Virus record (IMG/VR): IMGVR_UViG_3300030108_002714
Span: 1 to 32,727 of that record
From: a virus
Length of the DNA stretch: 32,727 nucleotides
Reading direction: 5' to 3' (one strand)
This document shows positions 1-32,727 of the stretch, one piece after another (positions within the stretch are counted from its first letter, which is position 1; each line of letters opens with the position of its first letter). The position numbers and the translations under genes are program-made. Below the pieces are notes generated by a model that was not told the origin of the DNA, did no database searches, and worked only from the letters and a program-made list of their open reading frames with translations.

Positions 1-141
1 TTTATGAAAGGCGAAGCTGACATTCTTCAACTTTATAATGCAAGATTTCAAGAGTCGCTTCAGTGGCTGAAGAATCTTGGTGAGGGTCTCCAGACTAGGG
101 ATCAGTATAGGTACGACAGAGTCAGGAGAGACGTTGCGTAA
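1..141 (+). CDS. C-terminal end of a phage virion protein (5' partial)
   Basis: The first base is already inside an open frame that ends at a TAA at 139-141, leaving 46 residues. The remnant is charged and helical, with the segment YNARFQESLQWLKNLGEGLQ and an arginine-rich end (RVRRDVA). This kind of ending recalls head-to-tail adaptor or gateway proteins of podovirus-like marine phages, but that is recollection and the body of the protein is missing. The stop overlaps the next start as TAATG, so the two genes are translationally coupled. The function is an inference from its place at the head of the tail module. Confidence 0.6.
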   Translation, partial: FMKGEADILQLYNARFQESLQWLKNLGEGLQTRDQYRYDRVRRDVA

Positions 142-431
142 TGTTCGATAGTGAAAGCCATACGGCGATACCAGATCCTTTTGTATTTACGAGTAACAAC
201 AGAGGTCATTCGCCAGAAGAAATGGCTGAGATGGCCATGAACAAAATTATGGTAGTATCCAAAGATGCTCCCCCAGTTATACGGGATCAAGCGATAGCAC
301 ATAGAGATAAGTTGAAGGAAATATTGATTTTCTATATGAATAGAATGGCCCAAAGTGAGAGAACTACTATTTGGGCTCTTATGAGGCAACAAGGCCATGA
401 GGACATGGCTGAGATTATAAGGAGACTATAA
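141..431 (+). CDS. Small conserved phage protein, function unknown
   Basis: This 96-residue protein starts in a TAATG overlap with the partial gene before it and ends in the same type of overlap (TAATG at 429-433) with the gene after it. It is acidic at the N-terminus, then largely helical: residues 24-95 contain a methionine-rich stretch (EEMAEMAMNKIMVV) and end in GHEDMAEIIRRL. There is no signal peptide, membrane segment or enzymatic motif. The position between an adaptor-like gene and structural beta proteins suggests a virion or assembly role, but I do not recognise the family well enough to name it. Confidence 0.75.
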   Translation: MFDSESHTAIPDPFVFTSNNRGHSPEEMAEMAMNKIMVVSKDAPPVIRDQAIAHRDKLKEILIFYMNRMAQSERTTIWALMRQQGHEDMAEIIRRL

Positions 432-940
432 TGGCCGTTGGTACTTCCGCAATGTGCGGTACTTTTAAAAGAGAAATACTTGCTGGTATTCACCGTTTAA
501 CTGCGCATACCAGAACGGGATCTAGTGCTATTTCAGCGGACACGTTCAAGGTTGCCATGTTTACCAATAGTTCGTCCATTGACGCGGACACCACTGGGTA
601 CACAACTAGTAACGAGGTTTCTGGCACGAACTACTCCGCTGGAGGGGCCGCTCTTAGCAGCGTGACCATTGGGCTTGCGGACAATAGTAGTGCGGTGCCA
701 ACAGCCTTTGTTGATTTTGCAGATACCACTTTTTCTTCTTCAACCATTTCTAGCGCGAGAGGAGCTTTGATATACAACTCAACTCTTTCCACGGCTGGAA
801 CTGGATCTACCACAAACCATGCTGCGGACCCCGCAGTAGCGGTAATTAATTTTGGAGGGGACAAATCTTCAAGCGCAGGTGATTTTACAATTCAATACCC
901 TGCAAATGATGCAAATAACGCGGTAATTAGGATTTCCTAA
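431..940 (+). CDS. Beta-rich virion structural protein
   Basis: This is a 169-residue protein rich in Ser, Thr, Ala and Gly. After an N-terminal segment (MCGTFKREILAGIHRL) comes a pattern of short beta strands such as DTFKVAMFTNSS and ALIYNSTLSTAG. The layout 'short helical start, then KVALYT-like strand' is common in small structural proteins of marine phages whose exact role is undefined. It is coupled at both ends by TAATG overlaps and sits directly before fibre-type genes, so a tail or decoration role is likely. No catalytic residues are visible. The function is inferred from composition and context only. Confidence 0.75.
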   Translation: MAVGTSAMCGTFKREILAGIHRLTAHTRTGSSAISADTFKVAMFTNSSSIDADTTGYTTSNEVSGTNYSAGGAALSSVTIGLADNSSAVPTAFVDFADTTFSSSTISSARGALIYNSTLSTAGTGSTTNHAADPAVAVINFGGDKSSSAGDFTIQYPANDANNAVIRIS

Positions 941-1698
941 TGACTACAACGGTTACCGTAACTGTTGTTAGCACTGATAGCGGCAATAAATATGCTCTCA
1001 ATGGTAATCAACAGGCCACTATAAACTTATTAGAAGGAGCAACGTATAAGTTTGACCAAGCGGATAGTTCTAATTCGTCACATCCTCTTAGGTTTTCAAC
1101 AACATCAGATGGAAGTCACAACAGTGGATCCGAGTACACCACTGGAGTAACAACTTCTGGAACTCCAGGAAACGCAGGAGCTTACACTCAGATTACCGTC
1201 GCTGTAGGAGCGCCCACTCTTTACTACTATTGCACTAGTCACCCTGGAATGGGTGGTGTTGCAAATACAGATGTTGCCATATCAGGTTGGAATAGAGGAA
1301 CTTGGAACGAAGGCACTTGGAATAGTCCGCTTCCAGTTACTCTTACAGGAGTTTCGGCGGCGAGTGCGATAGGAACTGCGGTAGCGTCCATAGAGGGTGA
1401 TGTTGTTGCCACAGGAGTTTCGGCGGCGAGTGCGATAGGAACTCCTTCTGTGTTTTCTGCTGCGGCGTTACAGATTTCTGGCGTATCGGCAGCAAGTGCA
1501 ATAGGAAGCGTGATTGCGGAAACTAATTCTACTGCTTCCGTAACAGGAGTTTCGGCGGCGAGTGCGATAGGAAGTGTACAGATTAATTTCTCTTTCACGG
1601 TAACTGGAGTTTCAGCAGAAGGAAAAGCCAACAACGCCTTAGTTTGGAGTTCTATTGATGAATCACAGACACCAAATTGGGTTAAAATAGCGGCATAG
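940..1698 (+). CDS. Virion protein with cupredoxin-like domain and 22-residue repeats
   Basis: This 252-residue protein has two parts. Residues 1-110 look like a cupredoxin: beta strands, an LLEGATYKFDQ strand, SHPLRFS containing His48, and YYYCTSHPGMGG containing Cys98, His101 and Met104. The C-x2-H-x2-M spacing is that of amicyanin-type blue copper proteins, so all four type-1 copper ligands appear present. Residues about 116-131 carry a GW/TW-rich linker. Residues 137-228 hold repeats starting GVSAASAIG at 137, 159, 181 and 203, with a decayed one at 223. There is no signal peptide, consistent with a virion component made in the cytoplasm. Neighbours are fibre genes. Copper binding is inferred; the domain could serve only as a structural beta sandwich. 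Confidence 0.8.
   Translation: MTTTVTVTVVSTDSGNKYALNGNQQATINLLEGATYKFDQADSSNSSHPLRFSTTSDGSHNSGSEYTTGVTTSGTPGNAGAYTQITVAVGAPTLYYYCTSHPGMGGVANTDVAISGWNRGTWNEGTWNSPLPVTLTGVSAASAIGTAVASIEGDVVATGVSAASAIGTPSVFSAAALQISGVSAASAIGSVIAETNSTASVTGVSAASAIGSVQINFSFTVTGVSAEGKANNALVWSSIDESQTPNWVKIAA
1345..1635 (+). repeat. Tandem 66-bp (22-residue) repeats inside the cupredoxin-like gene
   Basis: Copies begin at 1345, 1411, 1477 and 1543, exactly 66 bp apart, and a partial degenerate copy starts at 1603. The conserved core of each unit encodes GVSAASAIG. Copies 1, 2 and 4 are nearly identical at the DNA level, whereas copy 3 differs at many third positions. This suggests recent duplication or gene conversion of some units. 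It lies in frame and is part of the protein. Confidence 0.9.
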
Positions 1699-1708
1699 GA
1701 ATAAGATC

Positions 1709-3118
1709 ATGGCATCATCATATACAACCAGTTTTGGCATAGAGAAGATAGGGTCTGGGGAACAGTCCGGAGCGTGGGGTACTACGACTAACCACAACCT
1801 TGATATTCTTGACCGGATTGCTTCTTTTAAAGCGGTGGGTCTTTCAGGAACTACGCACACGTTAACGGTTCGAGAAGCTTCACCTGGATCTGGCACAGAG
1901 AACCTTCAAGACGGTATGTATCGTGTGATTAGGTTTACGGGGGCTCTTGGTGCTAATAACACTGTAACGGTGGCTCCTAACACTACCGCCGCATACTTTA
2001 TTATGATAAACGCAACCACCGACTCAGGGTCCAGTGGCCCTTATTCGGTAATTGTGTCTCAAGGTTCTGGTGCGAATATAACCATAGAAAATGGTAAGTC
2101 TGCCATCGTTTACATGGACGGGGCAGGGTCAGGGGCCGCTGTTGTAGATGCTGTAGCTAATTTACAATTGGCTACAGTAACAGCCTCTGGAGACATCACC
2201 GCGAGTGGCACGTTCAATGCTTTAGGTGATACCGCTGCAGACGACAAGGCTGCGATGGGGTATACGTCTGCCGAAGGTCTTATTCTTACGGGGCAAGGTT
2301 CTACGAATGATGTAACTATCAAAAACGATGCGGATGCTGACGTTTTAGAAATTCCTACTGGCGGCACAGATGTAACAGTTGTTGGCAATATTACGGCTGG
2401 AGGAAACCTTGTAGCCACCGGGACGGTAGAACCAGCAGGGGACACTTCTTCAGGAGACAATGCAGCTATTGGTTACACTTCTGCCGAAGGTCTTATCCTT
2501 ACAGGTCAAGGTTCGACCAACGATGTAACAATCAAGAATGACGCGGACGCTGATGTCATTACTATTGCAACAGGGGGAACAGCCGTTGATGTTGTTGGAG
2601 ATCTTACTGCGGCAACTTTAAACGCGGACGGGGACACCTCCGCAGGTGATAACGCCGCGATGGGTTACACTTCTGCCGAAGGTCTTATCCTCACAGGACA
2701 GGGTAGCACCTCAGACGTAACCATCAAAAACGATGCAGACGCCACAGTATTTTCTGTAGCAACAGGGACAACCACTGGCACGTTTGCTGGCACTGTTCTG
2801 GCTAAAACAGATACGGATACGTCGAATACAGGAAGCGTTACGTTAGATTTTACGGCTAATCAGAATTTTGTTTTAACGCTTACGGGCAATGTTACACTAG
2901 CTAACCCTTCAACAGAACAGGTTGGTCAGGCTGGCGTGATTGTGTTTATCCAAGACGGCACAGGAAGTAGAACCGTTACTCTTGGAACGGACTACGAAAC
3001 ACCCGCTAGTGCTGGGTTAACTCTCAGTTCAACGGCAAGTGCTGTAGATGTTGTTCCGTACTTTGTAAAAGCCTCTGGCTCTATTCAACTTGGCGCACCA
3101 CAACTGGCATTTGGCTAA
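1709..3118 (+). CDS. Tail-fibre-like protein with tandem repeats
   Basis: This 469-residue protein begins MASSYTTSFGIEKIGSGEQS, followed by GAWGTTTNHNLDILD. That opening is typical of marine phage fibre-type proteins. Residues about 174-355 hold three tandem units of about 64-71 residues built around YTSAEGLILTGQG and DVTIKNDADAD. The C-terminus is a beta-rich domain with NFVLTLTGNVTLANP and GSRTVTLGTDYE strands. Ser, Thr, Gly and Ala dominate and cysteine is absent, as expected of trimeric fibres. It starts 10 bp after the previous stop behind a weak AGGAATAAG ribosome site and ends in TAATG with the next fibre gene. The fibre role is inferred from composition, repeats and context. Confidence 0.8.
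   Translation: MASSYTTSFGIEKIGSGEQSGAWGTTTNHNLDILDRIASFKAVGLSGTTHTLTVREASPGSGTENLQDGMYRVIRFTGALGANNTVTVAPNTTAAYFIMINATTDSGSSGPYSVIVSQGSGANITIENGKSAIVYMDGAGSGAAVVDAVANLQLATVTASGDITASGTFNALGDTAADDKAAMGYTSAEGLILTGQGSTNDVTIKNDADADVLEIPTGGTDVTVVGNITAGGNLVATGTVEPAGDTSSGDNAAIGYTSAEGLILTGQGSTNDVTIKNDADADVITIATGGTAVDVVGDLTAATLNADGDTSAGDNAAMGYTSAEGLILTGQGSTSDVTIKNDADATVFSVATGTTTGTFAGTVLAKTDTDTSNTGSVTLDFTANQNFVLTLTGNVTLANPSTEQVGQAGVIVFIQDGTGSRTVTLGTDYETPASAGLTLSSTASAVDVVPYFVKASGSIQLGAPQLAFG
2228..2790 (+). repeat. Three tandem repeats in the fibre gene
   Basis: Units start at about 2228, 2441 and 2633 (periods 213 and 192 bp). Each encodes D-T-x-x-x-D, then YTSAEGLILTGQG, then DVTIKNDADA. The block after ADA varies in length and sequence between copies, giving a conserved-core, variable-spacer design. 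In-frame units in a fibre gene can change shaft length by recombination. Confidence 0.85.
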
Positions 3119-6000
3119 TGACTATGTTTTCTTCTTTTTGGATGGCGAATGCTGGCGCTGATGCTTTTAGCGTTGATAACAGCGCCGTGTTTAATGACGA
3201 TGATAGTCAGTATTTAATTAGGGAAAATGCGTCGGCCTCTACAACTGGCGGCAGTGATGCCCGTAAAAAGTTTACCGTAAGCCTGTGGTGGAAGCATGGG
3301 AATATTCCAAGCGGCGGCCAAAATCTTTTTATTCAAAGAAACTCAAGTGCCAATTATATGAAATGCGCCATAGCTGGTTCAGGCGGCAATGAAGCTGCTC
3401 TTCAATTTTTTTCGGCTACGTTAGGCGTTTTTAGCACAGGTGATACAACTGCCGTCTTACGAGATTTTCACGCTTGGTATCATATACTATTCTATTATGA
3501 CTCCACGGATTCCACAGCGGGTGATAGGGCAAGGATTTATTTAAACGGAACAAGGTTAACGGATTTTCAAACATCAGCAACTAATCCTTCTAGCGGAGCG
3601 ATTACGCAGTTTGGCTCAAATAATGCAATCGTAATAGGTCAAAACCAAGGAGCCAGCGGATACAGCGATGGTTATATGGCTGAGATGGTTGTTATTGATG
3701 GACAGGCCTTAACCCCATCAAGTTTCACGGAAACTGACAGCAACGGCGTTTTAAGGCCGTTGGATATTTCAGCGCAAAATTTTACATTTGGTGATCAAGG
3801 ATTTTACCTACCGTTTACTAACTCTGCTGGTCTTGGTCAAGATTACAGCGGCGTCTCAACGACAATGATTGCCCAACAGAATACCTATGTTGGCACAAGT
3901 AATGCACACTCAGGAGATGCCTCTACGTTTAAACAAGTTCTGATTGCTGATTTTTCTGCAAAAATCCCAAAGATTGATTTTTTCGCACGGCAATATGATT
4001 GGTCAGGTGTTACTGTCAGAATTGAGACAAACACAGGAAGTAGCCCTGGTGATTCAACGGGAACACTAGTAGATTCCAATGCAGAGATTACTAATGTAAG
4101 CGGATCAAATAATGCTTATGTTACAGCAACTTTTCCTAACGGTGGTCCCGAAGTGGTTGCTGGGACGCAATATTGGATTGTTATTACATCTGGTCAGTTT
4201 GGCTTTGCCGCTCTATCGCCCGCTGGTACTTCCGTAGGACAGGTCGGGATGTATCAAGGTAGTTCATATTCTTCGACTGTTGGTCTATCGCATCGAGTCC
4301 ATTTTACGGGCAATCACTTTATGTCTCGCTCACCAACATCAGGGGCGGCTGGATATACAAGTCATGCACCCACGCAGTCTACCGATACTTGTACGAATAA
4401 CGCAGCAATTTTGTCACCGTTATGGACGGACACCACTCTTTCAAATGGCAACTTAAAAGCTGTCGCCACCGGAAACGCATATCAATGGGCAATCTCTTCT
4501 ATTGCTATCCCTAGTTCTGGAAAATGGACGTGCGAATTTCAATCTTCAAATATAAATGGTTCAAGTTTATACGGTTACATTGGCATTGCTCAGATGGGCA
4601 ATCATGCAAACAAATCTGGCACAGCTAACCGCTATGGGCTTAATGTCGGAAATGGTGAGTTGATGAATGCGGCGGGTAGCACCGTCCACAATTTCTCAAC
4701 CTCATCCTACGCAACTACATTGATGCGACTAGAGTATGATGCGGACGCCGATACCATCAAAATATTCTCAGCGGGTTCTGAAATTTTTCCAGCAAGCACA
4801 GGAGCATCCGCAACTGTTGGATTAACAGGCCAAAACTCCCTCCACTTTTTCTGCGCTCCTTATGGATCAGGGGCAGACTTTACAGCAACTTTCAAAGGTC
4901 TAAGCGGTACCCCAACAAGTGGGTACTTAGAATTAAATACAACTAATTTACTTACTACTTCAACACCTGCTATTGAAGACGGCTCTGCTTATTTTCAAAC
5001 AACGCTATACTCAGGCAATGGTAGTACACAAACTATAACCCAATCAGAAAATAGCACGTTCCAACCAGACATGATCTGGGGGAAACAAACAACTGGTGCG
5101 CAAGAGCCTACAATTTTTGATGCTGTTCGTGGAACTACAAAATATATTCAAACAAATAGTACCGCAGCAGAGGCAACGCAATCAGGTGTTACCGCATTTA
5201 ACAGCAATGGCTTTGATTTAGGATCATGGGCAGTTATGAACGAAAGTTCAAACACACACGTTGCATGGCAGTGGCTTGCTGGTAATTCAACCGCAAGCAA
5301 TTCAAACGGCAGTATTACAAGCAATGTGAGTGTAAATCAGACGGCTGGATTCAGCATAGTAAAGTATACTGGAAACGCAACAGTTGGGGCAACTGTGGGG
5401 CATGGGCTTGGGGCCGTTCCGTCTTGGATCGTAATTAAACCTTTGGGTGTAACTGAGGGTTGGGCGAATTATCACGTAGGAATTGGCAATACGGGAGGGG
5501 TCTATTGGAACTCAACTATAGCAACGGATACTGGCGATTATTACTGGAACGACACAACGCCCAGTTCATCTGTGTTTACGTTGCACGATCACCCGTTAAA
5601 TAATGGCAGCGGCAATGAAATGATTGCCTACTGTTGGTGTGAAAAACCAGGGTTTAGCAAGTTTGGCACCTTTGAGGGTAATGGTTCGTCCACTGACGGC
5701 CCTCTCATAGAGCTTGGGTTTAAACCCGCATGGTTCATATGGAAAAATATTGACTCAGGAACTAACGGTGATTGGACTATAATGGACTCTGTTCGTGATC
5801 CGTTTAACATGGTTGAAAGCAATCTTAGAGCTAATTCAAACATGGCAGCGGATACAGGTGAGGCTGACTTAGATTTTTTAAGCAACGGTGTAAAACATCG
5901 TGGCGGGGCATCAGCCAGATTCAACGCAAGTTCAACGTATCTTTACGCGGCATTTGCAGAACACCCCTTTGCAGGAACAACGCCAGCAACGGCAAGATAG
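3118..6000 (+). CDS. Large receptor-binding or tail-fibre protein with LamG-, SPRY- and DUF7483-like regions
   Basis: This is a 960-residue beta protein. Residues about 20-215 resemble a concanavalin-A/LamG lectin fold: KFTVSLWWKHGN, the AWYHILFYYDS strand and GYMAEMVVIDGQAL. Residues about 255-370 form a second beta domain ending VAGTQYWIVITSGQFGF, as in adhesin-like domains. Residues about 420-570 look SPRY-like (GKWTCEFQSS, YGYIGIAQMG). From about 640 to the end the layout matches the DUF7483 phage domain, with WQWLAG, GFSIVKYTGN, VGHGLGAVPSWIVIK and FKPAWFIWKN followed by a YLYAAFAEHPF ending. The multi-domain sugar-binding composition and the place between fibre genes suggest host recognition. 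Domain names come from memory of the patterns and need a profile search. Confidence 0.8.
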   Translation: MTMFSSFWMANAGADAFSVDNSAVFNDDDSQYLIRENASASTTGGSDARKKFTVSLWWKHGNIPSGGQNLFIQRNSSANYMKCAIAGSGGNEAALQFFSATLGVFSTGDTTAVLRDFHAWYHILFYYDSTDSTAGDRARIYLNGTRLTDFQTSATNPSSGAITQFGSNNAIVIGQNQGASGYSDGYMAEMVVIDGQALTPSSFTETDSNGVLRPLDISAQNFTFGDQGFYLPFTNSAGLGQDYSGVSTTMIAQQNTYVGTSNAHSGDASTFKQVLIADFSAKIPKIDFFARQYDWSGVTVRIETNTGSSPGDSTGTLVDSNAEITNVSGSNNAYVTATFPNGGPEVVAGTQYWIVITSGQFGFAALSPAGTSVGQVGMYQGSSYSSTVGLSHRVHFTGNHFMSRSPTSGAAGYTSHAPTQSTDTCTNNAAILSPLWTDTTLSNGNLKAVATGNAYQWAISSIAIPSSGKWTCEFQSSNINGSSLYGYIGIAQMGNHANKSGTANRYGLNVGNGELMNAAGSTVHNFSTSSYATTLMRLEYDADADTIKIFSAGSEIFPASTGASATVGLTGQNSLHFFCAPYGSGADFTATFKGLSGTPTSGYLELNTTNLLTTSTPAIEDGSAYFQTTLYSGNGSTQTITQSENSTFQPDMIWGKQTTGAQEPTIFDAVRGTTKYIQTNSTAAEATQSGVTAFNSNGFDLGSWAVMNESSNTHVAWQWLAGNSTASNSNGSITSNVSVNQTAGFSIVKYTGNATVGATVGHGLGAVPSWIVIKPLGVTEGWANYHVGIGNTGGVYWNSTIATDTGDYYWNDTTPSSSVFTLHDHPLNNGSGNEMIAYCWCEKPGFSKFGTFEGNGSSTDGPLIELGFKPAWFIWKNIDSGTNGDWTIMDSVRDPFNMVESNLRANSNMAADTGEADLDFLSNGVKHRGGASARFNASSTYLYAAFAEHPFAGTTPATAR

Positions 6001-6009
6001 GAGATAAAG

Positions 6010-6669
6010 ATGTTTGTTTTAAATAACAAAAGGCAACTGCAACCGGGTAAGTCTTGGAAAGATGATGACGGCTTTACGCACCCAAGCAACTGGGCAAGTG
6101 CATGGTCGGCTGACGAAAAAACGGCTTACGGTATTAAAGAGGTTACTATACAAGAAAAACCAGATGCCAAATTTTATTGGGTAAGTGGGCCAGCTTTAGA
6201 CGGTTCTTGGACTTCTACGGCAAAAAATTTAGACGATGTTACAGAGACGGTTGACGGTAAAGACGTTGTAACGCCAGGTCTTAAATCACAGTGGCTTGCT
6301 AAGACAAAAGAAACAGCCAATAGTCTTTTGGCTCATACAGATTGGCAAGTTATAGCAAAAGCAGAACGTGATCGTGCTATTGATTCCAACGTAGCAACTT
6401 ATCGTGCAGCAGTTATTACTGCCTGTACTGCTATTAGAAAGTCAATAACAGATATAGCAGATACAGATATTCCTTCAGGGTATGATGCTGCAAAAGAAAA
6501 AGGTGAAAGTGATCGCACTGATGCTGAAAAGAAAATTATTTCGGACTATGAAGCTGAAGTAGCTACTAAGTTTGCAGCATTTAAAGCGTTGTTTGATGCG
6601 CCTGTAGACAGTGATGGTAAACCTACGGGTAACGCACCGATGTATGATTGGCCTGTGATGGGTGAGTAA
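6010..6669 (+). CDS. Tail-fibre assembly-like (DUF4376-like) protein
   Basis: This 219-residue protein starts 9 bp after the fibre gene, behind an AGGAGATAAAG ribosome site. The N-terminal half (1-90) is aromatic and beta-like. The centre reads LLAHTDWQVIAKAERDRAID, a pattern found near the C-terminus of fibre-assembly and DUF4376-type proteins, where a 'DW..I...E' helix is followed by 'Y RxA'. A helical region (YRAAVITACTAIRKSI) then leads to a short tail ending YDWPVMGE. Position immediately downstream of the receptor-binding protein is typical of fibre chaperones. It may instead be a minor tail subunit. Confidence 0.65.
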   Translation: MFVLNNKRQLQPGKSWKDDDGFTHPSNWASAWSADEKTAYGIKEVTIQEKPDAKFYWVSGPALDGSWTSTAKNLDDVTETVDGKDVVTPGLKSQWLAKTKETANSLLAHTDWQVIAKAERDRAIDSNVATYRAAVITACTAIRKSITDIADTDIPSGYDAAKEKGESDRTDAEKKIISDYEAEVATKFAAFKALFDAPVDSDGKPTGNAPMYDWPVMGE

Positions 6670-8961
6670 ATGCCCCTAAGTAAAATAAATTTTAGGCCGG
6701 GTGTTAATCGAGAGACCACTTCTTATGCTAATGAGAACGGGTGGTTTAACTCTGATTTAATTAGGTTTCGTAAAGGTCGTCCTGAAAAGATGGGCGGCTG
6801 GGTACGTCTTAGCAGTAATTTAATTCAAGGTGTGGGACGATCTCTTCATGTTTGGTCGTCTTTTACCGGCAATAAATTTATGGGCCTTGGTACGGAGTCC
6901 AAGTTTTATATCGAAGAGGGCGGCGGTTATAACGATGTAACCCCTATCAGGGCGACAACCACGCTAGGATCAAATCCACTCACAACAGGTTCCGCTGGTA
7001 GTGGTGTAATTACTGTCACGGCCCCGTCTCACGGAGCTGTCGATGGGGACTTCGTAACTTTTAGCGGTGCTACCACAACAGACGGTATAGCCGCTGCCCT
7101 AATAAACATAGAACATCAAATTACTCTTGTTGATTCCAATTCTTATACCATAACTACCACCGGGTCAGCTTCTTCAGGTAGCACTTCTGGAGGTGGTTCT
7201 GCCGTTATAGTCGTTTATCAAATAAATACAGGTCTAGGCACGGTTATAGCAGGCAACGGTTGGGGCGCCGGTCTCTGGAGTGGTCTAACCACTGGATACT
7301 CTCAAACCACTTTGAACGATTCTGGCGGTATCAGTGATTCGGACACGTCTTTTACTCTTTCAAGTGCTTCAGATTTTGAAACAGCTAGTACAACAACTTC
7401 CTCTAATCGATCTGCTTCAGACACTACGATAGCTGTTGCGGATTCTTCTGGTTTTCCCAGCAAGGGAACAATCAAAATAGGAAGCGAAAACATTCGTTAC
7501 GGTAGTAATTCTGGTAATGTGTTTGGTGACATAATCAGGGGTGATGACGGCACCACTGCAGCGTCATCCACCAGCGGTGATTCGGTGACCTTTGTTGGTC
7601 TTATATTGATTGAAAATGAACTTATTCAATACACCGGCAAATCCACCAATACGATAAATGCTGGCGTTGTCAGAGGCGCTCGAGGAACAACTGCCGTTGC
7701 TCACAGTGATGGCGTTGCTGTCAAAGAAGCAAACGATTACGTGGGATGGGGTGACGAATCCTCCACTTCGGCAGAGGTTGGCTCTAACATTCGTTTGTGG
7801 GCTCAAGATAACTACGAAGAAGATTTGTTATTTAATGCCTTTGACGGCACGCCTTACTATTGGGACAAAACATTAGGTCTGGGTAACCGTGCCTCAAGTC
7901 TTGCTTCACAAGCCAGTGCATCAGACGCACCCACGATAACCCGAAGGATAATGGTGGGTCCAAAGCAGCATGTTCTTTGTTTCGCCTGCAATCCTTTGGG
8001 AGGAACTGATCAGGATATGCTGCTTGTTCGGTGGTCTAACACTGTCGATGACAACATTTTTGATTGGACGCCTACGGTTCTAGGAAATGCTGGTGATTTA
8101 CACGTTTCGTCAGGATCTGAAATCATAACGGCACAGAAAACTCGTCAAGAAGTCTTGATTTGGACGGATACGTCTTTGCATTCACTAACTCATATTGGTG
8201 GAGACAATACTTTTGCTCTGAACATGGTGGCTAACAACGTATCCATATTGGGGCCAAACGCGGCCACAACGGTTGGCGACAAGGTGTTTTGGATAGACCG
8301 TGAGAACTTCTATGCTTACACAGGTAGCGTTCAAACAATCCCTTGCACTCTGTTACGGTATGTTTTCGATGACATAAACCTTGAACAGAATTTTAAGTGT
8401 TTTGCAGCATCTAATAAAATGTTTGATGAGGTCTTTTGGTTCTACCCCAGTGCTAGTTCCTCAGAGATAGATCGTTATGTTAAATTCAACTTTACCGAAA
8501 ACACATGGGATCTTGGAAATCTGTCACGCACTGCATGGGTAGACTATGGGTTACACGATAACCCAAGAGCTTGTGGACGAGATGCAAGTGACGTTAATTT
8601 TGTTTATGTCCACGAAAGCGGCAATAATAACGATGGGGCTGCAATGACTTCGTTTATTGAGTCCTCTGACTTTGATCTGGGGGACGGCGAACAATTTATG
8701 TTTGTAGATCGTCTTATACCGGACATAGACATAACAGGCGTTGATGCTGACGCCTCTGTAAATTACATATTGAAAACAAGAAACTTCCCTGGAGACAGCT
8801 TTTCTACTAATTCTACCAGTGCCGTCAAATCGACTACGCAGCAAGCGTTCTTGCGTAGTCGATCAAGGCAGGCATCTCTTAGGATTGAAAGTGATGTAAC
8901 AGATATAACATGGACATTGGGCGATTTACGTTTGAACATCCGTCCTGATGGTAGGCGTTGA
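6670..8961 (+). CDS. Tail nozzle-like structural protein (P22 gp10 / T7 gp12 type)
   Basis: This 763-residue protein begins NFRPGVNRETTSYANENGWF and ends ASLRIESDVTDITWTLGDLR followed by LNIRPDGRR. Both ends match a pattern I associate with the phage packaged-DNA stabilisation or nozzle family, which forms a beta-propeller at the tail tip of podoviruses. The body contains repeated propeller-like segments (LWAQDNYEEDLLFNAFDGTP, VLIWTDTSLHSLTHIG, DKVFWIDRENFYAY). Two beta inserts at about 95-175 and 210-355 are rich in Ser, Gly and Thr (STTTSSNRSASDTTIAVADS) and contain two IRGDDGTTA-like copies. The start follows the previous TAA directly. The assignment is inferred from pattern and gene order and needs a structure-based search. 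Confidence 0.7.
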   Translation: MPLSKINFRPGVNRETTSYANENGWFNSDLIRFRKGRPEKMGGWVRLSSNLIQGVGRSLHVWSSFTGNKFMGLGTESKFYIEEGGGYNDVTPIRATTTLGSNPLTTGSAGSGVITVTAPSHGAVDGDFVTFSGATTTDGIAAALINIEHQITLVDSNSYTITTTGSASSGSTSGGGSAVIVVYQINTGLGTVIAGNGWGAGLWSGLTTGYSQTTLNDSGGISDSDTSFTLSSASDFETASTTTSSNRSASDTTIAVADSSGFPSKGTIKIGSENIRYGSNSGNVFGDIIRGDDGTTAASSTSGDSVTFVGLILIENELIQYTGKSTNTINAGVVRGARGTTAVAHSDGVAVKEANDYVGWGDESSTSAEVGSNIRLWAQDNYEEDLLFNAFDGTPYYWDKTLGLGNRASSLASQASASDAPTITRRIMVGPKQHVLCFACNPLGGTDQDMLLVRWSNTVDDNIFDWTPTVLGNAGDLHVSSGSEIITAQKTRQEVLIWTDTSLHSLTHIGGDNTFALNMVANNVSILGPNAATTVGDKVFWIDRENFYAYTGSVQTIPCTLLRYVFDDINLEQNFKCFAASNKMFDEVFWFYPSASSSEIDRYVKFNFTENTWDLGNLSRTAWVDYGLHDNPRACGRDASDVNFVYVHESGNNNDGAAMTSFIESSDFDLGDGEQFMFVDRLIPDIDITGVDADASVNYILKTRNFPGDSFSTNSTSAVKSTTQQAFLRSRSRQASLRIESDVTDITWTLGDLRLNIRPDGRR
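8829..8863. repeat. Perfect 12-bp inverted repeat inside the nozzle gene
   Basis: The arms ATCGACTACGCA (8829-8840) and TGCGTAGTCGAT (8852-8863) are exact reverse complements separated by 11 bases. It lies in the last 50 codons of the nozzle-like gene. There is no following T-tract, so it is not a standard terminator. It could form an mRNA hairpin or be chance under the QQAFLRSRSR coding constraint. Confidence 0.85.
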
Positions 8962-9128
8962 TGGTAAAGCTTCTTGAACAGTCCATGCCTTTGGCCCCAT
9001 CTGAGTATGATGAAAGTACTTTTGTAAGGATATTGCGTGATCTGGAGTTGGCTCTAACAAAGATAGAGTTTCCCTCTAGAATCACGAGCGAAGATGACAA
9101 CAATAGTCTGACTTGGTTTATGGAATAA
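8961..9128 (+). CDS. Small conserved phage protein
   Basis: This 55-residue gene starts at the ATG in a TGATG overlap with the nozzle-like gene and stops at a TAA (9126-9128) that overlaps the next ATG. The protein is acidic and helical, with FVRILRDLELALTKIEFPSR in the centre and ITSEDDNNSLTWFME at the end. Perfect coupling to both neighbours and lack of any gap make it a real gene despite its length. No function is recognisable; a minor virion or assembly role is inferred from location. Confidence 0.7.
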   Translation: MVKLLEQSMPLAPSEYDESTFVRILRDLELALTKIEFPSRITSEDDNNSLTWFME

Positions 9129-9448
9129 TGGCTACTGCATACAAAAATGTAGCAACTGTGGTTGGTTCGACGGGGGATGTCACGATTTACACCTGTCCTA
9201 CGGCTACAACGGCCTTAATAAAGAATTTAAACCTTTATAATAGCCATTCTGGTACTATAGTAGTGCTTCCAAAGATAACCGACAGTTCTGCATCTGCAAC
9301 GGTTACGCTGAAAAAAGCCAGTATCGGAACTGACGCCGACACGTCTCTCTCTGGACCTTTTGTTTTGGAGTCCGGTGATACGCTGAAACTAAACTGTGAC
9401 ACAGCTTCGAAGATTAATGCCTTCGCCAGCGTCTTGGAGATTTCGTGA
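9128..9448 (+). CDS. Small beta-sandwich virion protein
   Basis: This 106-residue protein is encoded from the ATG at 9128, which overlaps the previous stop. An upstream in-frame ATG at 9113 would lie inside the preceding gene and is less likely. The sequence alternates strands: VTIYTCPTATTALIKNLNLY, GTIVVLPKITD, ATVTLKKA, FVLESGDTLKL and INAFASVLEIS. This resembles small 'all-beta' structural proteins common in marine phages, with a conserved VTIYT...IKNLNLYN opening. It ends in a GTGA overlap with the next gene. The role is structural by inference. Confidence 0.75.
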   Translation: MATAYKNVATVVGSTGDVTIYTCPTATTALIKNLNLYNSHSGTIVVLPKITDSSASATVTLKKASIGTDADTSLSGPFVLESGDTLKLNCDTASKINAFASVLEIS

Positions 9449-10941
9449 CGATGATGACAGACACGTCCCCTAAACTTTCCGGTGAACCCACCGCACAAGC
9501 TTTAGCAAGTGGTCTAGCCACTCTTGGTCGTTACGGCGACAACTACATGGTCCATGCTGCAGAAGGCGAGACCGTTGTACCTAAAGAGATATTAGACGCC
9601 AACCCGGGTCTTAAAGACAATCTGTTCAAACAGATGAGGATGATGGGTATTGAGGACCCCAATCGTTATGTGGTGGGCAGTGAATTAAACTCTATTAACC
9701 CCATAACAGGTCAGCCGGAATTTTTCTTCAAGAAGATATTTAAGGCGGTCAAGAAAGTCGCTAAGAAAATCCTACCTGTTGCGGCCCCTATTATAGGTAA
9801 CCTGATTGCACCGGGTATTGGTGGTATCATTGCATCTGGGTTGACCACCAAGCTAATGGGTGGGTCTATGGCTGATGCCTTCAAGTCCATGGCTCTTAGT
9901 TACGGTGCGGGAGCCCTTGGTCGAGGGATCATGGGTGGATTGAGTACTACAGGAGGAACCTTCGCTGGTGGTCTTACAAAAGGTCTTACACAACCTTTCT
10001 CTGCTCTTGGTAATCTCGCTTCGTCTGGCGCGGCTAATCCCCTAGCACAAGGGATTCTTGGTCCTCGAGGTGCGGGTCTTGCCTTTAGCGGTTTATCTGG
10101 AACCGATTTCGCTAAACAGCCTTTTGGTGGTGGCACGGGAATCATGGATAAAATATTCCCAGAGTATGACCCTCAAGCTGGAGCAGGTGTTGCGGGTCTT
10201 TCGCCTAAGGTTGCGAGTGCTAATCAAGTTAGCCAAGATAGAATATTGGGTAGTGGGGGTAAGGACCGTTTAATAGATCGAATGAAAGTAGGAGATACAA
10301 CGGAGGTAGGCGGTAAAACTTTTGAAAAGACTCGAGTCTTAAACAAAGATGGAACAGATTTTGTTGAAAAATTAGTAGAAAAAGCTGTCGATAAACCAGG
10401 AATGATCAATCAACTTGGTCAGTTTGTAACGGGTGGCAAACTGTCAGGAACCCCCGCAACACTAGCTGGCGCGGCAACCGCTGGTTTAGGTTTATACGCA
10501 GGGGCAAAGATGCTTGGTCTAACAGAAGATGAAGCCTCTGTAGCGGATCAACTGTCGCAACTGGATGCTGCTAACCCTCGTAGAGCGGCTTATGATAGAT
10601 GGTCAGCAATCGCTGATAAGAACTCCGACGAAGCACGTAGGTTAAAAGCTGTTTGGTATAGACAGCCACAATATACGGCGGCTCAACTGCAATCCTTCTT
10701 CGGTGCTAATCCGTTACAAGGCATAACACCGGGTACACCGGGTTCGCCCTTGACCGCCGCTGGTGGAGGTGAAGTCATGGGACCTGGAACAGGAACCTCT
10801 GACAGTATCCCAGCAATGCTTTCGGATGGTGAGTTTGTAATGACAGCCAAAGCTGTACGAAACGCTGGAAACGGCGATAGAGACGTGGGGGCCGCAAGGA
10901 TGTATGATATGATGAACCGTTTTGAAAGAGGAATGGCGTAA
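9445..10941 (+). CDS. Internal virion-type protein with hydrophobic glycine-rich core
   Basis: This 498-residue protein can start at a GTG (9445, GTGA overlap) or at ATGs 9451 and 9454. GGAG at 9436 sits best for the GTG or the first ATG. The N-terminus has HAAEGETVVPKEIL and DNLFKQMRMMGI. Next comes a lysine-rich amphipathic segment (KKIFKAVKKVAKKILP) and a hydrophobic glycine run (IIGNLIAPGIGGIIASGL). The rest is Gly/Ala-rich. Near the C-terminus TSDSIPAMLSDGEFVMTAKA is a motif recurring in phage internal or tail-tip proteins. The basic-amphipathic plus hydrophobic design suits a membrane-active ejection protein. That role is inferred. Confidence 0.75.
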   Translation: MTMMTDTSPKLSGEPTAQALASGLATLGRYGDNYMVHAAEGETVVPKEILDANPGLKDNLFKQMRMMGIEDPNRYVVGSELNSINPITGQPEFFFKKIFKAVKKVAKKILPVAAPIIGNLIAPGIGGIIASGLTTKLMGGSMADAFKSMALSYGAGALGRGIMGGLSTTGGTFAGGLTKGLTQPFSALGNLASSGAANPLAQGILGPRGAGLAFSGLSGTDFAKQPFGGGTGIMDKIFPEYDPQAGAGVAGLSPKVASANQVSQDRILGSGGKDRLIDRMKVGDTTEVGGKTFEKTRVLNKDGTDFVEKLVEKAVDKPGMINQLGQFVTGGKLSGTPATLAGAATAGLGLYAGAKMLGLTEDEASVADQLSQLDAANPRRAAYDRWSAIADKNSDEARRLKAVWYRQPQYTAAQLQSFFGANPLQGITPGTPGSPLTAAGGGEVMGPGTGTSDSIPAMLSDGEFVMTAKAVRNAGNGDRDVGAARMYDMMNRFERGMA

Positions 10942-11960
10942 TGGCTACCGTAACAGAACAGATTGTACGTCAAGCTCCGTTTCTTGAAGATTATCAAAAG
11001 AAAATTATGGAGGCGGCTTTCGCCCGTGGTGAAACACCTGTAGATATTCCAACTATTCAGGTTGCCCCTCTTGATCCTTTGACCACAGCAGCAGGCACAA
11101 CGGCTGGTGGGATTGGTGATTTTCAAAGTTACATAACGGACGCCAAAGGCACCATAGACACCGGACTAACCACCCTCCAAGACATGGGCGCGGGTGTGGG
11201 TCAACTTTTTACGGACGCGGCAACGCAAGCCAAAGGTACGACAGGGGCCTACGACCCAACCAGTGCCGCTGCGTTCATGGATCCGTACCAACAAGCTGTT
11301 ACGCAAAATGCTCTTGCGGAGATGAACCGACAGGCGGCAATCCAACGTAAGGCATTGCGAGACAGAGCTGATCAAGCAAGTCCTACACGGGGCAGTCGTT
11401 TTGCTCTTCAAGAAGCAGAGTTGGGGCGTAATTTAGCTGATATACAAAGCCGTAGGATTTTTGAAGATTTAAGTCGCAACTACAATCAGGCCCAGAATGC
11501 CGCACAGACAGCGTTTGAGAACCAACAGCGCCGGCAACAGGGCGTTGCTCAATTGTTGGGTGGACTAGGGTCTGCTCAAGGTCAAGAGGCTGTCCGCATG
11601 GGTGCGGGTATTGCTGGGTTGGGTACAGCTCAAGCTAACTTAGGTGGCGCAGGTGCAAACTTAACCGCGCAACAAGCCCAACTTGAGTCACAGATAGGTG
11701 CGCTTAAACAGGCACAAGCACAGAGAGAACTTGATGCTGATAGGCAAACTAAACTGCAACAAAACTATGAACCGTTCCAACGAGTCAGCTTTATGAGTGA
11801 CATATTCAAGCCACAAATTGGTTCCGCTGGATCTACGTTAGGCACGAGTGTGGCGCCTTCTCCAAGTCCATTGTCACAGGCCATTGGAGTAGGAATCGCT
11901 GGCCTTGGTTTAAACAAAGCTTTGAGCAACCCCCTTGGTAATCTTTTTGGATCCGGATGA
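10941..11960 (+). CDS. Internal virion-type, glutamine/alanine-rich helical protein
   Basis: This 339-residue protein starts in a TAATG overlap and ends in ATGA with the next gene. The N-terminal part (EQIVRQAPFLEDYQKKIMEA) is followed by a Gly/Ala/Thr region. Residues about 110-270 are a long helical segment rich in Gln and Ala (NALAEMNRQAAIQRKALRDR, AQLESQIGALKQAQAQREL), probably coiled coil. The tail is small-residue-rich (GVGIAGLGLNKALSNPLG). The pattern 'short conserved N-term, long AQ-rich helix' is common for proteins between the nozzle and the largest internal proteins in marine phages. A DNA-ejection role is inferred from order. Confidence 0.7.
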   Translation: MATVTEQIVRQAPFLEDYQKKIMEAAFARGETPVDIPTIQVAPLDPLTTAAGTTAGGIGDFQSYITDAKGTIDTGLTTLQDMGAGVGQLFTDAATQAKGTTGAYDPTSAAAFMDPYQQAVTQNALAEMNRQAAIQRKALRDRADQASPTRGSRFALQEAELGRNLADIQSRRIFEDLSRNYNQAQNAAQTAFENQQRRQQGVAQLLGGLGSAQGQEAVRMGAGIAGLGTAQANLGGAGANLTAQQAQLESQIGALKQAQAQRELDADRQTKLQQNYEPFQRVSFMSDIFKPQIGSAGSTLGTSVAPSPSPLSQAIGVGIAGLGLNKALSNPLGNLFGSG

Positions 11961-14866
11961 TGAAAAAAAGAAGAGCCCCAGTTCAGTCCGTCTTAGCCGA
12001 GCGTAAGATGTTTGCGGGTGGTGGGATGCTGCCCATAAGCAAGCCTATGGAACAGAAACAGCCGTCAGGTATCTTGGCGTCTTCTGAACCGTTGATAGAC
12101 GCCGTAGCGCAAGAGGTGCTTGCTCCAATGACGGGCGGTCCACTGACCATGGCCGAAGGTGGCTCTGTCATGAGACAGTCTATTTCCAGCAACCTTCCTA
12201 GAGCATCGTCCAGACCCCGTTTCCCGTTCCCGATAAATTTTCAACCATATGGTGGTGGTGTGCTTTCTGAACTAGAGTCCTTGAGCGACGAAATGGGGGA
12301 AGGACTATCTGATATTGGGGAAAGGATAGAGGGTGTTGGAGATTACGCTGATAAAGCGGCTGATAGGTTAGGACGAAGTTTTGGTCGTCAGTTGGATAGT
12401 TATGCCAATACCGTGCAAGGACAATTAGGAACAGAAGGCTACCGCAATCCTTTTTCTCGTTTCTTTGGGCGACAAGGTCTAGCGGGTTTGCTTGGTGGGG
12501 CTCAGACCCAAGTAGCAAATAGACTGGAACCTCAAGTAACTCCACAACCTAAACCCGAACCAGATCAGTTATCTAACGGTTTCCTTCCCACACCACAGCG
12601 CATGAACCAAGGTGGTATAGCGCAGTTGCAGGCTGGTGGGATGCCTATACCTCCAAGGTCTGCTAGAGCCAACATGGCTGGTCCGGTGCCTTTAAGAGGC
12701 ATTCAGGTTCAATTAGTTCCTACTCTCACTCCCGGCGCGGGTCAGGGCGGTCCTTTTGAAATGACCTTAGGTGATCTTGCAGACGAAACATCAGCCGAAA
12801 AACTGAGCAGACTTTTTCCTGATGCGGAAAGACCTGATGATATCGATATTAGATATCCGGGTTTAAAAAGAAGAGAGGAAGCCCAAAGACAACGAATGAT
12901 TCAAGGCAAACCTCGCGGAAGAGTACAAGAAGGAATAGAAACCGCTGACATAGATATGGCTAGATCGTTGATAGGTGCAACGGATAAAGTAAAAGGCTTT
13001 TTTGAAGACGCCAAAGATGCGGCGGTTGCGGGATATCAAGCTGGGTTTTCTGGCCAAATGCAAGCTTTGGGATTGGATGCTGCTCAAATTGCGGTGGTTA
13101 ATGATCTAATTCAGAGCAGACCTGATTTAGAAAGACAGATTTTAGAAAGTGCTGGAAATTTGGCTGCAGGTAAAAAATCTATTCCTTCGCCAGGTTCTGA
13201 CCCAGATGACACTCGTGCAACCAGTGCCGCTAGTTCTAACCCAACTACTTTTAAGCAACAAATTGCTAGAGACATAAGCAATAGGTTTGAAGCGGATCAG
13301 GATCTTGTAAAACAGCAAATGGCTGATGCTAAAATAATTGAAGAGTATACCAATATAGGAACTCCGTTTGAACAAACACGTGATATGCAGCAACCAGATG
13401 CTGTAGAAAGACCCGCTGATACGGGTGATGCTGGGCCAAGAACAGAAGCGCAAGACATGATGTCCGGAACGGGTCAAGTGGGTCCTAGTATTCCAGGACT
13501 TTCTCCCGACGATGAAATTGATGAGGATATTGGTCCGAAGCCAGCTTTATTTACAGAACCCGGAAGAAAACCAGAAGCTGGTGCGGAAGAAGCTGGACCA
13601 CAAGAAGCAGGCGATCCCTTCATAGGAGAGGAAGGCGCCAAAGACATAATGGCAACCTTTGATAAAGAAGACATGTCTAAGGAAGACGCTACAAAGACCA
13701 TAGACCAATACAAGAAAGAGTTTTTAGATCAAATGCCTGAGTATCAAGGCATGTCGGAGGAAGAAAAAGGCTACGCCCTCATGGAAGCTGGGTTGCGAGT
13801 TGCGGCGGGAGAGAGTCCAAACGCAGTTGCTAACGTAGCTAAAGGTCTGCAAGGTCTTGGTGCTACATTCGCTAAAGACGAAAAAGAAAAACGTGTTTGG
13901 GATCGTCAGGTTGAATTGTCTGCTGCTAAATACGGTATTCAAAGTGTTCAAAAAGATAGAGAAAAAGCCGAAGCTCGAGCGATTGCAGGGAGAAAAATGC
14001 CCTTCAAAACAGTGGCTAATCAAACTTTTGATTTTAATGGTGTTACAATTAAAAAAGGTGAAGCTTTCCCTGTAACAGTTCAACAAATTGAAGATGGGAT
14101 TATGCAACGACTTCCCTTAACTTATGCTACTACTTTTATATCCGACTATAAGGATATGATAAAATTAGCCAAAAAAGGAACCGAAGGTAGAATTTCTCCC
14201 GATTCATTCACCGCTCAACAAGAAAAATATGAGAAAACTTTGGATTCTTACAAATCAAGTTTAGGTTTTAAAGCTGTTTTAAGAGACTCCGCTAGATTAG
14301 CCGCAAAGGGTGACGTTACGGGTCTCCGAGGTTATTTTAAAGATGTGATTGATAAAGCTTTAAACTCTATAGGAATTCAAAGCGGCGATGCTCAAGCAGC
14401 TTTTCTAAAAAAGTTTAGAAGCACGGACAAAGCAAAGTACGATTCTCAACAGAAACGTTTAGGTGTAGCCATGGCTACAGAACTTTTGAGAGAGGGTTCT
14501 AAAACGTTATCTGATTTTGATCGTAAAAGAGTTGAAGAACTTATTGGTGATCTTGTGGGAGCGAACGGTATTATTGTTTCTGAAGAGGTTCTTAGAGCTA
14601 AGTTGGCTAACTTAGAAAAAACGTTGGATGCTAACATTACAAAGACAGGTGCTAGTTTACGTGCTACAGAAAGACGCTGGTTAAACGAAACTACGAAAGG
14701 TGGCACTGCTTTAGGTAGTATCTTACCTGATCTCAGAAGAGAAGTTCTTGGATCAACGACAATTACTTCTAGGCAACCTTCTAGAACAATTAATATCACG
14801 GATATTTATGATCTGGATTCAAAAAAGTTTAAACCAGGTTACAAAAATATCTTTGCTAGTAATTAA
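11957..14866 (+). CDS. Large internal virion protein 1
   Basis: This 969-residue protein starts at an ATGATG overlapping the previous TGA. The N-terminal 250 residues contain scattered GG motifs (MFAGGGMLP, MAEGGSVM, NQGGIAQLQAGGMP) that recur in structural proteins of this phage type. Residues 270-560 are charged and acidic. From about 590 (EYQGMSEEEKGYALMEAGLR) to the end it is helical, with KGLQGLGATFAKDEKEKRV and a C-terminal segment ending FKPGYKNIFASN. No catalytic motif or membrane helix stands out. Size, location and composition fit an ejected internal protein analogous to T7 gp15/gp16 or P22 gp16/gp20, without sequence proof. Confidence 0.7.
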   Translation: MMKKRRAPVQSVLAERKMFAGGGMLPISKPMEQKQPSGILASSEPLIDAVAQEVLAPMTGGPLTMAEGGSVMRQSISSNLPRASSRPRFPFPINFQPYGGGVLSELESLSDEMGEGLSDIGERIEGVGDYADKAADRLGRSFGRQLDSYANTVQGQLGTEGYRNPFSRFFGRQGLAGLLGGAQTQVANRLEPQVTPQPKPEPDQLSNGFLPTPQRMNQGGIAQLQAGGMPIPPRSARANMAGPVPLRGIQVQLVPTLTPGAGQGGPFEMTLGDLADETSAEKLSRLFPDAERPDDIDIRYPGLKRREEAQRQRMIQGKPRGRVQEGIETADIDMARSLIGATDKVKGFFEDAKDAAVAGYQAGFSGQMQALGLDAAQIAVVNDLIQSRPDLERQILESAGNLAAGKKSIPSPGSDPDDTRATSAASSNPTTFKQQIARDISNRFEADQDLVKQQMADAKIIEEYTNIGTPFEQTRDMQQPDAVERPADTGDAGPRTEAQDMMSGTGQVGPSIPGLSPDDEIDEDIGPKPALFTEPGRKPEAGAEEAGPQEAGDPFIGEEGAKDIMATFDKEDMSKEDATKTIDQYKKEFLDQMPEYQGMSEEEKGYALMEAGLRVAAGESPNAVANVAKGLQGLGATFAKDEKEKRVWDRQVELSAAKYGIQSVQKDREKAEARAIAGRKMPFKTVANQTFDFNGVTIKKGEAFPVTVQQIEDGIMQRLPLTYATTFISDYKDMIKLAKKGTEGRISPDSFTAQQEKYEKTLDSYKSSLGFKAVLRDSARLAAKGDVTGLRGYFKDVIDKALNSIGIQSGDAQAAFLKKFRSTDKAKYDSQQKRLGVAMATELLREGSKTLSDFDRKRVEELIGDLVGANGIIVSEEVLRAKLANLEKTLDANITKTGASLRATERRWLNETTKGGTALGSILPDLRREVLGSTTITSRQPSRTINITDIYDLDSKKFKPGYKNIFASN

Positions 14867-14880
14867 AAGGCTGGCTGTTC

Positions 14881-17800
14881 ATGGCTGTAATTAATTTTCC
14901 CTCTGGTCAATCTATTGATTTTGGAGATATGTCTCCAGAAGATATAGAACCAGTAATCGCTCAATTACAACAAGAGCAACCCGCACTTTTCCAAGTTTCG
15001 GAAGAGGACTTATCTGTTGACGAAATATTTGATAGAGCCCAAACGAGGAGAGGTCCTGATCCAGAAGAAATCAAAGCCACTCATTCTGGTGAGGTTAAAG
15101 ACTTAGGTCTTTCTTATTTTGTGGGTCGAGGAGACACGGATGAAGACAGATTAGCACGTCTTCAGACAGTGTTTGGTCAGCAAGGCGTTACGAAAGTAGG
15201 ACCTGACGATTTCTTTCTAAACTTAGATAACATAACGGAAGACGTTAAAGACAAATACAATCTTCCTGAATCAGGGACTATTCGATTTAACGAACCGGGT
15301 CTGGGTTGGCAAGATGTAGCTTCTTTTTTAGGCCGAGAAACGGTGCCTTTGGTAGCCGCTCTTGGTGCCTCTGTAGCAGCAACCGGACTTGGTTTTGGAC
15401 CTGGGGTTTTGTTAGTTGGTGCAGCGGGTGCTGCAGGAAAAGCCGTGGACGAGTTTATTATTGAAGACATCTTTGAGGGGCTACAAAGGCAAGATACTTC
15501 TGAAGTTCTTTTTGACGTTGCCCTTCAAGGTCTGATAGAGGCTGGCGGGGAAGGCGTTGGAAGAGGTATCGTTGCTGGTGTTAAATGGGCTCTTAAAGGT
15601 TCCGGTCCTATTCCTGACTCAGTTCGCGTGCAAGAATTAGCCGATACATTAAAGGCTCAAGTTAAACCAAACGGAAGACCCCGATACAGCGAAAGACAAG
15701 CTAATAGATTAGCTCGAAAGGCTGCTAAAGAGGAGGCTTCTTCTACTTATCGCAAGATGATAGATGAGGGCGCCAATATACCTGCCGTTACACTTACCGG
15801 AAAAAGTATTCTGGGCCGCACACAAGCCATTTGGGAATCTATCTTCCCTAATGATGTAGCAGTGGCCCGTAACGTAGACTTTGTCAGAAAAATTATAGAT
15901 GATGAAAAGAAGGGTTTGATAAATACAAATCAGGCTCGAGAAGCTATAGCTGAGACAGCGGAAAGCATGGTAGCTAGGTTAAGAGAGACCATGGCTGATC
16001 CAAACGCTGCGGTTAAACAAGCAAACAAAGAATTAACCAGTGTGTTGGAAAAAGAGTTTGATACTTTGTCCAAAGTGTTAGATGACACCACGTCTGGGTC
16101 ACAGGGTCTAGCTACAGAGTTTCAAAGAGGTCTTGAGTTGTCCGTAAATCTGTTTACGGCAAGGTCTAACCAACTTTATCGGAACGCAGATGCGGCCTTG
16201 GATGATGCTACAATCGATGCAAGCGGTATTCAAAGCGTTCTTAAACAGTTACAAAAAGATCCTTTATCTGGAGGGGATAAACTTCAAGGAGGTATTTGGA
16301 AATTTATTTCTGAAAACAAAGAAATTCCCATAGCTCAAGTTCCCGCTTTGAGAGCTGCTTTACGTGCTAGTGAGGCAGATCCTACTTTGTTAGGAACACC
16401 TGCTGGTGCCAACATTAAAAAAATGTTGGATGCAATTGATGAGTCCGTTAAACGAAAAGAGATTAGTCTTGCGGAACAGTTGACCAAGGGTCCTCTTACA
16501 TCCCCCGCAAAGATTGCTCAAACAAGAGAAGGTTTGGACTTATTAGCTGCGGCAAATAAACACTACGCTGACGGTGCCGAAATAATTAATTCTGGCTTTA
16601 TAAAGGGGTTAAACACTCAGATTAAACAAAAGAACATACAAGATTTGACGGGTATTGTTGATCTGGTAGTAAGAGAAAATCAACCCCAGTTGTTAAAATT
16701 TGTTCTGGATTCTGTTCAGCCTTCCGGTAAAGAAGTAAACAAAATAATTGAAGCGGGTAGAGCCAACCCCGGTGTGTTCCGTGAGTTATCAGAACAGATA
16801 GTTGCGGGGGACATAAAAGGAGTGGCTGACCGTTTAGATGATCTGGGTCTTTCTTCAGCCGCCTTGGAACGAGCGGGTATCAAGCCTGAAAAGGCCATGC
16901 TCACTGTACCTAGTGTTTTCTCAAAGCTACCAAAGAATGACCCCACAAGAGTTCGCCTTCAAAACGACTTTTCAGATGTTTTAAAATTGTATGACGAAAT
17001 GTCGTCCGCTGCCGCTGGACCATCTCAGTTTAGAGATGGTTTCCGTAGTCTGTTGGCAAACACTTGGTTAAAGAACTCAACCAAAATAAATCGATCAGAC
17101 TCTGGCATAAACTACGGCGCTCTTGCGTCATCGTTTGATTCGTTAGGCCCCAAAGTGCAAAAAGAACTTTTTGGGAATCAAACGGCTGAGTTCAGAAGAG
17201 TTATGAGTGATCTAAAAATCTTAGATAAAGATAGCGTCTCAAGATTAAATGAGTTTTCAGGTCAACTGTTTAACCAAGATGCTCGAACCATTTTAGAAAC
17301 ATTTAAAGGTACAGTTCGTCAAGCCGAAGCAGAAAGCCAAGATGCTTTCTTGAAAGCCATGGCTGGTGGTCCTATAGACGCAGAAAAGCTAGTGACCAAT
17401 GTATTGGCTAACCCTAAGAACTTTGAGACCTTACGAAGAAGGTTGGGCGATCAGGTGTTAGGATTAACGGATGATGCTCCTTTGGGAAGTTTCAAGGATA
17501 TAATAATCTCTAGAATTATATCGCCAGCGTTTCCCGCAGAGTCTGTTACAGATGATGTTGTCCGGAGTGGCTCGTGGGGTCAGGTTATATCCAAGAATGT
17601 AAAAGATCTTAACAGAGGTGGCGCCTTGGAGTCTGTTTTAGGTAAGTCAACCCTTGACGATATAAACAAGTTAGCAAAAGCTGGGGAGGTAATTTCTGAT
17701 TCGGTTATGAGGGGTAAGACTGGACTTGCAGCGGCGGGTTATTCTGCTGGTTTTGCAACGGCTTTATTTTTAAGTCCAATAGCTACCTTGACAGGTGCGG

Positions 17801-18246
17801 CGGGTATTTTTGCTATGTCCAGATTATTACGGACAAAACCAGTTATGAAATATCTTACCTCGCCTAGATTAAGAGCCTATGAAGCCCAAAGGGCCATAAA
17901 AGCGGGAGCTGATTTGTCAGGATTTGGTCAACGAAACTTAGCCGCCGAGCGTGCTAGAGAATCTGCTTTTAGATCCTTGAGAACAATTTTGGTGGATGCT
18001 GGTTACTATGCCACGGACCAAGGATTGAACGTTGCAGAGCAACGGGCAACGGAACAATTTAATCAGGCTACTCAAGCGCCTGCGGCTCCAGCTCAACCTC
18101 CAGCAGCCATGCCTGCTGCACCCGCTCAACCTCCAGCAGCCGTTGACCCTGGACCACCCATACCTGATTATCTGAAACAAGGACCCGGTCAGCCTAATCC
18201 TTTGTATCAGCAAGAGATCAATAAACTACTTGGGATGACACCGTGA
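14881..18246 (+). CDS. Large internal virion protein 2, with hydrophobic segments
   Basis: This 1121-residue protein is the largest in the window. The opening AVINFPSGQSIDFGDMSPED resembles the start of other large phage internal proteins. A hydrophobic stretch at about 152-186 (VPLVAALGASVAATGLGFGP) and another at about 945-982 (FATALFLSPIATLTGAAGIF) could insert in membranes. The middle is helical and charged. The C-terminus is a Pro/Ala low-complexity linker with two PAQPPAA copies and ends NKLLGMTP. Starting 14 bp after the previous gene and overlapping the M15 peptidase by GTGA, it ends the internal-protein series. A genome-ejection channel role is inferred; no lysozyme motif was found. 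Confidence 0.7.
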   Translation: MAVINFPSGQSIDFGDMSPEDIEPVIAQLQQEQPALFQVSEEDLSVDEIFDRAQTRRGPDPEEIKATHSGEVKDLGLSYFVGRGDTDEDRLARLQTVFGQQGVTKVGPDDFFLNLDNITEDVKDKYNLPESGTIRFNEPGLGWQDVASFLGRETVPLVAALGASVAATGLGFGPGVLLVGAAGAAGKAVDEFIIEDIFEGLQRQDTSEVLFDVALQGLIEAGGEGVGRGIVAGVKWALKGSGPIPDSVRVQELADTLKAQVKPNGRPRYSERQANRLARKAAKEEASSTYRKMIDEGANIPAVTLTGKSILGRTQAIWESIFPNDVAVARNVDFVRKIIDDEKKGLINTNQAREAIAETAESMVARLRETMADPNAAVKQANKELTSVLEKEFDTLSKVLDDTTSGSQGLATEFQRGLELSVNLFTARSNQLYRNADAALDDATIDASGIQSVLKQLQKDPLSGGDKLQGGIWKFISENKEIPIAQVPALRAALRASEADPTLLGTPAGANIKKMLDAIDESVKRKEISLAEQLTKGPLTSPAKIAQTREGLDLLAAANKHYADGAEIINSGFIKGLNTQIKQKNIQDLTGIVDLVVRENQPQLLKFVLDSVQPSGKEVNKIIEAGRANPGVFRELSEQIVAGDIKGVADRLDDLGLSSAALERAGIKPEKAMLTVPSVFSKLPKNDPTRVRLQNDFSDVLKLYDEMSSAAAGPSQFRDGFRSLLANTWLKNSTKINRSDSGINYGALASSFDSLGPKVQKELFGNQTAEFRRVMSDLKILDKDSVSRLNEFSGQLFNQDARTILETFKGTVRQAEAESQDAFLKAMAGGPIDAEKLVTNVLANPKNFETLRRRLGDQVLGLTDDAPLGSFKDIIISRIISPAFPAESVTDDVVRSGSWGQVISKNVKDLNRGGALESVLGKSTLDDINKLAKAGEVISDSVMRGKTGLAAAGYSAGFATALFLSPIATLTGAAGIFAMSRLLRTKPVMKYLTSPRLRAYEAQRAIKAGADLSGFGQRNLAAERARESAFRSLRTILVDAGYYATDQGLNVAEQRATEQFNQATQAPAAPAQPPAAMPAAPAQPPAAVDPGPPIPDYLKQGPGQPNPLYQQEINKLLGMTP

Positions 18247-18692
18247 CACGTTTATCGACACACTTTTCTTTGAAGGAGTTGACCCGCTCCGATACAGCGG
18301 TTCGTAAGGGCATCAAGAATGATCCCAACGAAACGGAAATCGAGAACCTTAGAACCGTATGCGAGAAGATACTAGAGCCTGTCAGGGTGCATTACGGCAT
18401 TCCGTTTACGCCCTCGAGCGGCTTCCGTTGTTTGCAGTTAAACAAAGAGATTGGATCATCCAGCAAGTCGCAGCACATAAACGGTCAAGCTGTTGACTTC
18501 GAAGTACCTGGCGTACCCAACATGGAACTGGCAATGTGGATCAGAGAGCATCTGGACTACGATCAGTTGCTACTAGAGTTTTACAAAGAAGACATACCAG
18601 ACTCAGGATGGGTGCATTGTAGCTATGTCGGAGATCGAAACAGAAAAGAATCCAAGCGATTCGATGGGCGAACTTGGTCCCCGCTGTCCTAG
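18243..18692 (+). CDS. Peptidase M15-family (D-Ala-D-Ala carboxypeptidase-like) lysin
   Basis: This 149-residue protein uses a GTG start overlapping the preceding TGA. It opens STHFSLKELTRSDTAVRKGI, which is the usual start of the peptidase M15A/Peptidase_M15_3 family. SGFRCLQLN precedes the zinc site SQHINGQAVDF (His and Asp ligands), and the third ligand is His in GWVHCSY. The single-domain length is normal. It would cleave peptide crosslinks of peptidoglycan in the periplasm. There is no signal peptide, so it could be virion-associated, following the internal protein genes, or a lysis enzyme needing a holin. The next mini-gene overlaps its 3' end by 68 bases. Confidence 0.9.
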   Translation: MTRLSTHFSLKELTRSDTAVRKGIKNDPNETEIENLRTVCEKILEPVRVHYGIPFTPSSGFRCLQLNKEIGSSSKSQHINGQAVDFEVPGVPNMELAMWIREHLDYDQLLLEFYKEDIPDSGWVHCSYVGDRNRKESKRFDGRTWSPLS

Positions 18693-18795
18693 TTGTGGGT
18701 GCGACAAACCAAAGATCTTTGTCCATGGACACTACCAGTGCGCCGATTGTAAATGCGTAACTGACGGCGACTGTTGTCAGGGGGCGCCTATTTAG
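18625..18795 (+). CDS. Zinc-ribbon mini-protein overlapping the M15 gene
   Basis: This 56-residue protein is encoded in a different frame from the M15 peptidase, starting at ATG 18625 (ATGTCGGAG). Four paired cysteines are visible: CPSCGC at 21-26, CADCKC at 39-44 and a final CC at 50-51, with HGHYQC between. That is a strong zinc-ribbon pattern. The compact Cys/His arrangement is very unlikely by chance in an alternative frame. Its stop (TAG, 18793-18795) interlocks with the stop of the convergent DNA polymerase (18788-18790). Function unknown; zinc ribbons of this type bind nucleic acid or partner proteins. Confidence 0.7.
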   Translation: MSEIETEKNPSDSMGELGPRCPSCGCDKPKIFVHGHYQCADCKCVTDGDCCQGAPI

Positions 18796-20716
18796 CCTTA
18801 CCCCAATCCTCGCCCAGACCTACATCTATCTTGGATGGTATCTTCATGTCTGGCACACAGTTCTCCATCAGATCCTTGATCTCAACCACCTGTTCGTCAC
18901 TCTCTATCGAAAAGCATAGTTCGTCATGTACAGTGAGCATGGGCCAATGACCATGGCCAATGCAGTCTTGCATAGACTTCTTGGTCTGGTCTGCTGCTGA
19001 AGCCTGTATCAGGCGGTTGAGGGCCTTGTACACGAAAGCTACCTTATAGTTCTGTGGGTTCTTCTGGTGCCAATCCTCTGGCCTATCGTCCATCGGCGTA
19101 TCTTGTATTTCTTGCCACTGCTCCTCAAGCTTCTCTGCATGTATCAACGTCTTAGAATCCTTTGAGTAGCCTCTGGGCTCACGCATGGGGAATCGACACT
19201 TACGGCCCAACAAGGTACGAACCTCGCAACGTTGAGACGCCGCGTCCATGACAGAGGACGCCAACGCCCGTATGAACGGCACCTTCTCATCGTATTCGTT
19301 GCGTATCGCCTTGGCTTCCTCAAAGGGTATGTCTCCAAGGGTAGCGGCCAACTTACCAATGCCCATGCCATACATGGTGCCTAGATTTATGATCTTGGCT
19401 TGGTATCTGTCTACGTCAGCGATGTCTGCCATAATCTGATGGAAGTCTACATCTGACTCTTGGTACTGCTTGACGATCTCTCGAACACGCTCATTCTCTT
19501 TGGTTGCAGGGGCAATAGAAGCGTAGTGCATCAACCATCTGGGCTCTTGGGAGCTGTAATCAAAGCTTCCCCATCGGCACCCTTCTTCTGGCAGAAAGAG
19601 ACCCCGAATGAGTTCTTTGATTTCTGGATGCCTAGAGGGAACTTGCTGTAGATTAGGATGGCTTGACGAGAAGCGTCCAGACACAGTTCCACCTTCATCC
19701 GAGCGCAACTGATTAAACTGACAGTGGATGCGGCCATTATGCTGATGGTTAAGAATCGTGTCCACGAAGGTCGTGTTAGCCTTGTTGTACTCACGTACCT
19801 CCAGAATCTTTTTGGCGATGGGATGTTCATGGGTCTTCAAGAAGTGCTTTGTAAAGCTGGGCGCATCGGACTTAGGCGTCCTCTCGTAGGGCAACCCAAG
19901 ACTGTCAAAGGCAGATGCAAGACTTTTGGCGTTCCACGGTTCAATGTGGACTCCTGTTTCTTTGTGTAGCTCCTTCAAGATATTCTTTTCTCTGGATAGA
20001 AGATAGGCTTTCGTCTTCTCTGCCTTGTCTACGTCCACCCGAACCCCACGTTTACGCATCTCAAACACAAGAGGCAACAACGACAATTCCATCTCCAGAA
20101 TGTTTTGACAGTCATCCTCCTCCAATTTCTTGGAGAGAACGTCCCACAGCTTCAAGGTAAGTTCAGCGTCACCCTCCGCATACAGGGCAACTCGCTCTGC
20201 CGGCAGCTTCCACATTTCAGCTTTAGCGTCTACGCCATGCTGACTTGCGGCACGTTTCAGGTCTTCTTCTTTCTTCCTCTCGCCCAGATATGTCGCACCC
20301 AACGCATTAAGGGAGTAACTAAATCTGTTTTCGTCAAGGATTGGAGCGGCGACCATAGTGTCAAGAATATCACCTTTGACCTCAATACCTTCTGATAACA
20401 ACCAGCCTAGATCATACTGTGCATTGTGAAAAACAACAGACATACCGTGATCAAGTTGACTTTGGAGCCAGCCGGTTACGAGACTCTTGGCCATGTTTCC
20501 TCCCCCTTCATGACCAATGGGTAGATAAGCACTCCAACCGGGGGCGGCGACAGCGATGCCTATAAGTTTGCCATCGTTCCTAACCCAACCTGGCCCCAAA
20601 TCCTTTATGCCGGGATCTTGAGTCTCGACATCTATGCAGATAATTTTTTCGCCAGATAGATCTGGCAGATGCTCTGGCGGCGACCAGACCTTCTCATCAA
20701 ATAAGTCTTCACGCAT
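18788..20716 (-). CDS. polA: Family-A DNA polymerase with 3'-5' exonuclease domain
   Basis: This replicative polymerase has an exonuclease domain and a Pol I-type palm. The start chosen is ATG 20716 (MREDLFDEKVW), in an 8-bp overlap with the upstream gene; an in-frame ATG at 20758 adds 14 residues. Numbered from the longer start, exonuclease motifs are DVET (D43, E45), HNAQYD (D116) and YAEGD (D197). Polymerase motif A is FDYSSQEPRW (D400, E405). Motif B is RYQAKIINLGTMYG (R451, K455, Y463). Motif C is VHDE (D612, E613). The residue equivalent to E. coli Phe762 is Leu459 (codon 19384-19382, CTA). There is no 5'-3' exonuclease domain, as usual for phages. It is the last gene of the minus-strand replication run. 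Confidence 0.95.
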   Translation of the reverse strand: MREDLFDEKVWSPPEHLPDLSGEKIICIDVETQDPGIKDLGPGWVRNDGKLIGIAVAAPGWSAYLPIGHEGGGNMAKSLVTGWLQSQLDHGMSVVFHNAQYDLGWLLSEGIEVKGDILDTMVAAPILDENRFSYSLNALGATYLGERKKEEDLKRAASQHGVDAKAEMWKLPAERVALYAEGDAELTLKLWDVLSKKLEEDDCQNILEMELSLLPLVFEMRKRGVRVDVDKAEKTKAYLLSREKNILKELHKETGVHIEPWNAKSLASAFDSLGLPYERTPKSDAPSFTKHFLKTHEHPIAKKILEVREYNKANTTFVDTILNHQHNGRIHCQFNQLRSDEGGTVSGRFSSSHPNLQQVPSRHPEIKELIRGLFLPEEGCRWGSFDYSSQEPRWLMHYASIAPATKENERVREIVKQYQESDVDFHQIMADIADVDRYQAKIINLGTMYGMGIGKLAATLGDIPFEEAKAIRNEYDEKVPFIRALASSVMDAASQRCEVRTLLGRKCRFPMREPRGYSKDSKTLIHAEKLEEQWQEIQDTPMDDRPEDWHQKNPQNYKVAFVYKALNRLIQASAADQTKKSMQDCIGHGHWPMLTVHDELCFSIESDEQVVEIKDLMENCVPDMKIPSKIDVGLGEDWGKAK

Positions 20717-20975
20717 CTTCGGATAACGCCGCCCACAACGCGGTATAGGCAGACGCATCTACACCATCATCGGAGTTTTTATGCCCTACCTCTTGTCGGG
20801 CAACTTTTAGCAACGTCATGCAGAAAGCAACGTCAGATGGCTTTACAGAAACATCTAAGAAAGCTGACCACAACTCTGCCGCTCGAGCGTGTAGAAGGCT
20901 GTAGTCTCCATGCTGATGAGCCCTTTCTCCAGTAACAAGTGACGCTGCTTCGGTTAGTATGTCGGCGGGTCTCAT
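20709..20975 (-). CDS. DUF6378-like small protein
   Basis: This 88-residue helical protein starts in ATGA overlap with the helicase gene and overlaps the polymerase start by 8 bp. It contains LVTGERAHQHGDY, DVAFCMTLLKVARQ and SDDGVDASAYTALW. This order, an RxxxHGDY start, then K-x-A-R and finally a D...D-x-x-A-Y box, is the signature I know from DUF6378 phage proteins, which resemble the all-alpha MazG-like NTP pyrophosphohydrolases in size. No catalytic role can be shown. The neighbours suggest a nucleotide-pool or replication accessory role (inference). Confidence 0.8.
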   Translation of the reverse strand: MRPADILTEAASLVTGERAHQHGDYSLLHARAAELWSAFLDVSVKPSDVAFCMTLLKVARQEVGHKNSDDGVDASAYTALWAALSEDA

Positions 20976-22495
20976 AGCTGATAATTCCTATCGGTTGTGG
21001 GATATAGAACGTGAAGAGATTGCTTGGCCCTCGTCACGGCTACGTAAAAAACTCTGTGTTCTATAGAGGGCTTTTTCTGGTATTGCTTATACGCGGCATA
21101 CGATATGTCAGGAATGACTATAATGTTGTCTGCCTCGCCCCCTTTCATGGAGTGTATTGTGCTTACCTTTATACGAGGTTTCTTGACGTTGTCCCCTCTT
21201 TTCAATGCGTTAAGAATATAGTTTTTCGTTTCAAGGTCAATCTTTCCAAGGGCCTGGTGCCACCGCAGGGACTCATCTACTTGTAGACCTAGATTCTCCT
21301 TTGCGTAAGACAGGGTATAAAACTCCTCCTCGTTCATCATCATAAGATTTCTGGACTTGGGACCGTAGCCTTTAGTAAATTCCTTACCAACCTTCATAAA
21401 GGTGTAGATGTTACGAATCTTTGTTGGCGCCATAGGCTGACCTTTGCACCAAGACTCCCAATCCATAATGGCTTCGTAGGTCTTGGTTGGAATGCTGGGG
21501 TGGCCATTACGGCTGTACACCCACCCCTCGTCTTTTAATTTATTAGCATGGTAAGAGGCAATCCGATTGGTCCTCGCCATCAGACACCACTCCCCTTCAC
21601 CCAACGGTACATCCAATAAATTTTGATGATGTCTAACACTCCCCTCGTGGTCCCGTGGATACCAGTTCTTGGGGGCTCTACCGTATATCCTATTGACGAT
21701 GCTTTGCGCTTGATCCCATATAAGATTCGGCACACGGTACGACTGATTGAGAACCGTCTTCTTTTCTGTCGCGCTCAAGAACGCTTTAACATCTGCACCT
21801 TGAAAGCCCATGATGGCCTGATCGTCATCACCCGTGAACACTTGTATGCGGGGGTTTCTCCTAAGAACATTGACCATGGACCACTGAAGAGTAGATAGAT
21901 CTTGTGCCTCGTCTACAAACAAGGCGTCAATGCCCGGACAAATGTCGGCCGCATTGAAGTTTTCTATCATGTCTGTGAAATCTATCTTGTGTCGCGTTCT
22001 CTTGTAGTCCTCATAAGAAAGAATAAGTCTTTTGAGTTCCATGAAGTGTAGGCCATGGTCCCCCATCAAACGATACATCTCTTCAAAAGGCATCTTCTTA
22101 CTTCGAGCCAGATGATAGAGGTTCATGTAATTATCGCCTTGAGATATCCCTAAGTTGTCAAAGTCTGTCTCAATATTTTTATTTTTGGTCCCAAACGGAA
22201 TGCCCACGGCGTCCCCTATAATTTTAAGATCTTCTGGAGACATTACATCATCTGTAGTGTAACCCCCTGCCTTGTAAGCCATGGAGTGTAGCGTTTGAAA
22301 GTAAGGAAGATCTCTCTCGTCAATGTTCCAATCCTTAACCACACGGTCACGGCTTTCTCCCGCAGCTTTACGTGTAAAAGACACACAGGCTATGCGATCT
22401 GGGTCGATGCCTTCTTGGATACAATCACGTATCCGATTGGAGTTCGTCTGTGTCTTCCCCGTTCCCGGGGGTCCTAGTATCGTCTCGCTTTCCAT
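20972..22495 (-). CDS. UvrD/Rep-like superfamily 1 DNA helicase
   Basis: This is a 507-residue ATP-dependent DNA helicase. Motifs in order are Walker A GPPGTGKT (8-15), VSFTRKAA (38-45), the Walker B DEAQD (195-199), motif III GDDDQAIMGFQGA (222-234), NQSYRVP and then STIHSMKGGEADNI. The final motif VI is YVAVTRAKQSL. The size is smaller than UvrD (about 720), as in phage versions, and only reduced 1B/2B insertions can be present. It is coupled by ATGA to the DUF6378-like gene and overlapped at its 5' end by a zinc-ribbon gene. The role would be unwinding during replication or recombination with the adjacent polymerase and primase. Confidence 0.92.
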   Translation of the reverse strand: MESETILGPPGTGKTQTNSNRIRDCIQEGIDPDRIACVSFTRKAAGESRDRVVKDWNIDERDLPYFQTLHSMAYKAGGYTTDDVMSPEDLKIIGDAVGIPFGTKNKNIETDFDNLGISQGDNYMNLYHLARSKKMPFEEMYRLMGDHGLHFMELKRLILSYEDYKRTRHKIDFTDMIENFNAADICPGIDALFVDEAQDLSTLQWSMVNVLRRNPRIQVFTGDDDQAIMGFQGADVKAFLSATEKKTVLNQSYRVPNLIWDQAQSIVNRIYGRAPKNWYPRDHEGSVRHHQNLLDVPLGEGEWCLMARTNRIASYHANKLKDEGWVYSRNGHPSIPTKTYEAIMDWESWCKGQPMAPTKIRNIYTFMKVGKEFTKGYGPKSRNLMMMNEEEFYTLSYAKENLGLQVDESLRWHQALGKIDLETKNYILNALKRGDNVKKPRIKVSTIHSMKGGEADNIIVIPDISYAAYKQYQKKPSIEHRVFYVAVTRAKQSLHVLYPTTDRNYQL

Positions 22496-22595
22496 TTATT
22501 ACTCTCTTACAGGCCAGACATAGTTCGTCATCACCTTCCCAAAAGGTTCTGGTGACGCTTCCACACCATGGGCAATCTATCCAACGATCATTCAA
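22425..22595 (-). CDS. Zinc-ribbon mini-protein bridging XF1762-like and helicase genes
   Basis: A 56-codon frame starts at TTG 22595, overlapping the end of the XF1762-like gene by 8 bp, and overlaps the first 71 bases of the helicase gene in another frame. The protein reads DRWIDCPWCGSVTRTFWEG and then DELCLACKRV, so CPWC and CLAC form a four-cysteine zinc ribbon; the remainder is charged and polar. An ATG in this frame is absent, so TTG is inferred. It fills the only gap in this otherwise contiguous operon. Function unknown. An intact CxxC pair on the expected strand argues for a gene. Confidence 0.6.
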   Translation of the reverse strand: MNDRWIDCPWCGSVTRTFWEGDDELCLACKRVINGKRDDTRTPGNGEDTDELQSDT

Positions 22596-23049
22596 CCTCT
22601 ACTCCCCATCTAAACTTCAGTTGTCCATAAATGGGTTGCCAATCTCTTTCTCGACCTTTTCTGTCCCAACTACCCTTGTCGGTTTCTCCAACAATCTTCC
22701 ACCCAGCTCCTCTTAGACTAGATCCGCTCTCTGTCTGTAAGGTGTAAGTCACCATCCGTTTGCCGCCCATCTGCTGCCATATCCTCCAGCATCTACCGTA
22801 CAGAAAAGAACAAGTGTTCTTAGGACTCTCTTCTCTTGCACAAACTCTAGTGATCTCCGCTGTATACCCGTCATCCAACAACCTCGCCACTGGACGGCCA
22901 ACTATCGCAATCCCTACCATCTCTTCTCCGGTGGTTGCTCCGATAGCAAACTTACCGCCGTCCCTCGCGGTTCTCTTACTATGACGGTGGTACTGTTCTA
23001 CAAAATTATTAGCCTCTCGTAACGTTATCGGTATGGGTTGAAGTTTCAT
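22588..23049 (-). CDS. XF1762-like (GNAT-fold type) phage protein
   Basis: This 153-residue protein overlaps the primase stop as TAATG. It contains ANNFVEQYHRHSKRT, VGIAIVGRPVARLLDDGYTA, EITRVCARE, TCSFLYGRCWRIW, TYTLQTESGSSLRGAGW and SWDRKGRERD. Together these match the pattern of the XF1762 family, small phage and bacterial proteins with an acetyltransferase-like arrangement (the GASLRAAGW region). Whether it acts as an N-acyltransferase is not demonstrated. It sits within the replication operon between the primase and the helicase, as accessory genes often do. Confidence 0.85.
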   Translation of the reverse strand: MKLQPIPITLREANNFVEQYHRHSKRTARDGGKFAIGATTGEEMVGIAIVGRPVARLLDDGYTAEITRVCAREESPKNTCSFLYGRCWRIWQQMGGKRMVTYTLQTESGSSLRGAGWKIVGETDKGSWDRKGRERDWQPIYGQLKFRWGVEVE

Positions 23050-24584
23050 TAAAAAGGTGGGTCCTCTGGTTCAAACGTAACTTCTGGAAGATCCACTTCT
23101 CCCCTGTTCATCTCTGGCACGAACCACACCCGGACCGACTTCCACCTGTCTTGGTTGTCCTTAAACCGATAAGTTTTGTCGGCCTCAATGCCATCGTTCA
23201 TTTCTTTGAGACGCTCTGTTATCTGACCACGGGTGTAGAACGTGAACCCACAACGTTTGAGATACTCTTGCAGCGCACTAAGCTTGAAGTATGTCAGGCC
23301 GTCCTCTGTCCATGGCTTACCCGTAAGCAACTCCTCTGCACTGTGGGCCGAAATACGTGACGTGCAGAAGGTCTCCACCAACTCCATGAACAAACCTTTA
23401 TAAGTTAGTTCGTCTGGAACTGAGATGCGTGTCGCGTCATTGAGCAAGGTATCTATCAGGTCACGCCAATCGCCATCCTTCATCTTAGCTGGCATCTTGT
23501 ACATCTGTTCCATGCAAGCACGTTGAAACTCTACCTGCATCTGTAACTGTTTGGTGGATAGTTCCAATCTTGCCCCGTCTACGTTGATAAACCAGACAGG
23601 GGGCTCTGACTCCACAACTGTCAGTCCCCCTACCACAGGGTGCGAATTGTGAAACCCTATGCCAAACTTACGACTGCGACACAGGGACTTGTTGCAATGA
23701 CTCTGCAACGGTTCTTGCTTGCACGTGAATGCATAATCCTTTTTCTCAAGCTGTTCCTGTATCGAAACAATCTCTCTGGCGGGTAGGGGTGGGTTGCAAT
23801 AGTCCCTGTTGTGCTTCTCAAGTAACTCTTTCCAATCGTTAGGCGAACACTTCCTGTAGTAGATGCCTATGTTCAAAAGTGTAGTATTACGCCCACCTTC
23901 TGGTATCCCGAACTCTGTCAGTTGCTGACAACAAGGGGGGCCATCTGGAAGCACACTGCTTTTAGAACCAAGCTGTATGGCCGCTAGATCCTTGCCTGAT
24001 ATGCAAAGCTTCTCTGCCAGCTTCAGAAAATTATCCAAAGACAAGCTGTCACCATCTTTGGTCAGGGCATACCGTGTTGTGTGTTTAGCGTTTTGATACG
24101 GTAGGTTTATAAAGTTTCCTATGTCTCCCCTGTCCGCTCGAACCTCTTCTTGCTTTGGGAAGATCTCGCAGTTGCCCCAGCCAAGAACAGATGCGAACTC
24201 TGCCAGCCTGTCCCGCACTTCTGCGGCTGCGATCTTCTCTGATAAAAACAAGAACAGATGAGCGCCACCCGACTTTGAGCGGCACATGACTAAAGGAAGT
24301 TTAAATCTCTTGACCTTCTCCAGCAAAGCCGGGAGGTCCAAGTTGTAGTCGTCAATGTCCAAGGCACCAAACGAACACTTGCTTTGTTCATCGATGGGTA
24401 TGGACCCAACGCCAAGCTTCCCGTTCAAGTGATCTTGAACAAGTTCCACGGTCAACGGTTCATGGACGATTTGATACTTAGCCTGTGTCTTGCCATGCCT
24501 AGCACGGTCCAAGACAGCAGTCTGTCCATGAGCCTTCCCGTAGCCTTCAAATAATTGAAGGAATCTTTCTGCTGCGTTCCCCAT
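23049..24584 (-). CDS. Archaeo-eukaryotic-type (AEP) DNA primase
   Basis: The start is taken at ATG 24584 (MGNAAERFLQLFEGYG); an upstream TTG (24614) lies within a hairpin. The AEP core shows GALDIDDYNL (metal-binding DxD), CRSKSGGAHLFLF (SxH-type) and CEIFPKQ. Then comes GNFINLPYQNAKHTTRYAL, which resembles primases of the TOTE/AEP class. A middle region has CKQEPLQSHCNKSLCRSRKF (Cys3His-like metal site), and the C-terminal half carries an ALQEYLKRCGFTFYTRG winged-helix-like region. Length is about 511 residues, without a Walker A, so this is a primase without a fused helicase. It would make primers or act as primase-polymerase for the family-A enzyme. Neighbours are the SSB-like gene and the helicase. 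Confidence 0.85.
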   Translation of the reverse strand: MGNAAERFLQLFEGYGKAHGQTAVLDRARHGKTQAKYQIVHEPLTVELVQDHLNGKLGVGSIPIDEQSKCSFGALDIDDYNLDLPALLEKVKRFKLPLVMCRSKSGGAHLFLFLSEKIAAAEVRDRLAEFASVLGWGNCEIFPKQEEVRADRGDIGNFINLPYQNAKHTTRYALTKDGDSLSLDNFLKLAEKLCISGKDLAAIQLGSKSSVLPDGPPCCQQLTEFGIPEGGRNTTLLNIGIYYRKCSPNDWKELLEKHNRDYCNPPLPAREIVSIQEQLEKKDYAFTCKQEPLQSHCNKSLCRSRKFGIGFHNSHPVVGGLTVVESEPPVWFINVDGARLELSTKQLQMQVEFQRACMEQMYKMPAKMKDGDWRDLIDTLLNDATRISVPDELTYKGLFMELVETFCTSRISAHSAEELLTGKPWTEDGLTYFKLSALQEYLKRCGFTFYTRGQITERLKEMNDGIEADKTYRFKDNQDRWKSVRVWFVPEMNRGEVDLPEVTFEPEDPPF

Positions 24585-24593
24585 CAAGAAAGA

Positions 24594-24621
24594 GGCCCCC
24601 TCGTGTGCAGACAAGGGGGCC
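24594..24621 (-). terminator. GC-rich hairpin between SSB-like and primase genes
   Basis: GGCCCCCT (24594-24601) and AGGGGGCC (24614-24621) form a perfect 8-bp stem with a 12-base loop. On the transcribed (minus) strand it lies just after the SSB-like stop and is followed by TCTTTCTTG. This could be a weak terminator or attenuator lowering primase expression relative to the SSB-like protein, or an mRNA 3' protecting hairpin. The T-run is short and interrupted. Confidence 0.45.
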
Positions 24622-24631
24622 GCAGTCCTTC

Positions 24632-25405
24632 CTAGAACGGCACTTCTTCAGAGGACTGATCTTCCACCATCATATCAGAGGGTGGGGGCGCAAGTTGCAC
24701 CAGACCATCCCTAATGTTGGTGTGAAGTTCCTTACACTCGCGGTAATCGTCCATACTAGAGACGGGTGCATTAAAGCCTATTGACCAAGAGTACCAACTG
24801 CCCTTGTCATTGCCGTCTTCGATGGACTTCAACTGGTAGGTGTTTGCAAAGGACGGAAGGGTGCTTCCGTTGTGCTTCTGCATAGCAATCAGCGTGATCC
24901 ATTTACGAGACACTTTTAACTGTGTCTTCTTCATGTCCACAATGGCACTTTCTAAAGTGCCGTCCTCATGCACGATCTTAACATAGTGCTGTGCCGTGCG
25001 GACTAGCTCATTGCCGTTGGGCAATACTTCCATGCCGGAATCCTTGTCGCGCACCGCCTGTTGCACCTCTGGACCGTTAGGGTTCAACTCTCCAACAAAC
25101 CCACCGCCAGCGGAACGTGGCACAAATTCCAAAAGCTTTTGAATAAAATGAACAGGCAGAACTGTCACACCCTTGTCTGCTTGCCACACCTTGTTCGTCA
25201 CGGTGTTAAAGATATCACCTTGTGACGCACCTTCGATAAAAGCTGGGTCAGACTTTTTGAGTTGTGGGCTCAATGCTTGTATCAAGCGTAGGAAGGGTAT
25301 CTGCATATCATCTGTAGATACATCCTCAAGTCCCATACCCGCATCTTCCTCAAATGCGGCGGCAAGTTCTGCGGGTAGTTTTCCGTTTCCGTTTTTTTTA
25401 GTCAT
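24632..25405 (-). CDS. Single-stranded DNA-binding-type protein with acidic EEVPF tail
   Basis: This 257-residue protein has a clear ribosome site (AAAGGAGC) upstream of its ATG. The core contains IPFLRLIQALSPQL, GVTVLPVHFIQKLLEFVP, TAQHYVKIVHEDG, SRKWITLIAMQK and SWYSWSIGFNAPVS, a strand-rich pattern that may be an OB fold. Its last residues, MMVEDQSSEEVPF, are acidic and end in a hydrophobic Pro-Phe, like the DDIPF tip of bacterial SSB used to recruit partners. It lies between helical and primase genes. The single-strand-binding role is inferred from the tail and neighbours. A phage recombination protein is the main alternative. Confidence 0.75.
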   Translation of the reverse strand: MTKKNGNGKLPAELAAAFEEDAGMGLEDVSTDDMQIPFLRLIQALSPQLKKSDPAFIEGASQGDIFNTVTNKVWQADKGVTVLPVHFIQKLLEFVPRSAGGGFVGELNPNGPEVQQAVRDKDSGMEVLPNGNELVRTAQHYVKIVHEDGTLESAIVDMKKTQLKVSRKWITLIAMQKHNGSTLPSFANTYQLKSIEDGNDKGSWYSWSIGFNAPVSSMDDYRECKELHTNIRDGLVQLAPPPSDMMVEDQSSEEVPF

Positions 25406-25407
25406 GT

Positions 25408-25977
25408 CTATGCTCCTTTAATCTTTGCTATTGTTCCAACGTGTGCATTAAAAATATCGAGATCTATTTCTTGGTTCGCTTCTACTCGTTCACGAATCAA
25501 CTTTTTAAGGGTCATGGGTTCCACCCACGTCTTTGAAGAGGTCTCATATCCCTTGTTCTCAAGATCAGCCGCCAAATCTTTTGCGACATTGTCTTGGGTT
25601 ACTCCAAACGACACACTCACATCGTTCTTTATGAAGTCACCCGCACCAATTTCACGCAGATGATTCAATGCCCAATTTTTCTCAAGGGGATCTTTTGGCA
25701 TCGTGCCAGACACAAATGTTTGTAACGATACCTTGTTGCCATCGACCTCAACCTTGTCCAATCCCATTTCGGCCATCTTGCCCGGAATAAGATCATGTAG
25801 GTATCGATCACGACTTTTCTTCAAAGACTTCACCGACTCCTCTGCCTTTGATATCGCTGACGTTACATCTGACAAGATCCGTATCATCTCACTCAATTCG
25901 GATCCCGCCTCAGTTGTCAACGCATCAAACTTGGAAGCATCGGCTTCGATTTCATCCCAAACTTCTTCTTTACTCAT
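25408..25977 (-). CDS. Coiled-coil DUF7173-like replication-module protein
   Basis: This protein of 189 residues starts at ATG 25977 in TGATG overlap with the gene upstream (an in-frame TTG at 25980 is an alternative). A helical N-terminal region (SELSEMIRILSDVTSAISKA, then VKSLKKSRDRYLHDLIPGKM) is followed by LDKVEVDGNKVSLQ and DPLEKNWALNHLREIGAGDF. The end reads EPMTLKKLIRERVEANQEI. The pattern 'helical start, MAEMGLDKV.VDG strand, WLREIGAGDFIK helix' matches phage DUF7173-like proteins of unknown function that accompany SSB or recombination genes. Assignment is from memory of the pattern. Confidence 0.7.
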   Translation of the reverse strand: MSKEEVWDEIEADASKFDALTTEAGSELSEMIRILSDVTSAISKAEESVKSLKKSRDRYLHDLIPGKMAEMGLDKVEVDGNKVSLQTFVSGTMPKDPLEKNWALNHLREIGAGDFIKNDVSVSFGVTQDNVAKDLAADLENKGYETSSKTWVEPMTLKKLIRERVEANQEIDLDIFNAHVGTIAKIKGA

Positions 25978-26324
25978 CAACGTATCTCCTCGTCAGGGTT
26001 TAAGTTCTCAATGCCACCGCCGCGCAAATTTACCCTCACGGGATAATAGGATCTCTCCATCTTGTCCCACTTGAGTAAGTTCACACGACCATGGTTAGCG
26101 GATGCAGCCAGTGCGAAAGCAATGCCGATAATCGCAGGGTCACCCATTGCCAATAGCCAATCGTCATCACCAAACTTCTGGAGCTTGCGTCGAAGCTGCG
26201 ACACAATGCGGCCAGGGTTTAGATGCACTTGATCAAAAGGTGAGGCGAGAGGCTCGAGGTCCCCATACTTCGTTGCCGATACGATATCGACACGGGGATT
26301 TTCTTGGGTGACATATACGCTCAT
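25977..26324 (-). CDS. Small conserved phage protein at the operon start
   Basis: This 115-residue protein is the first gene of the minus-strand replication run. It contains DQVHLNPGRIVSQLRRKLQK, DDWLLAMGDPAIIGIAFALA and GRVNLLKWDKMERSYYPVRV. I have seen this pattern in many marine phages without an assigned function. A helical domain is followed by a basic strand. There is no metal site or transmembrane segment. No strong Shine-Dalgarno sequence precedes the ATG. Being promoter-proximal in the replication operon suggests an early role such as replication initiation or regulation (inference). Confidence 0.75.
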   Translation of the reverse strand: MSVYVTQENPRVDIVSATKYGDLEPLASPFDQVHLNPGRIVSQLRRKLQKFGDDDWLLAMGDPAIIGIAFALAASANHGRVNLLKWDKMERSYYPVRVNLRGGGIENLNPDEEIR

Positions 26325-26406
26325 TCTGCTTTCTCACTTTCTACGTGACCGTCCTACCACACAAAAAAACATTTGCCAATGGTAAACTTTCTGTTATTTT
26401 CCACGA
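26325..26406. promoter_or_regulatory. Divergent intergenic region with a 15-bp palindrome
   Basis: Both the minus-strand replication operon and the plus-strand SNF2 operon start here. TTTGCCA-A-TGGTAAA (26372-26386) is an inverted repeat with one mismatched pair, well placed as an operator. On the plus strand TTGCCA (26373-26378) and TATTTT (26395-26400) are a weak -35/-10 pair with a 16-bp spacer. That promoter would give a nearly leaderless mRNA, so it is uncertain. Confidence 0.45.
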
Positions 26407-27855
26407 ATGATGGAAATGTCTTATGAATATAAAACGAAACCTTATAAACATCAGGATGACGTTTTAAAAACTTCGTGGCCGCAAACGAATTGGGCTTACC
26501 TCATGGAGATGGGTACGGGCAAGTCAAAAGTTTGTATCGACAACGCGGCCCTTCTATTTCAGACGGGTAAGATCGACACCTTTGTAGTGGTGGCGCCGAA
26601 AGGTGTGTATCGCAACTGGGCGAATCTTGAGATACCCGCACATATGCCTGACCGAATATCGCGGAAGGTTGTCACGTGGAAGGCCGGGGCCAACAAATCG
26701 GAACGTGCAGCGTTAGAAGACCTCCTAGACGCCTCAGATGATCTGAGAGTGCTGGTCATGAATGTAGAGGCTCTCTCGACGCCCAAAGGTAGGAAGTACC
26801 TCACGGCCCTTCTGAAGTCGTCACAGGCCCTACTCGCAGTAGACGAGTCCACCGCAATCAAGTCGCCCAAGGCGAGTCGAACCAAAGCACTTATTAAAGT
26901 GGGTGAGTTTGCAAAGTATCGACGCATCCTGACAGGATTCCCCGTCACGCAATCGCCCATGGACTTGTGGGCGCAGTGTAGGTTTCTGGATAAGACCTTG
27001 CTTGGAGAGTGCGGCGACAACTTCTTTCAGTTCCAATATCGCTATGCCGTGATGAAACGACAGCATGTAGGATCACATTCTTTCAATCGAGTTGTGGGAT
27101 ACCGCAATTTGGAACAGCTCAGTTCAACTTTAAAAGGTTTTTCTAGCCGAATCACAAAGGATGAGTGTCTGGATCTACCGTCAAAGATCTATACGCAACG
27201 CAACATCGTCCTGACCGACGATCAAAAGCGCATTTACACTGAACTTAAAGAGTTTGCCCTTGCACATATAGATGATCACGACTTCATGACCGCGAACAAT
27301 GTCATGACCCAGCTACTAAGAATGCAACAGGTTCTATCTGGTCATGTTAAATCTGATGGTGGTGAGTTTATTGAGATCAAAGATAATAGACTCAACGAAC
27401 TACTCGACTGTCTTGAAGAGATCGAAGGCAAGGCAATCATCTGGTCACGGTTCAGGTATGACGTAAAGCGTATTACTGAAGCACTGACCAAGGAACACGG
27501 ACCAGGGTCTACGGTATCTTACTTTGGCGATACCACAGACGATGAGCGTAGTGACGCGATTGAACGATTCCAAAACGGAGACGCACGATTCTTTGTGGGT
27601 AATCCACAGACGGGTGGATACGGTATCACGCTAACTGCGGCAACTAACGTTGTGTACTTCGCAAACAGCTTTGATCTAGCCGTGCGGATGCAGTCAGAAG
27701 ACAGAGCGCATCGAATCGGTCAGACAGACCACGTTACCTACATAGATTTTATTTCGGAAGGGACGATTGACGAACAGATCGTCAAGGCTCTTCGGAACAA
27801 AATGGATATCGCCAGCCTCGTGTTGGGCGAGGATCTTAAACAATGGCTTACATAG
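26407..27855 (+). CDS. SNF2-family DNA translocase/helicase
   Basis: This 482-residue superfamily 2 ATPase has Walker A in MEMGTGKS (33-40), VVVAPKGVYRNWANLEI (motif Ia), the DExx box as VDES (145-148), LTGFPVTQSP (motif III), WSRFRYD, FVGNPQTGGYGITLTAA (motif V) and QSEDRAHRIGQT (motif VI). The AHRIGQ signature is diagnostic of SNF2 proteins. It lacks accessory domains and is near the minimum length. There are three possible starts (26407, 26410 and 26416). Phage SNF2 proteins are usually grouped with replication or recombination genes and may remodel protein-DNA complexes. It is the first gene of the plus-strand early operon. Confidence 0.93.
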   Translation: MMEMSYEYKTKPYKHQDDVLKTSWPQTNWAYLMEMGTGKSKVCIDNAALLFQTGKIDTFVVVAPKGVYRNWANLEIPAHMPDRISRKVVTWKAGANKSERAALEDLLDASDDLRVLVMNVEALSTPKGRKYLTALLKSSQALLAVDESTAIKSPKASRTKALIKVGEFAKYRRILTGFPVTQSPMDLWAQCRFLDKTLLGECGDNFFQFQYRYAVMKRQHVGSHSFNRVVGYRNLEQLSSTLKGFSSRITKDECLDLPSKIYTQRNIVLTDDQKRIYTELKEFALAHIDDHDFMTANNVMTQLLRMQQVLSGHVKSDGGEFIEIKDNRLNELLDCLEEIEGKAIIWSRFRYDVKRITEALTKEHGPGSTVSYFGDTTDDERSDAIERFQNGDARFFVGNPQTGGYGITLTAATNVVYFANSFDLAVRMQSEDRAHRIGQTDHVTYIDFISEGTIDEQIVKALRNKMDIASLVLGEDLKQWLT

Positions 27856-27865
27856 GAGAAAGAAG

Positions 27866-28099
27866 ATGGAGTTTTTTATGAGTGCAGCGGTCTTGATGGG
27901 GAGCTTGTTTGTATCTGACAACAAAGAGTTCTTTGATCAAGCCATCAAGGAAATGAAACAAGGTGCTAAGTGGCACTACGTTGGGGTGCAATCTCTGGAC
28001 CCTACCGCCAAATCCATACCAGGTCAGATATGTGAGGTTGAAACAGGTAAGTGTGGGGAGCCCTACATTGTGTGGAAACTCAAGATGCCGGCAAAATGA
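27866..28099 (+). CDS. Small protein with N-terminal hydrophobic segment
   Basis: This 77-residue protein begins at ATG 27866, preceded by AGGAGAAAGAAG, which decides the start; the longer upstream reading runs into the SNF2 gene. Residues 2-16 (EFFMSAAVLMGSLFV) are hydrophobic enough for a signal or membrane anchor. The rest is polar with two cysteines in ICEVETGKCG and a YIVWKLKMPAK ending. It could be an exported or membrane-attached early protein. It ends in an ATGA overlap with the next gene. Function unknown. Confidence 0.65.
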   Translation: MEFFMSAAVLMGSLFVSDNKEFFDQAIKEMKQGAKWHYVGVQSLDPTAKSIPGQICEVETGKCGEPYIVWKLKMPAK

Positions 28100-28290
28100 A
28101 ACCTGACAAGTCTTACCAACTGGGTGCAGAACGTCTCGTCTCCATGTTTAGAGGCGAGATGATGACCTTGGGGTTCAACGACAGCGAGATTATTGAGGCT
28201 GTCATACTGCTATGTGACCCCGACTACTTAAATACTTTTAACGAAACCAGACAACAACTTAACCATCTAAAGGAGATAATAGATGCCTGA
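28096..28290 (+). CDS. Small helical phage protein
   Basis: This 64-residue protein starts at ATG 28096, overlapping the previous TGA as ATGA; an in-frame upstream ATG would lie within the preceding gene and is not used. The sequence MKPDKSYQLGAERLVSMFRG is followed by an amphipathic helix (SEIIEAVILLCDPDYLNTF) and a second helix (ETRQQLNHLKEIIDA). No known motif. It overlaps the next gene by 8 bases. Part of a run of very small early genes whose products often modulate host functions (inference). Confidence 0.6.
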   Translation: MKPDKSYQLGAERLVSMFRGEMMTLGFNDSEIIEAVILLCDPDYLNTFNETRQQLNHLKEIIDA

Positions 28291-28468
28291 TACCAAACGA
28301 TACAAAAGCGTTGCTGTGCCTATCCCGGCATGGGAAAAACTCATGATCCTTGCAGAGGAGAACCAGCGATCTCCCGCGCAGCAGATTGCTTTTTTAGTGG
28401 AAGTGGCTCAAAATGCGCCCACGGACGCTGAACTTCGGCTAACTTATGGTGGGAGTTCAAGCGCATGA
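28283..28468 (+). CDS. Ribbon-helix-helix-like small regulator
   Basis: This 61-residue protein overlaps both neighbours. It reads KRYKSVAVPIPAWEKLMILA followed by EENQRSPAQQIAFLVE. A short beta strand (SVAVPI) followed by two helices separated by a turn, with RSPAQQI in the second, is the usual ribbon-helix-helix layout of CopG/Arc-like repressors. These bind operators as dimers through the strand. The last 15 residues are polar. A target could be the divergent palindrome upstream, but nothing in the sequence shows that. Confidence 0.65.
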   Translation: MPDTKRYKSVAVPIPAWEKLMILAEENQRSPAQQIAFLVEVAQNAPTDAELRLTYGGSSSA

Positions 28469-28722
28469 AGGTTCTAGATGATTTGTACAAAGAAGTAAGG
28501 GAATTAGCTGATAAGAACACTGACGTAACTACGGAAATGAAATCAGTAGTTCTCTTTAGGGCCGCGTTTGAAGTAGGAGCAGCGGAAATGGGAATTGAAA
28601 AAACCATGTACATTGTCTCCAAGCTCATGACTACCACGTTGGGAATAATGGCAGGTGAACAAGGTTCTTCCTTTGAAGAAGTGTTAGAGGATCTGGACAC
28701 TTCTGACATGTCTGAACATTAA
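28465..28722 (+). CDS. Small acidic helical protein
   Basis: This 85-residue protein starts in a GCATGA overlap with the RHH-like gene. It is mostly helical: VLDDLYKEVRELADKNTD, VVLFRAAFEVGAAEMGIE, MYIVSKLMTTTLGIMAG, then an acidic end (SFEEVLEDLDTSDMSEH). No DNA-binding or enzymatic motif is visible. It may form a bundle with a partner. The C-terminus with repeated Asp and Glu hints at interaction with basic surfaces. The neighbours are two probable DNA-binding regulators. Function unknown. Confidence 0.6.
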   Translation: MKVLDDLYKEVRELADKNTDVTTEMKSVVLFRAAFEVGAAEMGIEKTMYIVSKLMTTTLGIMAGEQGSSFEEVLEDLDTSDMSEH

Positions 28723-28731
28723 TAGTATGAG

Positions 28732-28953
28732 ATGCTTGAGCAAAGAGAACACTGGTCCGTAATCTTATCAGACATAAGGCGGGAGTCTGGTCTTACACGG
28801 ACCCAACTCTCTGCCTTATCTGGTGTTGGCTCAAGCACTATAGAAAATTATGAACGCTGCAAGATCCTCGAGCCTTCTATTTACAAGATCGAAAGCCTAT
28901 TATGTGCTATGGGGTATGAGTTGGACGCGATCAAACGAGAAGACAAGTTATGA
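28732..28953 (+). CDS. HTH (XRE/Cro-type) regulator
   Basis: This 73-residue protein has the XRE layout. WSVILSDIRRESGLTRTQLS gives helix 1 and the start of helix 2, and ALSGVGSSTIENYERCKILE gives the turn and recognition helix, followed by SIYKIESLLCAMGYELDAI. The helix spacing and the TRTQLSALSGV...TIENYE pattern match lambda Cro/CI-like DNA-binding domains. It lacks a dimerisation domain, as small phage regulators often do. It lies 9 bp after the previous gene and is coupled by ATGA to the next. It may control the divergent or iteron promoters (inference). Confidence 0.8.
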   Translation: MLEQREHWSVILSDIRRESGLTRTQLSALSGVGSSTIENYERCKILEPSIYKIESLLCAMGYELDAIKREDKL

Positions 28954-29225
28954 AGTACGCTCTGGTAGTTATCATCCACTTGATGGATTTCCCCCACCCC
29001 ATGTCCCTTCAAGTGGGAACGGAGAGCGAGGGGCCTTTCTCATTTGACTCTGTAAGTGAATGCCAAGAACACGTTTCTGAAAACCTGATGTCCTTGCAAA
29101 TCTGGACCACCACCGTGGTGCCAAGAAACACCATTATAGAGAAGGCTCAATTCTTCTGTTTCCCACAGAAGGACATCATCCCTGACCCCGACGTTTCTTC
29201 AGAGACCCCCTCCACGGAGACTTAG
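28950..29225 (+). CDS. Small possibly exported cysteine-containing protein
   Basis: This 91-residue protein begins KYALVVIIHLMDFPHPMSLQ, hydrophobic enough for a weak signal segment. The middle FDSVSECQEHVSENLMSLQI and the later AQFFCFPQKD supply two cysteines that could pair outside the cytoplasm. The tail is Pro/Ser/Thr-rich and acidic (DPDVSSETPSTET). Similar 'F-S-x-x-E-C ... C' small proteins occur in marine phages. The stop lies within the overlap with the convergent basic gene. Function unknown; the start is fixed by an ATGA overlap with the HTH gene. Confidence 0.6.
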   Translation: MKYALVVIIHLMDFPHPMSLQVGTESEGPFSFDSVSECQEHVSENLMSLQIWTTTVVPRNTIIEKAQFFCFPQKDIIPDPDVSSETPSTET

Positions 29226-29316
29226 GACCCAGATTCTTTCGTATGTTCAACGGATACGGACGCCGCTTTCTCTTAGTGCGCGTTCTGTTCTCATAGGTGT
29301 TCGTCGCCTTTTTCAT
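29176..29316 (-). CDS. Very basic 46-residue protein
   Basis: A frame starts at ATG 29316 in an ATGA overlap with the SleB-like gene stop and runs to a TGA at 29176-29178. The product begins MKKATNTYENRTRTKRKRRP and goes on with PYPLNIRKNLG and SPWRGSLKKRR, so about a third of residues are Lys or Arg. The ATGA coupling supports it, and the small size is suited to a DNA- or RNA-binding peptide. It converges on and overlaps the 3' end of the plus-strand gene by 50 bases. It could still be a chance frame. Confidence 0.5.
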   Translation of the reverse strand: MKKATNTYENRTRTKRKRRPYPLNIRKNLGPKSPWRGSLKKRRGQG

Positions 29317-29783
29317 TGTCCGTCTTTCTTCGCATAGAATATGTGCTGACCAATCTTGGACTTCCGCTCAAGGACCATGGACCAATCAGGCTTGACCCAA
29401 TCTGCATGGTAGTGGGTGGCGTCCTCAAGTCCGGTTATCTTTATCTCCTTCATCAGAAGATTAAAAGCGATACCTTTGGCAATGCGCCATGACTCCTCGT
29501 CCGTTGGACGTTCAGGCCTACCATCACACCAATATGTAAACTGACACTGATACTTTATAGGATTGCCACGCCAGTAACGGCCCTGATGCACAACGCCACA
29601 CACCGTGTCTGGGTAGTCTGGATGGTCCACCCGGTTCTGGATGACCACGCCCACCGCTACCATGCCCACGATTCCCTGATCACGGGCCTCAAAATACAAC
29701 GCCTCTGCTAAACACTTCTGCTCGTTTGCACTCGCTGCACTCGCACAGATCGACAACAAGATTGCCCCCAATAAACTTCTCAT
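29313..29783 (-). CDS. SleB-type cell wall hydrolase with signal peptide
   Basis: The ATG at 29783 (ATGA overlap with the PP-loop gene) is chosen; a GTG at 29792 adds three residues. A signal peptide is visible: MRSLLGAILLSICASAASAN, likely cleaved after ASA. The mature part starts with CLAEALYFEARDQG, the SleB/Hydrolase_2 motif containing the catalytic Glu, then GMVAVGVVIQNRVDHP, CGVVHQG and WCDGRP. The family acts as lytic transglycosylase on peptidoglycan. With its export signal it could reach the periplasm without a holin, as Sec-exported phage endolysins do. Length (about 156) is normal for a single domain. Confidence 0.88.
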   Translation of the reverse strand: MRSLLGAILLSICASAASANEQKCLAEALYFEARDQGIVGMVAVGVVIQNRVDHPDYPDTVCGVVHQGRYWRGNPIKYQCQFTYWCDGRPERPTDEESWRIAKGIAFNLLMKEIKITGLEDATHYHADWVKPDWSMVLERKSKIGQHIFYAKKDGQ

Positions 29784-30634
29784 AGTCCGCACATCCCTTC
29801 ACACTCGTTCATCATCTGATCGTCAAACAACTCGCCTTGGCCTCTCTCTTCTGCTGTACTGAAATCAACGTCACGCAACGGTATGCGCTTGGCGTGTAAG
29901 AATCTCGCGCCATGGAATCGCCCCTCTGCCTCACGAATCTTCTCATCAACCTGGCAAGCTTCCTCAAACTCGTCAGGGAATACATCCTTAATACGGCGCC
30001 ACTCATGGTCCGTATGGAACGGGCAACCTATACAAGCACTCTTGGCCAGCGTCCGGTCTGCGTGTTTATCGTTAAACCAACGAAGGCAATCGCGCCGATT
30101 AAAGTCTTCCTCCAACAACGGCCAACGGTTCTCAACCCAAGAGTCTTGACTTGGCTTAACCCGCATCACCTCATCTTTGGATATGCCAATCCACATCTCC
30201 ACCACAAAACCTTTCGGCGTCCGTTGGCGAGGACGTAAGCCAGCCAGTTCTCGAACCTTCTTCCGTATCGGCTTGAGCTTGTACTCACTGGTACACTGCC
30301 TACGGGCCATGCCGTTACTGCCATCTTTGTTTATAAGAAAGAAAGGTATCGACGCGAACTTATGACCCGTGGTGTTCAGATCCGATTCCAAATCTTCTTT
30401 GATGTTGCCCCGCTGCACACGGTACACAGGAAATGATAGTTGCGTCTCTAACCAATCTAAATGGTCATACACTTCCTTGGGTTCCCAACCCGTGTCTGCA
30501 AATACAGCGCAATCGGGCCTTGGACCAATGTCCCCAGCTTCAGCCATCAAAGCCATAACCGTAGACTGAACTCCCGCGCCTAGACTTATGACACGAAACG
30601 ATGGGTTCTCTACAGGCTTGAACATATCACGCAT
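29780..30634 (-). CDS. PAPS-reductase/PP-loop-like protein (adenine nucleotide alpha-hydrolase family)
   Basis: This 284-residue protein begins with a PP-loop variant SLGAGVQSTVMALMAEAG, then CAVFADTGWEP and RQCTSEYKLKPIRKKVR. The C-terminal part has SACIGCPFHTDHEWRRIKD and ends CEGMCGL, giving two cysteine pairs. This layout is that of the phosphoadenosine-phosphosulfate-reductase-like family found in phages beside DNA methyltransferases. PP-loop enzymes adenylate a substrate, and DndC-type relatives act in DNA phosphorothioation. The gene overlaps the cytosine methyltransferase gene by 8 bases. The substrate is unknown. A DNA-modification role is inferred from the neighbour. Confidence 0.85.
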   Translation of the reverse strand: MRDMFKPVENPSFRVISLGAGVQSTVMALMAEAGDIGPRPDCAVFADTGWEPKEVYDHLDWLETQLSFPVYRVQRGNIKEDLESDLNTTGHKFASIPFFLINKDGSNGMARRQCTSEYKLKPIRKKVRELAGLRPRQRTPKGFVVEMWIGISKDEVMRVKPSQDSWVENRWPLLEEDFNRRDCLRWFNDKHADRTLAKSACIGCPFHTDHEWRRIKDVFPDEFEEACQVDEKIREAEGRFHGARFLHAKRIPLRDVDFSTAEERGQGELFDDQMMNECEGMCGL

Positions 30635-31649
30635 AATATGTCTCCCTTATTGCTTCTCCGATTTTTTGCGCGATTTGCGGGACGATGCTGTTTCCCAAGG
30701 CACGGAGTTGAGGTACTCGATTGGGTAGCCCATCAACCAAGCGACCCACTTCGGGTTCAACTTCCCACCACTCTTCGGATCTGCCGCATTCACCGCCGCT
30801 CCAATGTTCCATCCGTGACTCCCGTCCAGATGACTTGGCGCCACACCCTCGCCGCCCGTCATCGATGTCGGAGTCGGCCACAGCTTGACCATGTCTCCCA
30901 GATTTGACTGATGACCCTTTTCCATCCGTGCTTTTATCTTTTCCGGATTTTGATACTCGCCGCCGCCCTTCTCCCTCGCGTTGGGAGTCGGCCAGAACTG
31001 CTCCACCGCGTAGTCCAGCCTGTCGTTCCTGATCTTCCCGTCCTTCCGCACCACCGTTGGTCCGCTGCCCTTGTGGTCGCTGGCTGTCGGAGTCGGCCAC
31101 AAAGTCGAACCCCAACTGCCGCTGTCCCGCGTTGCCATCGAAGGTGCCATCTGGTTCGCTTTCGCTGTCGGCGTGTGCAACAATCCAGAGTCGTCTGCGG
31201 AGGTGCGGGGCTCCTGTCGCGCAAGCTGGTATATCAAACGTCCTTGTGGCGTAGCCTTCGCTTTCCAAGTCAGTGAGTACTTCGTCCAAGCCCAATCGGA
31301 TGAGCCCAACAACGTTTTCTCCAACAATCCAAGTGGGCCTGCATTCCCGGATAAGCCTAAACATTTCTGGCCAGAGATGGCGGGGGTCGTCTTGGGCTTG
31401 CTGCTTTCCCGCTTGACTAAACGGTTGGCAAGGGAATCCTCCGCAAATAACATCGGGTCGGGTCGGGAGATCTCGTCCTTTGACATCTCTTATGTCTCCT
31501 AATACAGGAACATCGGGCCAGTGATATTGTAGCACGGCCCGACAATATGGTTCGTTCTCAACGAAACAGCTCGTCTCAAAAAAATTGGTGGCTTCGAGCC
31601 CTCGCGCAAAACCACCAATCCCTGAAAATAAATCCAATGTGCGTAACAC
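30627..31649 (-). CDS. C5-cytosine DNA methyltransferase (Dcm type)
   Basis: This 340-residue enzyme methylates cytosine in DNA. The start is GTG 31649, overlapping the stop of a 22-residue gene. Motif I is DLFSGIGGFARG (6-17), motif IV GGFPCQPFSQAG (70-81, Cys74 nucleophile), motif VI GENV (110-113), motif VIII APHLRRRLWIV (147-157) and the end RALGNSIVPQIAQKIGEAI (motifs IX-X, from 316). The target-recognition region (about 160-300) is oddly low-complexity, with four ADS units and many Arg, Gly and Ser. The same DNA is open in a second frame and may constrain it. It probably protects phage DNA or resists host restriction. Confidence 0.93.
   Translation of the reverse strand: MLRTLDLFSGIGGFARGLEATNFFETSCFVENEPYCRAVLQYHWPDVPVLGDIRDVKGRDLPTRPDVICGGFPCQPFSQAGKQQAQDDPRHLWPEMFRLIRECRPTWIVGENVVGLIRLGLDEVLTDLESEGYATRTFDIPACATGAPHLRRRLWIVAHADSESEPDGTFDGNAGQRQLGFDFVADSDSQRPQGQRTNGGAEGREDQERQAGLRGGAVLADSQREGEGRRRVSKSGKDKSTDGKGSSVKSGRHGQAVADSDIDDGRRGCGAKSSGRESRMEHWSGGECGRSEEWWEVEPEVGRLVDGLPNRVPQLRALGNSIVPQIAQKIGEAIRETYYA
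30647..31486 (-). CDS. Overlapping-frame protein inside the methyltransferase gene
   Basis: A 279-residue frame, shifted +1 relative to the methyltransferase, is completely open. It contains SGNAGPLGLLEKTLLGSSDW and KYSLTWKAKATPQGRL, then four LWPTPT-type units (LLHTPTAKA, LWPTPTASDHKGSG, FWPTPNAREKGGG and LWPTPTSMTG), KIKARMEKGHQSNLGD and KLNPKWVAWLMGYPIEYL. Such LLPTPTA and LNPEWVEWLMG proteins are, as I recall, seen as stand-alone phage and mobile-element ORFs. The frame may be a second real gene, a frameshift product, or the reason for the odd recognition region. Confidence is moderate because overlapping-frame conservation cannot be tested here. The annotated start (ATG 31486) is the first available. 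Confidence 0.5.
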   Translation of the reverse strand: MSKDEISRPDPMLFAEDSLANRLVKRESSKPKTTPAISGQKCLGLSGNAGPLGLLEKTLLGSSDWAWTKYSLTWKAKATPQGRLIYQLARQEPRTSADDSGLLHTPTAKANQMAPSMATRDSGSWGSTLWPTPTASDHKGSGPTVVRKDGKIRNDRLDYAVEQFWPTPNAREKGGGEYQNPEKIKARMEKGHQSNLGDMVKLWPTPTSMTGGEGVAPSHLDGSHGWNIGAAVNAADPKSGGKLNPKWVAWLMGYPIEYLNSVPWETASSRKSRKKSEKQ

Positions 31650-31717
31650 TATAAGCCCACGAACAAGCCTAAAATGAAGCTCCCTAGAACAATGCCTAGA
31701 TAAATCTCCGGACCCAT
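31649..31717 (-). CDS. Tiny 22-residue membrane peptide
   Basis: The ATG at 31717 is preceded by a strong AAGGAGGATTGAT ribosome site. The frame encodes MGPEIYLGIVLGSFILGLFV plus GL, almost entirely hydrophobic, and stops at TAG 31649-31651, interlocked with the GTG start of the methyltransferase. A short single membrane span is predicted. With its strong ribosome site it may be translated well and couple the methyltransferase. A pinholin-like or regulatory role is possible but unproven. Confidence 0.55.
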   Translation of the reverse strand: MGPEIYLGIVLGSFILGLFVGL

Positions 31718-31718
31718 A

Positions 31719-31922
31719 TCAATCCTCCTTTTTAATTTTTTCAAGTTTATCAATCGCTTCATTCAAAAATGATCTAGCATCCTGAATATTGGCAACTTCA
31801 GAAAAAACATCTTGTGGGGTTTTGTTTTCGTAATCAGAAGACGAGCCTAACCACAAATTTAATTCAGTGTGCGAGTCTTCCAAAATTGCAATTACAGATT
31901 CGATATCCGTTTCTTTAGTCAT
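31719..31922 (-). CDS. Small acidic helical protein
   Basis: This 67-residue protein is read from ATG 31922 (MTKETDIESVIAILED), which sits in an ATGA overlap with the DnaJ-like zinc-finger gene; a longer frame from 31967 would run through that gene. It is strongly acidic and helical, with SHTELNLWLGSSSDYENKTP in the middle and SEVANIQDARSFLNEAIDKL, then a lysine-rich end. The stop carries the ribosome site of the tiny membrane gene (AAGGAGG). No motif is known to me. Function unknown. Confidence 0.6.
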   Translation of the reverse strand: MTKETDIESVIAILEDSHTELNLWLGSSSDYENKTPQDVFSEVANIQDARSFLNEAIDKLEKIKKED

Positions 31923-32074
31923 TGCTTTTCTTTCGCTTTCGTTTCTACCGTGCCTTCGCTGTTGCAAACTGGGCAGTTAAAAAACTCCTCATCACTCTCC
32001 GAAGAGTACTTCACCCTCACATAACCATTGCCATGGCAATTCGGACACACCTCTCTAGTCATCATTCCATCCAT
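31919..32074 (-). CDS. DnaJ-type zinc-finger mini-protein
   Basis: A 51-residue frame starts at ATG 32074 (alternatives 32065 and 32062), overlapping the upstream gene end by 20 bases, and stops at 31919 within an ATGA overlap with the next gene. The sequence shows CPNCHGNGYVRVKYSSE and then FFNCPVCNSEGTVE. The CxxCxGxG plus CxxCxxxG pattern is one half of the DnaJ cysteine-rich zinc finger. The lysine-rich tail KAKEKQ may bind nucleic acid. Function unknown. Confidence 0.65.
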   Translation of the reverse strand: MDGMMTREVCPNCHGNGYVRVKYSSESDEEFFNCPVCNSEGTVETKAKEKQ

Positions 32075-32252
32075 CTCTCTCTTGTGCGGAGAGTTTTATA
32101 CCATGAAGTTTTTGGGTGAGGGAGTGCAACTTGAACCACAATTGCGTGGCGTCCGCTGCGGACAGTTGATCTTGTAAACCCCACGTCACCAGTTCACTGT
32201 CCATCGCATCAATCATCTCGTGCGACTGCTTAATGTAATCTTGTATCGTCAT
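32055..32252 (-). CDS. Small helical protein, first gene of the minus-strand module
   Basis: This 65-residue protein starts at ATG 32252 (MTIQDYIKQSHEMIDAMDSE), fixed by an AGAAAGGAGAATTGAA ribosome site just upstream; a longer frame to 32408 lacks a site and crosses the AT-rich region. It is helical, with LVTWGLQDQLSAADATQLWF and KLHSLTQKLHGIKLSAQERD. No motif known. It heads the run of small genes leading to the methyltransferase. Function unknown. Confidence 0.65.
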   Translation of the reverse strand: MTIQDYIKQSHEMIDAMDSELVTWGLQDQLSAADATQLWFKLHSLTQKLHGIKLSAQERDGWNDD

Positions 32253-32282
32253 TTCAATTCTCCTTTCTAATGGTACTTTTAG

Positions 32283-32300
32283 CATGGTCCATGGATCATG
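32283..32300. promoter_or_regulatory. 18-bp imperfect palindrome (operator candidate)
   Basis: CATGGTCCA (32283-32291) is followed directly by TGGATCATG, the reverse complement with one mismatched pair. It lies in the leader of the minus-strand gene run, just upstream of its ribosome site, so it could be a repressor site or leader hairpin. Confidence 0.4.
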
Positions 32301-32367
32301 GTCAATAAGGTTTTTGCACTCGTCTCTATATACAGCAGATTTCAAAAAAACATTTTGAAAATGAAAT

Positions 32368-32397
32368 TTTATACGAAAAAAAGTGTAAAAGTGTAAC
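32368..32397 (-). promoter_or_regulatory. Candidate minus-strand promoter
   Basis: On the minus strand GTTACA is followed by an 18-base spacer and TATAAA (32373-32368). The -35 falls inside the AAGTGTAAC repeat. It would transcribe the small-gene and methyltransferase module with a leader of about 100 bases. Match quality is only fair. Confidence 0.3.
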
Positions 32398-32499
32398 CAG
32401 TACCTCAAAACAGTAGTTAGTACGTTGAAATATATAGATACTACTCGTTACACTACTCGTTACACTTCGTTACAAAACAGGCTATTTCGTTACACTTTT
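32381..32499. repeat. TTACACT iterons in both orientations
   Basis: On the plus strand ACTCGTTACACT occurs twice in perfect tandem (32443-32454 and 32455-32466), then TTCGTTACA (32466-32474) and TTTCGTTACACTTTT (32485-32499). On the other side AAGTGTAA (32381-32388) and AAGTGTAAC (32389-32397) are the inverted core. Six copies within 120 bases indicate a protein-binding array. Confidence 0.75.
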
Positions 32500-32582
32500 C
32501 TAGCTGTGGTTGGTTCTCATCTTGCAATTAGTTAGGTAATGATTTGAAATTGCTGGTATATATGGGGGAAAGGAAATAACTT

Positions 32583-32727
32583 ATGGGTGGCCCTAACGAT
32601 AGGTTTAAGGTTTATCTGATGGAGTGTTATCCGATAAACATGCGAGATAACAGCACGAGGTTTATCAAAATCGGTATTTCTAAAAACGTGAAACGCCGTC
32701 TACAATCCTTACGTCATTCGAATCCGT
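32583..32727 (+). CDS. T5orf172/GIY-YIG-like protein (3' partial)
   Basis: An ATG at 32583 follows AAAGGAAATAAC and the frame stays open to the edge (48 residues). RFKVYLMECYP and FIKIGISKNVKRRLQSLRHS reproduce the first half of the T5orf172 / GIY-YIG-like nuclease domain (strand KVYLM, then KIGIS-x-x-KRR-x-x-LR). Members are phage and bacterial endonuclease-like proteins. The gene starts the plus-strand module beyond the window. A TGGTATATAT extended -10-like sequence sits 21 bases upstream. The missing C-terminal part prevents judging catalytic integrity. Confidence 0.75.
   Translation, partial: MGGPNDRFKVYLMECYPINMRDNSTRFIKIGISKNVKRRLQSLRHSNP

Follow-up and report, generated by a model that had tools for sequence, protein, structure and literature searches.

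The stretch of DNA analysed (hereafter, the window) comprises the 32,727 nucleotides of the IMG/VR virus record IMGVR_UViG_3300030108_002714, a 32.7-kb fragment. Near its beginning lies a gene coding for a protein of 252 amino acid residues, for which an amicyanin-type copper site in a virion protein had been predicted from the sequence alone; its features and those of the adjacent genes are shown in Table 1. His48, Cys98, His101 and Met104 were located at the positions claimed for them, C98 being the sole cysteine in the protein. The Trp-rich linker and the 22-residue repeats described in the original prediction are both real, with repeat units starting at positions 1345, 1411, 1477 and 1543 and a degenerate fifth one at residue 222. 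Inspection of the N-terminus (MTTTVTVTVV...) revealed no signal peptide, as had been stated. A Pfam search with the 252-residue protein gave no match, and residues 6–118 matched PHROGs families of tail fibre and baseplate wedge proteins. The product of the fibre-like gene immediately downstream contains three copies of a near-identical repeat (YTSAEGLILTGQGST.DVTIKNDADA).

Table 1. Features of the cupredoxin-domain gene and its neighbours in the window.
Feature	Coordinates	Strand	Evidence or remark
Upstream gene, phrog_644	431..940	+	Adjacent, in relatives, to the gene with the domain
Structural-cluster protein of 252 aa with a cupredoxin domain, a Trp-rich linker, 22-residue repeats and a C-terminal tail (W-x2-I)	940..1698	+	
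Cupredoxin domain, residues 1–115	940..1284	+	AF2 model, Foldseek/VIA matches, BFVD model
His48, first predicted copper ligand (cat)	1081..1083	+	Invariant in alignments A2 and A3; aligns to plastocyanin His
Cys98, predicted copper thiolate ligand (tgc)	1231..1233	+	Invariant in A2 and A3
His101, second predicted His ligand (cac)	1240..1242	+	Invariant in A2 and A3
Met104, predicted axial ligand (atg)	1249..1251	+	Relatives: rarely Leu/Gln, Glu in one split copy
Trp-rich linker GWNRGTWNEGTW / GWNRGTWNEGTWN, residues ~116–127	1285..1323	+	
Four 66-nt (22-aa) tandem repeats, T/S-G-V-S-A-A-S-A-I-G	1345..1608	+	Low model confidence
C-terminal tail ending VWSSIDESQTPNWVKIAA	1633..1695	+	Common to relatives
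Downstream tail-fibre-like gene, 469 aa	1709..3118	+	
Fibre / virion structural protein of 960 aa containing DUF7483	3118..6000	+	

The AF2 model of residues 1–115 was obtained with a mean pLDDT of 94.6 and a pTM of 0.88, using an input alignment (A3) of 66 domains, all of them taken from the window itself or from loci that scans of viral contigs had retrieved. When this model was compared with the PDB by Foldseek, all of the 50 best matches listed were copper proteins, headed by 2dv6, the three-domain nitrite reductase of Hyphomicrobium (E 1.6e-3, prob 1.00), and including rusticyanin, plastocyanin and laccases. VIA-align superposed 100 residues at 2.6 Å onto residues 25–136 of 2dv6, its N-terminal domain (Z 9.8), and gave Z 8.6 with rusticyanin; Z values of 8.6–9.8 can be common when taken alone, and the matches listed were consistently cupredoxins. 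These structures, which are among the best matches, belong to an enzyme or to a periplasmic carrier, share 17 percent identity with the window domain and differ from it in their loops. The cupredoxin fold of residues 1–115 recurs in independently made BFVD models for marine phage proteins, among them that of the S-TIM5 virion structural protein (TM 0.96, 60% identity). Residues 1–115 are thus modelled as a Greek-key beta sandwich which matches solved cupredoxins. Since the full-length model was unreliable past residue 119, the repeats are assigned no fold.

Sequence searches gave a more divided result. Single-sequence searches of Pfam, NCBIfam and the PDB found no copper family, and were either blank or returned antibody V domains through a YYC motif. 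The profile of the less diverse alignment A3 likewise ranked antibody V domains first, via the same strand. The profile of alignment A2, built from 67 domains including those of cultured phages and reaching down to 27% identity, matched plastocyanin entries of the PDB (E about 0.008), in which the H, C, H and M ligands were all aligned, and also amicyanins, rusticyanins and a nitrite reductase. Because both the single-sequence searches and the A3 profile miss the copper proteins, the assignment to them is drawn from the A2 profile together with the fold search. The window domain did not reach the gathering score of PF00127 (0 Pfam families), a model which gave weak matches in 3 of the 67 relatives (best E 0.001); no NCBIfam match, and hence no assignment to amicyanin TIGR02657, was obtained for the window domain, and aligning the family to one amicyanin sequence with hhalign yielded nothing usable. 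As judged by curated models, the window domain falls outside the amicyanin, plastocyanin and Pfam copper families. A cupredoxin fold with a predicted copper site in residues 1–115 is nevertheless well supported: the AF2 model, the Foldseek and VIA comparisons and the profile match to plastocyanin all point to the expected fold with the four ligands in register.

The antibody matches bring in the alternative of a purely structural, Ig-like beta-sandwich surface domain, in which His, Cys and Met would serve for packing and no metal would be bound in nature. In tailed phages, Ig-like domains form mobile beta-sandwich modules of virion proteins exposed at the surface, and the mobile surface role considered below for the window domain resembles theirs; their fold differs from the cupredoxin one, and they have no metal ligands. 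Relatives of the window domain in P-HM1 (L089, PF07686) and MED4-213 (BFVD M4QD42) are indeed annotated as immunoglobulin (V-set), probably via the shared YYC strand. Only copper proteins, however, were found among the best 50 Foldseek matches, and no Ig domain occurred among the Foldseek and VIA top matches listed, although such a listing alone does not exclude an Ig fold.

The behaviour of the ligands in relatives bears more directly on this alternative. Only five columns are invariant in the 67-domain alignment (H48, Y96, C98, H101 and M104), so that all four ligands fall among them (hypergeometric P 1.3e-6, for a sequence set part of which was found by patterns containing the Cys/His loop). 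Since some loci came from such patterns, a separate scan was made with EYTTGVTT alone, a pattern that holds no ligand. H, C, H and M were all kept in 109 of the 111 complete copies recovered (108 in the scripted HCHM class, to which L186 adds one with the four ligands present and Ser after His). The two others had Leu in place of the axial Met (L271) and His replaced by Asp together with Met by Leu (L248). Cys and His are thus retained in the relatives, as the copper-site proposal had anticipated.

Leu, Gln and Met are axial residues in known type-1 sites. In the comparison across phages and SAR86, the axial Met is replaced by Gln, with Cys and His kept, in three further loci (L307, L316 and L318); several ligands have been lost together in the first copy of SAR86 locus L308 and in the second copy of S-SM1 SSM1_104. 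The axial residue alone varies singly, and the other ligands go as a set in rare degenerate copies. These axial-only single changes and joint losses are the behaviour of a metal site, and they would be unexpected of packing residues; with the ligands being the invariant columns, they make the Ig-like alternative unlikely. The type-1 copper ligand set appears to be selectively maintained, an interpretation supported by the sequence comparisons.

In some wedge and structural proteins of the cyanophages S-SM1 (L333), S-CAM4 (L093) and S-B64 (L092) the domain occurs a second time, as a copy that is degenerate or split by an insertion. In these second copies several ligands are gone or Glu occupies the axial place, the latter perhaps being the case of the split S-CAM4 copy.

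The resemblance to amicyanin claimed in the original prediction was upheld in part. The Cys-x2-His-x2-Met loop has exactly the amicyanin length and aligns without gap to that of 1aac (H53, C92, H95, M98), and both domains are small cupredoxin folds; the spacing from His48 to Cys98, by contrast, is 50 against 39 in amicyanin. The first His is followed by Pro in the window domain, whereas His-Asn is found in both amicyanin and plastocyanin. Plastocyanin, whose four ligands align with those of the phage family in the profile match, has two residues more between His and Met than the phage domain. The window domain forms part of a structural protein of a phage, unlike amicyanin, an electron carrier that is free in the periplasm.

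The domain gene lies within a cluster of structural genes of the window. Of the loci searched, 198 have a homologue of the upstream phrog_644 gene, and in most of those inspected it is directly upstream of the domain gene. The window polymerase is nearest to those of 023Pt_psg01, DSL-LC04 and the pelagiphages HTVC023P/027P (46–48% identity). The freshwater phage DSL-LC04 has a homologous scaffold protein (E 3e-16) at the same position, after adaptor-side genes and the phrog_644 gene, with motifs like the Trp-rich linker but without the domain, and in the marine 023Pt_psg01 a different protein of the structural operon has the domain fused to its front. From these two cases the domain is regarded as an accessory module. 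Among 223 distinct phage ORFs it was N-terminal in 92, C-terminal in 80 and internal in 48, with tandem copies in 7, and a lipobox-like N-terminus was seen in none of the 223.

The domain was detected by tblastn in 328 of 50,697 phage records at E ≤ 1e-3 (385 at E ≤ 1), all of the carriers having marine-type names or hosts (Synechococcus, Prochlorococcus, Pelagibacter, Methylophilales, marine, uncultured). Scans of IMG/VR gave at least 592 and at least 578 confirmed stretches. What had been presented as an unusual trait is therefore no rarity of one phage; it is a widespread marine-phage module. The proteins carrying it include annotated tail fibres (Baldr, HTVC028P, Mosig, Melnitz), the gp9-type wedge-fibre connector together with a wedge subunit (S-ShM2, S-SM1, S-B64) and annotated virion structural proteins (S-TIM61, Syn1, S-CAM4); repeat proteins are among the carriers too. 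The PHROGs matches agree with the fibre and baseplate wedge annotation of the carriers, and this recurrence in annotated tail fibre and baseplate proteins, with structural neighbours, places the domain in the adsorption module. In S-SM1, whose virion proteome has been measured (PMC3037559), both gp9 and the wedge protein hold the domain; in S-CREM2, for which a virion proteome is also published, it was absent from the part of the genome examined (40000–89500). On account of its gene context and of the annotations of its relatives, the 252-residue protein is considered a putative virion component. The observation of a complete type-1 ligand set in a cupredoxin domain within a phage structural-gene cluster was thus confirmed as real, and the interpretation placed on it was partly supported. 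No cupredoxin or type-1 copper site in a phage virion protein was found reported in a literature search whose scope did not extend to most subscription papers or to bioRxiv preprints.

Seawater contains little dissolved copper, and that in strong complexes, which would favour occupation of the site by another metal from seawater (Zn, Fe or Ni), the domain then being a metal-stabilised or receptor-directed fibre part. A precedent exists in the HxH motifs of T4 gp37, which, according to PMC11705849, bind iron, are proposed for marine phages too (alterophage R22Y being another example) and are discussed as a 'Trojan Horse' for iron. Both are metal motifs in phage adsorption proteins, but the HxH motifs hold iron in octahedral sites, whereas the window domain would form a folded type-1 copper site with Cys. 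The iron-binding fibres may be regarded as an analogous idea with a site of another kind. Type-1 copper sites have just this set of ligands, in this order and with this kind of axial variation, and the SAR86 relatives described below are lipoproteins; occupation by another metal is consequently rated as improbable.

Outside phages, a match to the domain was found in 96 of 199 SAR86-order genomes, many of them in lipobox proteins. The domain in the SAR86 lipoproteins is 46–63 percent identical to the phage one and has the same ligands, the SAR86 versions being exported with a lipobox and the phage versions being without it. A clear example is a SAR86 protein of 188 residues with an evident lipobox and the domain (L290), and the domain is also found in very long SAR86 proteins. 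A FastTree of the domain contained 4 changes between phage and SAR86 labels at weak nodes, which gives no safe direction of transfer. The SAR86 loci with the domain were L290, L293, L294 and L299–L332, and a SAR86 lipoprotein family of 630–640 residues has a divergent copy ending in CDFHSGM.

A type-1 copper site is redox active by nature, and the same domain is present in the SAR86 lipoproteins. Both facts would agree with a redox or copper-scavenging virion part, exchanging electrons with host surface cuproproteins or delivering or withdrawing copper. However, there is no partner and no electron path for such a function, nor a dose argument, as few copies per virion mean very little copper, and the domain is found in phages of unrelated hosts; we therefore give it little credence. 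Far less probable still is the accidental fusion of a captured host plastocyanin, an auxiliary metabolic gene, to a structural gene. A true petE is known in cyanophages (S-SM1), yet against the family profile the S-SM1 PetE reaches just 2 bits, and on this score the module was judged not to be a captured petE and that origin was rejected. The start of PetE is, moreover, signal-peptide-like, those of the phage domains are not, and the module occurs inside structural proteins of hundreds of phages.

We consider it probable, though by no means assured, that the domain is a mobile type-1 copper module on adsorption proteins, which would acquire its metal after lysis and function in contact with surfaces. 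This reading draws on the fold, the pattern of ligand conservation and change, the spread over unrelated virion proteins, the lack of the domain in the DSL-LC04 scaffold and the presence in SAR86 lipoproteins. A repeat-built protein in a marine phage tail gene cluster would have gained a cupredoxin domain as a mobile surface module. As no signal peptide is present, the domain would be made and assembled in the cytoplasm in its apo form; for the same reason no route through a copper-rich periplasm would be open to it during synthesis, which counts against this reading, as do the Pro after the first His and the antibody matches of the A3 profile. Copper would be taken up after lysis, in seawater, and the bound metal would then lock the ligand loop and stabilise the domain. 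It would act at the particle surface, touching host or particle surfaces, in a role like that of the Ig-like domains of other phages yet metal-dependent; the adhesive part of this role is suggested by context.

Among metal sites of phage tails, those for iron (the HxH motifs) are already known. The present site shows almost no variation in many marine phages and occurs in half of the SAR86 genomes sampled; labels such as 'hypothetical', 'tail fibre' and 'immunoglobulin' have kept it hidden. Copper may be present on many marine virus particles, and if copper is bound, marine phages would constitute a pool of protein-bound copper, and metal control of adsorption would be testable in S-TIM5, S-SM1, HTVC028P, Mosig and Melnitz. 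A farther-reaching proposition, which we hold as speculative and rather doubtful, is that a large share of marine phages has blue-copper centres on the adsorption apparatus, either acquired from SAR86-type surface lipoproteins or common to both, that copper is needed for adsorption or particle stability, and that the state of copper in seawater controls infection.

Two further observations concern the gene content of these phages. HTVC023P and 023Pt_psg01 (L295, L298) have genes for a 2OG-Fe(II) oxygenase and a ferrochelatase-like protein inside the structural region. In the window, two long ORFs on the minus strand (30627–31649 and 30647–31486) overlap in different frames; a cytosine methyltransferase can be read in one of them, and the other, too, resembles a conserved protein of phages.

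Follow-up and report, generated by a model that had tools for sequence, protein, structure and literature searches.

A nested reading frame in a viral C5-cytosine DNA methyltransferase gene as the probable target-recognition subunit of a two-chain enzyme

The 32,727-nt viral sequence analyzed here (IMG/VR record IMGVR_UViG_3300030108_002714; hereafter the window) carries, on its minus strand, a C5-cytosine DNA methyltransferase ORF with a second ORF lying wholly within it, on the same strand and at an offset of +1. We propose, with a probability of roughly 0.8, that this locus encodes a two-subunit C5-cytosine DNA methyltransferase, in which the large chain (alpha) would be catalytic and the nested chain (beta) would recognize the target by means of modules opening with WPTP. 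On this proposal, drawn from sequence comparison, the main frame would supply the catalytic fold with motifs I-VIII and X, while beta, translated from its own ATG, would contribute the target-recognition part that alpha lacks, namely a string of exchangeable WPTP modules with a motif-IX-like element at its end. In the variable region selection would act mainly on beta; alpha would be weakly constrained there but would have to stay stop-free for translation to continue as far as motif X. The alpha and beta chains would assemble as one enzyme, whose probable role is to protect the phage genome from host restriction by methylating it. Coordinates are collected in Table 1.

Table 1. Features of the nested methyltransferase locus, in window coordinates
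Feature	Position	Strand	Basis
Putative large subunit (alpha), C5-cytosine DNA methyltransferase ORF	30627..31649	-	340 aa, GTG start
Putative nested small subunit (beta)	30647..31486	-	+1 ORF, 279 aa, ATG to TAA; phrog_1008, ORF nesting, codon-position test
AGGAG Shine-Dalgarno-like site	31496..31500	-	9 nt before beta ATG; sequence
TAA stop in beta frame	31490..31492	-	two codons upstream of beta ATG; sequence
Alpha motif IV (GGFPCQPFS, catalytic Cys)	31416..31442	-	translation; invariant columns, alpha alignment A2
Alpha motif VIII (RRRLW)	31185..31199	-	invariant columns, alpha alignment A2
Alpha variable ('ADS') region, residues 159-300	30750..31175	-	low AF2 pLDDT; family p1/p3 2.47
Alpha motif X core (GNSIVP)	30678..30695	-	invariant G319, N320, P324 in alpha alignment A2
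Beta conserved N-part (residues 13-129)	31100..31450	-	alignment A1, 48 members
Beta module 1 (WPTPTASDHKGSG...), cluster 15	30995..31099	-	module clustering
Beta module 2 (WPTPNAREKGGGEYQ...), cluster 4	30881..30994	-	module clustering
Beta module 3 (WPTPTSMTGGEGVAP...), cluster 5	30761..30880	-	module clustering
Beta motif-IX-like end (LNPKWVAWLMGYPIEY)	30713..30760	-	invariant residues over 48 members; DLane gp65 likeness

Alpha matches PF00145 (E = 2.7e-42, residues 3-211), TIGR00675 (107.3 bits, cut-off 100.65) and PHROG 363 (2.8e-78), and motifs I, IV, VI, VIII and X of the C5-cytosine DNA methyltransferase core are present in it, the numbers IV and VIII following established usage. Beta matches phrog_1008 (E = 7.1e-37; beta residues 13-261 to profile positions 40-281 of 329). 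Both PHROGs, 363 and 1008, are labelled just 'DNA methyltransferase', and the nesting is absent from the search output. An M.HhaI profile matches alpha over residues 12-171, covering motifs I-VIII, and a second match at motif X was not significant. Comparison of alpha with M.HhaI gave a Z of 20.1 with 180 residues aligned and an rmsd of 3.1. The AF2 model of alpha is confident in most of the core and in the last helix, with pLDDT below 50 at residues 163-207, 209-225, 230-234 and 245-315. A small domain (TRD and motif IX) is not recognizable in the alpha chain, and there is no significant M.HhaI match past residue 171. For beta, no Pfam or NCBIfam model matched up to E 1 and no PDB sequence up to E 10, none of the 48 aligned beta members (0/48) matched Pfam or NCBIfam at E 0.01, and the AF2 model is poor (pLDDT 52). 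The downstream neighbor, at 29780-30634, is PAPS-reductase-like (phrog_424, 1.9e-57) and overlaps the alpha end by 8 nt. A promoter and terminator scan returned counts close to chance.

The first-pass annotation had described the +1 frame as wholly open within the methyltransferase gene, and this is confirmed. With the alpha protein held fixed, synonymous recoding with window codon usage predicts 11.5 stops in the +1 frame and shuffling of alpha's own codons predicts 8.6; a stop-free +1 frame arose in 0 of 20,000 trials under either null. The +2 frame over the window locus has 9 stops. With beta held fixed, 14.3 stops are expected in the alpha frame of the variable part and 0 are observed. In a separate stop null the mean was 6.7 stops; the observed 0 there follows from how the ORF was constructed, and only the null is informative.

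The same annotation had paired each ADS unit of the main frame with a WPTP-type unit of the other and had supposed one repeated DNA block serving both. The units do coincide, alpha residues ~159, 185, 220 and 258 falling on LHTP (beta 103) and WPTP (beta 130, 165 and 203); however, what recurs is a 12-nt seam rather than the whole block. The pairing follows from the genetic code, because WPTP codons read V/L/M-A-(D/N/Y/H)-(S/T/A/P) in the alpha frame. Among 315 WPTP seams, alpha most often reads VADT (48), VADS (39) or VADA (35); its ADS repeats are what the WPTP seam spells in the main frame. WLMGYP and LGNSIVP lie where they had been placed.

To see which frame is under selection, we counted differences at alpha codon positions 1, 2 and 3 in 96 pairs sharing no locus, with blocks aligned by nucleotide identity. 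These were.146/.087/.445 in the alpha-only start (region A),.163/.090/.226 over motifs IV-VIII (B),.312/.129/.126 in the variable region (C),.243/.088/.160 in the motif-IX zone (D) and.171/.105/.476 after the beta stop (E). The ratio of position 1 to position 3 (p1/p3) is.33 in A,.72 in B, 2.47 (2.05-2.96) in C, 1.52 in D and.36 in E, and for region C it reaches 2.86 in 24 pairs from genome contigs. Since the first position of an alpha codon is the third of a beta codon, the evolution of the variable region is chiefly that of a beta coding sequence. From A to E, divergence at alpha four-fold sites runs.516/.217/.068/.104/.537 and at beta four-fold sites.094/.160/.336/.309/.101. At the amino-acid level, identity across region C reaches.817 in beta versus.619 in alpha. 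Of the two readings of the variable region, that of beta is the better conserved, and alpha is weakly constrained. The suggestion of a dual-coding locus is strongly supported by the region C ratio, the stop nulls and the conservation of both frames. Recognition had been assigned to the ADS-rich main frame; it most likely resides in the alternate frame, the main frame being the less conserved of the two.

It might be argued that no second protein exists and that the beta frame looks conserved as a by-product of a conserved alpha sequence and biased codon use. Beta letters in motifs IV-VIII are partly dictated by alpha, and slow third positions in those motifs are seen too in control genes, six related methyltransferases of T4-like phages whose +1 frame holds 9-14 stops (all 15 combinations, which are not independent). 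Four-fold sites over motifs IV-VIII are slower in the control as well (.251 vs.457), so that the case for selection on beta is weaker in these motifs, where it rests on p1/p3 (.72 vs.45) and on the absent stops. In the variable region, by contrast, p1/p3 is.28 in the control as against the value above, and alpha four-fold divergence is far below that outside the overlap (.068 vs.516). With the stop nulls and the Shine-Dalgarno (SD) enrichment described below also against it, the by-product explanation, already contradicted for the variable region, is in our judgment highly implausible.

Four-fold sites of beta in region C (.336) diverge less than those of alpha where the two frames do not overlap (.516,.537). 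Avoidance of stops does not account for this, divergence being.339 where a stop could arise and.333 where it could not; constraint on alpha or an effect of the identity filter may be responsible. A reading of alpha as a pure passenger in region C is weakened by this residual slow-down, which stop avoidance does not explain. The claim for beta is unaffected because it does not rest on that reading.

Beta appears to have its own translation start. An SD (core of at least 4 nt, 4-12 nt from the ATG) precedes the beta ATG in 135 of 181 testable loci, compared with 56.0 expected under alpha-synonymous recoding and a maximum of 77 among 20,000 draws; the remaining 46/181 loci have none under the rule used. 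A beta-frame stop lies at most 9 codons upstream of the beta ATG in 162/181 loci. The +1 frame had alternatively been viewed as a frameshift product, but frameshifting is not needed because the window beta ORF has its own ATG with AGGAG and an upstream TAA (Table 1). Programmed frameshifting in the overlap could in principle yield an alpha-beta fusion instead of free beta, and single-chain fusions do occur in the mycobacteriophages DLane and Batiatus; in the window, both frames run in parallel for 280 codons. The frequency of upstream stops and of SDs argues otherwise, and we regard this route as quite improbable.

In beta, the conserved N-part is followed by modules opening with WPTP or something similar, then by L-N-P-x-W-V-x-W-L-M-G-(Y/F)-P and, in part of the family only, by a basic tail. 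Over 48 beta members L243, P245, V248, W250-G253 and P255 are invariant in this end, which we term motif-IX-like on the basis of pattern and position; comparison of the beta profile (A1) with that of ordinary C5 methyltransferases with a classical motif IX (A3) gave no match. A total of 570 modules were cut in 220 loci, with a median length of 39 aa and falling into 174 clusters, singletons included. Each beta has 0-5 modules, mostly 2-3, with none in 5 loci, and 215 loci display 155 distinct module strings, that of the window being clusters 15-4-5. Among 632 alignable module pairs, 40.7% are at different ordinal positions, and 4/632 are at least 88% alike at the DNA level with a divergent or poorly alignable N-part. 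Because of these two figures, module rearrangement is clear and the case for recent transfer between lineages thin. Multispecific phage C5 methyltransferases (SPR, phi3T) also carry multiple interchangeable recognition units, each some tens of residues long, but in a single chain, whereas the units of beta are in a nested frame. By comparison with those recognition units, each module of the window string would have a target of its own.

The nested arrangement is widespread. We assembled 275 loci, namely the window, 9 phage records and 265 loci retrieved by scanning with beta, with alpha or with a beta profile; two of the beta-side scan lists hold the best 80 of more matches. Among the matches listed, beta is a +1 ORF overlapping the catalytic methyltransferase ORF in 266/275 loci, of which at least 220 are distinct (window included) and the rest are repeats of the same contig. 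The exceptions are four loci with a short overlap only (L086, L152, L162, L220), four without a catalytic match, either at contig ends (L053, L068, L128) or rearranged (L066), and one, L129, that shows no beta, its contig ending before the overlap. A true stand-alone beta was not found among the 275 loci. Embedding of every match combined with no excess constraint had been named as the pattern that would speak against dual coding; we did find no stand-alone copy, but the variable region has a large excess of constraint. Genome-contig loci are nested in 79/80 cases among the matches listed, L220 being re-split, and their titles name Bacillota, Pseudomonadota, Bacteroidetes, Acidobacteria, Verrucomicrobia, Chloroflexi, actinobacterial groups and others. 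Most of these are probably prophages.

Because most loci came from beta searches, open beta frames in them prove little. An alpha-first scan, reaching alphas of ~32% identity or more, listed 42 loci, 41 of which were fetched anew, 25/41 being on contigs of the earlier beta scan. A beta match was present in 40/41 of these loci and in 15/16 of those on contigs new to the beta scan, the exception being L129 with its truncated contig. The 40 loci with beta have 0 stops in the +1 frame versus 2-18 in the +2 frame. Apparent beta-only conservation in L015 and L016 was rejected as a BLAST artefact, both frames being intact and alike. Two aberrant copies were also encountered. L066, a rearranged copy that has lost the alpha catalytic part, holds at 1253-1990 the second half of beta (modules and WLMGYP) after what is by eye an unrelated PIN-like stretch, and L061 has at 2422-2592 an alpha stop after 56 codons with beta intact, either a broken copy or a sequence error.

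Both halves of the pair are also found joined or differently divided. In the single chain of mycobacteriophage DLane gp65, the alpha catalytic model matches residues 5-184 (1.6e-34; hhalign probability 99.8) and the beta model residues 248-427 (1.5e-11; hhalign probability 94.5), and FPEWMMGWP stands ~20 residues before GNGVCPQQ, in the order motif IX, motif X. Module parts and the catalytic domain share a single chain in two mycobacteriophages, DLane (L277) and Batiatus (L278). The +1 frame of both keeps LPTP-type units beside the alpha reading (two in DLane), which would fit two frames joined through an indel. In L152, L162 and L220, alpha stops just past motif VIII, the beta frame carries motifs IX and X, and the alpha frame beyond its end holds several to many stops. 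From these three loci, the alpha variable region is dispensable once motif X sits in the beta frame. In Kingsley, alpha-like gp70 (2.2e-29) and beta-like gp71 (1e-8) are in tandem.

The fused and re-split forms place beta modules at the position of the small domain, the very domain that is not recognizable in alpha, and beta occurs apart from alpha only in the rearranged L066 and at contig ends. These observations weigh against beta being a real nested gene for an independent protein, for instance an anti-restriction factor or a regulator, with no methyltransferase role. Overprinted genes are often functionally unrelated to their host gene, and beta has no Pfam, NCBIfam or PDB sequence match; we nevertheless consider an independent protein unlikely. 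The second protein of the first-pass annotation makes better sense as part of the methyltransferase itself, in the form of a subunit, than as a protein of independent function. Within the two-subunit reading, we put at about even odds a fuller account in which the modules are combinatorial DNA-recognition cassettes. A swap at the WPTP/VADS seam would then alter the methylated sites, the catalytic frame would mainly need to remain stop-free, the alpha variable region would be a dual-coding read-through spacer and not a recognition domain, and the single-chain and split methyltransferases of other phages would have arisen by frame merging or separation.

M.EcoHK31I is a two-polypeptide C5 methyltransferase with the target YGGCCR. 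Lee et al. (1995) are said to have placed its small gene inside the large gene in the other frame, which would resemble the nesting in the window. A published account gives its large chain motifs I-VIII and X and its small chain motif IX, and places the predicted TRD in the large subunit (PMC3404938). The split of motifs between chains is like that of the window pair in layout, motif IX of the window being assigned by pattern and position. The published TRD, however, is in the large chain, whereas selection in the window family points to the nested chain with its shuffled modules; the alpha variable region evolves mainly in the beta frame, with residual alpha constraint possible. M.AquI is laid out, in the same account, with motifs I-VIII in alpha and a variable part, IX and X in beta (PMC3404938). 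It is similar to L152, L162 and L220 in having motif X in the small chain and differs from the window, where the pair is fully nested and motif X (GNSIVP) is in alpha.

C5 methyltransferases totally overlapping in different frames are mentioned for streptococcal phages and Tn5252 (PMC5601072). Streptococcal phage phiARI0746 (L279) differs from the window: its alpha is complete in one chain, and the ORF nested within it, phrog_16143, has neither modules nor the WLMG end. This suggests a second kind of nested pair, to which the published streptococcal and Tn5252 cases may belong. The phrog_16143 ORF (L279 2146-2580, and L281-L349) is likewise nested at +1, but within C5 methyltransferases that form a complete single chain, and its conserved end resembles SLSDILEEQVDxKYFLS. 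It is at the +1 offset in 69/70 loci, which were found by searching for it, and in L343 it is open for just 32 codons. Past motif VIII, 27 pairs of these loci with no locus in common give a p1/p3 of 1.59 (1.28-1.95) for as long as the nested frame stays open and 0.32 beyond its stop; the value for motifs IV-VIII, 0.45, gives no sign of selection on the nested frame.

The window-type pair is annotated in some records, among them K1ind2 and Paenibacillus phage Shelly, where the label is 'g55 internal gene'. N15 gene 58, Hades, Bas70, Bas78 and SI7 each have a nested ORF that matches the beta model (8.3e-21 to 1.5e-13) and is unannotated in the regions examined; for Tunturi_1 it is the beta frame (8.8e-20) that is annotated as the CDS. 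Two features are listed under the match in 13/60 phage records, a spread sample of 191 matching records. Often, annotation gives just one of the two proteins. K1ind2 (L001) has at 2866-3663 the GenBank features 'putative C-specific methylase' and 'putative Mte8-like protein'. A therapeutic phage that performed poorly differs in nine genes, one of them Mte8-like (PMC5582158).

Modular recognition units in a nested methyltransferase frame were not found described in the literature surveyed, in which older papers are thinly covered and several sources are represented by excerpts. These putative recognition units and the breadth of occurrence of the nested pair are what is new here. To our knowledge, a long same-strand nested pair, wide in phages and bacteria and with selection passing between the frames, is unusual. 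The pair bears on annotation, beta being without a Pfam or NCBIfam match and its PHROG label generic. The two-subunit reading predicts which chain would set the methylation targets and, for the biology of these phages, suggests a means of escape from restriction that may be quickly re-assorted.
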